DNA of 49,928 nucleotides from an uncultured Gammaproteobacteria bacterium (GTDB lineage: Bacteria > Pseudomonadota > Gammaproteobacteria > GCA-001735895), in contig CALCSG010000019.1 of the NCBI GenBank assembly GCA_937894085.1, positions 1-49,928 on the forward strand, given 5' to 3'. This document shows positions 1-49,928 of the stretch, piece after piece. The notes beneath the pieces are model-generated. The model saw only the letters and a list, made by a program, of their open reading frames with translations, searched no databases and was not told the origin of the DNA. Numbering within the stretch: position 1 is the stretch's first letter; each line of letters begins with the position of its first letter. The position numbers and the translations under genes are program-made.

Positions 1-578
1 TCATGAAGTATGGCTTTAACCGGTTACCGATTTACCGCGGAAATATTACCAATATCAAGAGCATCCTGACTATTGATTCATGGGATTTAATGAATCCTGA
101 TATCATGGAAAAACCAGCTAAAGAATATATGAATTCTGTGCTGTTCATTTCACCTAAGCAGACTATTGATCAGGCCCTTCCCCAGTTACAGGCCCGGGAA
201 GATCATATGGCAGTTGTAGTAGATGAATTTGGCTCAGCGGTGGGTATTCTCACGATGGAAGATGTTTTTGAAGAAGTGGTTGGTGAAATTGATGTCGGCT
301 ATGACTTCGATGAATACAATCCAAGACAGCGAACTTACATTGAACACGAGAGTGAGAGTATTCACTTAATGAGTGGTAGAACGCCAATCTCCGAAGTTAA
401 TGATCTGCTGTATGCACATTTTCCAGCTGAAGAGGCACATACCATAGGTGGATTGATCGGCAGTCGACTGCGACACATACCATCTATTGGTGATACCATT
501 GAAGAGCTGGGTTATTCACTGACAGTTCTTGATGCAGATGAACGTTCTGTTATTAAAGTTCGGGTAGAGCGTTTATAG
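1..578 (+). CDS. CorC/HlyC-type CBS domain protein, C-terminal part (cut by window edge)
   Basis: The reading frame is open from the left edge, so the N-terminus lies outside the window; the ATG at position 3 is probably internal. The visible 191 residues hold the end of a CBS pair (AVVVDEFGSAVGILTMEDV, then FEEVVGEI) followed by a CorC_HlyC domain with its typical THTIGG-like segment (AHTIGGLIGSRL). In full-length relatives these parts sit behind a DUF21/CNNM membrane domain, and the family is linked to magnesium/cobalt efflux or ion homeostasis. Two full-length paralogues follow at 1998-4561, so this is the first of three related genes. Family assignment is firm; the transported ion cannot be read from the sequence. 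Confidence 0.85.
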   Translation, partial: MKYGFNRLPIYRGNITNIKSILTIDSWDLMNPDIMEKPAKEYMNSVLFISPKQTIDQALPQLQAREDHMAVVVDEFGSAVGILTMEDVFEEVVGEIDVGYDFDEYNPRQRTYIEHESESIHLMSGRTPISEVNDLLYAHFPAEEAHTIGGLIGSRLRHIPSIGDTIEELGYSLTVLDADERSVIKVRVERL

Positions 579-919
579 TTACAGGCTGACAGCCCTCCCC
601 TCCTTAACGGGCTGACAAAATGCAACATCTGGCTAATAGTTCTCACGCTAGCAGAAACTATTAAGAAGGATGTTTGCGTTTAAAATTTTAAGTCAGTACT
701 CATTTAACAGCTCAGGTGTGTCTCAACGAATTTTCAAAATGGGTATAGCACAGTTGAACCATCACAAGTCAGGTCGATGTAGCAATTTTTTCTGGCTTAT
801 AAACATTTATCTTATAAAATAAATGCCGTGACTAAATCGTTTGAAATTAATAACCATAAATCAATGACTTACTGATATGTTTTATGTAATTATTAGTCCA
901 TCATTAACTCTCTCACTGT
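579..919. other. Intergenic stretch without recognised gene
   Basis: This 341-base AT-rich gap lies between the CorC-type gene and apaH. A short inverted repeat (AATAGTT ... AACTATT near 636-662) could form a weak hairpin, but no T-run follows it and no convincing coding frame is present. The gap may hold the apaH promoter; I cannot place one with confidence. Confidence 0.4.
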
Positions 920-1846
920 ATGAATACAAAGCAACAATTACAATCATTTGAACAACTTCTGGATACGCTTGAGGATCTGATAGACGAGAAAGCCAGGTCA
1001 CCTGGTGAAAATCAGAAGATCAGCTTTGCGATTGGGGACGTTCAGGGTTGTTTTGATGAGCTCAGAATATTACTGGATAAAATTGAATTTGATCCTGACA
1101 AACATAATTTATGGTTTGCCGGTGATCTGGTAAATAGAGGGCCAAACTCACTTCAGGTTTTACGTTTTATTAAAGAGCTCGGTGATAGTGCAATTACAGT
1201 TCTGGGTAACCACGACTTACAGCTATTGGCAGCGTCTGAAGGCATTTTACAGCCTAAACAAAGGGATACTATTTCCGGTATGCTGGAAGCGCCTGATATT
1301 AGTGAATTACTTGTTTGGCTGAGAAATCAACCCTTATTGCATTACGATAAATCGCTGGATTACGCAATGGTTCATGCCGGCATTTATCCAAAATGGGATC
1401 TGCAACAGGCTCAGGCCTGTGCACTCGAACTGGAGACGGTGTTGCAGGGTGAACACTATCGGGATTTTCTCGAACAGCTATCGAACTGGAATAAACCTAA
1501 AAAATGGAAACCCGGTTTACAGGGTATGGAGCGATTATGTTTCATCAATAACTGCTTTACGGAAATGCGTTATTGTGATGATAAAGGCAGAATTCATTTG
1601 AATGTAGGGAGCAAAGAAGCGCTAAAAAAAGGCTATATTCCCTGGTACGAAGCACCTAAACGGGCACTCAGGAAAACCCCTATAATTTTTGGTCACTGGG
1701 CTTCTTTATCTCCACAAAAGATTAAATCTAAATTTATTTTTTCGCTCGATAATGGCTGCGTTCATGGGGGTAAATTAACCGCCATAAGTTTGCAGGATAA
1801 AAGCTATGTGAGTGTGCGTTGCCTGGATGCCAAAGCCTATACTTAA
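920..1846 (+). CDS. apaH: Symmetrical bis(5'-nucleosyl)-tetraphosphatase ApaH
   Basis: Cytoplasmic hydrolase that splits Ap4A into two ADP; Ap4A is a stress nucleotide and a source of RNA caps. The calcineurin-like phosphoesterase signature is complete: AIGDVQG (about residues 37-43), GDLVNRG (68-74) and GNHD (96-99), followed by the ApaH-typical His segments HAGIYP and FGHWAS. The protein has 308 residues against about 270-280 in E. coli; the excess is an N-terminal extension of about 34 residues before the first beta strand. No good Shine-Dalgarno precedes the ATG at 920 and no other ATG lies before the catalytic core, so the start is moderately certain. It is not in its common ksgA-apaG context. 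Confidence 0.93.
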   Translation: MNTKQQLQSFEQLLDTLEDLIDEKARSPGENQKISFAIGDVQGCFDELRILLDKIEFDPDKHNLWFAGDLVNRGPNSLQVLRFIKELGDSAITVLGNHDLQLLAASEGILQPKQRDTISGMLEAPDISELLVWLRNQPLLHYDKSLDYAMVHAGIYPKWDLQQAQACALELETVLQGEHYRDFLEQLSNWNKPKKWKPGLQGMERLCFINNCFTEMRYCDDKGRIHLNVGSKEALKKGYIPWYEAPKRALRKTPIIFGHWASLSPQKIKSKFIFSLDNGCVHGGKLTAISLQDKSYVSVRCLDAKAYT

Positions 1847-1997
1847 GGTTGAATAATAATTTAGAAATCTAACCATATTTATGCAAATTTACAATATCAC
1901 ACTACATTTACATTCCTTTTGTCGCACTTTATAAGGTTTTTCTATATAACAACTGATAAAATAAACAGTCTTATCAACTACACTAGGCAACTATATC

Positions 1998-3323
1998 GTG
2001 GATCTGGCATTTTGGCTGGAATTAGCACTCTTTATTATCCTGCTCCTGTTTTCGGGATTTTTTTCCAGCTCTGAAACATCAATGTTTTCATTGAACCATA
2101 TTCATCTGGAAAAGATGCGTAAGGATGGTAACCCCAGGATAACTCTCATTGAAAAGATGCTCAACGAACCCCGCAGGCTAATTGTTACGATTCTAATCGG
2201 AAATGAATTTGTAAATGTTGCCGCCTCGGTACTTTCCGCAGCAATGATTATCGAGTTGATGGGAGAAGGCAACGAACTGATCAACATTTTTGTTATGGTC
2301 CCTATTCTGCTGATCTTTGGCGAGATAACACCAAAGACTCTGGCTATAAAAAATAATATCGCCTTTGCCACAATAGAAAGCGGGCCAATAAATTTTTTTG
2401 CCAAGTTAATAACCCCTATCCGTTGGGTTGTAAGAATAGTTTCAGAGTTTTTTATTACGCTGATTATCGGCAAAGAAATTTCACAGGGTAATATCATTAC
2501 CGAAGATATGGTACGCACACTGGTTCAGGATGCTGTTGGCAAAGGAGCACTGGATAGTGATGAAGCAGAGTATATTCACCATATTTTTGAATTCGGTAAC
2601 AAGCAATTGGCAGAGATACTGACACCCAGAGCAGATATTACCTTTATCTCTTATGATGACCCTTTACCCAAAATTCTCTCAGTTTTACGCGAGACACGTC
2701 AATCTCGAATCCCCGTCTTTGGTGAACACCGTGATGATATTGTAGGTATATTACATGCTCGTGATCTACTCGAGATAGACATAAAAGATTTAGAAAAAAA
2801 TCCAGGCTTATTGGTCAAAATATTGAGAGAACCTTATTTTGTGCCAGAGTCCAAGCAGGCACTGGAACTGTTCGATACTTTTAAGGAAAGAAAGCTTTCG
2901 TTTGCACTTACTGTTGATGAGTATGGAGGTGTTACAGGTCTTGTTACAATGGAAGATCTGCTTGAATGCATTTTCGGAGAAATACACAGCCCGTCAGATA
3001 TCACAGAACAGTTCGAAGTCAAAAAAATTGATGATGATAACTATTTGATTGACGGTAGTATGCTGTTAATTAATTTCGATAAGGAATTTCATGTTAATTT
3101 GCAAAAAGGAGACGTGGAAACTATTGGTGGTCTGATATTAAATAAATTTGGTGAGTTACCCGCAGTAGGTGATGAAATGATTACTGAAGGCTTCAAGTTC
3201 ACTATTACAAGTATAATACAAAACAGAGTTGCAGCACTTCAGTTGGTAAAGGAATCAATTAATGAAACAGTTCAGGATGAAACTCCAGCACCGCCTGTAA
3301 CATCTGAAGAGCAGAAACTATAA
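1998..3323 (+). CDS. CNNM/CorC-family membrane protein with CBS pair (first tandem copy)
   Basis: A 441-residue inner-membrane protein with a GTG start. Order of parts: a DUF21/CNNM transmembrane domain (about residues 1-190, beginning with a hydrophobic segment and the SGFFSSSET motif), a CBS pair (about 205-330, with VDEYGGVTGLVTMEDL), then a C-terminal CorC_HlyC domain (VETIGGLILNKFGE). Members are implicated in magnesium/cobalt efflux or sodium-dependent magnesium transport. The stop codon overlaps the next paralogue's start in TAATG, so the two are almost certainly translated together and may form a hetero-oligomer. The acidic, Pro-rich tail after about residue 415 is variable in the family. 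Confidence 0.9.
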   Translation: MDLAFWLELALFIILLLFSGFFSSSETSMFSLNHIHLEKMRKDGNPRITLIEKMLNEPRRLIVTILIGNEFVNVAASVLSAAMIIELMGEGNELINIFVMVPILLIFGEITPKTLAIKNNIAFATIESGPINFFAKLITPIRWVVRIVSEFFITLIIGKEISQGNIITEDMVRTLVQDAVGKGALDSDEAEYIHHIFEFGNKQLAEILTPRADITFISYDDPLPKILSVLRETRQSRIPVFGEHRDDIVGILHARDLLEIDIKDLEKNPGLLVKILREPYFVPESKQALELFDTFKERKLSFALTVDEYGGVTGLVTMEDLLECIFGEIHSPSDITEQFEVKKIDDDNYLIDGSMLLINFDKEFHVNLQKGDVETIGGLILNKFGELPAVGDEMITEGFKFTITSIIQNRVAALQLVKESINETVQDETPAPPVTSEEQKL

Positions 3324-4561
3324 TGGATATTATAACTACCATTTTAATCATAATTTTATGTTTACTGCTGGAAGGTTTTTTCTCGGGTTCCGAGATTGGT
3401 GTTATTAGCGCAGATCAAATAAAACTTCGCCACCGTGCTGCAAAGGGTTCCAAAGGTGCAAAACTTGCATTAAAGATGCTGGAAAAGCCAGAATGGTTAT
3501 TGTCTGTTACACTGGTTGGAACAAATATTTCAGTCGTCACAAACACCACTATGGTGACAGCTTTAATGATACATTTGTTCGGAGAAAATGGTAGCTGGAT
3601 GGCAGTAGCAGTTGCAGCACCTCTCATCTGGATCTTTGGCGAAATTGTTCCCAAGAGTATATTCCAGCAAAAATCGGATGTCCTAACACCCTATATTATT
3701 TTTATTCTACGTTTTTTCTCCTATTTATTTTACCCGATACTCATGGTATTTAGCTATATGACCTATCTACTGGCGAAATTAGCAGGTGGAAATGAAAAAA
3801 ATCCATTTACCCTAAGGGAAGAGATCGTAACCATGTTACAGATGTCTGCATCCTCGAAAGATGGAGATATTCATGATGTTGAGCAGAATATGATTCGACG
3901 CATGTTCAATTTTACTGAAACTACCGTTAATGATGTGATGCTGCCATTGATTGAAGTTAATGCGGTGGGGAAAAACATCAGCTGCGCAGAGGCAAAACGT
4001 TTCTCTACAGAATGTTCTCATGTCAGGTTGCCTGTTTATGATGAAAGGATCGATCGAATCATTGGTGTTTTGAATGTGCTGGAGCTTTTGGGAATAGATC
4101 CACAACAACCTATCAATGACTTCGTTCGACCAGCATATTACGTGACTAAAGGCAAAAGCATTAAGGATCTTATGGTTGAAATGCAAAAGGAAAAAACCGT
4201 TATAGCCATCGTTGTAGATGAATATGGAGGTGCCCAGGGCATAGTTACCATAGAGGATATTATGGAAGAGGTGGTGGAAGATATTGAGGATGAGTACGAT
4301 AGTTATAAAGAGAATGGCCAGTGGATACGACGTCAGGGTGATAACGACTATATTGTAAATGCTCGAATTCCACTCGTTGAGCTCTGTGATAAACTTCAGA
4401 TAGAACTGCCTGCAGGGAAGTATATTACCCTCGCCGGGATGATTATTAACAAAACACACTCGGTTCCCGAAAAAGGAGCCATCATAAAGGTAAATGGAAT
4501 ATCTCTGGTAGTACACCGTAGTACAGCACGGGCAGTTCTGGAAGTTCGTATTCACTGGTAA
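3323..4561 (+). CDS. CNNM/CorC-family membrane protein with CBS pair (second tandem copy)
   Basis: A 412-residue paralogue of the preceding gene, starting inside its stop codon (TAATG). It has the DUF21/CNNM membrane domain (residues 1 to about 185, with [15 protein letters not shown] and the conserved IFGEIVPKS motif), the CBS pair (about 200-320, [17 protein letters not shown]) and the C-terminal CorC_HlyC domain ([15 protein letters not shown]). The transport role in divalent cation homeostasis is inferred from the family. Translational coupling and similar architecture argue for a joint complex. The gene ends 58 bases before the convergent apgM gene, with no clear terminator between them. 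Confidence 0.9.
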
Positions 4562-4619
4562 CTTTAGCCTGAACCTGTGATTTCATGTCGGAAAATAGCG
4601 CCGCTTAAGCTATGGGGAT

Positions 4620-5870
4620 TCAGGCATCCAGGAAAGTTGCATCATAAGGATTGTAATTTGGTAGCCTGCCCATATGGTCGAGCAAACTGAAAAATAAGCC
4701 ACTTGCTCTGATTCTACCCATACCACCCTGACTGCAACCAGTTTCGGAAAAATGCTGTATCGAATCAACCCTGCAACCCGGTGCATATAACAGACTGGGA
4801 ACAGGGTCACCACAGTGATTGCCAGTATTTGAGTCAGTACTGTGATCTGCGGATATTGCTATGACCAGATTATCTGCCGCAATCACTTCCATCGCTTTAT
4901 CGATAACTTCAAGATAATCACATTTTCCCTGAGCATCCTGACTGTGCGAAAAAATATCCGTGGCCTTGATATGTAGATACACTAAATCATGTTTTTCCAG
5001 CGCTTCATTCACAGCTTTAAACTTGGCTGATAAATCTGTGTCAGCCGTTGCTGTAAACCCGGGGTTTTCAATTACCTCAAATCCTAATAATCGAGCTAAA
5101 CCATGTAATGTACGCTCACCACTGATTACCGCAGTTCTTAGCCCTAGTCGATTCAACAGGTTTTCTGGATTAAAAGCCAAACCTGCTCCACGTGTGAGTA
5201 GAGCATTTGCCGGCAATCTGGCGCTCTTATTGAGAGTATGTATTTTTAAACGAGCGTGTGATATTTGCGTAAAGCGGTTTAAAGCCTTTGCGGTTTTGTG
5301 AGCCATTGTATTTGACGCATCCAGTGCATGGCAGGTTAAAATCTTGAAATTATCATTTAAATGACAGGGATCGGTATTACTGATATCGGGTGATAAATTT
5401 TCTCCTCTCAAACGAACCACAGCCCGATGATGAGTTGCTGCATACACGCAGGCGATTATACCTTCACCACAATCTATATCCTGTAAAGCTTCAGCTAATT
5501 CCCGAGTTCCCCTGGTAATTCTCCCGGCTCGACGATCCAGGATAGTTTCTCCATCATCATGTACTGTTGCAAAATTAGCTCTTAATAAAACATCGCCCGA
5601 ACGCATATCAACTCCCACGCCGGCAGCTTCAACTGGACCACGAGTCAGCTTTAATAAATCTTTTCGTGTTACACCCATCAGTGCAGCTGATCCGGTATGA
5701 GTATCGACAGGAAATCCTGCGCTCAAAGGGTCAATCAGTCCGCAACTGCCCTTAGCAAGCAATTTATCCATAACGGGCGTATTGGCAGCCTGTAAAGGTG
5801 TCTGATTATTCAGAGCAATAACGGGTCGATCACCTAAACCATCAAGAATAATCATCAAACCTTTATACAA
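4620..5870 (-). CDS. apgM: Cofactor-independent phosphoglycerate mutase, archaeal ApgM type
   Basis: Interconverts 3- and 2-phosphoglycerate without 2,3-bisphosphoglycerate cofactor. It is an alkaline-phosphatase-superfamily enzyme of 416 residues, close to the family's usual 400-420. Visible marks: metal-binding Asp in MIILDGLGDRP (residues 6-16), the QAANTPVMD segment, the probable phospho-accepting Ser61 in HTGSAALMG, and the C-terminal metal ligands in ISADHSTD plus HCGDPVPSLLY. This branch is typical of archaea and patchy in bacteria. It is the last gene of the phosphate operon, 14 bases after the 2-phosphoglycerate kinase-like gene, which suggests that it supplies or drains 2-phosphoglycerate under phosphate limitation. 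The enzyme family is firm; the physiological role is inference. Confidence 0.88.
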   Translation of the reverse strand: MYKGLMIILDGLGDRPVIALNNQTPLQAANTPVMDKLLAKGSCGLIDPLSAGFPVDTHTGSAALMGVTRKDLLKLTRGPVEAAGVGVDMRSGDVLLRANFATVHDDGETILDRRAGRITRGTRELAEALQDIDCGEGIIACVYAATHHRAVVRLRGENLSPDISNTDPCHLNDNFKILTCHALDASNTMAHKTAKALNRFTQISHARLKIHTLNKSARLPANALLTRGAGLAFNPENLLNRLGLRTAVISGERTLHGLARLLGFEVIENPGFTATADTDLSAKFKAVNEALEKHDLVYLHIKATDIFSHSQDAQGKCDYLEVIDKAMEVIAADNLVIAISADHSTDSNTGNHCGDPVPSLLYAPGCRVDSIQHFSETGCSQGGMGRIRASGLFFSLLDHMGRLPNYNPYDATFLDA

Positions 5871-5884
5871 AATTTTTAATCCTT

Positions 5885-7108
5885 TTATTTATCACACAAA
5901 TTTAAGCTCAAATGCCGGTCACCGAAAACTTCTGATGCAGTAGCTGAATAATTTCTCGAAATTTCTTTCATGATAATTTTCATGATTTCGCGCAAGGTTG
6001 CTTCTTTATCCATATTCTCCACAATAGCCACATCTGCCTGATCGGCTTCATTCAACAAGTGCTCCTGTAATCTCCAGATATCCTGGAAAGTAGCTGGCTG
6101 CTTTATAGAAGAGCGTTCTGGAACCAGTAAATGTCTTCCTTTAATACGTTTCTTAAGTTCCTTTTGTTTTAGTACCGCCAGCATGATGTGTACAACCACA
6201 GCCGGGCTGTCAGCAGGAACCATTTTTAATAAAGAGGGTTCAATATGTACCCCTTCAAGTAATAAAGAAATTCTCTCTTTTACCGCTCTTTGCATAACAG
6301 CTTCACAGGGAACCGATAATAAATCTGATTGCGTTTGATAACCCGCAATTAACAGGTTTACCTGATCTTCCGACGAAGCGGCCTGTGCAGCAGGCAGGGT
6401 TTGCCAGGCATTAAAAGATGATTCATGTAATACAGGTAATAAACGTTTTGGAATCATCATGCGCATTACTTCGCGCAACAAATCGGTGGATTGCGTCCTG
6501 ACTATATCAAGTCGACTAGCCAAAGCCGTCGAAATAGTACTTTTTCCACTGCCAGCCGTACCACCAATTAACAGAATTAACGGGCTGCCACTACGACAAA
6601 ATTTCACCCAGCTTAGATATCGATCAGCTATTTTTGTACCAAAACAGGAATCCTGATGTAGACATCGATAGGTAAGGTAACCCAGATGATTAACATGTAT
6701 TTTTTTCATTCCGGAATGAATCAGGTGGTTATACATTTTATGCACCACCTTACTGGTTTCCTCCGCAGTTAACCCTATTATTTCGAGGCGGCTGAAGTTT
6801 TCATTCGAATATGGGGTTAGTTGACCATCCAGATTTTCAACGTAAATGATAGGCGTTACGATTGCTGGAGACTGGTAATGTTCTGCTATGGCATGATAAT
6901 TCTGCTGTTCAAGCTTTTTAATCACCATCTCCCGTAATTGAAGAGAGCTGATTTCCTCGACATGACCAAGCTCCTGCCTTATTTCAGTGGCCAGATCATA
7001 AGCAAGTTTAAATGATAGCCCAGACTCATTAAGAGAGCGTGCAAGAATACCACGTAAAAAAGGAACGTGGTTTTTACTTTCAACATCAAATATGAGTGTT
7101 TTAGCCAT
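5885..7108 (-). CDS. ATP-cone domain 2-phosphoglycerate kinase-like protein
   Basis: A 407-residue protein beginning with ATP-cone-like sequence (about residues 3-90, and a second similar stretch at about 97-150). A P-loop kinase follows, with Walker A GTAGSGKST at 183-191 and a conserved QSTDLLREVMR segment. This order matches archaeal 2-phosphoglycerate kinases, which make 2,3-bisphosphoglycerate from 2-phosphoglycerate and ATP as a step toward cyclic 2,3-diphosphoglycerate. ATP-cones usually sense adenine nucleotides, so activity may be tuned by ATP. No cyclic diphosphoglycerate synthetase is seen nearby. The gene lies between pstB (54 bases upstream) and apgM (14 bases downstream) on the same strand. 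Substrate is inferred from family and from the neighbouring mutase. Confidence 0.8.
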   Translation of the reverse strand: MAKTLIFDVESKNHVPFLRGILARSLNESGLSFKLAYDLATEIRQELGHVEEISSLQLREMVIKKLEQQNYHAIAEHYQSPAIVTPIIYVENLDGQLTPYSNENFSRLEIIGLTAEETSKVVHKMYNHLIHSGMKKIHVNHLGYLTYRCLHQDSCFGTKIADRYLSWVKFCRSGSPLILLIGGTAGSGKSTISTALASRLDIVRTQSTDLLREVMRMMIPKRLLPVLHESSFNAWQTLPAAQAASSEDQVNLLIAGYQTQSDLLSVPCEAVMQRAVKERISLLLEGVHIEPSLLKMVPADSPAVVVHIMLAVLKQKELKKRIKGRHLLVPERSSIKQPATFQDIWRLQEHLLNEADQADVAIVENMDKEATLREIMKIIMKEISRNYSATASEVFGDRHLSLNLCDK

Positions 7109-7162
7109 CTAAGCAGTTAAGAAATTATGTTCAAAGAAATTAGATGGCTATATTAACACTAA

Positions 7163-7966
7163 TCAACCATAACGGCCTTCTATGTAATCAGCTGTTTCTT
7201 TATGTTTTGGGGTGACGAACAGTTCTGCGGTATCGGAATGCTCTACCACCTTACCCATCAACATAAAAATACACTCTTCACTGGCGCGTCTGGCCTGCGC
7301 CATATTGTGAGTCACCATCAAAATGGTATATTGTTCACGTAATTCCCAGATCAGTTCTTCAACCGCTGCGGTACCTTTAGGATCAAGTGCAGAACAGGGC
7401 TCATCCATCAACAGAACCTGAGGTTTAACCGGTAATAAACGCGCGATACACAATTTTTGCTGTTCTTCCAGAGACAGATCAGTTGCCTTTCGTTTTAAAC
7501 GGTCTTTTACTTTTTCCCACAGCAAAACCTGGCGTAAAGCCTGTTCAACAATATCGTTTTCATCATCCCTGCTATATTTCTGTTCACGGTTATGCAGTTT
7601 ATGGCCGTAAAGAATATTTTCGCGGATGGAAGTTGGCAAAGGATTAGGGCGCTGGAACACCATACCAATCTGTTTTCTAACCTGTACCAGTTCAACCTCA
7701 GGCGCATAGATATCATGCCCGAATACATCAATCGAACCATTGATTCGAACATAATCAAGTCGTTCATTGATACGGTTAACACTGCGTAAAAAAGTTGATT
7801 TTCCGCAACCGGAGGGGCCGATCAGAGAAGTGATACGCCCCTGCTTAATATCCAGATTTATATCAAAAAGAGCCTGAAAAGTACCATACCAGAGATTTAG
7901 ATTTGTGGTATGGATAGCCAACTCTGAGTTCGGTTCGTCTTGTATCTGTTGTGCTGTATTATTCAT
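7163..7966 (-). CDS. pstB: Phosphate ABC transporter ATPase PstB, copy 2 (degenerate signature motif)
   Basis: ATPase subunit of the Pst phosphate importer, 267 residues from the ATG at 7966. The frame runs on to 8023, but that would overlap copy 1, and the shorter start gives a length identical to copy 1. Walker A GPSGCGKST (50-58), Q-loop Gln105 in VFQRPNP, Walker B VLLMDEP (184-190) with the catalytic Glu, SALD D-loop and switch His220 in VTHNM are all normal. The ABC signature is not: LSLEEQ (164-169) replaces LSGGQ. It ends in the PstB-typical DYIEGRYG. Its defect is complementary to that of copy 1, so the two probably form an asymmetric heterodimer. Thirteen bases separate it from copy 1. 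Confidence 0.92.
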   Translation of the reverse strand: MNNTAQQIQDEPNSELAIHTTNLNLWYGTFQALFDINLDIKQGRITSLIGPSGCGKSTFLRSVNRINERLDYVRINGSIDVFGHDIYAPEVELVQVRKQIGMVFQRPNPLPTSIRENILYGHKLHNREQKYSRDDENDIVEQALRQVLLWEKVKDRLKRKATDLSLEEQQKLCIARLLPVKPQVLLMDEPCSALDPKGTAAVEELIWELREQYTILMVTHNMAQARRASEECIFMLMGKVVEHSDTAELFVTPKHKETADYIEGRYG

Positions 7967-7979
7967 TTTATAAAGTCCA

Positions 7980-8783
7980 TCAACCGAATCGGCCTTCAAT
8001 GTAATCAGTGGTGCGCTGGTCAATAACCTGTCCTGAAAACAGTGCGTCTGTTTCGCCTATTTCGACACACTGACCATCAAGAAAAAACGCCGTACGATCA
8101 GCCAATCTACGTGCCTGTTGCACCAGATTGGTAACCAGGATAATACTCATTTCCTGCTTTAACTCTTTTAGCACGTCTTCAATACGCATCGTCGTAACTG
8201 GATCAACCGCAATTGAAAATTCATCCAGCATCAGTAGTTTGGGCTCCTGCGAGAGAGCTCTGGCGATGGTTAAGCGTTGCTGCTGTCCGCCGGATAACAG
8301 GCTGCCTAAAGAATTGAGTCTATCTTTCACCTCATCCCATAATGCAGAACGGGTCAGGCAACGTTCGACGATAACATCTAACTCCGCCTTATCTGTAATC
8401 CCCCGTAAACGAGGTACAAATGCTACATTTTCATAAACTGTTAGTGGTAACCCGACGGGTAAAGGAAACACCACGCCAATCAGGTTGCGTAACGCATACA
8501 CGTTACGGACATCACGAATATTAATACCATCAAATGTAATATCGCCTTCAACCCGCATTTCTGGACTAAAGTCATTCATTCGATTTAGAGTCTTTAAAAA
8601 CGAGGTTTTACCGGCATTGGCTGGGCCAATAATGCCGAAAATCTCATGCTCCCTGACATCCAGAGTAATACCGGATATAGCCGTGGTAGAACCGTAATGG
8701 ATGCCAACATCGTTCACCTTAAGTTTAACGACAGGGTCCGACTCAGCAGATTGTTTCATTTCAGTTTGCGTACTAGTTACCAT
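7980..8783 (-). CDS. pstB: Phosphate ABC transporter ATPase PstB, copy 1 (lacks Q-loop Gln and switch His)
   Basis: A PstB-family ATPase of 267 residues. It keeps Walker A GPANAGKT (53-60), a perfect signature LSGGQQQR (163-170) and Walker B LLMLDEF with Glu188. The Q-loop Gln is Pro (VFPLP, residue 106-107), the switch His is Asn219 (ILVTNLVQQA instead of VTHNMQQA), and the D-loop reads IAVD rather than SALD. These changes would impair hydrolysis at its own nucleotide site, while its signature can still serve the site of copy 2. The start overlaps the end of pstA by 7 bases, showing translational coupling. It ends in DYIEGRFG like copy 2, so the pair is likely an old duplication that specialised. 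Confidence 0.92.
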   Translation of the reverse strand: MVTSTQTEMKQSAESDPVVKLKVNDVGIHYGSTTAISGITLDVREHEIFGIIGPANAGKTSFLKTLNRMNDFSPEMRVEGDITFDGINIRDVRNVYALRNLIGVVFPLPVGLPLTVYENVAFVPRLRGITDKAELDVIVERCLTRSALWDEVKDRLNSLGSLLSGGQQQRLTIARALSQEPKLLMLDEFSIAVDPVTTMRIEDVLKELKQEMSIILVTNLVQQARRLADRTAFFLDGQCVEIGETDALFSGQVIDQRTTDYIEGRFG

Positions 8784-9655
8784 TTCTTTTGACCTCTCAG
8801 GTACATGCGTAAAGCAATCGAGGCACTGTTCATCAGTAACACCATCAAAATCAATACTAAAGCGACGCCATAAGGTAAGGCATCCGGTACGTGGGGTACC
8901 TGGGTGGCAACCACGAACAGGTGCAGTGATAAAGCCATCGTCTGATCGAATACACTCTGTGGTAATACCGGGATAAAGAAGGCTGCACCGGTAAACATAA
9001 TCGGCGCTGTTTCACCCGTGGTTCTGGATACTTCCAGAATAACACCGGTCAGAATACCACTGACAGAATTGGGTAACACCACCTTTCGAATAGTTTGCCA
9101 ACGGGTTGCCCCCATATTCCAGCATGCTTCCCTGAACGCAAAAGGCACTGCCTGCAGAGATTCGCGTGTAGAGACAATAACTACTGGTAAAGTCATGACT
9201 GCCAGGGTCAGACTGGCAGCAAGAATACTGGTTCCAATTTCAAAAAAGAGTACAAAGGCACCTAATCCAAACAGCGCATGTACGATCGAAGGAACACCGG
9301 CCAGGTTAATAATCGCCAGGTTGATGGTTCGAGTGAACCAGTTATCAGCAGCATATTCACTTAGATAAATAGCAGCTGCTACGCCTACCGGAACCGATAC
9401 GATAAGGGCTACAGCCACCAGCCAGACAGTACCAAACAAAGCAGGAAAAATGCCTCCTGCAGTCATACCGTTAGTCGGGCTGGTAAACAGGAAGTCTATC
9501 GTTAACATGCTTCCCCCCTTAACCATTAATGTGGTGAGGATGATTAATACCGGTAATATCAGCAGCGACAGCATAACCATAAACAGCATGCTGAATAACT
9601 TTTGGGTTCTTTTATCTTTTTGATTTAGAGTTGTTTCAACAAATTGATTTTGCAT
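8777..9655 (-). CDS. pstA: Phosphate ABC transporter permease PstA
   Basis: Inner-membrane permease of the Pst importer, 292 residues with about six hydrophobic segments. The cytoplasmic EAA coupling loop reads REACWNMGATRWQTIRKVV, followed by the conserved PNSVSGILTG and GETAPIMFTGAA segments typical of PstA. The gene begins 11 bases after pstC and overlaps the first pstB, so it belongs to the same transcript. PstA normally pairs with PstC, giving an asymmetric permease that could match the asymmetric PstB pair. Confidence 0.94.
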   Translation of the reverse strand: MQNQFVETTLNQKDKRTQKLFSMLFMVMLSLLILPVLIILTTLMVKGGSMLTIDFLFTSPTNGMTAGGIFPALFGTVWLVAVALIVSVPVGVAAAIYLSEYAADNWFTRTINLAIINLAGVPSIVHALFGLGAFVLFFEIGTSILAASLTLAVMTLPVVIVSTRESLQAVPFAFREACWNMGATRWQTIRKVVLPNSVSGILTGVILEVSRTTGETAPIMFTGAAFFIPVLPQSVFDQTMALSLHLFVVATQVPHVPDALPYGVALVLILMVLLMNSASIALRMYLRGQKKW

Positions 9656-9666
9656 AATTCTGACCC

Positions 9667-10599
9667 CTAACTTTTGCGAATACCACGAACAATCAGGTCC
9701 GCAGTCAGGTTAATGATAAAGGTGATCAGGAACAGGAATATACCGATGGTAAACAATGCCTGGTAATGTGGCGAACCTACCGCTGTTTCACCCAATTCCG
9801 CCGCAATCGTCGCTGTTAACGCACGCACCGAGTCAAATACACTACCCGGTATATTAATCGCGTGGCCGGTGGCCATTAATACCGCCATGGTTTCACCAAA
9901 TCCTCGACCTACACCCAGCAGGACTGCACCGAGCAAGCCATTTTTAGCTGCTGGTAGAATGGTTTTATAAATCACCTGCCAGCGCGTAGCACCCATCGCT
10001 TCTGCAGCTTCCCGATACTTATCTGGCACAGCTTTTAATGCATCTTCACTAATCGATGTCATGATAGGTGCCGCCATCAACCCTAAAATAATGCCGGCAT
10101 TCAGAATATTTAGCCCAACGGGTACATCAAAAAACTCAATAATCAGCGGGTTCATGATAGACAGGCCGATAAAACCCCATACTACCGAGGGTATAGCAGC
10201 CAGTAGCTCGACTAATATCTTTAAATATTCACGTTTTTTACCCGTTGCAAATTCAGCAATGTAGACAGCACTGCCGAGTGAAAAAGGGATTGCAATGAGC
10301 ATTGCTAAACCGGTTACACTTGCGGTACCTGCAATCAGCGCAAGAATGCCGTAGGTAGGTTCGTCATCGTCTGTCGGTTCCCACCAGGGTGATAATAAAA
10401 ACTCCTTGAGACTGAAATCTTCTAAAAGGAATCCAAAACCCTCCATAGTCACGAATGCAAAGATACCGATGATCAGAATAATCGCCGATATGCCACTCAG
10501 AAAAACCAGGTATTGAACAATTTTATCAAAATACCAGTCTAAAGTGCGTTTGTTTATATCAGGTATATTTCCTGATGATACTCGGGATAATTCAGTCAT
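9667..10599 (-). CDS. pstC: Phosphate ABC transporter permease PstC
   Basis: Inner-membrane permease, 310 residues. It has an N-terminal hydrophobic segment (about 28-52), the PstC-typical LLSPWWEPTDDDEPTYGIL periplasmic loop, the EAA loop REAAEAMGATRWQVIYKTI and the downstream GRGFGETMAVLMATGHA motif. Start and preceding phoU stop are separated by a single base. It forms the transmembrane channel with PstA for phosphate brought by PstS. Confidence 0.94.
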   Translation of the reverse strand: MTELSRVSSGNIPDINKRTLDWYFDKIVQYLVFLSGISAIILIIGIFAFVTMEGFGFLLEDFSLKEFLLSPWWEPTDDDEPTYGILALIAGTASVTGLAMLIAIPFSLGSAVYIAEFATGKKREYLKILVELLAAIPSVVWGFIGLSIMNPLIIEFFDVPVGLNILNAGIILGLMAAPIMTSISEDALKAVPDKYREAAEAMGATRWQVIYKTILPAAKNGLLGAVLLGVGRGFGETMAVLMATGHAINIPGSVFDSVRALTATIAAELGETAVGSPHYQALFTIGIFLFLITFIINLTADLIVRGIRKS

Positions 10600-10600
10600 T

Positions 10601-11674
10601 TTAACTGCTCTCTTCGCCGCGTAACAGAAGCATCAATTCCCTGATTTGAATAGCCAGATTTTTATACAGTGTTTCCCATGCATCTGCGTCATTACTTTGT
10701 GGAATTTCATTCTCATCCCAGTTTAAGGCTGAAGTTCGGAATGGAATTTCTCCAACAGCTTCTTTTACTGACTGATTTAAACCCACAATGACATGATATT
10801 CAGACAGAGATTCCCGGCGTTTATCCAGCTTTTTAGGGCTGACATCATCCAGATCAATACTACGGTTTTGCATAAAACCAATCATATCCGGATTCAGGGT
10901 TTCAGCCTGATTGACACCAGCACTGCTATATACACCAACATCAGGAAATATTTTACGGGCAATCAATACTGCCATCGGCCCGAGGTAGCTATTATCTTCA
11001 TCGACGAAAAGGATTCGATAAATTTTAGGTGCCTTAGTCTCGCCGGTTTCAATAAAAATGGTTTCTTCGGCAAGGTTCTTAGCCTGGTCAGCGACTCGTT
11101 TGATTTGACTGTAAAGGATAAGGCTAATCATCGTAGTCCGTTTGACATCATTATCAGGACTATTCAATAAATCGGCATAAATTCCATCCATGTTATGCTC
11201 AACCTGATCGGCGAGCTTGATTGAACTACGCGCCCGCTCAGCATTCAAATCATTAAAAGCGCTGATCGACTCACGCAAAACCAGCATAACTTCACTGCTG
11301 ATACGACCCAGATCTGTTTTCATACGACCTTCTGGTGCGGCTCCCATTTGCACAGATTCTCGCGCAATAGTCACCGCATAATCACCAATTCGCTCAAGAA
11401 TAATATTCGCCCTTATTACTGACGACAACAGACGTAAATGTCCTGCACTGGGTAAATGGACTGCAATAAAGGCATGACAAAGTTTGTCAATTTTGCGCAT
11501 TTTGCGATTAATGGGTAAATCTGAAAGAATCGTTGAGAAAGCCAGTTTCTCATCAGCGTTCTGTAAGGCAACAAACGAGTTTTCAAGACCCTGCTCAACA
11601 GCAGAACCCATATCAGCGACTCGCTCTCTTATTTCTAATAAATCATGTTCCAGGCGAACTTCTAAATGAGACAT
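10601..11674 (-). CDS. PhoU domain fused to inactive low-molecular-weight phosphatase/ArsC-like domain
   Basis: A 357-residue fusion. Residues 1 to about 212 are helical and carry PhoU hallmarks (ERIGDYAVTIARE at 94-106 and QIKRVADQAKNLAEE near 190-204); classic PhoU is about 235 residues and signals phosphate status from Pst to PhoR. Residues about 218-357 resemble low-molecular-weight tyrosine phosphatase or arsenate reductase, whose P-loop reads like LFVCxxNxxRSPMA. Here it reads LFVDEDNSYLGPMA (222-235): the nucleophilic Cys is Asp, the anion-binding Arg is Leu and the Ser is Gly. SSAGV, ALNWDE and the overall strand pattern remain. It may bind rather than hydrolyse phosphate or a phosphorylated partner. 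It sits between pstS and pstC in the operon. Confidence 0.82.
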   Translation of the reverse strand: MSHLEVRLEHDLLEIRERVADMGSAVEQGLENSFVALQNADEKLAFSTILSDLPINRKMRKIDKLCHAFIAVHLPSAGHLRLLSSVIRANIILERIGDYAVTIARESVQMGAAPEGRMKTDLGRISSEVMLVLRESISAFNDLNAERARSSIKLADQVEHNMDGIYADLLNSPDNDVKRTTMISLILYSQIKRVADQAKNLAEETIFIETGETKAPKIYRILFVDEDNSYLGPMAVLIARKIFPDVGVYSSAGVNQAETLNPDMIGFMQNRSIDLDDVSPKKLDKRRESLSEYHVIVGLNQSVKEAVGEIPFRTSALNWDENEIPQSNDADAWETLYKNLAIQIRELMLLLRGEESS

Positions 11675-11706
11675 AGTTTTTTATTTCCAGCAACAGTTTT
11701 GGTAAC

Positions 11707-11735
11707 CGGAAGGTTCATTCAGCGTGAACCTTCCG
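11707..11735 (-). other. Perfect intercistronic hairpin between pstS and phoU
   Basis: An 11-base perfect stem (CGGAAGGTTCA / TGAACCTTCCG) with a seven-base loop lies just after the pstS stop. No T-run follows on the minus strand, so it looks less like an intrinsic terminator than like an mRNA-stabilising or attenuating hairpin that lets pstS be expressed above the downstream genes, as is known for pstS in other bacteria. Confidence 0.6.
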
Positions 11736-11750
11736 AATTCTGACTTCCCT

Positions 11751-12650
11751 TTATTTGCAACTCACATCGCGAAAAGGCGCATAACCTTTCTTTTTAACAA
11801 TACATTGGCCTGCATCTGATTTAATCCAGTCCATATACTTTTTGATATCACCTTTAGGCTCACCATCTGTATACATAAATAATGGACGGGCAATCGGATA
11901 ACTGCGATCACTTGCTGTAGCAACACTTGGATTTATACAGGTCCCGTTATCAGCCTTCGAGATACAGGCTAATTTCACGTGTTCTGTCGCATAAGCCAGG
12001 CCACTATAGCCAATCGCGCAGGGAGTTTTTTCAACCAGGTCGACTACATCTTTCGAACCATGCATATCCAGTGTACCCTGACGGAAACTTCCCTTCTTGA
12101 TTACACCATCTTTTGCCGCACTACCCAGAACAGCTTTCTTAAAATATGCATAGGTCCCTGAATTATTCTGACGACTGACCACGACTATTTGATCACTACC
12201 ACAACCGGGAATCTTAAGCCCAAGATCTGACCATTTAGTCGCATCCCCACCGCGCCCGAAAACTCTGGCCAACTGATGGAAACTTAAAGATTTAGCCGGG
12301 TTATCATTATGAATATACACAGCCAGTGCATCGTAGCCTACAACATGTTCAACAGGATTCTGCCCCGAATCTTTGGCCTGTTTGATTTCTTTAGGCTTCA
12401 TGGATCGACTTGCATTAGCTATATCGACCGTTCCGTTTATCATTGCTGCAATACCCGTTCCCGAACCACCGCCCGATACAGCGACAACAACATCAGGATT
12501 AATTGTAGGATAGGTTTCCGCCCAGGCCTGGGCAACATTGACAAGGGTATCAGATCCCTTGTTCTGAATTATTGTTCTTGCTGATACAGTCTGACTGGCA
12601 ATAACAGCTGCTGTCATCACCGAAACGGTGATAAGTTGTTTAATTTTCAT
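11751..12650 (-). CDS. pstS: Periplasmic phosphate-binding protein PstS
   Basis: Periplasmic receptor that delivers phosphate to PstCA. 299 residues with a signal peptide (MKIKQLITVSVMTAAVIASQ, cleavage near VSA-R). The mature part has phosphate-binding loops: QNKGSDT near the N-terminus, SGGGSGTGIAAMINGTVDIA, ANASRSM and RQNNSGTYAYF. It is first in the operon and is preceded by Pho-box-like repeats. Two Cys pairs near the C-terminus (CISKADNGTC and the final CIV...VSC) may form disulfides. Confidence 0.93.
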   Translation of the reverse strand: MKIKQLITVSVMTAAVIASQTVSARTIIQNKGSDTLVNVAQAWAETYPTINPDVVVAVSGGGSGTGIAAMINGTVDIANASRSMKPKEIKQAKDSGQNPVEHVVGYDALAVYIHNDNPAKSLSFHQLARVFGRGGDATKWSDLGLKIPGCGSDQIVVVSRQNNSGTYAYFKKAVLGSAAKDGVIKKGSFRQGTLDMHGSKDVVDLVEKTPCAIGYSGLAYATEHVKLACISKADNGTCINPSVATASDRSYPIARPLFMYTDGEPKGDIKKYMDWIKSDAGQCIVKKKGYAPFRDVSCK

Positions 12651-12745
12651 AGTAATAAGATCCGTGCTTTAAGGTTAGTAAATTGATAAACAAGCCTTCT
12701 GTGTGGCTCTTGTATTTTGTTATTGCGAGTAGAATATCTTTCTTA

Positions 12746-12793
12746 TGTTACAAGAATGTTACATTTCTATTATTTAGTTACAAAATTATTACA
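12746..12793 (-). promoter_or_regulatory. Pho-box-like direct repeats upstream of pstS (probable PhoB sites)
   Basis: Two pairs of seven-base repeats with 11-base periodicity lie about 96-143 bases upstream of the pstS ATG. On the minus strand, 12763-12746 reads TGTAACA TTCT TGTAACA and 12793-12776 reads TGTAATA ATTT TGTAACT. The 7+4 spacing is that of PhoB boxes. PhoB control of the whole eight-gene operon is inferred from this. Confidence 0.65.
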
Positions 12794-12928
12794 ATATGAA
12801 CATTCCTGATAAACGCTATCAATTTGCCAATACTTGCAAAAAAATAATTTCAGTAATACCGATTAAATGATGTGTTTATTGATGGGGATCCAGACTAAAC
12901 CAGGCCTAAAGGTCTATACGGATATATT

Positions 12929-13636
12929 TCAGGATTTTGAAGGATAAGTCTTATAATCTATAGAATGCAGGAAAGTATTTAAAATAAAAGACAGTAAAAC
13001 CAGCACTATTCCCAGGGCTATACCCTGAGCAAAATTCCCTTTACTGGTTTCCAGTGCAATGGCGGTGGGTATATTACGTGTGTATTCTAAAATATTACCG
13101 CCAAGCATCATGGATGCCCCTACTTCAGCAATAACCCGGCCATATCCAGCTAACAGCGCGGTAATTAATCCAAAACGAACTTCATATAATAGTGTAAACA
13201 AGGCCTGTATAGGACTGGCACCCAGGGTTCTGGCCGTTTCCCAGGCGCGATTATCAACGGCCTGGATGGCCGCCAATGACATCGAAACAAGAATAGGATA
13301 ACTCAATAAAAACTGTCCCATCACCATCGCACTCTGGGTAAACAATAGTCTGAAGTCACCGAGAGGGCCCTGACGTGATAACACGATAAATAAAGTCAAA
13401 CCCACTACCACTGCGGGAACCGACAATAGTGCACTGAAAATGGAAATCAGAATTTTTCTACCGGGAAAGCGAAAATGAGCCAGGATAAAAGCGGTTATTA
13501 AAGAGGGTGGAACCGCACATATAATTGCTATCGTTGATACACGAAATGAAATTCCGATGATACCCCAGATAGTCGAGTCACCGCTTAATAGCAGTGTCAG
13601 CGCTTCGAGGGTTGCAGCAATTAAAGTATCCATCAA
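12929..13636 (-). CDS. tupB: Tungstate ABC transporter permease TupB
   Basis: Inner-membrane permease of 235 residues with about five hydrophobic segments and the coupling loop ETARTLGASPIQALFTLLYE, followed by the family-typical GRVIAEVGASMMLGGNI and TRNIPTAIALET. This pattern marks TupB/WtpB-type tungstate permeases. It follows tupA by 18 bases. No tupC ATPase follows: the next gene on this strand is pstS, 278 bases on with its own regulatory region. The ATPase must be encoded elsewhere or shared. Confidence 0.85.
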   Translation of the reverse strand: MMDTLIAATLEALTLLLSGDSTIWGIIGISFRVSTIAIICAVPPSLITAFILAHFRFPGRKILISIFSALLSVPAVVVGLTLFIVLSRQGPLGDFRLLFTQSAMVMGQFLLSYPILVSMSLAAIQAVDNRAWETARTLGASPIQALFTLLYEVRFGLITALLAGYGRVIAEVGASMMLGGNILEYTRNIPTAIALETSKGNFAQGIALGIVLVLLSFILNTFLHSIDYKTYPSKS

Positions 13637-13654
13637 ATATTAATTTAATTGAAT

Positions 13655-14464
13655 TTATTCAGCCATGGGAGTAAACAGCTGCTGATCATGCATTTTATAA
13701 TCAGCAATCAATGGCTGACCATGTGACTTCGAGGTTATCCAGTTTATTAATGCCGTTGAACCAACAAAATTTATATCTGTATAGCGCTTTGGATTTACCG
13801 CTATAATTCCGTAGGGATTAAACAATAACTTATCACCCTGGTACACTATTTTAAGTTCAACTTTCGCTTGATATGCCAGCCAGGTTCCTCGATCTGTTAA
13901 AGTATACGCATCTAACTCATTAGCCATCTGCAACACCTTACCCATTCCCTGCCCGACTTCACGGTACCATGAGCCGGTCGGTTGTATGCCAGATTGTTTC
14001 CAGATAGACAGTTCTTTTTTATGAGTACCAGAATTATCACCCCTGGAAATAAAAACAGATTTACTGTCATTAATTTTCTGGAATACTTCAGCAACAGATT
14101 GAGCCATACTGACTTTTGCAGGATCATCGTGAGGTCCTACGACTACAAAATCGTTATACATCACTGCATAGCGCTTTACCCCGTAACCGGCTTCAACAAA
14201 CTCCTGCTCCGCCTGCAGTGCGTGTACCAGTACCACATCAACATCACCGTCTTTACCCAGACGCAAAGCCTTGCCCGTTCCGACCGCGATGACATGCACT
14301 TTATAACCCGTATCCTGAGTAAAAACAGGAAGCAATTTATCCAGTAAGCCGGAGTTTTCGGTACTGGTTGTGGTTGCTAATCGAATCAATTTTGATTCAT
14401 CAGCCTGAATGGCAGCATGATAAATTAAAAGGGCGAATAAAGCGGAAATTAGTCGGGTTTTCAT
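13655..14464 (-). CDS. tupA: Tungstate-binding periplasmic protein TupA
   Basis: Substrate-binding receptor for tungstate, 269 residues with a signal peptide (to about residue 22, IQA-DE). The TupA signature LATTTSTENSGLLD near the mature N-terminus carries the TTTS anion-binding residues. The second signature SRGDNSGTHKKELSIWK lies mid-protein. A Shine-Dalgarno-like GAGAGA precedes the ATG by eight bases. Tungstate feeds cofactor synthesis for tungsten enzymes, and the divergent moeB makes pterin cofactor, so the two genes fit one theme. Confidence 0.88.
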   Translation of the reverse strand: MKTRLISALFALLIYHAAIQADESKLIRLATTTSTENSGLLDKLLPVFTQDTGYKVHVIAVGTGKALRLGKDGDVDVVLVHALQAEQEFVEAGYGVKRYAVMYNDFVVVGPHDDPAKVSMAQSVAEVFQKINDSKSVFISRGDNSGTHKKELSIWKQSGIQPTGSWYREVGQGMGKVLQMANELDAYTLTDRGTWLAYQAKVELKIVYQGDKLLFNPYGIIAVNPKRYTDINFVGSTALINWITSKSHGQPLIADYKMHDQQLFTPMAE

Positions 14465-15194
14465 TTTTAATTATCTCTCAGCGAAATTTATATTTTATGA
14501 AGCGATACTTATAATCATGAGTTATTTCAAATGACATACTAAAAGATCCATCTTGACTCTACTTATGTAATTGAATAGTAGGTGAAAAAGGAACCTGAAA
14601 TCAACACAAAGAAATTATTTAATATCCGGTTGCAAACAGCGTTTTCGACATGAACTTAAAGTTGACATCACAATAACCGTGCAACAGTGATACTAATCTT
14701 TTAATATTACTAATGAAAAGGTGCGCAGAGTTTAGTGAAAATTTTTTATATGCCGCGATGACCGAAAAATAAAACCCTGCAAACTGATGATACCGTTTCT
14801 ATCTGGCCTCCCCCGCTGCAGGAAGTTAGACTATGACTCGAACTTGATTGTACCAACAGGAATTTTAAAGGTTATCTTTATTCCAGTATTACTGTTCACT
14901 ATTGGATGCTCGCGGCCACTGAACAACAGTTAACATTCTTTATTAAATAATTTTTATGGCTATGTACGAAAATCATGTAATGCCGTTATTCTCGTATGGT
15001 TTTAGAGGGAATTCATCGAACAGCAGCTTGTTATTTTCGATATTGCTTCAATTTAAAATGAATTCCGGCTAAATGCGTGCCGGAATGACGCCGTTTGTAG
15101 ACAGAATCTATCTACATGATTTTTCTACAGAGCCATTTAATTTTTTAAGTACCTTCATAAAGCTGGTGGTTAATATAACCTGGAAACACCGAAA
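14465..15194. other. Divergent intergenic region between tupA and moeB
   Basis: 730 bases with no frame longer than about 60 codons and no similarity I can recognise to a tupC ATPase. It must hold the tupA promoter (left end) and moeB promoter (right end). The only clear structure is the hairpin at 15062-15086. I looked for a molybdenum/tungsten cofactor riboswitch and could not identify one. Confidence 0.4.
15062..15086. repeat. REP-like palindrome
   Basis: A perfect eight-base stem (ATTCCGGC / GCCGGAAT) around a nine-base loop, followed by GACG. The text ATTCCGGC...GCCGGAATGAC resembles dispersed palindromic repeats common in proteobacterial intergenic DNA. Only one copy was noticed in this window, so repeat status is inferred from type. 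A transcriptional role is not excluded. Confidence 0.45.
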
Positions 15195-15941
15195 ATGACT
15201 CCTTCAGATGAATCACGTTATAACCGCCAGATAAAATTACCTCAAATAGGTGAAGACGGTCAGCAGAAAATTCTCGACAGCAGCGTATTAATCATAGGAA
15301 TGGGAGGCCTCGGATCACCGGCGGCCATGTACCTGGCTGCTGCCGGAATCGGGCATTTAATCATCAGCGATTTTGATGTCGTTGAAGAGTCAAATCTGCA
15401 ACGTCAAATTATTCATCAAACTGCAAACATAGGCGATTTGAAAGCTCACTCGGCCAGACAGACTATTCTCAATATAAATCCGGACTGCAGGGTAGAAATG
15501 ATAGACCGGGAACTTGATGAAGAAGAGCTTGAACATTTTATTTCACAGGCTGACATCGTGCTGGATTGCAGCGATAATTTTCCTACCCGTTTTGCCGTTA
15601 ACCGGTATTGTGTCAAAACTAAAACTCCGCTGGTTTCTGCTGCCGCGATTCGGCTGGAAGGTCAGATATTAAGTTATATCCCCGCTGCAGAAGGACCCTG
15701 CTATCAATGCCTGTACAATGGTGACTATGAAAATGCACAAACCTGTGAAATGGAAGGCGTACTTGGCCCTGTAGTTGGCGTTATGGGGTCACTTCAGGCT
15801 TTACAGGCATTACTGATATTAACAGGCAACAGTGACGAATTTAGTGGTAAATTATTATTATTTGATGGTTTGAACATGCAATGGCAGTCTGTGACCATCC
15901 CTAAAAATGATAATTGTGCTTGCTGCTCAGATCAAGATTAG
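15195..15941 (+). CDS. moeB: Molybdopterin-synthase adenylyltransferase MoeB (HesA/MoeB/ThiF family)
   Basis: E1-like enzyme that adenylates the C-terminus of MoaD for sulfur transfer in molybdopterin synthesis. 248 residues, the usual MoeB length, without a rhodanese domain. Visible marks: RYNRQ at residues 8-12, nucleotide loop IIGMGGLGSPAA, ESNLQRQI, DCSDNFPTRFAVN and two zinc Cys pairs (CYQC and the C-terminal CACC). ThiF, which activates ThiS, is a close relative; the tungstate transporter next door favours MoeB. It converges with the following minus-strand gene with 11 bases between the stops. Confidence 0.85.
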   Translation: MTPSDESRYNRQIKLPQIGEDGQQKILDSSVLIIGMGGLGSPAAMYLAAAGIGHLIISDFDVVEESNLQRQIIHQTANIGDLKAHSARQTILNINPDCRVEMIDRELDEEELEHFISQADIVLDCSDNFPTRFAVNRYCVKTKTPLVSAAAIRLEGQILSYIPAAEGPCYQCLYNGDYENAQTCEMEGVLGPVVGVMGSLQALQALLILTGNSDEFSGKLLLFDGLNMQWQSVTIPKNDNCACCSDQD

Positions 15942-15952
15942 TACTGTTTGCA

Positions 15953-16564
15953 TCATTCTGGAACTTCAGTAGTAATAGTGATAGTTCCAGTAGTGGTTCC
16001 AGTATCAGAACTACTGCCCCCACCTCCGCCTCCAGCAGCAGCACCGAGCAGAACGGCCGCACCAACTCCAATCAAAATCTTGGTCATGGTACTCATCCCT
16101 TCTTCCTTAGCTGGCTCCGCGCCAACACTTATAACTTCTTTATTCCCTCTAGGTCTGACATCATAAGATAATGGTAAAAAATTTTGGCCCTCAAAAACAC
16201 TATTACCTGAAACATCTTCGGCCTTGATGTAAATTTCAAGTTTATTTGAAATAATTGAATCGACAGAAATTTCTACTGAATAGATATTTGACTGTTTATT
16301 TTTGCGAACCATTTGCTTCGGAATGAAAGCAACATCATTAACTCCTTTGTAATAGAGTGTTACTTCAGCTACACCGACATTATCAGTAACTTCAGCTTTA
16401 AATGTTTTCAGTCCATCAAAAATCTGGGGCTCACCAGCATTAAATTTTATAGTAGGTGATTCAATATCGGGAGCCTGAAAAGATAATTGTGCGGCCAGCA
16501 CAGTTGGAGAGGTAACCTGCAGGATAAAAATCAGGCAAAATGCTCGAGTCAATAATTTTTTCAT
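15953..16564 (-). CDS. Secreted Ig-like protein with glycine-rich C-terminal membrane segment
   Basis: Start chosen at the ATG at 16564, which has AGGAGA seven bases upstream and begins a clean signal peptide (MKKLLTRAFCLIFILQ, cleavage near VLA-A); this gives 203 residues. The middle (about 30-140) looks like an Ig-like or bacterial adhesion fold (VTDNVGVAEVTLYYKG, EDVSGN). The end carries a hydrophobic glycine/alanine-rich stretch (KILIGVGAAVLLGAAAG), then a Gly/Ser/Thr-rich tail. It may be anchored in a membrane by that segment. It follows the kinase genes on the same strand, 116 bases away, and might be a partner of the kinase's periplasmic part. Specific function unknown. Confidence 0.65.
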   Translation of the reverse strand: MKKLLTRAFCLIFILQVTSPTVLAAQLSFQAPDIESPTIKFNAGEPQIFDGLKTFKAEVTDNVGVAEVTLYYKGVNDVAFIPKQMVRKNKQSNIYSVEISVDSIISNKLEIYIKAEDVSGNSVFEGQNFLPLSYDVRPRGNKEVISVGAEPAKEEGMSTMTKILIGVGAAVLLGAAAGGGGGGSSSDTGTTTGTITITTEVPE

Positions 16565-16680
16565 GTCACTTCTCCTTGATTCATTCAAAAAAACTTCGTG
16601 TGTTTTTTAAATATTGCATGTTAATTGTGAGACTGTCAATCAGGTAAATGAATGGTAAGTTCGCCAGCTTACCGGTTAAA

Positions 16681-17487
16681 TCAAACTCCACCCACTTCAG
16701 CTTTTAGCCAAACTCCATTCTTCTTTTTAATCTGTAAACTTATTTTTGTCCAGTCTGCAGTAGCCTCTACCCGACGACCGCTATTTTCAATTAGATCCAC
16801 CATCTGAAATTGAACTTTTGCTGTATTTATGTCTTTTAACAGAATAAAAGTGCCTGGAATCACTCTGATATTTATGCTCTTATAAAGTTTAAAAATACTG
16901 GAATATAAAGCTGAGTATTGCTCATTAAGCTGAGCTACCTGTTTTATAGCAGCAATATCCTGCTTGATAAAACTTGTCAGAAAAGCGCCCATAATATCCT
17001 GCACGACCTGTTCAGCCTGCTGTTGCTGATTGATTCCGACTGGAATTAAATGTTTGATAGCACTTAAAGCTTTATCACGCCTTTTCTTTGCCGCAAGCTT
17101 CATTTCAGCATCCTGTTTTTTCTTCGCTTCTAACTTTTGCCTTGCCAAAAGTTTTTCCTTTTCCAACCGGGCTTTGTTATCTGCAAAAAGCTGATCCTGT
17201 TTCGAGGTAAAATCAGTTTTTAACTGATCAATATTTGAGTGTTCAGGGAAAACACTGCCTAAAATTGTAAAATAATCTGAAGCCGATTTTATATCTCCTG
17301 ACTGGATGTAACTTCTTATCCTGCTTTCATAAAAATCTGCAATTTCACTTAATTTCTTGCTTGCATGTGTATTTTCAGGTGATATATCTAATACTTTCTT
17401 ATACAGCTCAACCGCATTCTCTTTATCTGGTTTTATAAACTGCTTATTTGTAAAAGCAGAGTCAGCTTTTTTCATCAAGGCCGGCAA
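16681..17487 (-). CDS. C-terminal repeat part of the Ser/Thr kinase, separated by a one-base frameshift
   Basis: A 268-residue frame with only a TTG at 17487 as start; the frame is actually open up to 17529. It begins with a TPR-like unit (ALMKKADSAF ... ELYKKVLDISPENTHA ... IQSGDIKSASDYF) that matches the two units at the end of the kinase in the other frame. It then has a Lys/Ala-rich helical stretch and an NTF2-like end (ADWTKISLQIKKKNGVWLKAEV). Restoring one base in the short A or T run at about 17524-17531 joins the two frames into one protein of about 870 residues. So this is most likely the tail of the kinase rather than an independent gene. Confidence 0.6.
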   Translation of the reverse strand: MPALMKKADSAFTNKQFIKPDKENAVELYKKVLDISPENTHASKKLSEIADFYESRIRSYIQSGDIKSASDYFTILGSVFPEHSNIDQLKTDFTSKQDQLFADNKARLEKEKLLARQKLEAKKKQDAEMKLAAKKRRDKALSAIKHLIPVGINQQQQAEQVVQDIMGAFLTSFIKQDIAAIKQVAQLNEQYSALYSSIFKLYKSINIRVIPGTFILLKDINTAKVQFQMVDLIENSGRRVEATADWTKISLQIKKKNGVWLKAEVGGV

Positions 17488-17495
17488 AGTTTTAA

Positions 17496-19286
17496 TTAGC
17501 GATAAATTAACACGGAATTTGTCAAAACTTTAGTTTGTGGATTAAAGTGTTCGGCCAGAATAAATAGAGACTGCGCTGTTTTATAGTTTCCTGTATTTAA
17601 ATTGTCATTAATATCGAGAGAAATTTTATCGGCTATCTGTTTAACTCCCTGTGCAGCTTCAAGATTCTCTGGCTCCACATTGAGTACTTTATTAAAATAA
17701 GATAGCGCACTACTTTCCAAAGGTTGATAGAAATCTTTTTTACTCAAAGCTTCCCTGGCTTTTTCCATAAAAACAAAAACCTGTTGGGATTTTTTTAATT
17801 GATTTTGATTCGTTTTCAATTTAGCCTGAACTTCTGACAGGCCTGGAAAATCAGCATCGATAGAACTCACTATTTCGATTGAAGTTCTGGCTTCTGTTAA
17901 TTTTTGATGACTGATATATTGCACTGCCTGCGTTAAATAATGCTGAGCCACATTATTAATTCCAGTATTCGCATTCACATTATCTGGCTGTAACTTTAAT
18001 ACTCTGGAATAACGCTCAAAGGCACTGTCACCCTCATTACTATAGTACTTCTCATTTTCAATTAAACTTTCTGCTTCCTGTAACAATGCCTCTATTTTCT
18101 GTTGTCGGATATGTTCTGGTGTTTTTTCTGGCCATAAAAAAAATGTAACTACAATTAACAGCAAAAGACTGAGGCCTATTATCAGTATATTTTTATAGCC
18201 AGACTTCAGGTCTGATTTTTTAGCCTGACTTACTTCTGCGGCAGGTTTCTCATCGACATCGGTTTTTGAAACCTCAGTTTGAATATCTTCCTGTTCATGC
18301 TTTATCTCCTGCCCCTTAAAGCCTCGATCCACTGGCCGAATAAGGGTTTCATCAAATTTCGGTTCTGGTTTTTTCGGTGGTAATTCAGCAAGATGAATCT
18401 CTCCCTTGAGTTCTGCCAGGAATTCCTCCAGATTTTGCGGACGTTCGGTAATCTGCAACTTTAACGCCTGATCGATGGCTCTTAAAAAATCGTAGCTATA
18501 CCCTTCTAGTGCAGATTGCGATAAAGCTTCATAAGGATCCGGGTCCAGATGCAGTAAAGCCATTCCTCGAACAGTAGATTCCATTGGTTTTCTGCCCGTA
18601 ATACCCTGATACATACTGGCACCAATCGCATATATATCTGTCCAGGGCCCCTGTCGTCCTGATGCATCATTATATTGTTCAAAAGGAGCATAACCGACAG
18701 AAAGCATCGCGGTCAGAGCCTGTGTTTTATTTCCTACTGCCTGGCGAGCCGCCCCAAAATCGATTAATACTGGTGAACCATCTTTTCGAATAAAAATATT
18801 CGCAGGTTTTATATCGCGATGAATGAAACCTTCTTTATGTACTGACGCGAGGCCAGCCATAATGGGGTAATAAATTTTTTCCAGATCATCCTGAGATAAT
18901 TTTTTACCTGACTTATAAACTACACTTAAATCCTCGCCCTCCTCATATTCCATCACCATGTAGCCAGTATTGTTGTGTTTAAAAACACTTAATACTCGAA
19001 CAATATTTTTATGTTTAAATTTTGCCAGGGTCTGGGCTTCACTCATAAAACGTTCAAGCCCCCAGACATACATGTCATTCTGCTCGACAGATGCCGGTTG
19101 CACAGTACTATCCCCACTTCTGCTGGCAAAATCATGGGGTAAGTATTCTTTAATGGCAACCAGTTGCCCTAAATTAGTATCAGTCGCCAGGTAAGTAATA
19201 CCGAACCCGCCACGACCTAGTACAGATTCAATTTTATACCAGAGAATTTCAAACCCGGATTCAAGGTCATTGGCAATTGCAGTCAC
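17496..19286 (-). CDS. Transmembrane Ser/Thr protein kinase with TPR-like repeats (truncated by frameshift)
   Basis: A PknB-type (Hanks) kinase starting at GTG, 596 residues to the premature stop. The cytoplasmic kinase domain is complete: P-loop GRGGFG (24-29), Lys46 in VAIKEY, catalytic HRDIKPANI (156-164), DFGAAR (176-181), GYAPFEQY and DIYAIGA. One transmembrane helix lies at about 366-384 (ILIIGLSLLLLIVVTFFLW). The outer part holds two TPR-like units (RYSRVLKLQPDNVNA and YFNKVLNVEPENLEA). A third unit continues in another frame downstream, so a single-base loss near 17524-17531 probably truncates it. No clear Shine-Dalgarno precedes the GTG. The kinase may phosphorylate targets in response to envelope signals; the target is unknown. 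Confidence 0.85.
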   Translation of the reverse strand: MTAIANDLESGFEILWYKIESVLGRGGFGITYLATDTNLGQLVAIKEYLPHDFASRSGDSTVQPASVEQNDMYVWGLERFMSEAQTLAKFKHKNIVRVLSVFKHNNTGYMVMEYEEGEDLSVVYKSGKKLSQDDLEKIYYPIMAGLASVHKEGFIHRDIKPANIFIRKDGSPVLIDFGAARQAVGNKTQALTAMLSVGYAPFEQYNDASGRQGPWTDIYAIGASMYQGITGRKPMESTVRGMALLHLDPDPYEALSQSALEGYSYDFLRAIDQALKLQITERPQNLEEFLAELKGEIHLAELPPKKPEPKFDETLIRPVDRGFKGQEIKHEQEDIQTEVSKTDVDEKPAAEVSQAKKSDLKSGYKNILIIGLSLLLLIVVTFFLWPEKTPEHIRQQKIEALLQEAESLIENEKYYSNEGDSAFERYSRVLKLQPDNVNANTGINNVAQHYLTQAVQYISHQKLTEARTSIEIVSSIDADFPGLSEVQAKLKTNQNQLKKSQQVFVFMEKAREALSKKDFYQPLESSALSYFNKVLNVEPENLEAAQGVKQIADKISLDINDNLNTGNYKTAQSLFILAEHFNPQTKVLTNSVLIYR

Positions 19287-19516
19287 AAAGTGTGTAATTC
19301 CTGAAAAAGTTTAATATCAAGTATAATTTACACGCTATTGTAGCGTATGGTCGGAAGATTCTAAACCAGAAAACATGTTGTGCAATTTAGAAACAAATAC
19401 TGCAGTGCAGGATTGTTACGTAAGTGTTATATATTAAAAGATTTACAAAATCTTAACTTGTTCATGGAATAAGTAATTGATAGGATATAGCTCGTCTATA
19501 CGGAAAGGGTGACTCA

Positions 19517-20095
19517 ATGAATAGGGTTTTACAAAGCTATAAATTTAATCCCTCTAATCTACCGGGACTGCTACCTTTGTTGTTTTTTGTTGCCATATTG
19601 AATTTGGTAGCCTGTGGCAGTCAAAATGAAACTTCAACCATTTCCTCTTCCCAGGACAGCAATGTCTCACTCAAAATCCCTGATTCGATACTAGCCAGCA
19701 AGCTCGACCAGAGCGCAGGTACCCTGACGGCCACTATTTCTGTAAGTACATTAAATGGAGGCGTCCCCCAGGCTATGACAGTTTCAGCTACCGATGCCAC
19801 GGCAACTCTGAGTTCTATCCCTCTTGGCGATGCCACGATTACGATCGTATTCACCTATGATTTACCCCCTTTTGGGCCGTTGGTCGTGGCTTCAGCAACC
19901 AGAAACTTAACTGTTGTGGCCGGTGACAATCCCATTAGTTTTGTCGCCACAGATTATGATTCCGAATCCTTTGACGAGGACGGCGATGGCCTCAGTAACC
20001 TGGCGGAACTGGATGACGCATCCACATCAAGTCCGATAGTTGCACTATGCAAACTAGGAGCAGCTGTGCTTGGAAGTTGTGAACTGGGATCTTAA
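19517..20095 (+). CDS. Lipoprotein with calcium-binding-type DxDGDG motif
   Basis: 192 residues. After an unusually long N-region comes a hydrophobic stretch and a lipobox (LVAC, Cys33), so it is probably a lipoprotein. The body (about 50-145) is Thr/Ser/Val-rich and beta-like. Near the end is DEDGDGLSNLAELD (about 154-167), the calcium-binding loop of thrombospondin type-3 repeats. A good Shine-Dalgarno (AAAGGG) precedes the ATG. The repeat protein starts 38 bases later on the same strand, and both are predicted to be exported, so they may work together at the surface. No specific family recognised. Confidence 0.7.
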   Translation: MNRVLQSYKFNPSNLPGLLPLLFFVAILNLVACGSQNETSTISSSQDSNVSLKIPDSILASKLDQSAGTLTATISVSTLNGGVPQAMTVSATDATATLSSIPLGDATITIVFTYDLPPFGPLVVASATRNLTVVAGDNPISFVATDYDSESFDEDGDGLSNLAELDDASTSSPIVALCKLGAAVLGSCELGS

Positions 20096-20170
20096 TAACG
20101 TTAAATTGGTATAACTTAGAAGGACTATTAATATGAAATATTCAAATCTACATTATTTATTTTTACGATT

Positions 20171-21190
20171 GTGTTATCACCATTTTCAAACGTGCAGGCA
20201 GCAGAAGTGACCAGTACCTTTACCGATGGAGCGACTTTAACTGCAGCTCAAATGACTGAAATAAAGGATGCGGTGAATGATAACAATACAAATGTTGGCG
20301 TCAACACTACGGCGACTGAAACTAACACAACCAGCATAGGAGCCAATACTACGGCGATTGGGGCTAACACGACTAGCATAGGAGCCAACACTTCGGCGAT
20401 TGGAACTAATACGACCAGTATAGGAGCCAACACTTCGGCGATTGGGACCAACACGACCAACATAGGAGCCAACACTACGGCGATCGGGACTAATACGACC
20501 AGCATAGGAGCCAACTCTACGGCGATTGAGACTAATAAGGCCGACATAGGAGTCAACACTACGGCCATTACTGGTAAGCAAAATACTGTCACAGGCACTT
20601 GCGCAACCGGTCAGTCAATTCGGGTGATAAATACTGATGGTACTGTAGTCTGTGAAGTTGATACGGACAGTGGTGGAGATATCACAGGAGTGATTGCTGG
20701 ATCAGGTTTGACCGGGGGAGCAGCTTCTGGGAACGTCACATTATCACTGAGCGGCGCAGTCTCTGTACATGGCAATTCTTTTAGAAATATTAGTTTAGAT
20801 GATGCTGGTTGTACTATTCAACACAACACTATCGCCTACTCTTATTTCACAGGCACAGCCGGTAGCTGTGATGCTATAGCGCCTATACAGCTACCAGATG
20901 GTGTGACATTAACGTCACTAACTTGCAGTGTTTCTGATACAGATAGTACAACCGATCATCTTATAACAGATGTTACGCTACGTCGTAATAGATTAGGTAC
21001 TGCAGGGGTCGAAACAGTATTTGTGACACCTTCATCAAATGATTCTGGTCTACAAAATATAAGTGACACAACCACTACCAGCGGGGTTGTTGATAACAGT
21101 ACATATGCCTACATTTTGTGGTTAGACTACGGTAACCCGGCTGCAAGCTCATTGGTACGCATATATGGCTGTTCTATCGCTTACAACTAG
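20171..21190 (+). CDS. Secreted repeat protein with tail-fibre/trimeric-stalk-like architecture (start region frameshifted)
   Basis: The open frame begins at GTG 20171 (339 residues), but this gives only the end of a signal peptide ([10 protein letters not shown]). The strong Shine-Dalgarno AAGGA and ATG at 20133 lie in another frame. Adding one A after ATGAAA would yield [20 protein letters not shown], a textbook signal peptide, running straight into this frame. So the gene probably began at 20133 and lost one base. After the signal come seven-residue repeats ([14 protein letters not shown]), then [15 protein letters not shown], a phrase typical of phage tail-fibre and trimeric adhesin necks, and a Cys-containing C-terminal domain. 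Likely a surface fibre; partner unknown. Confidence 0.6.
20294..20578 (+). repeat. Tandem 42-base repeat (two heptads) in the fibre gene
   Basis: Between six and seven imperfect copies of a 42-base unit made of two related 21-base halves (GGAGCCAACACTTCGGCGAT and GGGACTAATACGACCAGCAT, plus one base each). At protein level the heptad pattern places Ile and Asn at fixed positions, as in trimeric coiled-coil stalks. Copies differ mainly at third codon positions. Such repeats change copy number by recombination or slippage. Confidence 0.85.
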
Positions 21191-21423
21191 ACTTAGACTC
21201 CACATTAATTACTGGCGATAATTCTAGAGATCATTATTTTACTTGCTGAATATTAGATAGTAATTGTTAACAATAGGGTCTGATCTATCCTTAACATATA
21301 TTGCATATTGTTAAGGCTTTATGGTTAGACTACTAACACTAGAGCTCCACGATGGGTAAGTCGAAGGAAAACCCAGACGTAAACGACTGAAATTTCTAGG
21401 TTTACTGCCACACAAGGCGTATT

Positions 21424-21897
21424 ATGATTAAGTACAACCGAATCTTTAGCCTGGTTCTAATTCTTTTTTTAATGATATTTGGCATTCTGGTCTGGCGTAT
21501 TGTGGTGCTTTTCACTGGTTTCACTGGCGTGTTTCCAGATGTGGAAACCGGATCAGAATTAGTGTTAGGCACAGAGACGACCAGTCATAAAGAGCCGATC
21601 AGCCTTCTTAAGTCACCCCAGATCGATGATAACAATTCTGATAGCAGTAACTTCGGTTATTACGAAACCATCAAAGAAACCATAGTCCGTATTAAAAAAG
21701 ATGTTGTTGTAACAGGCTCTTTAGTGGGAAAACCTGGTGAGGAAATGGCATATTTTCAAATTGAAGGCATGCCCGACAGGCCTTTTAAAATCAATACTCA
21801 GCTGATGGATGGTTTTATCATTACGGAGATTACGAATCATTTTGTCGTACTTAAAAATCAATCGGGAGACGAAACTTTTTCTCTCATGGTTCGCTAA
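21424..21897 (+). CDS. Single-pass membrane protein with GspC/PulC-like periplasmic domain
   Basis: 157 residues. A short cytoplasmic N-terminus is followed by one transmembrane helix (about 8-32), a flexible Ser/Asp-rich linker, and a C-terminal beta domain (about 88-157). That domain resembles the homology region of type II secretion protein GspC, including a VVTGSLVGKPGE start and a final VVLKNQSGDETFSLMVR. GspC links the inner-membrane platform to the outer-membrane secretin. Here it is shorter than GspC (no PDZ) and no other type II secretion gene is nearby, so it may belong to a pilus- or secretion-like system elsewhere. AAGG precedes the ATG. Confidence 0.6.
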   Translation: MIKYNRIFSLVLILFLMIFGILVWRIVVLFTGFTGVFPDVETGSELVLGTETTSHKEPISLLKSPQIDDNNSDSSNFGYYETIKETIVRIKKDVVVTGSLVGKPGEEMAYFQIEGMPDRPFKINTQLMDGFIITEITNHFVVLKNQSGDETFSLMVR

Positions 21898-21912
21898 AAT
21901 CAGAAGGTTTTA

Positions 21913-23886
21913 TTAATATACCGATTTCACATCATCCATGCGGCTGGAAATCTTCACATTTTTACCCAGATGTTTATCAAAAATAGTCGCATAAGCCAGC
22001 ACGGCCTGAATATAATTCCTGGTTTCTTTAAAGGGTACTGTCTCAACCCATAAATCGGCAGGCAGTGTTTCTTTTTCTGGCAACCATTTTTTTACATTAC
22101 CCGGGCCTGCATTGTATGCAGCAGCTGCCAGTGACACATTATTTTCAAACCGGTTAAGCACTGTTCTGAAATAACTGGTACCCAGATTTATATTATTACT
22201 AACACTTAAAATCTCATTCTGCTTAAGTTTTTTAAGCCCAAGCGATTTAGCAACACGGCGTGCTGTTGATGGCATCAGCTGCATTAAACCTAATGCCCCT
22301 ACTCTTGATTTAGCCAATGGATCAAACAGACTCTCGCGACGCATGACACCGTAAATGACGGATGGATCGAGATCTTTCTGTTTCACGTTCAGCATTACCT
22401 GCTGCCTGTAAGGCATCGGAAATCTCAGATCATAATCACTTCTATGACTGGTTTTAGCGACCGTTTTTATCGCACTGTCATACCACTTCCAGATTGATGC
22501 AATACTCGCTGCCTGCTTTATTTCCTGTTGCGAAAGCTTTCTGATTCCCTGAAACCATTCACGCCTGGCATCCAAGAGTCTGTCAAGGAAAAACAATTCT
22601 CTGGCCCTTAACAGATTCGCACTTTTACTCAATAATTGCTGTTCATCATAAGTTGTTTCAGCGGCAGCATGCTGCTGTTTTATCTGGTATTTCCGGTTAA
22701 CTTTATCGGCTGCGAGGAAACCATAATAAGTATTTTTTTCAGACAGCCTGTTATAGATATCGGCCGCTTTAACCGCATGCCCTGCACTCTCATAAGCTCG
22801 TGCCAACCAGTAAATCCATTCTGATTCAGTCTTCAGGCGATCAGGCATATCATTTATTGTTTTTATCAACCCTATCCAGTCCTCATCGCGTAAGTGTATA
22901 CGTGCTAGCCATAAATGGGCATTATCTGATTTTAATTTTTCGGGTAACTGCTGTAGTAATTGTTTGGATTCAGCCTTATGCTGATAAGCCGCCGATAACG
23001 CTATACGTTTATTGATACCCTCTTCCTGCTCTGTCGAAAATTGAAATTTGATTTTAATTTCATCCCAACGCTCTTTAGCCTGCAGACTATCTTTACGGGC
23101 AAGACGGTCTAATGCATGGATAATAATTTTACGATGTATCGGAGTGTCTTTAGATTTTGACAAAAGCGGCAGTTTTTCTGCAGGATGGCGGTGCGCCTGA
23201 TACCACAAATCCACCAGTTCTTTATCTTTATCATTGAGTTGTCTGGCAAGATATTTCGCCAGTGACGGGCGGCGGGCCTTAAAAGCTTTGTCAATTCTTA
23301 ACCAGATAACATCTGACACATTATCAACGGTTTCAAGGTAATGCTTGAATGCGAAATCACATTGCTCCGGCTGGGAATAACCAGTCGACCAGATTTTTTC
23401 TATTTCATTATTTATATTTTTAGTTTTATTCGTTTCCAGCTTTGCGGTGATTGACAGGCATTTATATTTAACATCACTTCTACCATCATAAAACTCCAGA
23501 TAACCCTCCCAGTCCTGGCGTTTTGCCAGCATACCCAGCCATTTACCCAGTAGACGGTATGCAAAAGGAAGGTCCTTATACTTCGATAGAAACTGTCTTA
23601 CGTCTGACTCACTCGCCTGGCCCAGGTTTTTGTTAAATGCATCATATTGCAGATAGCCGGTTACAGGATAATCCTTCAACTCAAGCAGTAATTTTTCAAA
23701 TTGTTTTATATCGTCATTTGAAAGTGCCAATTCAGCCTGTTTGAACAACAATCGCTGTTGTTCCAGCGTTGTAGAACCAGAATTTGCCAGTGCTGCTCCT
23801 GTGAGATTCAACATAACAAATATAATTCCAATAGAGAAAAGTTTAAAATTTTCTCTTATTGCATTTCTCTTTTTTTCTGATGACAC
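21913..23886 (-). CDS. slt: Soluble lytic murein transglycosylase (Slt70 type)
   Basis: Periplasmic enzyme that cleaves peptidoglycan between MurNAc and GlcNAc with 1,6-anhydro product. 657 residues, close to Slt70. It starts at GTG 23886 with a signal peptide (hydrophobic about 17-35, ending ALA-NS). A long alpha-helical superhelix (about 40-470) is followed by the lysozyme-like catalytic domain: GVMRRESLFDP with the catalytic Glu, GALGLMQLMPSTA, NLGTSYF and AAAYNAGPGNV. All motifs of family 23 are intact. It converges with the GspC-like gene, with 15 bases between them. Confidence 0.93.
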   Translation of the reverse strand: MSSEKKRNAIRENFKLFSIGIIFVMLNLTGAALANSGSTTLEQQRLLFKQAELALSNDDIKQFEKLLLELKDYPVTGYLQYDAFNKNLGQASESDVRQFLSKYKDLPFAYRLLGKWLGMLAKRQDWEGYLEFYDGRSDVKYKCLSITAKLETNKTKNINNEIEKIWSTGYSQPEQCDFAFKHYLETVDNVSDVIWLRIDKAFKARRPSLAKYLARQLNDKDKELVDLWYQAHRHPAEKLPLLSKSKDTPIHRKIIIHALDRLARKDSLQAKERWDEIKIKFQFSTEQEEGINKRIALSAAYQHKAESKQLLQQLPEKLKSDNAHLWLARIHLRDEDWIGLIKTINDMPDRLKTESEWIYWLARAYESAGHAVKAADIYNRLSEKNTYYGFLAADKVNRKYQIKQQHAAAETTYDEQQLLSKSANLLRARELFFLDRLLDARREWFQGIRKLSQQEIKQAASIASIWKWYDSAIKTVAKTSHRSDYDLRFPMPYRQQVMLNVKQKDLDPSVIYGVMRRESLFDPLAKSRVGALGLMQLMPSTARRVAKSLGLKKLKQNEILSVSNNINLGTSYFRTVLNRFENNVSLAAAAYNAGPGNVKKWLPEKETLPADLWVETVPFKETRNYIQAVLAYATIFDKHLGKNVKISSRMDDVKSVY

Positions 23887-23959
23887 TTAATTACTTTAAA
23901 TTCATTGAGTTAGAACAGATTTTAAAAGTTAATTATGAGATAAGCAAGGAAGCAAATGC

Positions 23960-24373
23960 TTATTCTTCATCAAGATCATCCATATCCATTTGTCCCGACA
24001 TACGACGACGGATATGAGACCATGACATACCTACCGCAAGGATAACGGCGAGTAATACTTCAACCACATAAGCAACCATTTTTGAACCATCCAACGAGAT
24101 CCACCCCCATTTGAATAACATCCCTACCATCAAACCAAAAAAGGCAACTGCCAGAACAAGCCCAATCATACCCAATGAACGGAATGTAGCTCTAAGATAA
24201 ATGACCCAGCCGATAACAAGTAATATTCCAACAAAAGCCTGTTCGATGGTAATTGAAGGAAAGACGTTATTTACCCAGTGAAAATATGAATACCCTTCAG
24301 GGTTATAAGTAGCAAAAACCAGCACGGCAGAAAAAAGAAAGCGTAGCCCGAAGCTTGAAAAATTGAATTTCAT
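23960..24373 (-). CDS. Four-helix membrane protein, DUF6524-like
   Basis: 137 residues with about four hydrophobic helices. The conserved-looking N-terminus (FGLRFLFSAVLVFATYNPEG YSYFHW in two pieces) and the end IRRRMSGQMDMDDLDEE match my recollection of the DUF6524 family, which has no known function. The charged acidic tail is probably cytoplasmic. It lies between slt and a divergent coiled-coil gene, with no obvious operon. Confidence 0.65.
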   Translation of the reverse strand: MKFNFSSFGLRFLFSAVLVFATYNPEGYSYFHWVNNVFPSITIEQAFVGILLVIGWVIYLRATFRSLGMIGLVLAVAFFGLMVGMLFKWGWISLDGSKMVAYVVEVLLAVILAVGMSWSHIRRRMSGQMDMDDLDEE

Positions 24374-24511
24374 AAGATACTCATTGCTATAAATTTATTC
24401 ATTATAACCCAACACTAAAACTCACCATAGATACAACAGTTCTTTAATTCTATAGTAGAACATGCTAATATTGATTCAATTACAATTTTAATTTATCTAC
24501 AGGAAATGACC

Positions 24512-26095
24512 ATGGCACAAGAAAACACTAAGCTGTCAGAAGATAGTAGCGCCCCTCCAGCGGATAACAACCTGGTAACAATTCAGGATCCCGGTAAAGA
24601 AAATCAGGTTATGGAAATTAACAGGCAGATGACTGCTTTGGAAAGCTCCATTACCACACTGACTAAAAAGCTAAATACAACCAATAAACAGGTCAAGTCT
24701 GACGTAAACCGACTTACCACTTCTGATGCCGAAATCACAGAAAAAGTCGCTGATACTTACAGGCAACTAGCTGTCATTGAGTCAAACTTTGGCGAATTAA
24801 GTAAGCAATCCACTCAAATCACTGCTGATTTAAAGAACGTTAATAAAACCATTAAGACCTTTGAGAAATCATCTACAGAGGCGCTTAATCTTGCTATCGA
24901 TAATCAATCTGATATTAATGGTGAATTCAGGACACAACATGAAGATCTCATTAAACGTGCCGAGAAATTATCTAAAAATGCTAAAACCATCAGTACAAAA
25001 CTGACTAATAGCATTCAGCAAAATAGTAAGGCGTTAGCAGAACTGGAAGCTAAAGTAGTAACAGACCTGGAAAATATCGCTAAATCATCTGAGACTCGTG
25101 ATGAAAAACTGGATGATAAAATAAAATCAAGCAACGACGAAATCGGCAGTCAGAAAGCAAAAATGCTATTAATGCAATCTGTTGATGAAGCTCTGGATAA
25201 GCGCGCTGCTTTACTGGAACAAACTTCTGCACAATTGATCGAAGACAGTCAGGACTTACGTGATTCTACTGAAATACTGGATGTTCTGACCAGTAAGTTA
25301 TCGGCAGATGTAGATGCGCTGGAAAGGCATACTGCACGTCTGGCCAAGGAAAACATTGAACAACAGGGCCAGATAGATGAACTGAAGATTAATACTAACT
25401 CTATCACTCGTACTCTATTAGCGCTGGCTACTCTTGAAAAGAAACATTTTAGAGTGCTCGCTGCCGGCAGCCTGTTATTGTTATTAGCGGTAATCGCCAG
25501 CTTCTTTTATGGAGAGTATTTGCGTGATACCGAGCAGACAGTAGAAGTACAACGAAATGAAGTCGTCAATGAACAGGTTGCTAATTTACAGAACAAAGTT
25601 GAAGATGAGCAAATGGCATCACAGGTATTCTATTCTGAAATCCTTGATTTACAGAACAACCTGACCCAGGTAAAGACTGAATTACAGGAAAAGACTGAAC
25701 AATTTAAAGCTGAAATCGTTGAAATGAACGATTCGGTTGAAAGTCTCGATGGTCGAGTTCAGTACCTGGCGCCTTTATATAATTTTGGTTCTGACAATAC
25801 AATTCACGGTTCACAGTGGTTATCTAATCTTGATGCAGAAAAGATGTCTATCAAGATTGCTACCGTTGCTGATAAACAGGGTATGTACGAAATAGCGCAA
25901 CGCTACAACAATTATTTCACACAGGAACTGGCCTATTTCCAAACTGATGATAAACAATACACATTAGTTTATGGTGGAAATTTTAACGATGATCAGCAGG
26001 TTAAATCTACACTGAGAAATATGCCTCGCTATATAAACCATGAGCTAATTGGCTCTATTTCTAATGCCGAAATCCTTCAGCAAATAAAGAAATAA
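24512..26095 (+). CDS. Membrane-anchored coiled-coil protein with SPOR-like C-terminus
   Basis: Start chosen at ATG 24512, seven bases after AGGA; the ATG at 24506 is too close to that site. About 527 residues. Residues 30-300 are predicted coiled coil with many Lys, Glu, Thr and Asn and few hydrophobics. One transmembrane helix lies at about 314-334 (VLAAGSLLLLLAVIASFFYG). A second periplasmic coiled coil (about 340-415) leads to a C-terminal domain (about 435-525). Its QWLSNL, MSIKIATV, AYFQTDDKQYTLVYGG and final I.NAEILQQI resemble the SPOR peptidoglycan-binding domain of DamX-type proteins. A role in septation or envelope organisation is inferred. The gene ends in a strong terminator. Confidence 0.7.
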   Translation: MAQENTKLSEDSSAPPADNNLVTIQDPGKENQVMEINRQMTALESSITTLTKKLNTTNKQVKSDVNRLTTSDAEITEKVADTYRQLAVIESNFGELSKQSTQITADLKNVNKTIKTFEKSSTEALNLAIDNQSDINGEFRTQHEDLIKRAEKLSKNAKTISTKLTNSIQQNSKALAELEAKVVTDLENIAKSSETRDEKLDDKIKSSNDEIGSQKAKMLLMQSVDEALDKRAALLEQTSAQLIEDSQDLRDSTEILDVLTSKLSADVDALERHTARLAKENIEQQGQIDELKINTNSITRTLLALATLEKKHFRVLAAGSLLLLLAVIASFFYGEYLRDTEQTVEVQRNEVVNEQVANLQNKVEDEQMASQVFYSEILDLQNNLTQVKTELQEKTEQFKAEIVEMNDSVESLDGRVQYLAPLYNFGSDNTIHGSQWLSNLDAEKMSIKIATVADKQGMYEIAQRYNNYFTQELAYFQTDDKQYTLVYGGNFNDDQQVKSTLRNMPRYINHELIGSISNAEILQQIKK

Positions 26096-26111
26096 ACTTT
26101 TCCAGTCTTAA

Positions 26112-26139
26112 AAATACCGGGTTATCCCGGTATTTTTTT
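26112..26139 (+). terminator. Intrinsic terminator after the SPOR-like gene
   Basis: A perfect ten-base stem (AAATACCGGG / CCCGGTATTT) with a TTAT loop and a seven-T run, 17 bases after the stop. The A-run on the other side means it can also terminate the convergent DUF1415 gene. Confidence 0.92.
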
Positions 26140-26157
26140 GCCTGTAACAAACCACAA

Positions 26158-26694
26158 TTAGTCAAATATCTGTTTCATCTCTTCATCACTTAAAGATCTT
26201 AATAGCTCTATATTTCTTCGAGGTATATTATCAACGTCAGGATAATGCTGTACTGCTTTACTGATTGAAGACTCTCTAATAAAGTGTAGCAATGGATAAG
26301 GCGAACGATTAGTCCAGTTGGACCGGTCATCAATATCACAATTAGCAAAAACATAATCTGGATGAAAACTGGCAATCTGGATAACACCTTGCCACCCCTG
26401 CTGATACAGCAATTCATCAGCCAGATTTAAAAACTGGTTATAATCATCAAATAAGTGTAAATGCTCAGGTATGATCAGCACCAGTGTTTCAATTTTCGCA
26501 TGTTGCTCAAGCCTGTTCAGCATCAACGATACATCAACAAGACAGGATTCATCATCATTGGCATGGGAAAGTTCAAACGAGATCGACCCCTCGCTGTAAG
26601 GACGTGCCGCAAAAGGACATAAATTCAGACCAAGAACCGATTTTTCAAACCAGTTTATAACTGAGTCAATAATGATTTGATCTGTTTTTTTCAT
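26158..26694 (-). CDS. DUF1415 family protein
   Basis: Start chosen at ATG 26694 (MKKTDQIIID), giving 178 residues; the frame extends 14 codons further but through the flanking inverted-repeat element. Recognisable DUF1415 features are the N-terminal WFEKSVLGLNLCPFA with its Cys, TLVLIIPEHLHLFDDYNQFL, ASFHPDYVFA and the NRSPYPLLHFIRE motif. The family is widespread in gammaproteobacteria and its function is not established. It shares the bidirectional terminator at 26112-26139. Confidence 0.85.
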   Translation of the reverse strand: MKKTDQIIIDSVINWFEKSVLGLNLCPFAARPYSEGSISFELSHANDDESCLVDVSLMLNRLEQHAKIETLVLIIPEHLHLFDDYNQFLNLADELLYQQGWQGVIQIASFHPDYVFANCDIDDRSNWTNRSPYPLLHFIRESSISKAVQHYPDVDNIPRRNIELLRSLSDEEMKQIFD

Positions 26695-26706
26695 AACCAA
26701 AAAGCA

Positions 26707-26967
26707 TTTTACCGCAGAGGACGAAAAGGTGCGCAAAGGATGAAATAGTATATTACAACTTCATTTATTTCTAATAACTTTATGATTAGTGTAACTTCTT
26801 AGCGTAATTAAAAAAGTTATGACTACAGAATGACTTGCCCCGTGTACTTCTCACCTTCAAGCTGAAAAATTGTTAAAGTATTCAAATATTTAAACTCGCT
26901 GATTCGTTAACTATAAAATAAAACCAGGTAAACCCTTTGCGCACCTCTGCCTCCTCTGCGGTTAAAA
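26707..26967. repeat. MITE-like element with 33-base imperfect inverted repeats
   Basis: The left arm (26707-26739, with TACCGCAGAGG and GGTGCGCAAAGG) and right arm (26934-26967, with CCTTTGCGCACC and CCTCTGCGGT) are near-perfect inverse copies, differing at a few central positions. The 194 bases between them are AT-rich with no coding frame. The CCGCAGAGG...GCGCAAAGG wording resembles dispersed non-coding repeats of many proteobacteria. It fills the gap between the DUF1415 gene and fumC. Confidence 0.7.
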
Positions 26968-26977
26968 AATACAGGGG

Positions 26978-28357
26978 CTAAGCTATTCCACCTTTCGTCA
27001 TCTGCGCGGGATCTAGCAGTTTTTTAAGTTCATCTTCTGACAAATCGCATAATTCTTTAGCTACATCCAGTACCGGTCTTTTTTCTGCATAAGCTTTTTT
27101 AGCGATCTTTGCTCCCAGCTCATAACCTATGACCGGGTTTAAAGCAGTTACCAGAATAGGATTAGCTGATAGCGCCTTATTAATATTATCGTGGTTAACG
27201 GTAAAGCCAGCTATCGCTTTATCAGCCAGTACCTTTGCTGCATTTGATAATAGTTCGATACTTTGAATCAAATTATGAGCAATCACCGGTAACATCACAT
27301 TCAATTGAAAATTACCGGATTGTCCACCAATCGTAATCGTGGTGTCGTTACCCATAACCTGAGCACAAACCATGGTAACCGCTTCGGGTATAACAGGGTT
27401 AACCTTACCCGGCATGATGGAACTTCCAGGTTGTAACGCGGGTAAAGCTATTTCACCTATACCCGCCAGTGGTCCCGAATTCATCCAGCGTAAATCATTC
27501 GATATTTTCATCATGGATACAGCCACGGTTTTAAGCTGTCCGCTCATTTCTACGGCAGCGTCCTGTGCACTTAACCCTTCAAAAAAGTTCTCTTTGGGAG
27601 CAAAACGAACACCAGTCAATGCAACCAGTTCGGCGCAAACTTTTTCGGCAAATTCTTCATGTGCATTAATACCGGTACCCACCGCTGTACCACCTTGTGG
27701 TAACTTCTGTAAGCGGGTCAGGCTCGACTGAATTCGATACAGGCCCATTTTAATCTGTGTGGACCATCCGCCCAGTTCCTGCCCCAGCGTAATCGGCATG
27801 GCATCCATCAGGTGTGTGCGCCCGGTGGTTACCACATCTTTAAGTTCCTGTGCTTTTTCATTCAACGTTTTTTCAAGGTGAGATAAAGCCGGGATCAACT
27901 GTTCGTGAATGGCAAGACAGGCACTGACGTGAATGGCCGAAGGAAACACATCGTTTGAACTTTGTCCCATGTTTACATGATCATTGGGATGCACCTGAAA
28001 GTCATCGTTAGTTGCCAGGGTAGAGATCACTTCATTGGCATTCATGTTACTGCTGGTGCCAGAACCAGTCTGAAAAATATCAATCGGAAAATGCTCATCG
28101 ACTTCGCCATCTACCACTTTTTGAGCGGCATTTTCTATCGCTGATGCTATTTTCACATCCAGTTCACCGAGTTGCACATTGCTCCTAGCGCAGGCTATCT
28201 TAATCAGACCCAGTGCCCGAATAATCTGCCGGGGCATAGCTATTCCGCTGATCGGGAAGTTATCAACGGCGCGTTGTGTTTGAGCGCGATACAGGGCATC
28301 TGCAGGAACCTGCAATTCACCCATGCTGTCTTTTTCGGTACGAAATTTTTGTGGCAT
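26978..28357 (-). CDS. fumC: Fumarate hydratase, class II (FumC)
   Basis: TCA-cycle enzyme interconverting fumarate and malate; iron-independent homotetramer in the cytoplasm. Start at ATG 28357 (MPQKFRTEKD); the frame's upstream TTG is discounted. 459 residues, the usual length. Motifs: TGSGTSSNMN (97-106), SSNDVFPSAIH, GRTHLMDAMP (179-188) and the signature GSSIMPGKVN (311-320) with the catalytic Ser. All family-defining residues are present. Class II enzymes are oxygen-stable, unlike FumA. Confidence 0.95.
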   Translation of the reverse strand: MPQKFRTEKDSMGELQVPADALYRAQTQRAVDNFPISGIAMPRQIIRALGLIKIACARSNVQLGELDVKIASAIENAAQKVVDGEVDEHFPIDIFQTGSGTSSNMNANEVISTLATNDDFQVHPNDHVNMGQSSNDVFPSAIHVSACLAIHEQLIPALSHLEKTLNEKAQELKDVVTTGRTHLMDAMPITLGQELGGWSTQIKMGLYRIQSSLTRLQKLPQGGTAVGTGINAHEEFAEKVCAELVALTGVRFAPKENFFEGLSAQDAAVEMSGQLKTVAVSMMKISNDLRWMNSGPLAGIGEIALPALQPGSSIMPGKVNPVIPEAVTMVCAQVMGNDTTITIGGQSGNFQLNVMLPVIAHNLIQSIELLSNAAKVLADKAIAGFTVNHDNINKALSANPILVTALNPVIGYELGAKIAKKAYAEKRPVLDVAKELCDLSEDELKKLLDPAQMTKGGIA

Positions 28358-28673
28358 GATAGTTCTCAAAGTTTTTTCAGACTATATCACAGGCCCGTAA
28401 AAATCAGATCGACGGATTGGTGATTTGAAAATAACTGTTACGCATAATGAATGTATTCTGCAGTAATATTAAGTTGCCAGTATGCATGATTTAGAGTGTT
28501 CAGGTTATATCGAATATGTCTAACTTAAAACCATTTCAGAGCTATACTGCTACATCCTGAAAACAGGTAAGAGTGAATTAATAAATTAAAAATAGAGCCC
28601 GGTAAACTATTCACAGCAATAGCCAGTTCACTACTTTAACTAACTGTTGAAAATTAGATAAAACAACAACCTC
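28358..28673. other. Divergent intergenic region between fumC and the EamA gene
   Basis: About 316 AT-rich bases that must contain the two divergent promoters. I see no conserved RNA structure, no coding frame and no clear operator. Confidence 0.4.
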
Positions 28674-29555
28674 ATGAATTCTCGTTTCGCCGTCATCATC
28701 CTGTTTTGTAGCTCTATAGGCTGGGGTTTAACCTGGCTACCATTAAAATATCTAAATGATATGGGGCTGGACAGTTTACAGTTAATTTTTATCGCTTTTA
28801 CTTCGGCAACCGTTGTTTTATTGCCCTGGTTATTCCGGCAGTTTAGTTCATGGAAGTCACATACTGGTTTTATGGTTCTGATCGCACTGACCGGAGGTTT
28901 AGCCAATGCCAGCTTTCAGACAGCCATTTACCATGGTGATGTCATTCGTGTGATGATCCTTTTTTATATGCTGCCGGTGTGGAGTGTTCTGGGAGGCAGG
29001 TTATTCCTCAAGGAAAAGGTAGATAAGTTAAGACTCAGCGCAGTGGCTTTATGTTTATCCGGTGCTTTTGTCATACTGGATGTCTGGCATAACTCATGGT
29101 CCGGCGTAAACTGGATTGATTTTCTGGCATTAGGATCGGGACTGGGACTGGCGACCAGCATTATCCTGTTTCGTTTTACCCAAACCATTCCTGTCATGAG
29201 CAAGGTGTCATCGGTGTTTATCGGTTGTACAGTTTTAACCGGTTTAACTTTATTGGTCACTCCCAGCCAGGCACAACTTCCCGCTAATAATGCAGTAATC
29301 TTTGCCGGTTTATACGGTGCAATATGGGTGACCCTGGTTACTCTTGGAACTCAATGGGCAGTCACCCAAATGGAGGCCGGGCGATCATCCGTGATTATCG
29401 TCATGGAACTGGTTGCTGCTGTAATTTCCATCGCGCTACTGACCGAAAAAGATTTACAGTGGACAGAAATTATCGGTGGCCTGATGGTGTTAAGTGCAGC
29501 ACTTCTGGAAGGCAGTAGAAATGAAGATACGGAACAAGCTGTTTCAATGGGGTGA
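28674..29555 (+). CDS. EamA-family (drug/metabolite transporter) membrane protein
   Basis: 293 residues with about ten hydrophobic segments arranged as two EamA repeats (first about 5-137, second about 147-285). Typical phrases are SSIGWGLTWLPLKYL at the start, RVMILFYMLPVWSVLGGRLFLKE at the end of the first repeat and VIIVMELVAAVISIALLTEK in the second. DMT transporters export or import metabolites; the substrate cannot be read from the sequence. There is no strong ribosome-binding site. Confidence 0.85.
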   Translation: MNSRFAVIILFCSSIGWGLTWLPLKYLNDMGLDSLQLIFIAFTSATVVLLPWLFRQFSSWKSHTGFMVLIALTGGLANASFQTAIYHGDVIRVMILFYMLPVWSVLGGRLFLKEKVDKLRLSAVALCLSGAFVILDVWHNSWSGVNWIDFLALGSGLGLATSIILFRFTQTIPVMSKVSSVFIGCTVLTGLTLLVTPSQAQLPANNAVIFAGLYGAIWVTLVTLGTQWAVTQMEAGRSSVIIVMELVAAVISIALLTEKDLQWTEIIGGLMVLSAALLEGSRNEDTEQAVSMG

Positions 29556-29714
29556 TCAGACAAAAGTATGTTAATACCTGTCGCTGATGGGCTTAGTTAA
29601 CTTTATGCAAGTTCAGGGCGATATTTTAAGATTTGCTTTTAACACTAAAATTCACAGCGATGAACAACAATAGATGCAATGTGATAATAATAAGTGTGTT
29701 TATCAGTATTGGCT

Positions 29715-30179
29715 TTAGCTACAGAACCGCTTAAGCATCCTCTGGTCTTTTGCTGCATGTTCTACATCCCCTCTCGACGTCGCGTTTTTCACAGCAATTT
29801 TCCAATGAGTACAGGGTGGTAGAAAGTTCTCTTCAAAAATGTAGGTCGCTATCTTTTTCAGCATATCATCTGGCATTGGTAGTGCGGGCATTAAGCCTAA
29901 CTGCCCCAGAGCTTCGTCATGGATAGCTTTCTCCAGAGTTGGCTCTTTTACAAATGCTGCCATACTGTTAACAAAGTCGTTTTTATCCAGTGAGTTTTTC
30001 TTATAACGACGTTGCACACCCCACATCGGTGGTGCCAGAGGCTTTTCCATTTCAGGGTTATGACATACGTGACAGGATGGGTAGAGGGTTTTACCTTCGG
30101 TGGCCTCACGACTTAGCGCATAACCATCCACAGTCAGCAAAGTGATAGTAAGTATCACCAGATATTTTATTTTTTCCAT
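29715..30179 (-). CDS. Periplasmic monohaem c-type cytochrome
   Basis: Start at ATG 30179, which begins a signal peptide (MEKIKYLVILTITLLTVDG, cleavage near YALS); the longer frame runs into the upstream pseudogene on the other strand. 154 residues. One haem site CHVCH at 36-40, and a likely Met axial ligand in GLMPALPMPDD (Met97 or Met102). The region after it (PPCTHWKIAVKNA) extends beyond a minimal cytochrome c and contains Cys residues. It presumably carries electrons in the periplasm; the partner is unknown. Confidence 0.8.
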   Translation of the reverse strand: MEKIKYLVILTITLLTVDGYALSREATEGKTLYPSCHVCHNPEMEKPLAPPMWGVQRRYKKNSLDKNDFVNSMAAFVKEPTLEKAIHDEALGQLGLMPALPMPDDMLKKIATYIFEENFLPPCTHWKIAVKNATSRGDVEHAAKDQRMLKRFCS

Positions 30180-30260
30180 GTATATATTTCTAATATAATT
30201 TTCAGTTATTGTAATGCATATAAAAATTTTATGCAGCGACAGTACCGGGCATGTAGCACG

Positions 30261-30531
30261 GTGAGCATGAACTGGATGCCGGCCGTCGCTGAACACGAAG
30301 AATATGGCTTGAGTAAACGGGATATTACCCATAACATTAATTTTTAATGCTATGTACCGGCCACTGAAGAGTGGTGAACTCACTTTTGAAGATGCTAAAG
30401 CTGTACCAGGAAAATATGTTGAAATGAACGCGTATATGAATACCATCGTGCTGAATTCTAATTGCCCGCAGTTTAATAACTCCTGTAACGGATATAATCC
30501 AATACCAATTGAAATATTGATCTGGGATTAA
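30261..30531 (+). pseudogene. Broken DUF1989 gene (carboxyguanidine deiminase / urea carboxylase-associated protein remnant)
   Basis: Two fragments in different frames line up with the end of DUF1989 proteins. 30261-30347 gives EYGLSKRDITHNINF then a stop, like the family's ...RD..PNINFF. In a frame shifted by one, 30352-30531 gives SGELTFEDAKAVPGKYVEM, then LNSNCPQFNNSCNGYNPIPI and ends LIWD, the usual C-terminus with conserved SNCPQ and YNP. The N-terminal two thirds are absent. Such genes normally come as a pair just upstream of urea/guanidine carboxylase, exactly the position here, and their products act as carboxyguanidine deiminase. The identification is by recollection of the family pattern. 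Confidence 0.6.
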
Positions 30532-30551
30532 TGCATAGATATTGCGACACT

Positions 30552-30604
30552 AATGAATCGGCAGGACGACCTGTTGTTCATTTAAACTGGCAGGACCACC
30601 TGCT
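30552..30604 (+). promoter_or_regulatory. Guanidine-II (mini-ykkC) riboswitch-like tandem hairpins, second loop altered
   Basis: Hairpin 1 has CAGG-ACGA-CCTG at 30562-30573, extended by G-U and A-T pairs down to 30552 and 30582. Its ACGA tetraloop fits the ACGR loop that binds guanidine in this class. Hairpin 2 at 30589-30604 is GCAGG-ACCA-CCTGC, the same stem but ACCA in place of ACGR. About 15 bases separate them, within the class's usual linker length. The ATG of the carboxylase lies 17 bases downstream. Two near-identical small hairpins directly before a carboxylase gene of this family make the call likely. The altered loop should weaken binding and the loop-loop contact. Confidence 0.7.
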
Positions 30605-30621
30605 CTAACATTATAAAGCAC

Positions 30622-33600
30622 ATGTTTAAAAAAGTTCTGATCGCCAACCGGGGCGCCATTGCAGCCCGCATTATAAGCACATTAAAACAGATGCAATGTC
30701 CGTCGGTCGCTATCTATAATGAGGCCGATGCCGATTCGCTGCACGTACAACAGGCCGATGAAGCTTATTCACTGGGTTCTGGCAGTGTGGCTGAAACCTA
30801 CCTGAATCAGCAAAAAATATTCGATATCATACAAAAAACCGGAGCAGAAGCTGTTCATCCCGGTTACGGCTTTTTAAGTGAAAACCCTGAATTTGTCGAA
30901 CGCTGTGAACAGAATAATATTGCTTTCATTGGCCCCACTGCTGAACAGATATTGTTATTCGGCTTAAAACACAGCGCACGCGCACTGGCCAAACAAAACA
31001 ACATCCCGTTACTACCCGGTAGTGGACTGCTTGACAATATCGCAGAAGCACTTACTCGGGCAGATAATATTGGCTACCCGCTAATGTTAAAAAGCACCGC
31101 CGGCGGTGGTGGTATAGGCATGCAACTATGCTTGAATCAGCAGGAACTGGAAAAGTACTACGATTCGGTACGTCGATCAGGTGAAAATAATTTTTCCAAT
31201 AGCGCTGTGTTTATCGAAAAATTTATCGAATATGCACGCCATATCGAGGTACAGGTGTTTGGAGATGGCAGAGGTTTAGCCATCGCCATTGGTGAAAGAG
31301 ATTGTTCGACACAACGCAGAAACCAAAAAGTCATTGAAGAGGCTCCGGCACCGAATCTGAGCGATGAAGTTAGAAAAAAATTACAGGATACAGCTATACG
31401 CCTGGTCGAAGCGGTAAATTATCGTAACGCCGGTACGGTTGAATTTGTGTATGACCAGAAATCGGATCAATTTTATTTTCTCGAAGTTAACACACGCTTA
31501 CAGGTCGAATATGGCGTCACCGAACAGCTGTTTAATGTTGACCTGGTCGAATGGATGGTTAAACAGGCGGCCAATGAATTAGCCGACCTTCGAATACTTG
31601 CAAGCACATTAAAATCAACCGGTCATGCCATACAGGCTCGTGTGTATGCTGAAGACCCGAACAGGGATTTTCTACCTTCCTCCGGATTACTCAGTGAAGT
31701 TACATTCCCGCAAAAAACCAATTTACGTATAGACCACTGGCTTGAAACCGATATAGAAGTTTCTCCGCTGTTCGACCCCATGCTAGCCATAATGATAATC
31801 ACAGCTGATGATAGAAATAATGCTATACAACAACTGGTACAGGCACTGGCATTAACTTCACTGTATGGCATCGAAACCAATATTAACTATGTGCGGGAAA
31901 TTTTAAGCACCGATATTTTTCAACGCGGTGAAATATTCACCCGCTACCTGAATGACTTTAGAACCCAACCCTGTTCAATCGATGTTATCAGTTCCGGCAC
32001 CTTAACCTCGATACAGGACTACCCGGGTAGATCCGGCTACTGGGATGTAGGTGTACCGCCTTCCGGCCCATTCGATCACTATTCCTTCAACCTGGCTAAT
32101 CGTTTACTGAATAATTCGGTAGGCTGTGCCGGACTGGAAATCACCTTAAATGGCCCCAGTCTGCGTTTTAATAATGTTACCCGGATAGTATTAAGTGGAG
32201 CCGAGATGGAAGCCCATCTGGACGACCTGCCTTTACAATTCTGGCAGGTTATTAATGTTGAGGCTGGTCAAACCCTGAAAATAGGTAAAACGGTTGCATC
32301 CGGTGCCAGGGCATATCTCTGTATAAAAGGCGGGCTAAACTGTCCTGATTACCTGGGGTCAAAGTCAACCTTTACGCTGGGTCAGTTTGGAGGGCATTCC
32401 GGTCGAGAGATTCGCGTCGGTGATGTGTTACATTTTAATAAGCTTAAAGATAAATCAGAACCACTAATCCTGCCTTCCACCATGCTGCCCGAGATAACAA
32501 ATCACTGGCAACTGCGGGTAATTTACGGCCCGCACGGTTCACCCGATTTTTTTACTGATGACGACATAAAAACTTTCTTCGATAGTGAGTGGGAAATTCA
32601 TTATAACTCCACTCGAACAGGTATCCGCCTGGTCGGGCCTAAACCACAATGGGCACGAAAAGATGGCGGTGAAGCCGGTATGCATCCCTCCAATATTCAT
32701 GACAATGCCTATGCTATAGGTACTGTCGATTTTACCGGTGATATGCCGGTTATTCTCGGACCCGATAGCCCTTCGCTGGGGGGCTTTGTGTGTCCTGCCA
32801 CTGTAATAGCCGCCGACCTGTGGAAACTGGGACAGTTAAAAGCCGGTGATAAAGTGTGTTTTATCCCGGTATCCATTAATGATGCGGTGCAGCTAGAAAA
32901 AGCACAGTTAGATTCGATTGCTCAGCTGAATTTGACAACTCACAGTATTCAACGAGTTAATATTACTTCACCGGTTTTAAGGTGCATCGACAAAAATAAA
33001 TTCGGGGTACAGATAGTGTATCGCCCTTCCGGTGATAAAAACCTGCTGGTGGAGTTTGGCCCGTTAACCCTGGATATCGAATTACGCTTCCGCGTACAAG
33101 CATTGATGCTTGATCTTAAGCAGAAACAAGTTCAGGGGTTACTCGAATTAACTCCCGGCATTCGTTCATTGCAACTTCATTATGACAGCCAGCTTATTTC
33201 ACTGGATAAAATTTTTCTCCTGCTGGATGAAGCTCTTTCATCACAGAAAAATATTGATGCTGTGGATGTGCCCTCAAGAATCGTGCATATACCTTTGAGC
33301 TGGGATGATGAAGCCTGTCGACTTGCTACTGAAAAATACATGCAGTCAGTACGCAATGACGCTCCCTGGTGCCCGGATAATATTGAATTCATCCGTCGCA
33401 TTAACGGGCTGGAAAATGTGCAACAGGTTAAAGATATCGTTTTTGATGCATCCTACCTGGTGATGGGTCTGGGTGATGTTTACCTGGGAGCACCGATAGC
33501 CACTCCAATGGATCCGCGACACCGCCTGGTTACTACAAAATATAATCCAGCAAGAACCTGGACTGCCGAAAACTCTGTTGGTATTGGAGGCTCCTATTTA

Positions 33601-34224
33601 TGTGTTTACGGCATGGAAGGCCCTGGTGGATATCAGTTTATTGGAAGAACCTTACAGATGTGGAACCGTTACCAGCAGACCCGTGAATTTAAAAAACCCT
33701 GGTTATTGCGTTTTTTCGATCAGATAAAATTCTTTGAAGTAACAGCGGAAGAACTAAAAACTATTCGACATGATTTCCCCAAAGGCCGCTACCCCTTAAA
33801 AATAGAACAAACCCGCTTTAAGCTAAAAGAATATCAGGAGTACCTGCAACAGCATGAAGCCGACATTAAAAAATTTACAGCTCAACGGGAACTGGCTTTG
33901 GATGAAGAGCTACAACGCTGGATAGATTCAGGCCAGATAAATTTCAATTCGACACAGGATCTAATCAGTAACATTGCCGAAGAAGAATCCCTACCGCCAA
34001 ATTGTATGGCTATCGAAAGCCCGGTCGCCGGAAATGTCTGGAAGCTGCTGGTCAAACCCGGTGATGTAATTGAAAAAAATCAGCCTATGGTTATTCTGGA
34101 GTCGATGAAAATGGAAATCAAAATCGTTGCCCTACACTCCGGGACTGTTTATGCCATCAACCGGGAAGAAGGAAACCAGGTGCAAGCGGGTCAGCCCCTG
34201 ATAATATTACAGGAAGGATCTTAA
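30622..34224 (+). CDS. Biotin-dependent urea/guanidine carboxylase
   Basis: A 1200-residue single-chain carboxylase. Residues 1 to about 450 are a biotin carboxylase with STAGGGGIGM and EVNTRLQVEYGVTE (Tyr where most have His). About 455-760 is a KipA/AHS2-like half of the carboxyltransferase (SIQDYPGRSGYWDVGVPPSG), and about 770-1060 a KipI/AHS1-like half (GLGDVYLGAPIATPMDPRHR). The end is a biotinyl domain with ESMKMEI (biotin Lys about 1163). Such enzymes carboxylate urea to allophanate; many homologues prefer guanidine. The guanidine-type riboswitch and DUF1989 remnant upstream favour guanidine. No allophanate hydrolase or deiminase gene is intact nearby. The reading frame itself is undamaged. 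Confidence 0.9.
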   Translation: MFKKVLIANRGAIAARIISTLKQMQCPSVAIYNEADADSLHVQQADEAYSLGSGSVAETYLNQQKIFDIIQKTGAEAVHPGYGFLSENPEFVERCEQNNIAFIGPTAEQILLFGLKHSARALAKQNNIPLLPGSGLLDNIAEALTRADNIGYPLMLKSTAGGGGIGMQLCLNQQELEKYYDSVRRSGENNFSNSAVFIEKFIEYARHIEVQVFGDGRGLAIAIGERDCSTQRRNQKVIEEAPAPNLSDEVRKKLQDTAIRLVEAVNYRNAGTVEFVYDQKSDQFYFLEVNTRLQVEYGVTEQLFNVDLVEWMVKQAANELADLRILASTLKSTGHAIQARVYAEDPNRDFLPSSGLLSEVTFPQKTNLRIDHWLETDIEVSPLFDPMLAIMIITADDRNNAIQQLVQALALTSLYGIETNINYVREILSTDIFQRGEIFTRYLNDFRTQPCSIDVISSGTLTSIQDYPGRSGYWDVGVPPSGPFDHYSFNLANRLLNNSVGCAGLEITLNGPSLRFNNVTRIVLSGAEMEAHLDDLPLQFWQVINVEAGQTLKIGKTVASGARAYLCIKGGLNCPDYLGSKSTFTLGQFGGHSGREIRVGDVLHFNKLKDKSEPLILPSTMLPEITNHWQLRVIYGPHGSPDFFTDDDIKTFFDSEWEIHYNSTRTGIRLVGPKPQWARKDGGEAGMHPSNIHDNAYAIGTVDFTGDMPVILGPDSPSLGGFVCPATVIAADLWKLGQLKAGDKVCFIPVSINDAVQLEKAQLDSIAQLNLTTHSIQRVNITSPVLRCIDKNKFGVQIVYRPSGDKNLLVEFGPLTLDIELRFRVQALMLDLKQKQVQGLLELTPGIRSLQLHYDSQLISLDKIFLLLDEALSSQKNIDAVDVPSRIVHIPLSWDDEACRLATEKYMQSVRNDAPWCPDNIEFIRRINGLENVQQVKDIVFDASYLVMGLGDVYLGAPIATPMDPRHRLVTTKYNPARTWTAENSVGIGGSYLCVYGMEGPGGYQFIGRTLQMWNRYQQTREFKKPWLLRFFDQIKFFEVTAEELKTIRHDFPKGRYPLKIEQTRFKLKEYQEYLQQHEADIKKFTAQRELALDEELQRWIDSGQINFNSTQDLISNIAEEESLPPNCMAIESPVAGNVWKLLVKPGDVIEKNQPMVILESMKMEIKIVALHSGTVYAINREEGNQVQAGQPLIILQEGS

Positions 34225-34337
34225 TCCAGCATAACGTACCTTGATTCATTGTATGAATATTAAGCTAAATTATTTTAAAGACTAAAATCATAGTAAATCA
34301 TGTATCCTTAAGTCATATGAAACCCTGAGAAAATTGC

Positions 34338-35498
34338 ATGACGACTGGTCCAAGAGAAATTACAACACCCTTTCGCCCTATTCCACTGGATGTACCGGAA
34401 GGCATGAAACCGAATGAGTTTTTCAATAGTACAGAAAACCTCAATGATCTGGAAAATAATAACGGTATATTGCGCAACGATGAAAATCTATTGATGTATC
34501 GTAAAGCGTTAGGCCATTCCAATATTTTCGACACTTCAATAATTTACAACACATCAAAAATCATTCTCGACCCGTTGGGCAGACCGGTAAGAAGAACTCA
34601 GGTACCCGAAAATGTACGTAATGTCTGGAACCGAATGAACCTGATTTTAATTGGGTACATGCAGGAAACATTTCCAGATCCTGAAAATTACCTGATACTT
34701 TGTGGAGAAGCGAGTTTGGACGCCACCTGGCCTATGACCTCTCCAGGCGTTCCCAGCATTCGAATGTTACACAATCATTTTATCGTGTTCGATAAGCAGC
34801 AGTTACGCGATGCCCAGCTGGCCAAAAAAGATAATCCTAACCTGACCGATGGCGGACAACACAGCCTGTTTCAAAGTTATATGCACGATGCTTACTGCTC
34901 TTTTTTTGAAACTCTCGATTTTGATATTTTAAAACCCACCATCGGCGACTCTTCCCAGTTAAAGTTAACCGGTTACCCTCAGGGTCTGCCCTGCTGGGAA
35001 ATAGAAGGTGGTCTGGATAGCATTAAAGAAGTTAAATTCTGGAAAGAATACGATCAGATTTTAAAAGGGTTTATCGATTTCTACCGTACATTTTTCAGCC
35101 AGGTATCATCACGTAACAGTAATTTGCCCAGAGACGTTTACTTCGAAGATCAGGTCATCGAAAAATTATTGTTTAACAATGATTTCCTGAGCACAGCAAA
35201 AATAGTGCGCGATCAATGTATTAAAGATGCAAAATATGCCAATTCAATTCGTTGGCAACCCGCTTTCAAGCAACTGATATACAGAAACGATGCGGGTAAA
35301 TGGATAGTGACGATCAGTCAGAATTCGATCGGAAATGCCATCACGGAATTACTCGGTGTCGTGGTCAAACGAACACCCGATGCTGAAGCCTATGAAAAAG
35401 CTGAACCAAAACTCATAGAGAGACTGATGGAAGTTAGACAAAGATTGATAGATGCCGATCTTGGTAGCCCGATAGCAACTGATTACTGGCCCGGATAA
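34338..35498 (+). CDS. Hypothetical protein downstream of the carboxylase
   Basis: 386 residues, no signal peptide or membrane helix, so probably cytoplasmic. I recognise no family. Notable segments are PTSPGVPSIRMLHNHFIVFD-like His-rich sequence around 138-155 (actual text PGVPSIRMLHNHFIVF), KLTGYPQGLPCWEIEGGLD in the middle and a helical C-terminal region. The HNH-containing strand could be a catalytic or metal site, but this is a guess. It follows the carboxylase by 113 bases on the same strand, so co-transcription is possible, and is followed by a tiny acidic frame. No good Shine-Dalgarno precedes the ATG at 34338. Confidence 0.6.
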   Translation: MTTGPREITTPFRPIPLDVPEGMKPNEFFNSTENLNDLENNNGILRNDENLLMYRKALGHSNIFDTSIIYNTSKIILDPLGRPVRRTQVPENVRNVWNRMNLILIGYMQETFPDPENYLILCGEASLDATWPMTSPGVPSIRMLHNHFIVFDKQQLRDAQLAKKDNPNLTDGGQHSLFQSYMHDAYCSFFETLDFDILKPTIGDSSQLKLTGYPQGLPCWEIEGGLDSIKEVKFWKEYDQILKGFIDFYRTFFSQVSSRNSNLPRDVYFEDQVIEKLLFNNDFLSTAKIVRDQCIKDAKYANSIRWQPAFKQLIYRNDAGKWIVTISQNSIGNAITELLGVVVKRTPDAEAYEKAEPKLIERLMEVRQRLIDADLGSPIATDYWPG

Positions 35499-35521
35499 AT
35501 TTAAAATTAACAGGTGACACA

Positions 35522-35641
35522 ATGGATGAAGATGAAACAGTTGTTTTAACTGATGAAGATAAACAGAAAATCGCAAAGAAAATCGAAGTAGATAATACGA
35601 TATCGGAAACAGAGCCAGAAAATAATAAGACTGACGATTAG
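35522..35641 (+). CDS. Possible 39-residue acidic protein
   Basis: A short frame from ATG 35522 to TAG, with AGGTGA ideally placed upstream and 23 bases after the previous stop. The product is highly charged (MDEDETVVLTDED start, ending NNKTDD), soluble and without a recognised motif. Its end overlaps the convergent gene by four bases. The ribosome-binding site and position speak for it; its shortness speaks against. Confidence 0.4.
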   Translation: MDEDETVVLTDEDKQKIAKKIEVDNTISETEPENNKTDD

Positions 35642-37110
35642 TTCTGTATTCTATATTTGAAAGGTAACGGCGAAAACGGTCCCAGGTAAGTTCGTTTCCA
35701 CCAGTTGCCTGTGCGCTCACGTTCTTCCGGCGTGGTAAATTCATAATGCCAGCTATGCACACGCACAAAATTTGGAGCCTGATCTTTAAACGGATTATCT
35801 TTAAGCATAGCCGTAACATCAGATGAATTTTCCAGTAATGAAATCAGAAACGAATCAAACCAGGGTAAAAACCTTGGATGAAAAGGCACAAACCACATCA
35901 TCCAGTCCAGCCGCGGATGATGTGGTAACACGATAGTTGGGCGCTTATCCAACGCATCCGGTCGGTGAATAAATTTATATTCTTTCCAGTTTACCCCGTC
36001 AATAGAGCCTTCTATTTTGAGTTCAATTTGCGTTGTCGTCATGGTCGGGAAAACATGATAAGTATTGACAATATGCCACTGTTGTAACAGATCAATTGCA
36101 AGGTCTGAATATTTGCCTAAACTTTTATCCGTAACCATGCGATGAATACTCAACAAACCACCAATCACCAGCACGCCAGCCAGTACATAGCTGCTATTTT
36201 TTGATAATGTAGAAGGTTTATTGGTAAGTCTTTTAGACCAGCTCATGGTCAACCAGCGTTCCACACCACCGGGGATAATTCGCCTGACCGACTTATCATC
36301 AAACAGAAACAGGCATAAAGCGATACTTAAAAAATTAAACCAGTTATGGTTACTCGTCAGTAGAATAAGCAACTGCAAACCGAGCGTGATCCATGCAGCA
36401 ATCAAGCGGTATTTACGCGGTAAAAACATCATGAATGGCACAATTATTTCAATAATCAATACCATCACAGTAGCCGCTATCAACACAATTTCCGGCAGGT
36501 TATGAAAGTACCAGGCACCCACATGCGGTAAAGGCTGGGTTTCAAAATAATAAATTAAAGCCGTCATACCTAACCAGGCGGGATCACCCATCACCAGTTT
36601 TGAAATGCCCGACATAAAACGTAATCTGAACAATAGCCAACGAAACAGGAAGATCATAACTTTCGAATCAGGCCGTAAAAAGATAGCCAGAAAGCCCGCT
36701 TCCAGTAACAATCCATCCCACTGAAAGTTCATGAAGGTTTGACCGGCCTGTACCAGCGACAGGTAAAATACAAATAACAGAACCAGGTTTATTCTCGGCC
36801 AGATATTCAGAAACAACAAAATAGAAAAGACGCATCCTGCCCAGGCCACAATTTGCATAAAGGTATTGCTTTGATCGAACCAGAACAACATCGGGAAATG
36901 CAAAAAGGCAGAACCGCCCAGGTCATTCAATAAATAATCCAGCCAGGGGCTCAACGGCAAAATACCCTGTTCACCAGCCAGACCGGTAATTTGAAAAGTC
37001 AGCGTAAAAAAAGCAATTAAATATATGAGCGCAAGCAGACGTAAAAACAGTGCTGCAATCAGCCTGTAACTATTTTCGCCGTCGGAATATTGTGCTGAAA
37101 ATGAGAACAT
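35638..37110 (-). CDS. Lipase maturation factor (LMF1)-family membrane protein
   Basis: 490 residues with many hydrophobic segments in the first about 330, then a soluble C-terminal domain. Family-typical phrases are FLNFQWDGLL-like FMNFQWDGLLLEAGF, FRLRFMSGISKLVMGDPAW, TALIYYFETQPLPH and LTSNHNWFNFLSIALCLFLFDD, with VLPHHPRLDWMMWF further on. In animals LMF1 helps lipases fold in the ER; the bacterial homologues' role is unknown. It is transcribed toward the carboxylase locus and overlaps the small acidic frame by four bases. Confidence 0.85.
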   Translation of the reverse strand: MFSFSAQYSDGENSYRLIAALFLRLLALIYLIAFFTLTFQITGLAGEQGILPLSPWLDYLLNDLGGSAFLHFPMLFWFDQSNTFMQIVAWAGCVFSILLFLNIWPRINLVLLFVFYLSLVQAGQTFMNFQWDGLLLEAGFLAIFLRPDSKVMIFLFRWLLFRLRFMSGISKLVMGDPAWLGMTALIYYFETQPLPHVGAWYFHNLPEIVLIAATVMVLIIEIIVPFMMFLPRKYRLIAAWITLGLQLLILLTSNHNWFNFLSIALCLFLFDDKSVRRIIPGGVERWLTMSWSKRLTNKPSTLSKNSSYVLAGVLVIGGLLSIHRMVTDKSLGKYSDLAIDLLQQWHIVNTYHVFPTMTTTQIELKIEGSIDGVNWKEYKFIHRPDALDKRPTIVLPHHPRLDWMMWFVPFHPRFLPWFDSFLISLLENSSDVTAMLKDNPFKDQAPNFVRVHSWHYEFTTPEERERTGNWWKRTYLGPFSPLPFKYRIQN

Positions 37111-37738
37111 TGAGGTATATTTATAATTTTTTTAAAGCCTACCTTGAAAACAGACCAAAAGAATAGATATTTTTTACTGAATAACCTTAAAACCTAAGAT
37201 GAATCAATTAATCTTGAGTATTATCATTTCCAGGGTGTCGTTTTGGGACTGTTCAACCTAAATAAATCAGTTGAGTGCGAAACAGATGCGTAAGGAATTG
37301 ATGTGCATGAATAAATTAAAAGCACCGTAGTCACCTGATTGGTTTTCAGCATGGAAACTGTTCTATCGCGAATACAGGATGGATAAGCGTGTAAAGAGTA
37401 TGTTTTTAATTTTTTCAGGTGCATCAAGGCATTGCGTAGACTTTCGTGATTCAACTGATTTGTTTAGGTTTAATTAGATCTTTAGAAGCTATAACTAGTT
37501 TATTGAAAATCAGGTAGAATAATTCTGAGCTGGTTTAAATTTTCAGCAATTTCTGTATAAAGAAACCTTTCCTGTCTTTGGCTTGAATAACAACATATAA
37601 GGAAATATAGTCCATCTAGATAAAAAAATATTGTGGATTTTTTTTCGCGTAAATCACAATGTTATGCATAAGTAGTAGCTCAATTAGCTTAATCTAATAC
37701 TGAAGGTAAATGCAGGTCTCATAAAAAAGGAGATTAAA
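37111..37738. other. Intergenic stretch before the MBL hydrolase gene
   Basis: 628 very AT-rich bases. A minus-strand open frame at 37224-37454 (76 codons) has no ribosome-binding site or recognisable motif, and I do not call it. A strong Shine-Dalgarno AAAGGAG at the right end serves the next gene. No repeat, hairpin terminator or RNA gene was recognised. Confidence 0.4.
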
Positions 37739-39061
37739 ATGCCACATGTATACGGAAACAAACCGGAAACCATTCTGTACAAGTCTCCAAATGGGAAAAA
37801 AAGCATTAATCATGTCCTGCTGGGAACCTGGCTTGAGGTCATCGACAGTAATGATGAATGGCTTGAAGTTAAAACTGCAGGTCGTGGGCCTGGTGGCTGG
37901 GTTCGAAGAAGCGATGTCGTGGAAACACCGGCATTAAAAATTTTTTTTGTCGATGTTGGCCAGGGTGACGGCGCAATAATTGAGTCTCCAAATGGCCGAA
38001 TGCTTATAGATGGTGGTCCCTCTAAAAATTTCCACGCATTTATGCGACATTTATATGGCCCGACAATTAAAAGAGAAGGAACTGTTCATTTTGATGCCGT
38101 GGTTGTCAGTCATCCAGACATGGACCATTTCAACGGCTTAACAAATGTATTAAAAGATCAAAATTTTACTTTTGGTACGATCTATCACAATGGCATATTG
38201 CGCTATTACAAGAATACACCTGAAGGCGCTGAGTTCGATTTAGGAAATATAACTGTAGATGACCAGGGCCAATCTTATCTTACAGATACAGTAAGCACTT
38301 TGAAACAAGTTGAAGATCGTATTAACACAGGTAGCTTAATGTCGCAGTTTAAGCATTTTTGGGTCGCAGTGCTGCAAGCTAAACAACAAGGGCGTTTGCG
38401 AACTGCACGTCGCTTGAGCAGTCGAGACGATTACGTACCTGGCTTTGAGCCCCGATCTGGTCAAAGTCGTCTCGTTGCAAAGGTTTTGGGGCCGGTGCCT
38501 ACAAAAACATCCGGAGCATTTCGCTATATTACTTTTGCTGACCCACATAGCTACCCGAGTAAATCACCTAGTTCATCGCACACTCGAAACGGGCACTCTG
38601 TCGTTCTGCGCCTGGAGTTTGGCGCACACTCTTTCCTTTTTGGTGGAGATTTAAATATCCCTGCGCAGCAACATTTGATCAGTCATTATGGAAGCAATCA
38701 CCCTTTTCAGGTCGATGTAGCGAAGGCCTGTCATCATGGTTCTTCTGACTTTGATATTAATTACATTAAAAAGGTAAATCCTCATGTGAATGTATTTTCA
38801 TCGGGAGATAATAAGAGTTTCGATCACCCAATGGCTGACGCGCTCGGTGCTATCGGAAAGTATACTAAAGGCGACTTTCCTCTACTTTTTTCAACAGAGA
38901 TCGCTCGTGCCAACTCAAGTTCTGGTACACATTACGGACTGATTAATGCCCGTAGTAACGGGACTGTATTAGTAATGGCTCAGATGAAAGAGCAACACAA
39001 TCGTGCGGATATTTGGGACTCATATACTGTTCCATGGAAAGGGTACTTTGTAGATCATTAA
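37739..39061 (+). CDS. SH3-like/metallo-beta-lactamase hydrolase, ComEC-type
   Basis: 440 residues without a signal peptide. Residues 1 to about 62 look like a bacterial SH3 fold (LLGTWLEVID, DEWLEVKTAGRGPGGWVRRSD). The rest is a metallo-beta-lactamase fold of the ComEC/Rec2 type: FVDVGQGDGAIIESPNGR (70-87), LIDGG, SHPDMDH (124-130) as the HxDxDH metal site, FGGDLN and CHHGSSDF. ComEC proper has many membrane helices; here there are none, so this is a stand-alone hydrolase, possibly a nuclease or phosphodiesterase. Similar stand-alone enzymes occur in accessory and defence-like gene groups, but no partner is recognisable here. An excellent AAGGAG precedes the ATG. Confidence 0.8.
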   Translation: MPHVYGNKPETILYKSPNGKKSINHVLLGTWLEVIDSNDEWLEVKTAGRGPGGWVRRSDVVETPALKIFFVDVGQGDGAIIESPNGRMLIDGGPSKNFHAFMRHLYGPTIKREGTVHFDAVVVSHPDMDHFNGLTNVLKDQNFTFGTIYHNGILRYYKNTPEGAEFDLGNITVDDQGQSYLTDTVSTLKQVEDRINTGSLMSQFKHFWVAVLQAKQQGRLRTARRLSSRDDYVPGFEPRSGQSRLVAKVLGPVPTKTSGAFRYITFADPHSYPSKSPSSSHTRNGHSVVLRLEFGAHSFLFGGDLNIPAQQHLISHYGSNHPFQVDVAKACHHGSSDFDINYIKKVNPHVNVFSSGDNKSFDHPMADALGAIGKYTKGDFPLLFSTEIARANSSSGTHYGLINARSNGTVLVMAQMKEQHNRADIWDSYTVPWKGYFVDH

Positions 39062-39441
39062 TATATTCACGAAACAAAAAATGCATAATCAAGACTAAAA
39101 TAATTCCCCATTATTGAAACTTGAAATCAAAGATAAGCTACATCTTATTAAAGGTTAAAAATAGATTATTTTGTGGCGTGATATCAATTTTTTATAAAGA
39201 AACCTGGAAAATAGGAAATGTTAGAGTTTCTAGACAAGTTGATACAATAAGCCTGCTTTTTCAGACTCAGCTTTTTTAAAAATTGAATTAGTTCACTCAT
39301 CAACTTGCGGATACTGGTTTAGCTACTACAATGTATAGGGAGTTTGATTTAAACCTCTTGACATACATCCCCATGGCTTAAACATCTATCTCCATCTTTC
39401 AATTTTAAATTTATCAGCCAGTCTGATAGGCAAACCAGGTC
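39062..39441. other. Intergenic stretch without recognised gene
   Basis: 380 AT-rich bases between the MBL gene and a membrane protein gene. No coding frame, hairpin terminator or repeat that I can support. Confidence 0.4.
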
Positions 39442-40212
39442 ATGGACCAGTTAAACACACGTTTCCAGGAAGCTCTCATTAGAGGCACAATCTGGGCTTT
39501 CATCGGCATCCTGTATGGGATTTTATACATTTTATTTTTTAGTCTGAGTAATCATCTGTCACTCCCGCTCAGTCCATTACTGGTGGCAGGAACTCTGTCC
39601 GGTACTATTGCCGCACTGATCTATAGCAGTATGAGCCTGGCAGTGATTGTTACTGCAGTTTCCTCGATCGTCAGCTTAATCTTTGTGGTTTCCAACATTA
39701 ACAGTCTCAGCCTGATCGATATGACAATTACGACCGCTTTGGTTGGTGCAATGACCGGTGCCGTGTATGGGCTAAAAGCCAAACAATCCCGTATATTTCG
39801 AGCTGACGCAAAAACCCTCACCGGTATTTGTTGTGGCGCACTGGTTTCACTGTTTTTTATCCTGTTGAGCAGTATTCTGCCCGATATTTCACTGGGATTC
39901 ACAGTTGCTACTTTATGTCTTTTGACCGGTGGACTGTATGTCACTTTCGTACCGACCTTCATTAAATATTTTGATAATTTACTACCTCCTATGGCCGATG
40001 GTGCGATGGTTGGCGCAGGAACCGGTGCTTTTATCGCGTTACTTTTTTTCTTTATGATTAGTGGTGTTACACCGGAAACAGCAGGTGGTTTACAGCTACT
40101 GATGGACCAAATTCGTAATACAATTCTGCAGACGGCCTTTGGAGGTATGATGGGTGGCGGTCTGGCCGGCTTATTCTCAGGTTTTATGTTAAGGGAATGG
40201 CAGGATCTGTAA
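39442..40212 (+). CDS. Hypothetical polytopic membrane protein
   Basis: 256 residues with about seven or eight hydrophobic segments and many Gly/Ala small-residue runs (GALVSLFFILLSSILPD, ADGAMVGAGTGAFIALLFFF, FGGMMGGGLAGLFSGF). The glycine-zipper pattern suggests tightly packed helices. No transporter signature or family is recognised. AGG lies just upstream of the ATG. Repeat-like non-coding DNA follows. Confidence 0.65.
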   Translation: MDQLNTRFQEALIRGTIWAFIGILYGILYILFFSLSNHLSLPLSPLLVAGTLSGTIAALIYSSMSLAVIVTAVSSIVSLIFVVSNINSLSLIDMTITTALVGAMTGAVYGLKAKQSRIFRADAKTLTGICCGALVSLFFILLSSILPDISLGFTVATLCLLTGGLYVTFVPTFIKYFDNLLPPMADGAMVGAGTGAFIALLFFFMISGVTPETAGGLQLLMDQIRNTILQTAFGGMMGGGLAGLFSGFMLREWQDL

Positions 40213-40229
40213 AAATTATTTCAGCTTGA

Positions 40230-40412
40230 CATGAAACGGAATACCCCATCTCGCGCTTTTGGTTTTTGTCGAGTTTAGGTGGTCTGGCCTTGCCCCTGTG
40301 TGGCTATGGATATGGTGCCTATTTTTATCGATATCGGTGGTTTGAACAGGCTAATGGTCTGTTTTTATGTTTACCCAATCGACACGAGAAACAGAAATGG
40401 GTAAAGCATTAA
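40230..40412 (+). other. Open stretch without start codon, possible gene remnant
   Basis: Sixty codons are open with plausible membrane-type protein text (FLSSLGGLALPLCGYGYGAY, then RYRWFEQANG) but there is no ATG or ribosome-binding site and the frame ends abruptly. It may be the tail of a decayed gene. I do not recognise a family. Confidence 0.25.
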
Positions 40413-40504
40413 GCGGCCTACTTGCCTTTGCAGGGCTTGCAGCTAATGTCGATGATTGACTCCCCGCAAAGCAGAATGGCAGCCAACCCGAATGATTATG
40501 ATGC

Positions 40505-40652
40505 ACAAGGTGCCGAATACGCAGAGATTAAGACATCTTTATGTTTATTAAGGCTAATCTATCAGCCTTTTTCCTTTGCACTCTTTGCGCCTTAGCGAGA
40601 GTCTATTTTCTTTTTTTAGCCAGAGATGGCTGAAGCTGAGCAGTAATCAGAT
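40505..40652. repeat. Dispersed repeat, copy A
   Basis: About 148 bases that closely match 48749-48897 in the same orientation. Shared blocks include GATTAAGACATCTTTATG, TAGCGAGAGT-like ends, CCTTTTTCCTTTGC and AGTAATCAG. The interior has arms with opposed CGCAGAG and CTTTGCACTCTTTGCG wording, as in the inverted-repeat element of copy B. Non-coding; it fills the gap before the lipoprotein gene on the minus strand. Confidence 0.7.
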
Positions 40653-40658
40653 ATTTTT

Positions 40659-40985
40659 TTATTCGCAGCGTAGTGCTCGAGCTGAGCCAAAAAATTCACT
40701 GGTACCGGTTCGCTGTAAAAAAGTAATCTGAACCATTGGTGCACCTACCGCAGCAGCCCTTTGGCGAAAACCATCTATCAGTGAAGAACGACTGAAATAT
40801 TCACCGGGTATTTTTATATGAGCCACAACTTCAAATTCGCAATCTGGAGAATTATTATAAAACACTTCCACATCTTCGAAGTTGATGGCTTCACTGACTG
40901 TTCCGGTAATATTCGTGCTGTTATTTGTACAGGCAAAAAGATTTATCACCAGCCCTAAAAGACAAATCATACGGAGCATAAGCAT
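40659..40985 (-). CDS. Small lipoprotein
   Basis: Start taken at ATG 40985 (MLMLRMICLLG), giving 108 residues; the frame's TTG at 41000 lies inside the upstream gene. A short signal peptide ends in lipobox LFAC, so the product is probably a lipoprotein. The mature part (FEDVEVFYNNSPDCEFEVV, then RSSLIDGFRQRAAAVGAPMV) resembles small secreted proteins of unknown function. It follows the beta-propeller lipoprotein by eight bases and is probably co-transcribed. Confidence 0.65.
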   Translation of the reverse strand: MLMLRMICLLGLVINLFACTNNSTNITGTVSEAINFEDVEVFYNNSPDCEFEVVAHIKIPGEYFSRSSLIDGFRQRAAAVGAPMVQITFLQRTGTSEFFGSARALRCE

Positions 40986-40993
40986 TTCAACTA

Positions 40994-43042
40994 TTACCAA
41001 TAAAGTACATTATCCTGCCATTCGTAAACAGGTAAAGGCAAGGTAACGAGTGAATCGAGGTCAGGTAAAGCATTTACTTTAAACCCCCGGCTACTGATGG
41101 AGTATAGATAACTATTTTGACTTTCATCAATAGTAAAAAAGCTTCGACGAATATTATCCGGATAATACCAGCGCAATTCACTTTCATTTTTGTAAAGATC
41201 ACTGTGATCAATTTCGCCAAGAAATTCAAAGCCGGTTTGTTCATCCACTTTATACAGCAATAAACCATTGAAAACATCGTAGTTGTAAAATCCATCATTG
41301 ATAGCATCTCCCTGCCAACGTGTCACCGGTAATGCCAGTAATTTTTGCTGGGCAAACCAGGTAAAGGCTTTATGATTGTATTGCGCGTCCGTATAACTAC
41401 CGTCTCCCACAGACTCTCGAAACAGTAGACTGGGGTTATCGAAATCACTAATATCAAACAGGCTTAAATCGATAGAATCATTAGTGATATTGCGACCTAA
41501 AGCAAGTAACAGGTCATCCCCAAGCGGATGCAGATAAGTCGAAAACCCGGGAACTTCCAGCTCACCAGCCACTCGTGGTAAATCAGGGTCTGACAGATCC
41601 AGTGTATACAGTGGATCAATTTGTCGAAAAGTAACCAGAAAACCTTTTTCACCGATAAACCTGGCGGCATAAATTCTTTCACCTTGTTTTCCTAATCCCT
41701 TCAATTCACTGCGTTGAATGAGATGATTTCCCGATTGTTCAAGAATAAAAAGGCTATTCTCCGGTACACCGTCTGACCACCATGCATCAACCGTGGTTAC
41801 CGCACGCAACAGATCATGTTTAAGCCCTGGATTATCGGGGTCAGTGTAACTATGTTCATCCATCGCAAACTGATTAATGAGGTATCCATCTACCCTGCCA
41901 CTGGCAAGGTAAACAGGTTCGCCAGTCAAATCACCCGTTAAATCAAACTTATGAAATGTGGTACCGGGAACTGGGGTTGAATCACCTTCGATGACTGGTA
42001 ACCAGGCCCAGTAATTATCTTCAGTCGTTGCTATATAGAGATGTTCTTCATTGGCATACACAGTGCCTGAATTACTGATGATAGTGTTTCGTTTCATTTC
42101 ACTGAGAGGTTCATCCAGGTCAAAACTTAACAGGGATAAAGTTGCTGTTCCATTAGCGGTACCGGGGTGATAAATATTTTTACAGGGGCTGATCTGATCC
42201 GTCAAGCTGACAGACTCATTATTTATAATTAAAGTATCAGTAAACATCGGTAACAGGTCATCGATAGTCGTTTTCTCCTGCAACTCTAAAAGTGGGTAGA
42301 GGTCAAAATAGGCCGAAGTCACCATATGTACCCGGTTATCAATTCTTCGAGCATCCACATAATAGCCTTCAATAATGGTTTCTCTTAATAACTTAGGTTG
42401 ACTACGATCAGTAATATCATAAATATTTACCTGCGTTGACTGAGTTACACGAGGGGCAAAACCCGGCTGACTAATGCTTGTAAAGCTATCGTAATCTGTC
42501 ACATGACTGACTATCCATACGATATTCTGATAAACAAATAAATCAGCAGTCGAACCTGCCAGTTTAAGTCGAACAAGTTCTTTACTTTGCGCTGCTGGCC
42601 AGTTATCAATAATAACAAAATAACCACCGGTCACAATATAAGTGTAGTCACCATCCGTTTTAACGAAATCAGCTTCATCTACACCGCTAACCTGGTTATT
42701 AGTGGTTGTGTAGTCAACGATAGAGTCGGTGGATACTGCTGCAGTTGGTGCTGCTTCCGAACCAGCTGTTACATTATCATTCTGAATATCAGTTACAGCT
42801 GCAGGAAAAGTACTCAGGGCAACAACTTCATTATCAAAATATTTATAAAGCTCCGTTTGCTGTTGAGCTGTCTCCAGTAGATAAGTAGAAAGTTCATCAC
42901 AGCTGCCAAATGATTCTAATTGAGATTTATACTGAAAATTGTGTTCATCTTTATTATTTGATGATGAACAGGCAACTAATACTAAAAGGCCAGATAAAAC
43001 CAGAGTTTTGCATATATATATTTGAAGTTTGTTGAAAATCAT
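40994..43042 (-). CDS. Beta-propeller lipoprotein (PF09826-like)
   Basis: About 682 residues from ATG 43042 (a GTG directly precedes it). The signal peptide ends in LVAC, a lipobox, so it is anchored in a membrane. After about residue 110 comes the family's hallmark NNQVSGVDEADFVKTDGDY, then repeated blades with IVWIVSHV, VHMVTSAYF, LYIATTEDN, GFLVTFRQIDPLYTLDLSD and TRWQGDAINDG. The family is described as a C-terminal-tagged beta-propeller domain; its role is unknown. It is followed by a small lipoprotein gene. Confidence 0.82.
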   Translation of the reverse strand: MIFNKLQIYICKTLVLSGLLVLVACSSSNNKDEHNFQYKSQLESFGSCDELSTYLLETAQQQTELYKYFDNEVVALSTFPAAVTDIQNDNVTAGSEAAPTAAVSTDSIVDYTTTNNQVSGVDEADFVKTDGDYTYIVTGGYFVIIDNWPAAQSKELVRLKLAGSTADLFVYQNIVWIVSHVTDYDSFTSISQPGFAPRVTQSTQVNIYDITDRSQPKLLRETIIEGYYVDARRIDNRVHMVTSAYFDLYPLLELQEKTTIDDLLPMFTDTLIINNESVSLTDQISPCKNIYHPGTANGTATLSLLSFDLDEPLSEMKRNTIISNSGTVYANEEHLYIATTEDNYWAWLPVIEGDSTPVPGTTFHKFDLTGDLTGEPVYLASGRVDGYLINQFAMDEHSYTDPDNPGLKHDLLRAVTTVDAWWSDGVPENSLFILEQSGNHLIQRSELKGLGKQGERIYAARFIGEKGFLVTFRQIDPLYTLDLSDPDLPRVAGELEVPGFSTYLHPLGDDLLLALGRNITNDSIDLSLFDISDFDNPSLLFRESVGDGSYTDAQYNHKAFTWFAQQKLLALPVTRWQGDAINDGFYNYDVFNGLLLYKVDEQTGFEFLGEIDHSDLYKNESELRWYYPDNIRRSFFTIDESQNSYLYSISSRGFKVNALPDLDSLVTLPLPVYEWQDNVLYW

Positions 43043-43614
43043 CACAAATTACTCTGCTGAACAGTTATGTTAAACGGTGTATTAAAAGAACAGGTTAATT
43101 TTTTGTACTGTCCGCAGTACTCACCTGATTCTTCATATCGAAAATAAATAATGATTAAAACTTACCATAGTAAAATCAGTTAAATATATAAATCTATGAA
43201 AAAAGGAATAAGAACTTCTATTTATGACTTTTTAACCAGGTAAAAAATATAATAGCATGCACAAAACTCAGTAACAGGACGTTTAATTGCGAAGTTAACG
43301 TGATGATTAAAGTTTTCACTAATCACCTTAAATATTAACCAGGCCGCTTCCTATCACGACACGAGCATTCAACATATAACAAACTTCGAGTTTAAAAAAA
43401 ATATCACTAAATGGCTATAAGTAACCAAAATGAAGAGACTTTTTAGTAAAATATAAATGTTACAAGGTTCACTTTAACTTGATATGTGTTAACATCACGA
43501 AAGGCTTTATCCATTACAATAGCGCCGTTAAACCAGCGGGTATATACCGTTTTCCTGTAACATTAATATAATTTTCAGGTTTATTTTTTCACAACCGTAT
43601 TTTGGAGTCGTTTT
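43043..43614. other. Divergent intergenic region, with palindrome at 43105-43120
   Basis: 572 AT-rich bases between the beta-propeller gene (-) and the RND adaptor gene (+). GTACTG-TCCG-CAGTAC at 43105-43120 is a perfect hairpin flanked by CAGGT and ACCTG further out (43091-43095, 43123-43127). That could be an operator about 63 bases before the propeller gene. No coding frame was found. Confidence 0.35.
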
Positions 43615-44799
43615 ATGATCAAAAAGTTGACCATAAGCTCGCTTGTTGGCGTAGTTACCACCCTGTTTTCAATAACAACGTTTTCCGCAGAAACTGATAC
43701 TGCTGAAACTTTTGCAGCTAACCTTGTTCCTGATAATGAAATTTTTACTGTTAGTGCTAATACGACTTCAAATACAGCCGTTCTGGGTGGCACGGTATTA
43801 CCCATAAAAATGGTCAATCTTATTGCTCAAATGCCTGGAGAAGTTGAGTTTATAGCAGGTCAGGAGGGTGACTTGTTTGACATGGGTAGCACACTGGCCG
43901 GTCTTGACAGATCCACATTACTTGAAAAACGTAAAGCCGCTGTTGCCGGATTACGTAGCGCTCAGGCGGGTTTGTCAAATGCCCAGGTTCAATATACTCG
44001 TGAAGCAGAAAGTCCCAACGCCATGGGTAACACCATGTTAGGTGGAGCACCTTCCATGTTTAGCATGTTTTCAGATCCCATGCGTGAGTTCAGTGGCCAG
44101 GGTGACCCGGATTATGAGCGTTATTCAAGTATGTATGGTCAGGGCATACAGATCCAGACCGCTAAAGATCAAATTGATCAGGCCCGCGCTGGTATCGCAG
44201 AGTTAGATGCTAATCTACAAAACCTGTTGAGCATAGCCCCATTTAAAGGTGTTATCGTTAAGAAAATGATAGAAGTTGGCGATATCGTTCAACCCGGTAT
44301 GCCATTACTGGTATTCGCTGACACCAGTATCATGCAAATTCAGGTCGAAGTTCCAGCCAGCCTGATATCAAACCTGCATGAAAACTCCGTTGTCTCTGCC
44401 AAACTGGATGGTGGCAACACTTTAATCCCGGTAAAAGTTTCCAGAATATTCCCAATGGCCAATCAGGGAGGCCATACCATAACCGTAAAGTTTGAATTAC
44501 CGATTGGCACTAGCGCAAAAGCAGGTATGTATGCTGAAATTCTGATCCCTACTAATGGAACAGCCTCAAAACCTCTCGCCGTAATACCTAAATCAGCCAT
44601 CAGCTGGCGTGGCAGTTTACCTGCAGTATTTGCAATCTCGGAAGATAAAACATATTTAAAAATGCGTGCTTTACGATTAGGTTCATCATCTGGTACAGAT
44701 ATGGTTACCGTACTTTCCGGGGTTTCAATTGGCGATAAAATTTTTAAACAACCATTAGCTTCCACTCGCTCTGGACCCTATATGCCACCTGTTCATTAA
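43615..44799 (+). CDS. RND efflux periplasmic adaptor (HlyD/MFP family)
   Basis: 394 residues with a signal peptide (MIKKLTISSLVGVVTTLFSI, cleavage near FSA-E). The order is that of membrane-fusion proteins: a lipoyl half (about 58-95, GTVLP..MVNLIAQMPGEVEF), an alpha-hairpin with Met- and Gly-rich inserts (SMFSMFSDPMREF), the returning lipoyl half (APFKGVIVKKMIEVGDIV), then beta-barrel and membrane-proximal domains (PKSAISWRG). The adaptor joins the RND pump to an outer-membrane channel; no TolC-type gene is in the window. GGAG precedes the ATG. The pump gene starts 154 bases later. Confidence 0.88.
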   Translation: MIKKLTISSLVGVVTTLFSITTFSAETDTAETFAANLVPDNEIFTVSANTTSNTAVLGGTVLPIKMVNLIAQMPGEVEFIAGQEGDLFDMGSTLAGLDRSTLLEKRKAAVAGLRSAQAGLSNAQVQYTREAESPNAMGNTMLGGAPSMFSMFSDPMREFSGQGDPDYERYSSMYGQGIQIQTAKDQIDQARAGIAELDANLQNLLSIAPFKGVIVKKMIEVGDIVQPGMPLLVFADTSIMQIQVEVPASLISNLHENSVVSAKLDGGNTLIPVKVSRIFPMANQGGHTITVKFELPIGTSAKAGMYAEILIPTNGTASKPLAVIPKSAISWRGSLPAVFAISEDKTYLKMRALRLGSSSGTDMVTVLSGVSIGDKIFKQPLASTRSGPYMPPVH

Positions 44800-44953
44800 G
44801 TTGCCAGGTTTATTACTTATCTCTTTGTATTTACAGTTTCCTGCGAATTAACCGGGTAATCTATCTGGTCTTGCACAAAACTGTATATTTATAACAAACA
44901 ATCCATGATGGCATACGCCTTCATGGATTAACAAAAACTTGAGGTCAGCTGAT

Positions 44954-47900
44954 ATGACAGTTGCTAATAAAACAGACGTCCTAACAAAAGAAGAACTTGG
45001 ATTTGCCGGCCGACTAGCCGACTCCTTTATCCATTCTCCTCTTTCTCCCTTGCTCTTTATAGCCATGATGCTTGTGGGCTTTTATGGATTATACGCAACT
45101 CCAAGGCAGGAGGACCCACAGATTTCTGTACCCATGATCGATATCATGCTACAGATGAAAGGCGCCTCCTCTGAAGAAGTATCCCGATTAGTCGTTAGCC
45201 CTCTGGAGCGTCTGGTCAGTGAAATTCACGGTGTTAAACATGTTTATTCTGTCAGTGATGAGGGCATGGGAATTATCACTCTTGAATTTGAAGTAGGAGA
45301 AGAAATTGAACGCGCCATTGTACTGACACACAACAAGGTTCAGGCTAATCTGGACATGATGCCGCCTGGTGTTGAAGCGCCATTAATTAAACCCAAAGAA
45401 GTTGATGACGTACCAGTTCTCACTTTAACCCTGTGGTCAAATGAAATGGATGACGCTAATTTGCGAACACTCGCAGTTAGCCTGATGCACAATATGAAAC
45501 AGGTTCCTTTAACTGGTAACGCGTTTGTTTCTGGCGGACGATCTGAACAGGTCAGGGTTAATGTACTACCTGAACAGCTAAAAGGTTATGGCGTAACCAT
45601 GGGCCATATAGCTAAAACGATACAAAGCTTTAATACTGAGCAAACGGTCGGCTCTATTGAACAGGGAGGAAAGTTCCTGTGGGTTAAGACCGGTGCATTT
45701 TTGAAATCTGCGGCTGACTTTGAACGTCTTGTAGTTGGAAATAATGAAGGTAAACCGGTTTATTTAAGAGATGTTGCAGAAATCATTGCTGGTCCTGAAG
45801 AAGCTCGACACCAGGTTGCTTATTACACCGGGCCGGCACATCAAGGTGAAGCTGTAGATGGTGCCCAGGCTGTTACAATTGCAATTGCAAAACAGCATGG
45901 CGCTAATGGTGTTTCTGTGGTCAACAATATTCTGAAAAAAGTTGAGCACCTGAAAGGCCATTTAATTCCAGATAATGTGAATATAGAGATAACCCGTAAT
46001 TATGGTGAAACCGCTAATGCAAAAGTTAACTCATTATTATTCAAGTTAACAGTTGCTACTGCTGCCGTAACATTCCTGGTGTGGATTTCTCTCGGTTTAA
46101 GGCCCGCTATAGTTGTTTTATTAACTATTCCGGTGGTTCTAGTCATCACCGTTTTTATGGCCATGTTAATGGGCTATACCATTGACCGGGTGAGCCTGTT
46201 TGCATTGATATTTTCGATCGGATTTCTGGTTGATAACGCCATCGTTATTGTCGAAAACATTTATGCCAGATGGCTACACGAAGGAGAAACCACGACAGAA
46301 ATTGCGGTAGATGCGGTACGTGAAGTAGGTAATCCTACCGTGCTTGCAACTTATACCGTAATAGCCGCCCTGCTACCAATGGGATTCGTAAGAGGCATGA
46401 TGGGTCCCTATATGGAACCAATTCCCGCTCTGGGGTCAGTCGCCATGATTTTTTCACTGATCGCTGCCGTTGTTTTTGCTCCGTGGATTGCCATGCGCAT
46501 CATTCCACCAATGAAAACCCTCAGAAAAATGGAAGAGCGTGATGAGAAAATCGATCACTGGCTGGGTAATTTTTATCACAAAGTCCTGGGTGCATTGATC
46601 GATAAAAAAGTTATTGGCTTCGGATTTTTAATTGGCCTGTTCATCGCTTTTTTCCTCGTCATTGCCATGTTTACACCTCTGACCAACTATATGGTAAAGG
46701 TTAAAATGCTACCGTTCGATAATAAGGATGAATTTGCACTGGTGATTGATATGCCAGATGGAACTGCCCTGCCCGATACCATAAATACAACTACTGAAAT
46801 CGTTGATATCCTGCGTACAATTCCGGAAGTCACCGCAGTCCAGACTTATGTGGGCACAGCCAAACCTTTTGATTTTAATGGTCTGGTTAGACACTATTAC
46901 CTCAGAATGTTTCCCTGGCAGGCTGAAGTACAGATTCAATTAACCGGCAAAGGTGTACGTGATAGAACAAGTCATGATATAGCACAGGAAGTTCGACAAC
47001 TGCTTAAACCGATAGGGGCTGCATCAAAATCTATTATCACTATTGTAGAAATGCCACCTGGTCCACCGGTTTTACAAACCGTGGTTGCCGAAGTACACGG
47101 TCCTGATGCAAAAACACGTTCTGAAGTTGCTACTATGTTAACAGAACTATTTCATGAGTCTGATCTAATCGATGATGTCGATAATTATATGCGTGAAGAG
47201 CAGGAAATCTGGCGCTTTAAGGTCGACCTGGACAAAGCTGCGAATCAGGGGGTAACTGTAGAAACTATTAACCAGCATTTAGCCATGTCGATGGGTATGT
47301 TTAAGGTAGGCGATGTCAAACAAAAGCTGGTATATGAGCCGACTTATATTCTGTTACAGATTCCACTAGCGGCCCGCTCGAAGTTAGAACAACTTGTAGA
47401 TATGCCGATCATGACAACTGATGGTCGTATTGTTCCTTTAGGGGAAGTCGGTGAATTTGTGAAAGACTTCAGAAACCCTATGATTTTCCATAAAGATCTT
47501 CGAGCCATTGAGTTTGTGGTTGGTGACTCTGTCGGAGCATTACCTGCCCCTATTTATGCGATGAATGATATCGATGCCAAACTCAAAAACCACCCTACTC
47601 CTGACGGCATCATCATGTCAGGAACCATGATGGATGCACCTGAATTTGATGATGTTTCCGGTTTTGAGTGGACTGGTGAATGGACGGTAACTTACGAAAC
47701 ATTTCGTGACATGGGAATGGCATTCGGTGTCGCACTGGTTGCCATATATATGCTGGTTGTCTGGCAGTTTGGTAACTTTTCAATTCCTGCTGTAATCATG
47801 GCTCCTATTCCTCTGACCATGCTAGGCATACTACCTGGCCACTGGTTATTAGGCGCTGAGTTTACTGCAACATCAATGATAGGCTGGATAGCACTGGCAG

Positions 47901-48574
47901 GTATTATTGTTCGAAACTCGATATTGCTAATCGATGCAACTATAGCACTGGTAGGCAAAGGTATACCGTTACGTGAAGCGGTTATTAACGCGACTAAAGC
48001 ACGTACCAGGCCTATTATGATTACCGCTCTGGCACTCGTTTTAGGATCAATGGTTATATTGACCGATCCTACCTTCCAGGGCATGGCCATCTCATTACTG
48101 TTTGGTGTTTTTGTATCAACCATACTGACACTACTGGTTATTCCTCTAGGCTGTATTTCACTCGGTGAACGAATATTCGTGTGTGCCGGCAGCAAGAGTC
48201 CAAATGTCTGTCAGGATTATGATGATAGAGTAGCTAATGGTGAAAATGGCAATGCTAAATCTACCGCTGTAGTTGTCAGAGCTTCAACTGAAATGATTGA
48301 ATCAACCACTGCAGTAGATTTTGATGTCAGCAGTCCGATGACTGTGGAAGAAAAACCGGAAGTCAAGACTCCTGAAGCGACTGCTGATGAAACTGACAGT
48401 GAAACTAAACCGGATAAAGTCGAACCTGAAGTTAAAGCTGTCGTCAAAAAGAAAGCTACCGTCAAGAAGAAATCGGTAATTAAAAAGAAAAGTGTAACTA
48501 AAAAAGCTGTAAAAAAGAAAGCTGTAGTGAAAAAGGATGAGCCTTCTGATGAGGATGAGGGTTCTGATAAATAG
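44954..48574 (+). CDS. RND efflux pump with lysine-rich C-terminal tail
   Basis: Start at ATG 44954, eight bases after GAGG; the frame's TTG at 44939 is discounted. About 1206 residues, against about 1030-1050 for AcrB-type pumps. Typical architecture: first helix about residues 28-50, two large periplasmic loops, helix 4 with GFLVDNAIVIVENI (Asp-Asn where AcrB has Asp-Asp), and C-terminal helices ending RIFVCAG. Beyond about 1085 comes a hydrophilic, Glu/Thr-rich then Lys-rich tail (KKKATVKKKS, KKAVKKKAVVKK) that is not part of the RND fold. Substrate unknown. With the adaptor at 43615 it forms a pump pair. Confidence 0.88.
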   Translation: MTVANKTDVLTKEELGFAGRLADSFIHSPLSPLLFIAMMLVGFYGLYATPRQEDPQISVPMIDIMLQMKGASSEEVSRLVVSPLERLVSEIHGVKHVYSVSDEGMGIITLEFEVGEEIERAIVLTHNKVQANLDMMPPGVEAPLIKPKEVDDVPVLTLTLWSNEMDDANLRTLAVSLMHNMKQVPLTGNAFVSGGRSEQVRVNVLPEQLKGYGVTMGHIAKTIQSFNTEQTVGSIEQGGKFLWVKTGAFLKSAADFERLVVGNNEGKPVYLRDVAEIIAGPEEARHQVAYYTGPAHQGEAVDGAQAVTIAIAKQHGANGVSVVNNILKKVEHLKGHLIPDNVNIEITRNYGETANAKVNSLLFKLTVATAAVTFLVWISLGLRPAIVVLLTIPVVLVITVFMAMLMGYTIDRVSLFALIFSIGFLVDNAIVIVENIYARWLHEGETTTEIAVDAVREVGNPTVLATYTVIAALLPMGFVRGMMGPYMEPIPALGSVAMIFSLIAAVVFAPWIAMRIIPPMKTLRKMEERDEKIDHWLGNFYHKVLGALIDKKVIGFGFLIGLFIAFFLVIAMFTPLTNYMVKVKMLPFDNKDEFALVIDMPDGTALPDTINTTTEIVDILRTIPEVTAVQTYVGTAKPFDFNGLVRHYYLRMFPWQAEVQIQLTGKGVRDRTSHDIAQEVRQLLKPIGAASKSIITIVEMPPGPPVLQTVVAEVHGPDAKTRSEVATMLTELFHESDLIDDVDNYMREEQEIWRFKVDLDKAANQGVTVETINQHLAMSMGMFKVGDVKQKLVYEPTYILLQIPLAARSKLEQLVDMPIMTTDGRIVPLGEVGEFVKDFRNPMIFHKDLRAIEFVVGDSVGALPAPIYAMNDIDAKLKNHPTPDGIIMSGTMMDAPEFDDVSGFEWTGEWTVTYETFRDMGMAFGVALVAIYMLVVWQFGNFSIPAVIMAPIPLTMLGILPGHWLLGAEFTATSMIGWIALAGIIVRNSILLIDATIALVGKGIPLREAVINATKARTRPIMITALALVLGSMVILTDPTFQGMAISLLFGVFVSTILTLLVIPLGCISLGERIFVCAGSKSPNVCQDYDDRVANGENGNAKSTAVVVRASTEMIESTTAVDFDVSSPMTVEEKPEVKTPEATADETDSETKPDKVEPEVKAVVKKKATVKKKSVIKKKSVTKKAVKKKAVVKKDEPSDEDEGSDK

Positions 48575-48620
48575 CTATCATAGACGCTATGCCTAAAGTT
48601 TAAGACTTAGCACTTGAATT

Positions 48621-48651
48621 AAAAGCCGACAACATGTTGTCGGCTTTTTTT
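48621..48651 (+). terminator. Intrinsic terminator after the RND pump
   Basis: A twelve-base stem (AAAAGCCGACAA / TTGTCGGCTTTT) around CATG, overlapping a seven-T run, 46 bases after the stop. The core GCCGACAACATGTTGTCGGC is a perfect palindrome. Confidence 0.93.
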
Positions 48652-48746
48652 GTATGGCCCTGAAATTTATTTTATTACCTGACTACCCTCGAGATTCAGC
48701 CAGCTATTATTTTTTAATTAAAAGGAATTTTCCATTAAAAAACTTT

Positions 48747-48897
48747 ACTCTCGCAAAGGCGCCGGGTACGCAAAGATTAAGACATCTTTATGTGTATTAA
48801 GACTAACCATTTAGCCTTTTTTCCTTTGCGCTCTTTGCTCCTTCGCGAGAGTCCATTTTTTTAGCCTGAGATGTCCTGAACCCGGGAAGTAATCAGG
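48747..48897. repeat. Dispersed repeat, copy B, with inverted ends
   Basis: The first 106 bases have inverted arms: 48747-48775 (ACTCTCGCAAAGG...CGCAAAG) and 48824-48852 (CTTTGCG...TTCGCGAGAGT). The whole 150-base block matches copy A at 40505-40652 in the same orientation. The arms resemble, but are distinct from, those of the 26707-26967 element. Non-coding; it ends at the stop of the FccB-like gene. Confidence 0.7.
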
Positions 48898-48898
48898 T

Positions 48899-49928
48899 TT
48901 AACTATAAAACATATCCCGGTACATACCCTCTGCCCAGGCCAGGCCTGCCTGCCCTGCTCGCTCATTCCATTTTTCCATTAAATGCGAACGGTCAAATGC
49001 AAAACTTTTTTCTACTTCATCAAATTTATAAAAAGCAATAATACTCATAGATTCAAGAGGATCAATTTTCACGCCTGAAAAGCACATCGTTTGGGGGCTT
49101 CTCCATTCTATCTCTTTACCATTTGCGTGGGCATTAATCACTTCAGCAACATAACGTGCTTCTGAATGAGCCGTGTTACCACTTTTAGAAAAAGGCTGTG
49201 AGCGTGAATCTCCAGTTATGTAAACAAACTCATCGTCAATCAGATGATATTTAAATGGATCGATTGCTGCTTCTTTCTGTGAGCTTTCTGCATCGATTAA
49301 GCCAAATTTCTCAATAATTGAAGATGCTCTAATAGGTGGGTAAATAACAGCATCATCGAATGCGTATGCATCGAAATCAGTTACAATCTCCCGATCTGCC
49401 ACATTAACTCCATTAATCTCTGTGCTGGGTACATATTGAATAATATCGGCATAATATTCATTAAAAGCTTTTTTAAAACCTGCGGCTTTTATGCGAATTT
49501 CCGGATTCATATCAAGTAACAGAATTTTCCCTTTAATATTATGTTTTTTGAAAATTGCGGCAGCCATACAGGCTCTTTCGTAGGGAGCAGCGATACAACG
49601 ATAATTTCCACTGGGTACTGTGAGCGCCAGAGTACCACCTTTGAAATTTTGCAATTTGTGTTTAATCGCTATGATTTCAGAGGAAGCTCCGAAACCTGCA
49701 GGATATTTCATACGTAGCGCATATTCATCCTCAGGATTATCAACACCGATACGGCTATAGTCATAATCAATTCCCGGAGCGAGCACCAGGTAGTCATAGT
49801 TTATACTTCCCAGTGTTGTAACCAGAATTTTAGCGGTTCTATCCAGTTCCAGTGCAGTCGCATTCAAATAAAGATAGTCATTATTGTTTGCCGCCTCAAC
49901 ATAACTATGTGTTAAAAAATCCAGCTTG
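48899..49928 (-). CDS. FAD-dependent oxidoreductase, sulfide dehydrogenase flavoprotein (FccB)-like, cut by window edge
   Basis: The frame stays open to the right edge (upstream codons continue KLDFLTHSYVEAANNNDY), so the N-terminal FAD-binding fold lies outside and the TTG at 49867 is internal. Visible: YDYLVLAPGIDY, the motif PSGNYRCIAAPYERACMAA typical of flavocytochrome c sulfide dehydrogenase and sulfide:quinone reductase relatives, VYITGDSRSQPFSKSG as the second FAD-contact region, and a C-terminal domain (GVKIDPLESMSIIAFYKFD). FccB oxidises sulfide with an FccA cytochrome partner. The cytochrome gene is not in view. The subfamily is inferred. Confidence 0.75.
   Translation of the reverse strand, partial: KLDFLTHSYVEAANNNDYLYLNATALELDRTAKILVTTLGSINYDYLVLAPGIDYDYSRIGVDNPEDEYALRMKYPAGFGASSEIIAIKHKLQNFKGGTLALTVPSGNYRCIAAPYERACMAAAIFKKHNIKGKILLLDMNPEIRIKAAGFKKAFNEYYADIIQYVPSTEINGVNVADREIVTDFDAYAFDDAVIYPPIRASSIIEKFGLIDAESSQKEAAIDPFKYHLIDDEFVYITGDSRSQPFSKSGNTAHSEARYVAEVINAHANGKEIEWRSPQTMCFSGVKIDPLESMSIIAFYKFDEVEKSFAFDRSHLMEKWNERAGQAGLAWAEGMYRDMFYS

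Follow-up and report, generated by a model that had tools for sequence, protein, structure and literature searches.

A guanidine-II riboswitch derivative with an altered second loop, probably decaying together with its dismantled operon in an uncultured gammaproteobacterium

The stretch of DNA analysed here, referred to as the window (49,928 nucleotides from an uncultured Gammaproteobacteria bacterium, contig CALCSG010000019.1), carries a homologue of the guanidine-II riboswitches directly ahead of a carboxylase gene. It is considered probable that this riboswitch is decaying together with its dismantled operon and that its response to guanidine has been lost or strongly weakened. The element comprises two hairpins with matching stems at 30559-30604, with the loops ACGA and ACCA, and positions 30558-30604 of the window read TCGGCAGGACGACCTGTTGTTCATTTAAACTGGCAGGACCACCTGCT. 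Two stem-loops sharing the stem sequence and differing in this way in their loops had been described in a first-pass annotation of the same DNA; the description was confirmed by direct reading, and the coordinates given there (30552-30604) proved right to within a few bases. The features of the locus are as follows.

30251-30532, forward strand: remnant of a cgdA pseudogene (carboxyguanidine deiminase, TIGR03424), roughly its final 90 codons, frameshifted near 30367
30559-30576, forward strand: hairpin P1, CGGCAGG-ACGA-CCTGTTG, seven pairs including two G-U, with the canonical ACGA loop
30577-30588, forward strand: linker of 12 nt
30589-30604, forward strand: hairpin P2, GGCAGG-ACCA-CCTGCT, six pairs, with the variant loop ACCA
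30622-34224, forward strand: gene of a guanidine-type urea/guanidine carboxylase, 1200 aa, frame intact, TIGR02712 match

The third base of loop 2 lies at position 30597 and is C where G is expected. The pairs adjacent to the loop are identical in P1 and P2 (CAGG/CCTG). In the predicted fold the first six bases of the linker lengthen the P1 stem, leaving a linker of six nucleotides, and the ribosome site is mostly unpaired; the SD sequence is weak and no clear anti-SD pairing was seen in this fold. A promoter scan gave no more matches than were obtained in shuffled sequences.

With Rfam models at the gathering threshold no match was returned in the whole window. Under an E-value threshold, RF01068 (Guanidine-II) was the single match in 400 bases, with 20.6 bits and E 0.05 over the whole model (1-48), which falls below the gathering score of this family (32 bits). 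The covariance-model search proposed in the first-pass annotation has therefore given a full-length match, though one beneath the cut-off. The cut-off itself is judged to be strict, because four relatives with two ACGR hairpins each (L006, L008, L011 and L014) also remain unlisted at the gathering threshold. Across its own 6-Mb genome the window element is the best RF01068 match. A separate covariance model was built from 60 elements located before the carboxylase genes of relatives, the window being left out; it scored the window element at 28.3 bits (E 4.5e-4 in the window) as against 38-47 bits in the close relatives L005, L006, L155 and L156, and no further match was found with it in the 6-Mb genome up to E 10. 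In nucleotide alignment with L005, window positions 30251-30603 are covered, spanning the end of the upstream gene (cgdA) and both hairpins, and the same holds for L156. This colinear alignment, together with the model matches, excludes chance and marks the hairpins as the same element by descent, which upholds the earlier assignment to the guanidine-II family. The notion that the hairpins resemble a riboswitch only by chance can draw on the Rfam score under the gathering cut-off and on a fold only moderately better than that of shuffled sequences (z -2.0), but its probability is practically negligible: the best match of the genome directly precedes the one carboxylase of that family found in this genome at E 1e-100, and the alignment with the riboswitch of L005 and L156 at the same place refutes it in practice. 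Among the features by which RF01068 members are recognised, two hairpins with a short linker, ACGR in hairpin 1 (as ACGA), a site before a guanidine-related gene and common descent are present, while hairpin 2 has ACCA in place of ACGR and the gathering score of 32 bits is not reached. It is better described as a degenerate derivative, homologous to guanidine-II riboswitches.

The alteration of loop 2 has no counterpart among the relatives used for the model. Loop 1 reads ACGA in 54 of the 60 relatives, ACGG in five and ACGT in one; for loop 2 the counts are 44 (ACGA), 14 (ACGG) and two (ACGC), so that every one of the 120 loops has G as its third base. In L005, the nearest relative (carboxylase 75% identical), the loops are ACGA and ACGG, and the two same-genus genomes have ACGA/ACGG (G002, 42.5 bits) and ACGA/ACGA (G003, 33.7 bits). 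The ACCA variant was not met again in the order to which the window belongs, where the gene turned up in just two other members, both with ACGR loops. Since the relatives have G at this place, the change from G to C at 30597 is derived and very rare; the comparison of loop 2 with related genomes, suggested in the first-pass annotation, thus speaks for a derived base against relatives reading ACGA or ACGG. The apparent pairs in L023 and L025 were excluded from these comparisons, both being located inside the cgdA coding sequence. When 369 genomes of the class were searched with the bare pattern GGACGRCC-N-GGACHRCC and 30 loci were read, only in the window did both stems exceed four pairs (7 and 6). 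As a finder of variants the pattern scan for the mutated pair was discarded, its matches being at chance level and a reversed control pattern matching more often.

It is highly unlikely that C at 30597 is a base error of the draft assembly and that the true loop is ACGA. Such an error would be in keeping with a species represented by one genome, a draft in 567 contigs, and with the G found at the equivalent position in 60 of 60 relatives; however, the locus also shows unrelated decay (frameshift, truncation) which one base error leaves unexplained, and an independent ACCA hairpin is present in the locus L176, described below. Variation at the fourth loop position outside ACGR was noted separately. 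Loop 2 is ACGC in L166:5098-5146 and loop 1 is ACGT in L064:3922-3976. In L155:5247-5295 (genome G092) loop 2 is likewise ACGC, P1 has an A-U closing pair, and the guanidine-II element is separated from the carboxylase start by an inverted-repeat insert.

What the altered base would mean for the RNA can be considered from published structures. In the crystals, each loop contributes its central C and G to pairs with G and C of its partner, guanidine binds O6 and N7 of the loop G, and both sites are created by the loop-loop contact; each ligand touches one loop only, and the G9-C8' pair shapes the P1 site (PMC5486947). As far as the work of Sherlock 2017 is cited in PMC5486947, a change in either loop weakened the protection of both loops. 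In a vertebrate RNA, the hairpin H4 with a natural C-to-U loop mutation does not bind, while its proposed partner H5 does (PMC12335538). Because loop 2 of the window lacks the G that both binds ligand and pairs across, the second ligand site and one cross-loop pair should be lost, if the published structure (PMC5486947) applies: the C of loop 1 would face C and have no partner, and a single cross-loop G-C pair would be possible. For the G of loop 1, pairing with C2 of loop 2 is still possible and site 1 might form, and the outcome should fall somewhere from a dead switch to a weak switch with one site. The first-pass annotation had spoken of a half-broken aptamer, which may mean nearly fully broken, given that altering either loop weakens the protection of both.

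The surroundings of the element point to the dismantling of the guanidine pathway. The order in relatives is importer, cgdB, cgdA, guanidine-II element, carboxylase and atzF (allophanate hydrolase); those examined share the order cgdB, cgdA, carboxylase, followed by atzF wherever the available sequence is long enough. In most relatives the operon is preceded by a guanidine-I riboswitch, which was located on the contig of the operon in G002, G003, G092, G228 and G061. The layout agrees with what has been published on operons of this kind (PMC12186494). At the window locus neither importer nor cgdB nor atzF was found, and no atzF relative lies within the window. Of cgdA only the last third is left, as two pieces (30270-30371 and 30367-30528, about 70% identical to L005); since these lie in different frames, the remnant is called a frameshifted stub. 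It accounts for the single TIGR03424 match of the genome (model positions 146-198), compared with two full matches each in G002, G003 and G036, and no other cgd gene was found in this genome, nor was a guanidine-I element. Beyond the stub lies an opposite-strand frame resembling cytochrome c (CHVCH motif) with no family match, and directly after the carboxylase an unrelated open frame of 386 aa (34338-35498) with no Pfam or NCBIfam match. The assembly being a draft of 567 contigs, operon genes missing here could lie in gaps. An allophanate hydrolase relative does exist on another contig of the genome (G000:C21:27032-28272; L145, L151), behind an ABC transporter substrate-binding protein and cut by the contig end, so that a carboxylated product may still find some use; the relative is 42% identical to the L005 protein and is not the usual atzF of this operon. 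The first-pass annotation had presented the element above all as an informative natural half-aptamer, a view which the frameshifted cgdA stub, the genes absent at the locus and the failure to find guanidine-I do not sustain: because the operon around it is in ruins, the change in loop 2 is explained more simply by loss of constraint.

The carboxylase gene, which starts 17 nt downstream of P2, is far better preserved. Its product matches TIGR02712 with 1791.9 bits (cut-off 1303.85) in full domain order, and the biotin site ESMKME is kept. Asp703 occupies what we take, from the yeast enzyme, to be the specificity position, the window reading TVDFTGD and the yeast urea enzyme 3va7 AINFTGD. Guanidine carboxylases are marked by Asp and urea carboxylases by Asn at this position (PMC12186494). 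In an alignment of 18 carboxylases, 10 columns that are invariant elsewhere are changed in the window protein alone, against 4.5 expected from the branch-length rate (Poisson p 0.017). Two of the changes affect conserved biotin carboxylase stretches: Tyr replaces His297 beside the QVEH motif, which is itself conserved, and Ile replaces Lys390. With 18 sequences only, this excess may be read as a weak sign of relaxed constraint. The dN/dS ratio was unusable owing to saturated synonymous sites. Two side observations concern the same protein family. The window carboxylase is about 75% identical to the carboxylases of genomes from another taxonomic family (G092, G332, G228) and to that of L005, but only about 61% to those of the same genus (G002, G003), a pattern which suggests horizontal transfer or old paralogy. 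In L006, Asn is aligned to window residue 703, although the carboxylase is preceded by both cgd genes and by a guanidine-II element that is intact; a switch towards urea is possible there.

The course of events that would account for these data is the following. The ancestral element would have been a guanidine-II riboswitch controlling the translation of the carboxylase. With ACCA in P2, guanidine would no longer steady the contact of P1 and P2 enough to switch translation; the carboxylase would then probably be made at a constant low level, and the normal route would presumably be closed to its product. Loss of function is taken as the most likely state because the guanidine pathway has been dismantled. 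Apart from the allophanate hydrolase relative on another contig, the draft state of the genome and the weakness of the excess of carboxylase changes, two features run counter to decay. The carboxylase seems to be still selected or only recently orphaned, its frame of 1200 codons being open with the specificity Asp and the biotin site kept. The RNA, for its part, appears to have been kept in shape until recently, since both stems are intact and P1 differs from that of L005 by a paired change of G-C to A-T. It can be asked, then, whether the element is still a working riboswitch with one site, in which the P1 site is kept (G3 of loop 1 pairing with C2 of loop 2), one guanidine is bound without cooperativity and the carboxylase is regulated, perhaps more weakly. 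This is thought unlikely, although it deserves some weight. It is favoured by the one-loop contact of each ligand and the G9-C8' pair that would still be possible (PMC5486947), by the binding of vertebrate H5 beside a naturally mutated H4 (PMC12335538), and by the intact stems and the open carboxylase frame; but of the two cross pairs just one is left, the one-loop changes cited from the published work weakened both loops, the predicted extension of P1 shortens the linker, and with the remaining pathway and guanidine-I gone there is little obvious left to select for regulation. That the window holds a natural bacterial guanidine-II RNA binding one guanidine at P1, with P2 merely as a pairing partner, and still regulating an orphaned carboxylase in a non-cooperative manner, is rated as quite doubtful.

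A second ACCA hairpin, an independent case of this loop, was found in a distant relative (L176:1468-1486; G061:C9). It is a lone strong hairpin, GGGCGGG-ACCA-CCCGCCC, located before the carboxylase without a P1 partner, and its loop begins 26 bases ahead of the carboxylase start codon. Two guanidine-I elements occur on that contig and cgdA ends just upstream of the hairpin; the L176 family includes one more genome, without a carboxylase gene. An ACCA hairpin has thus been encountered twice, each time in an otherwise damaged or orphaned element, which agrees with decay and not with a new working type, though two cases prove little. This second hairpin is also what might lend colour to the proposal that the altered loop works with a different ligand or regulator. 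The chance of this is very remote, given that no conservation is seen (the two cases are scattered, P1 is missing in one of them, and relatives show neither) and that the adjoining gene is of the ordinary guanidine type.

Compared with the guanidine-II riboswitch proper (mini-ykkC, RF01068), the window element has the same two tetraloop hairpins, a 12-nt linker, an ACGA loop 1 and a position directly before a guanidine carboxylase gene, and it is homologous to the riboswitch at the same place in L005, L006 and L156. It differs in having ACCA and not ACGR in loop 2, in scoring below the Rfam cut-off and in the loss of the upstream and downstream operon. The vertebrate guanidine-II-like hairpins H4/H5 of CA8 (PMC12335538) are likewise a natural pair in which one loop has a disabling base change; there, however, C is replaced by U and a wobble pair was proposed by the authors, whereas the change in the window is from G to C, which permits no standard pair, and is placed in a bacterial 5' region. 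Among the papers searched on decaying riboswitches, nothing was found for the guanidine-II class. The locus can be regarded as a snapshot of the loss of a two-site riboswitch, in which the loop base with a dual role (ligand binding and cross pairing) changes, the stems stay and the operon crumbles. A natural sequence with one dead and one intact loop could also be used directly to test whether a single site is enough, a question left open by published E. coli and vertebrate work. It is a warning, too, that a convincing element beside a convincing gene is no guarantee that the locus still senses guanidine. In enterobacterial guanidine operons, guanidine-I is found with importer and deiminase and guanidine-II with carboxylase and allophanate hydrolase (PMC12186494). 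The placement of the guanidine-II element between cgdA and carboxylase is shared by the window, which unlike those operons keeps only the cgdA stub, the element and the carboxylase. A different arrangement was seen in L022:2443-2488, where the guanidine-II element precedes cgdB/cgdA instead of being located between cgdA and carboxylase.
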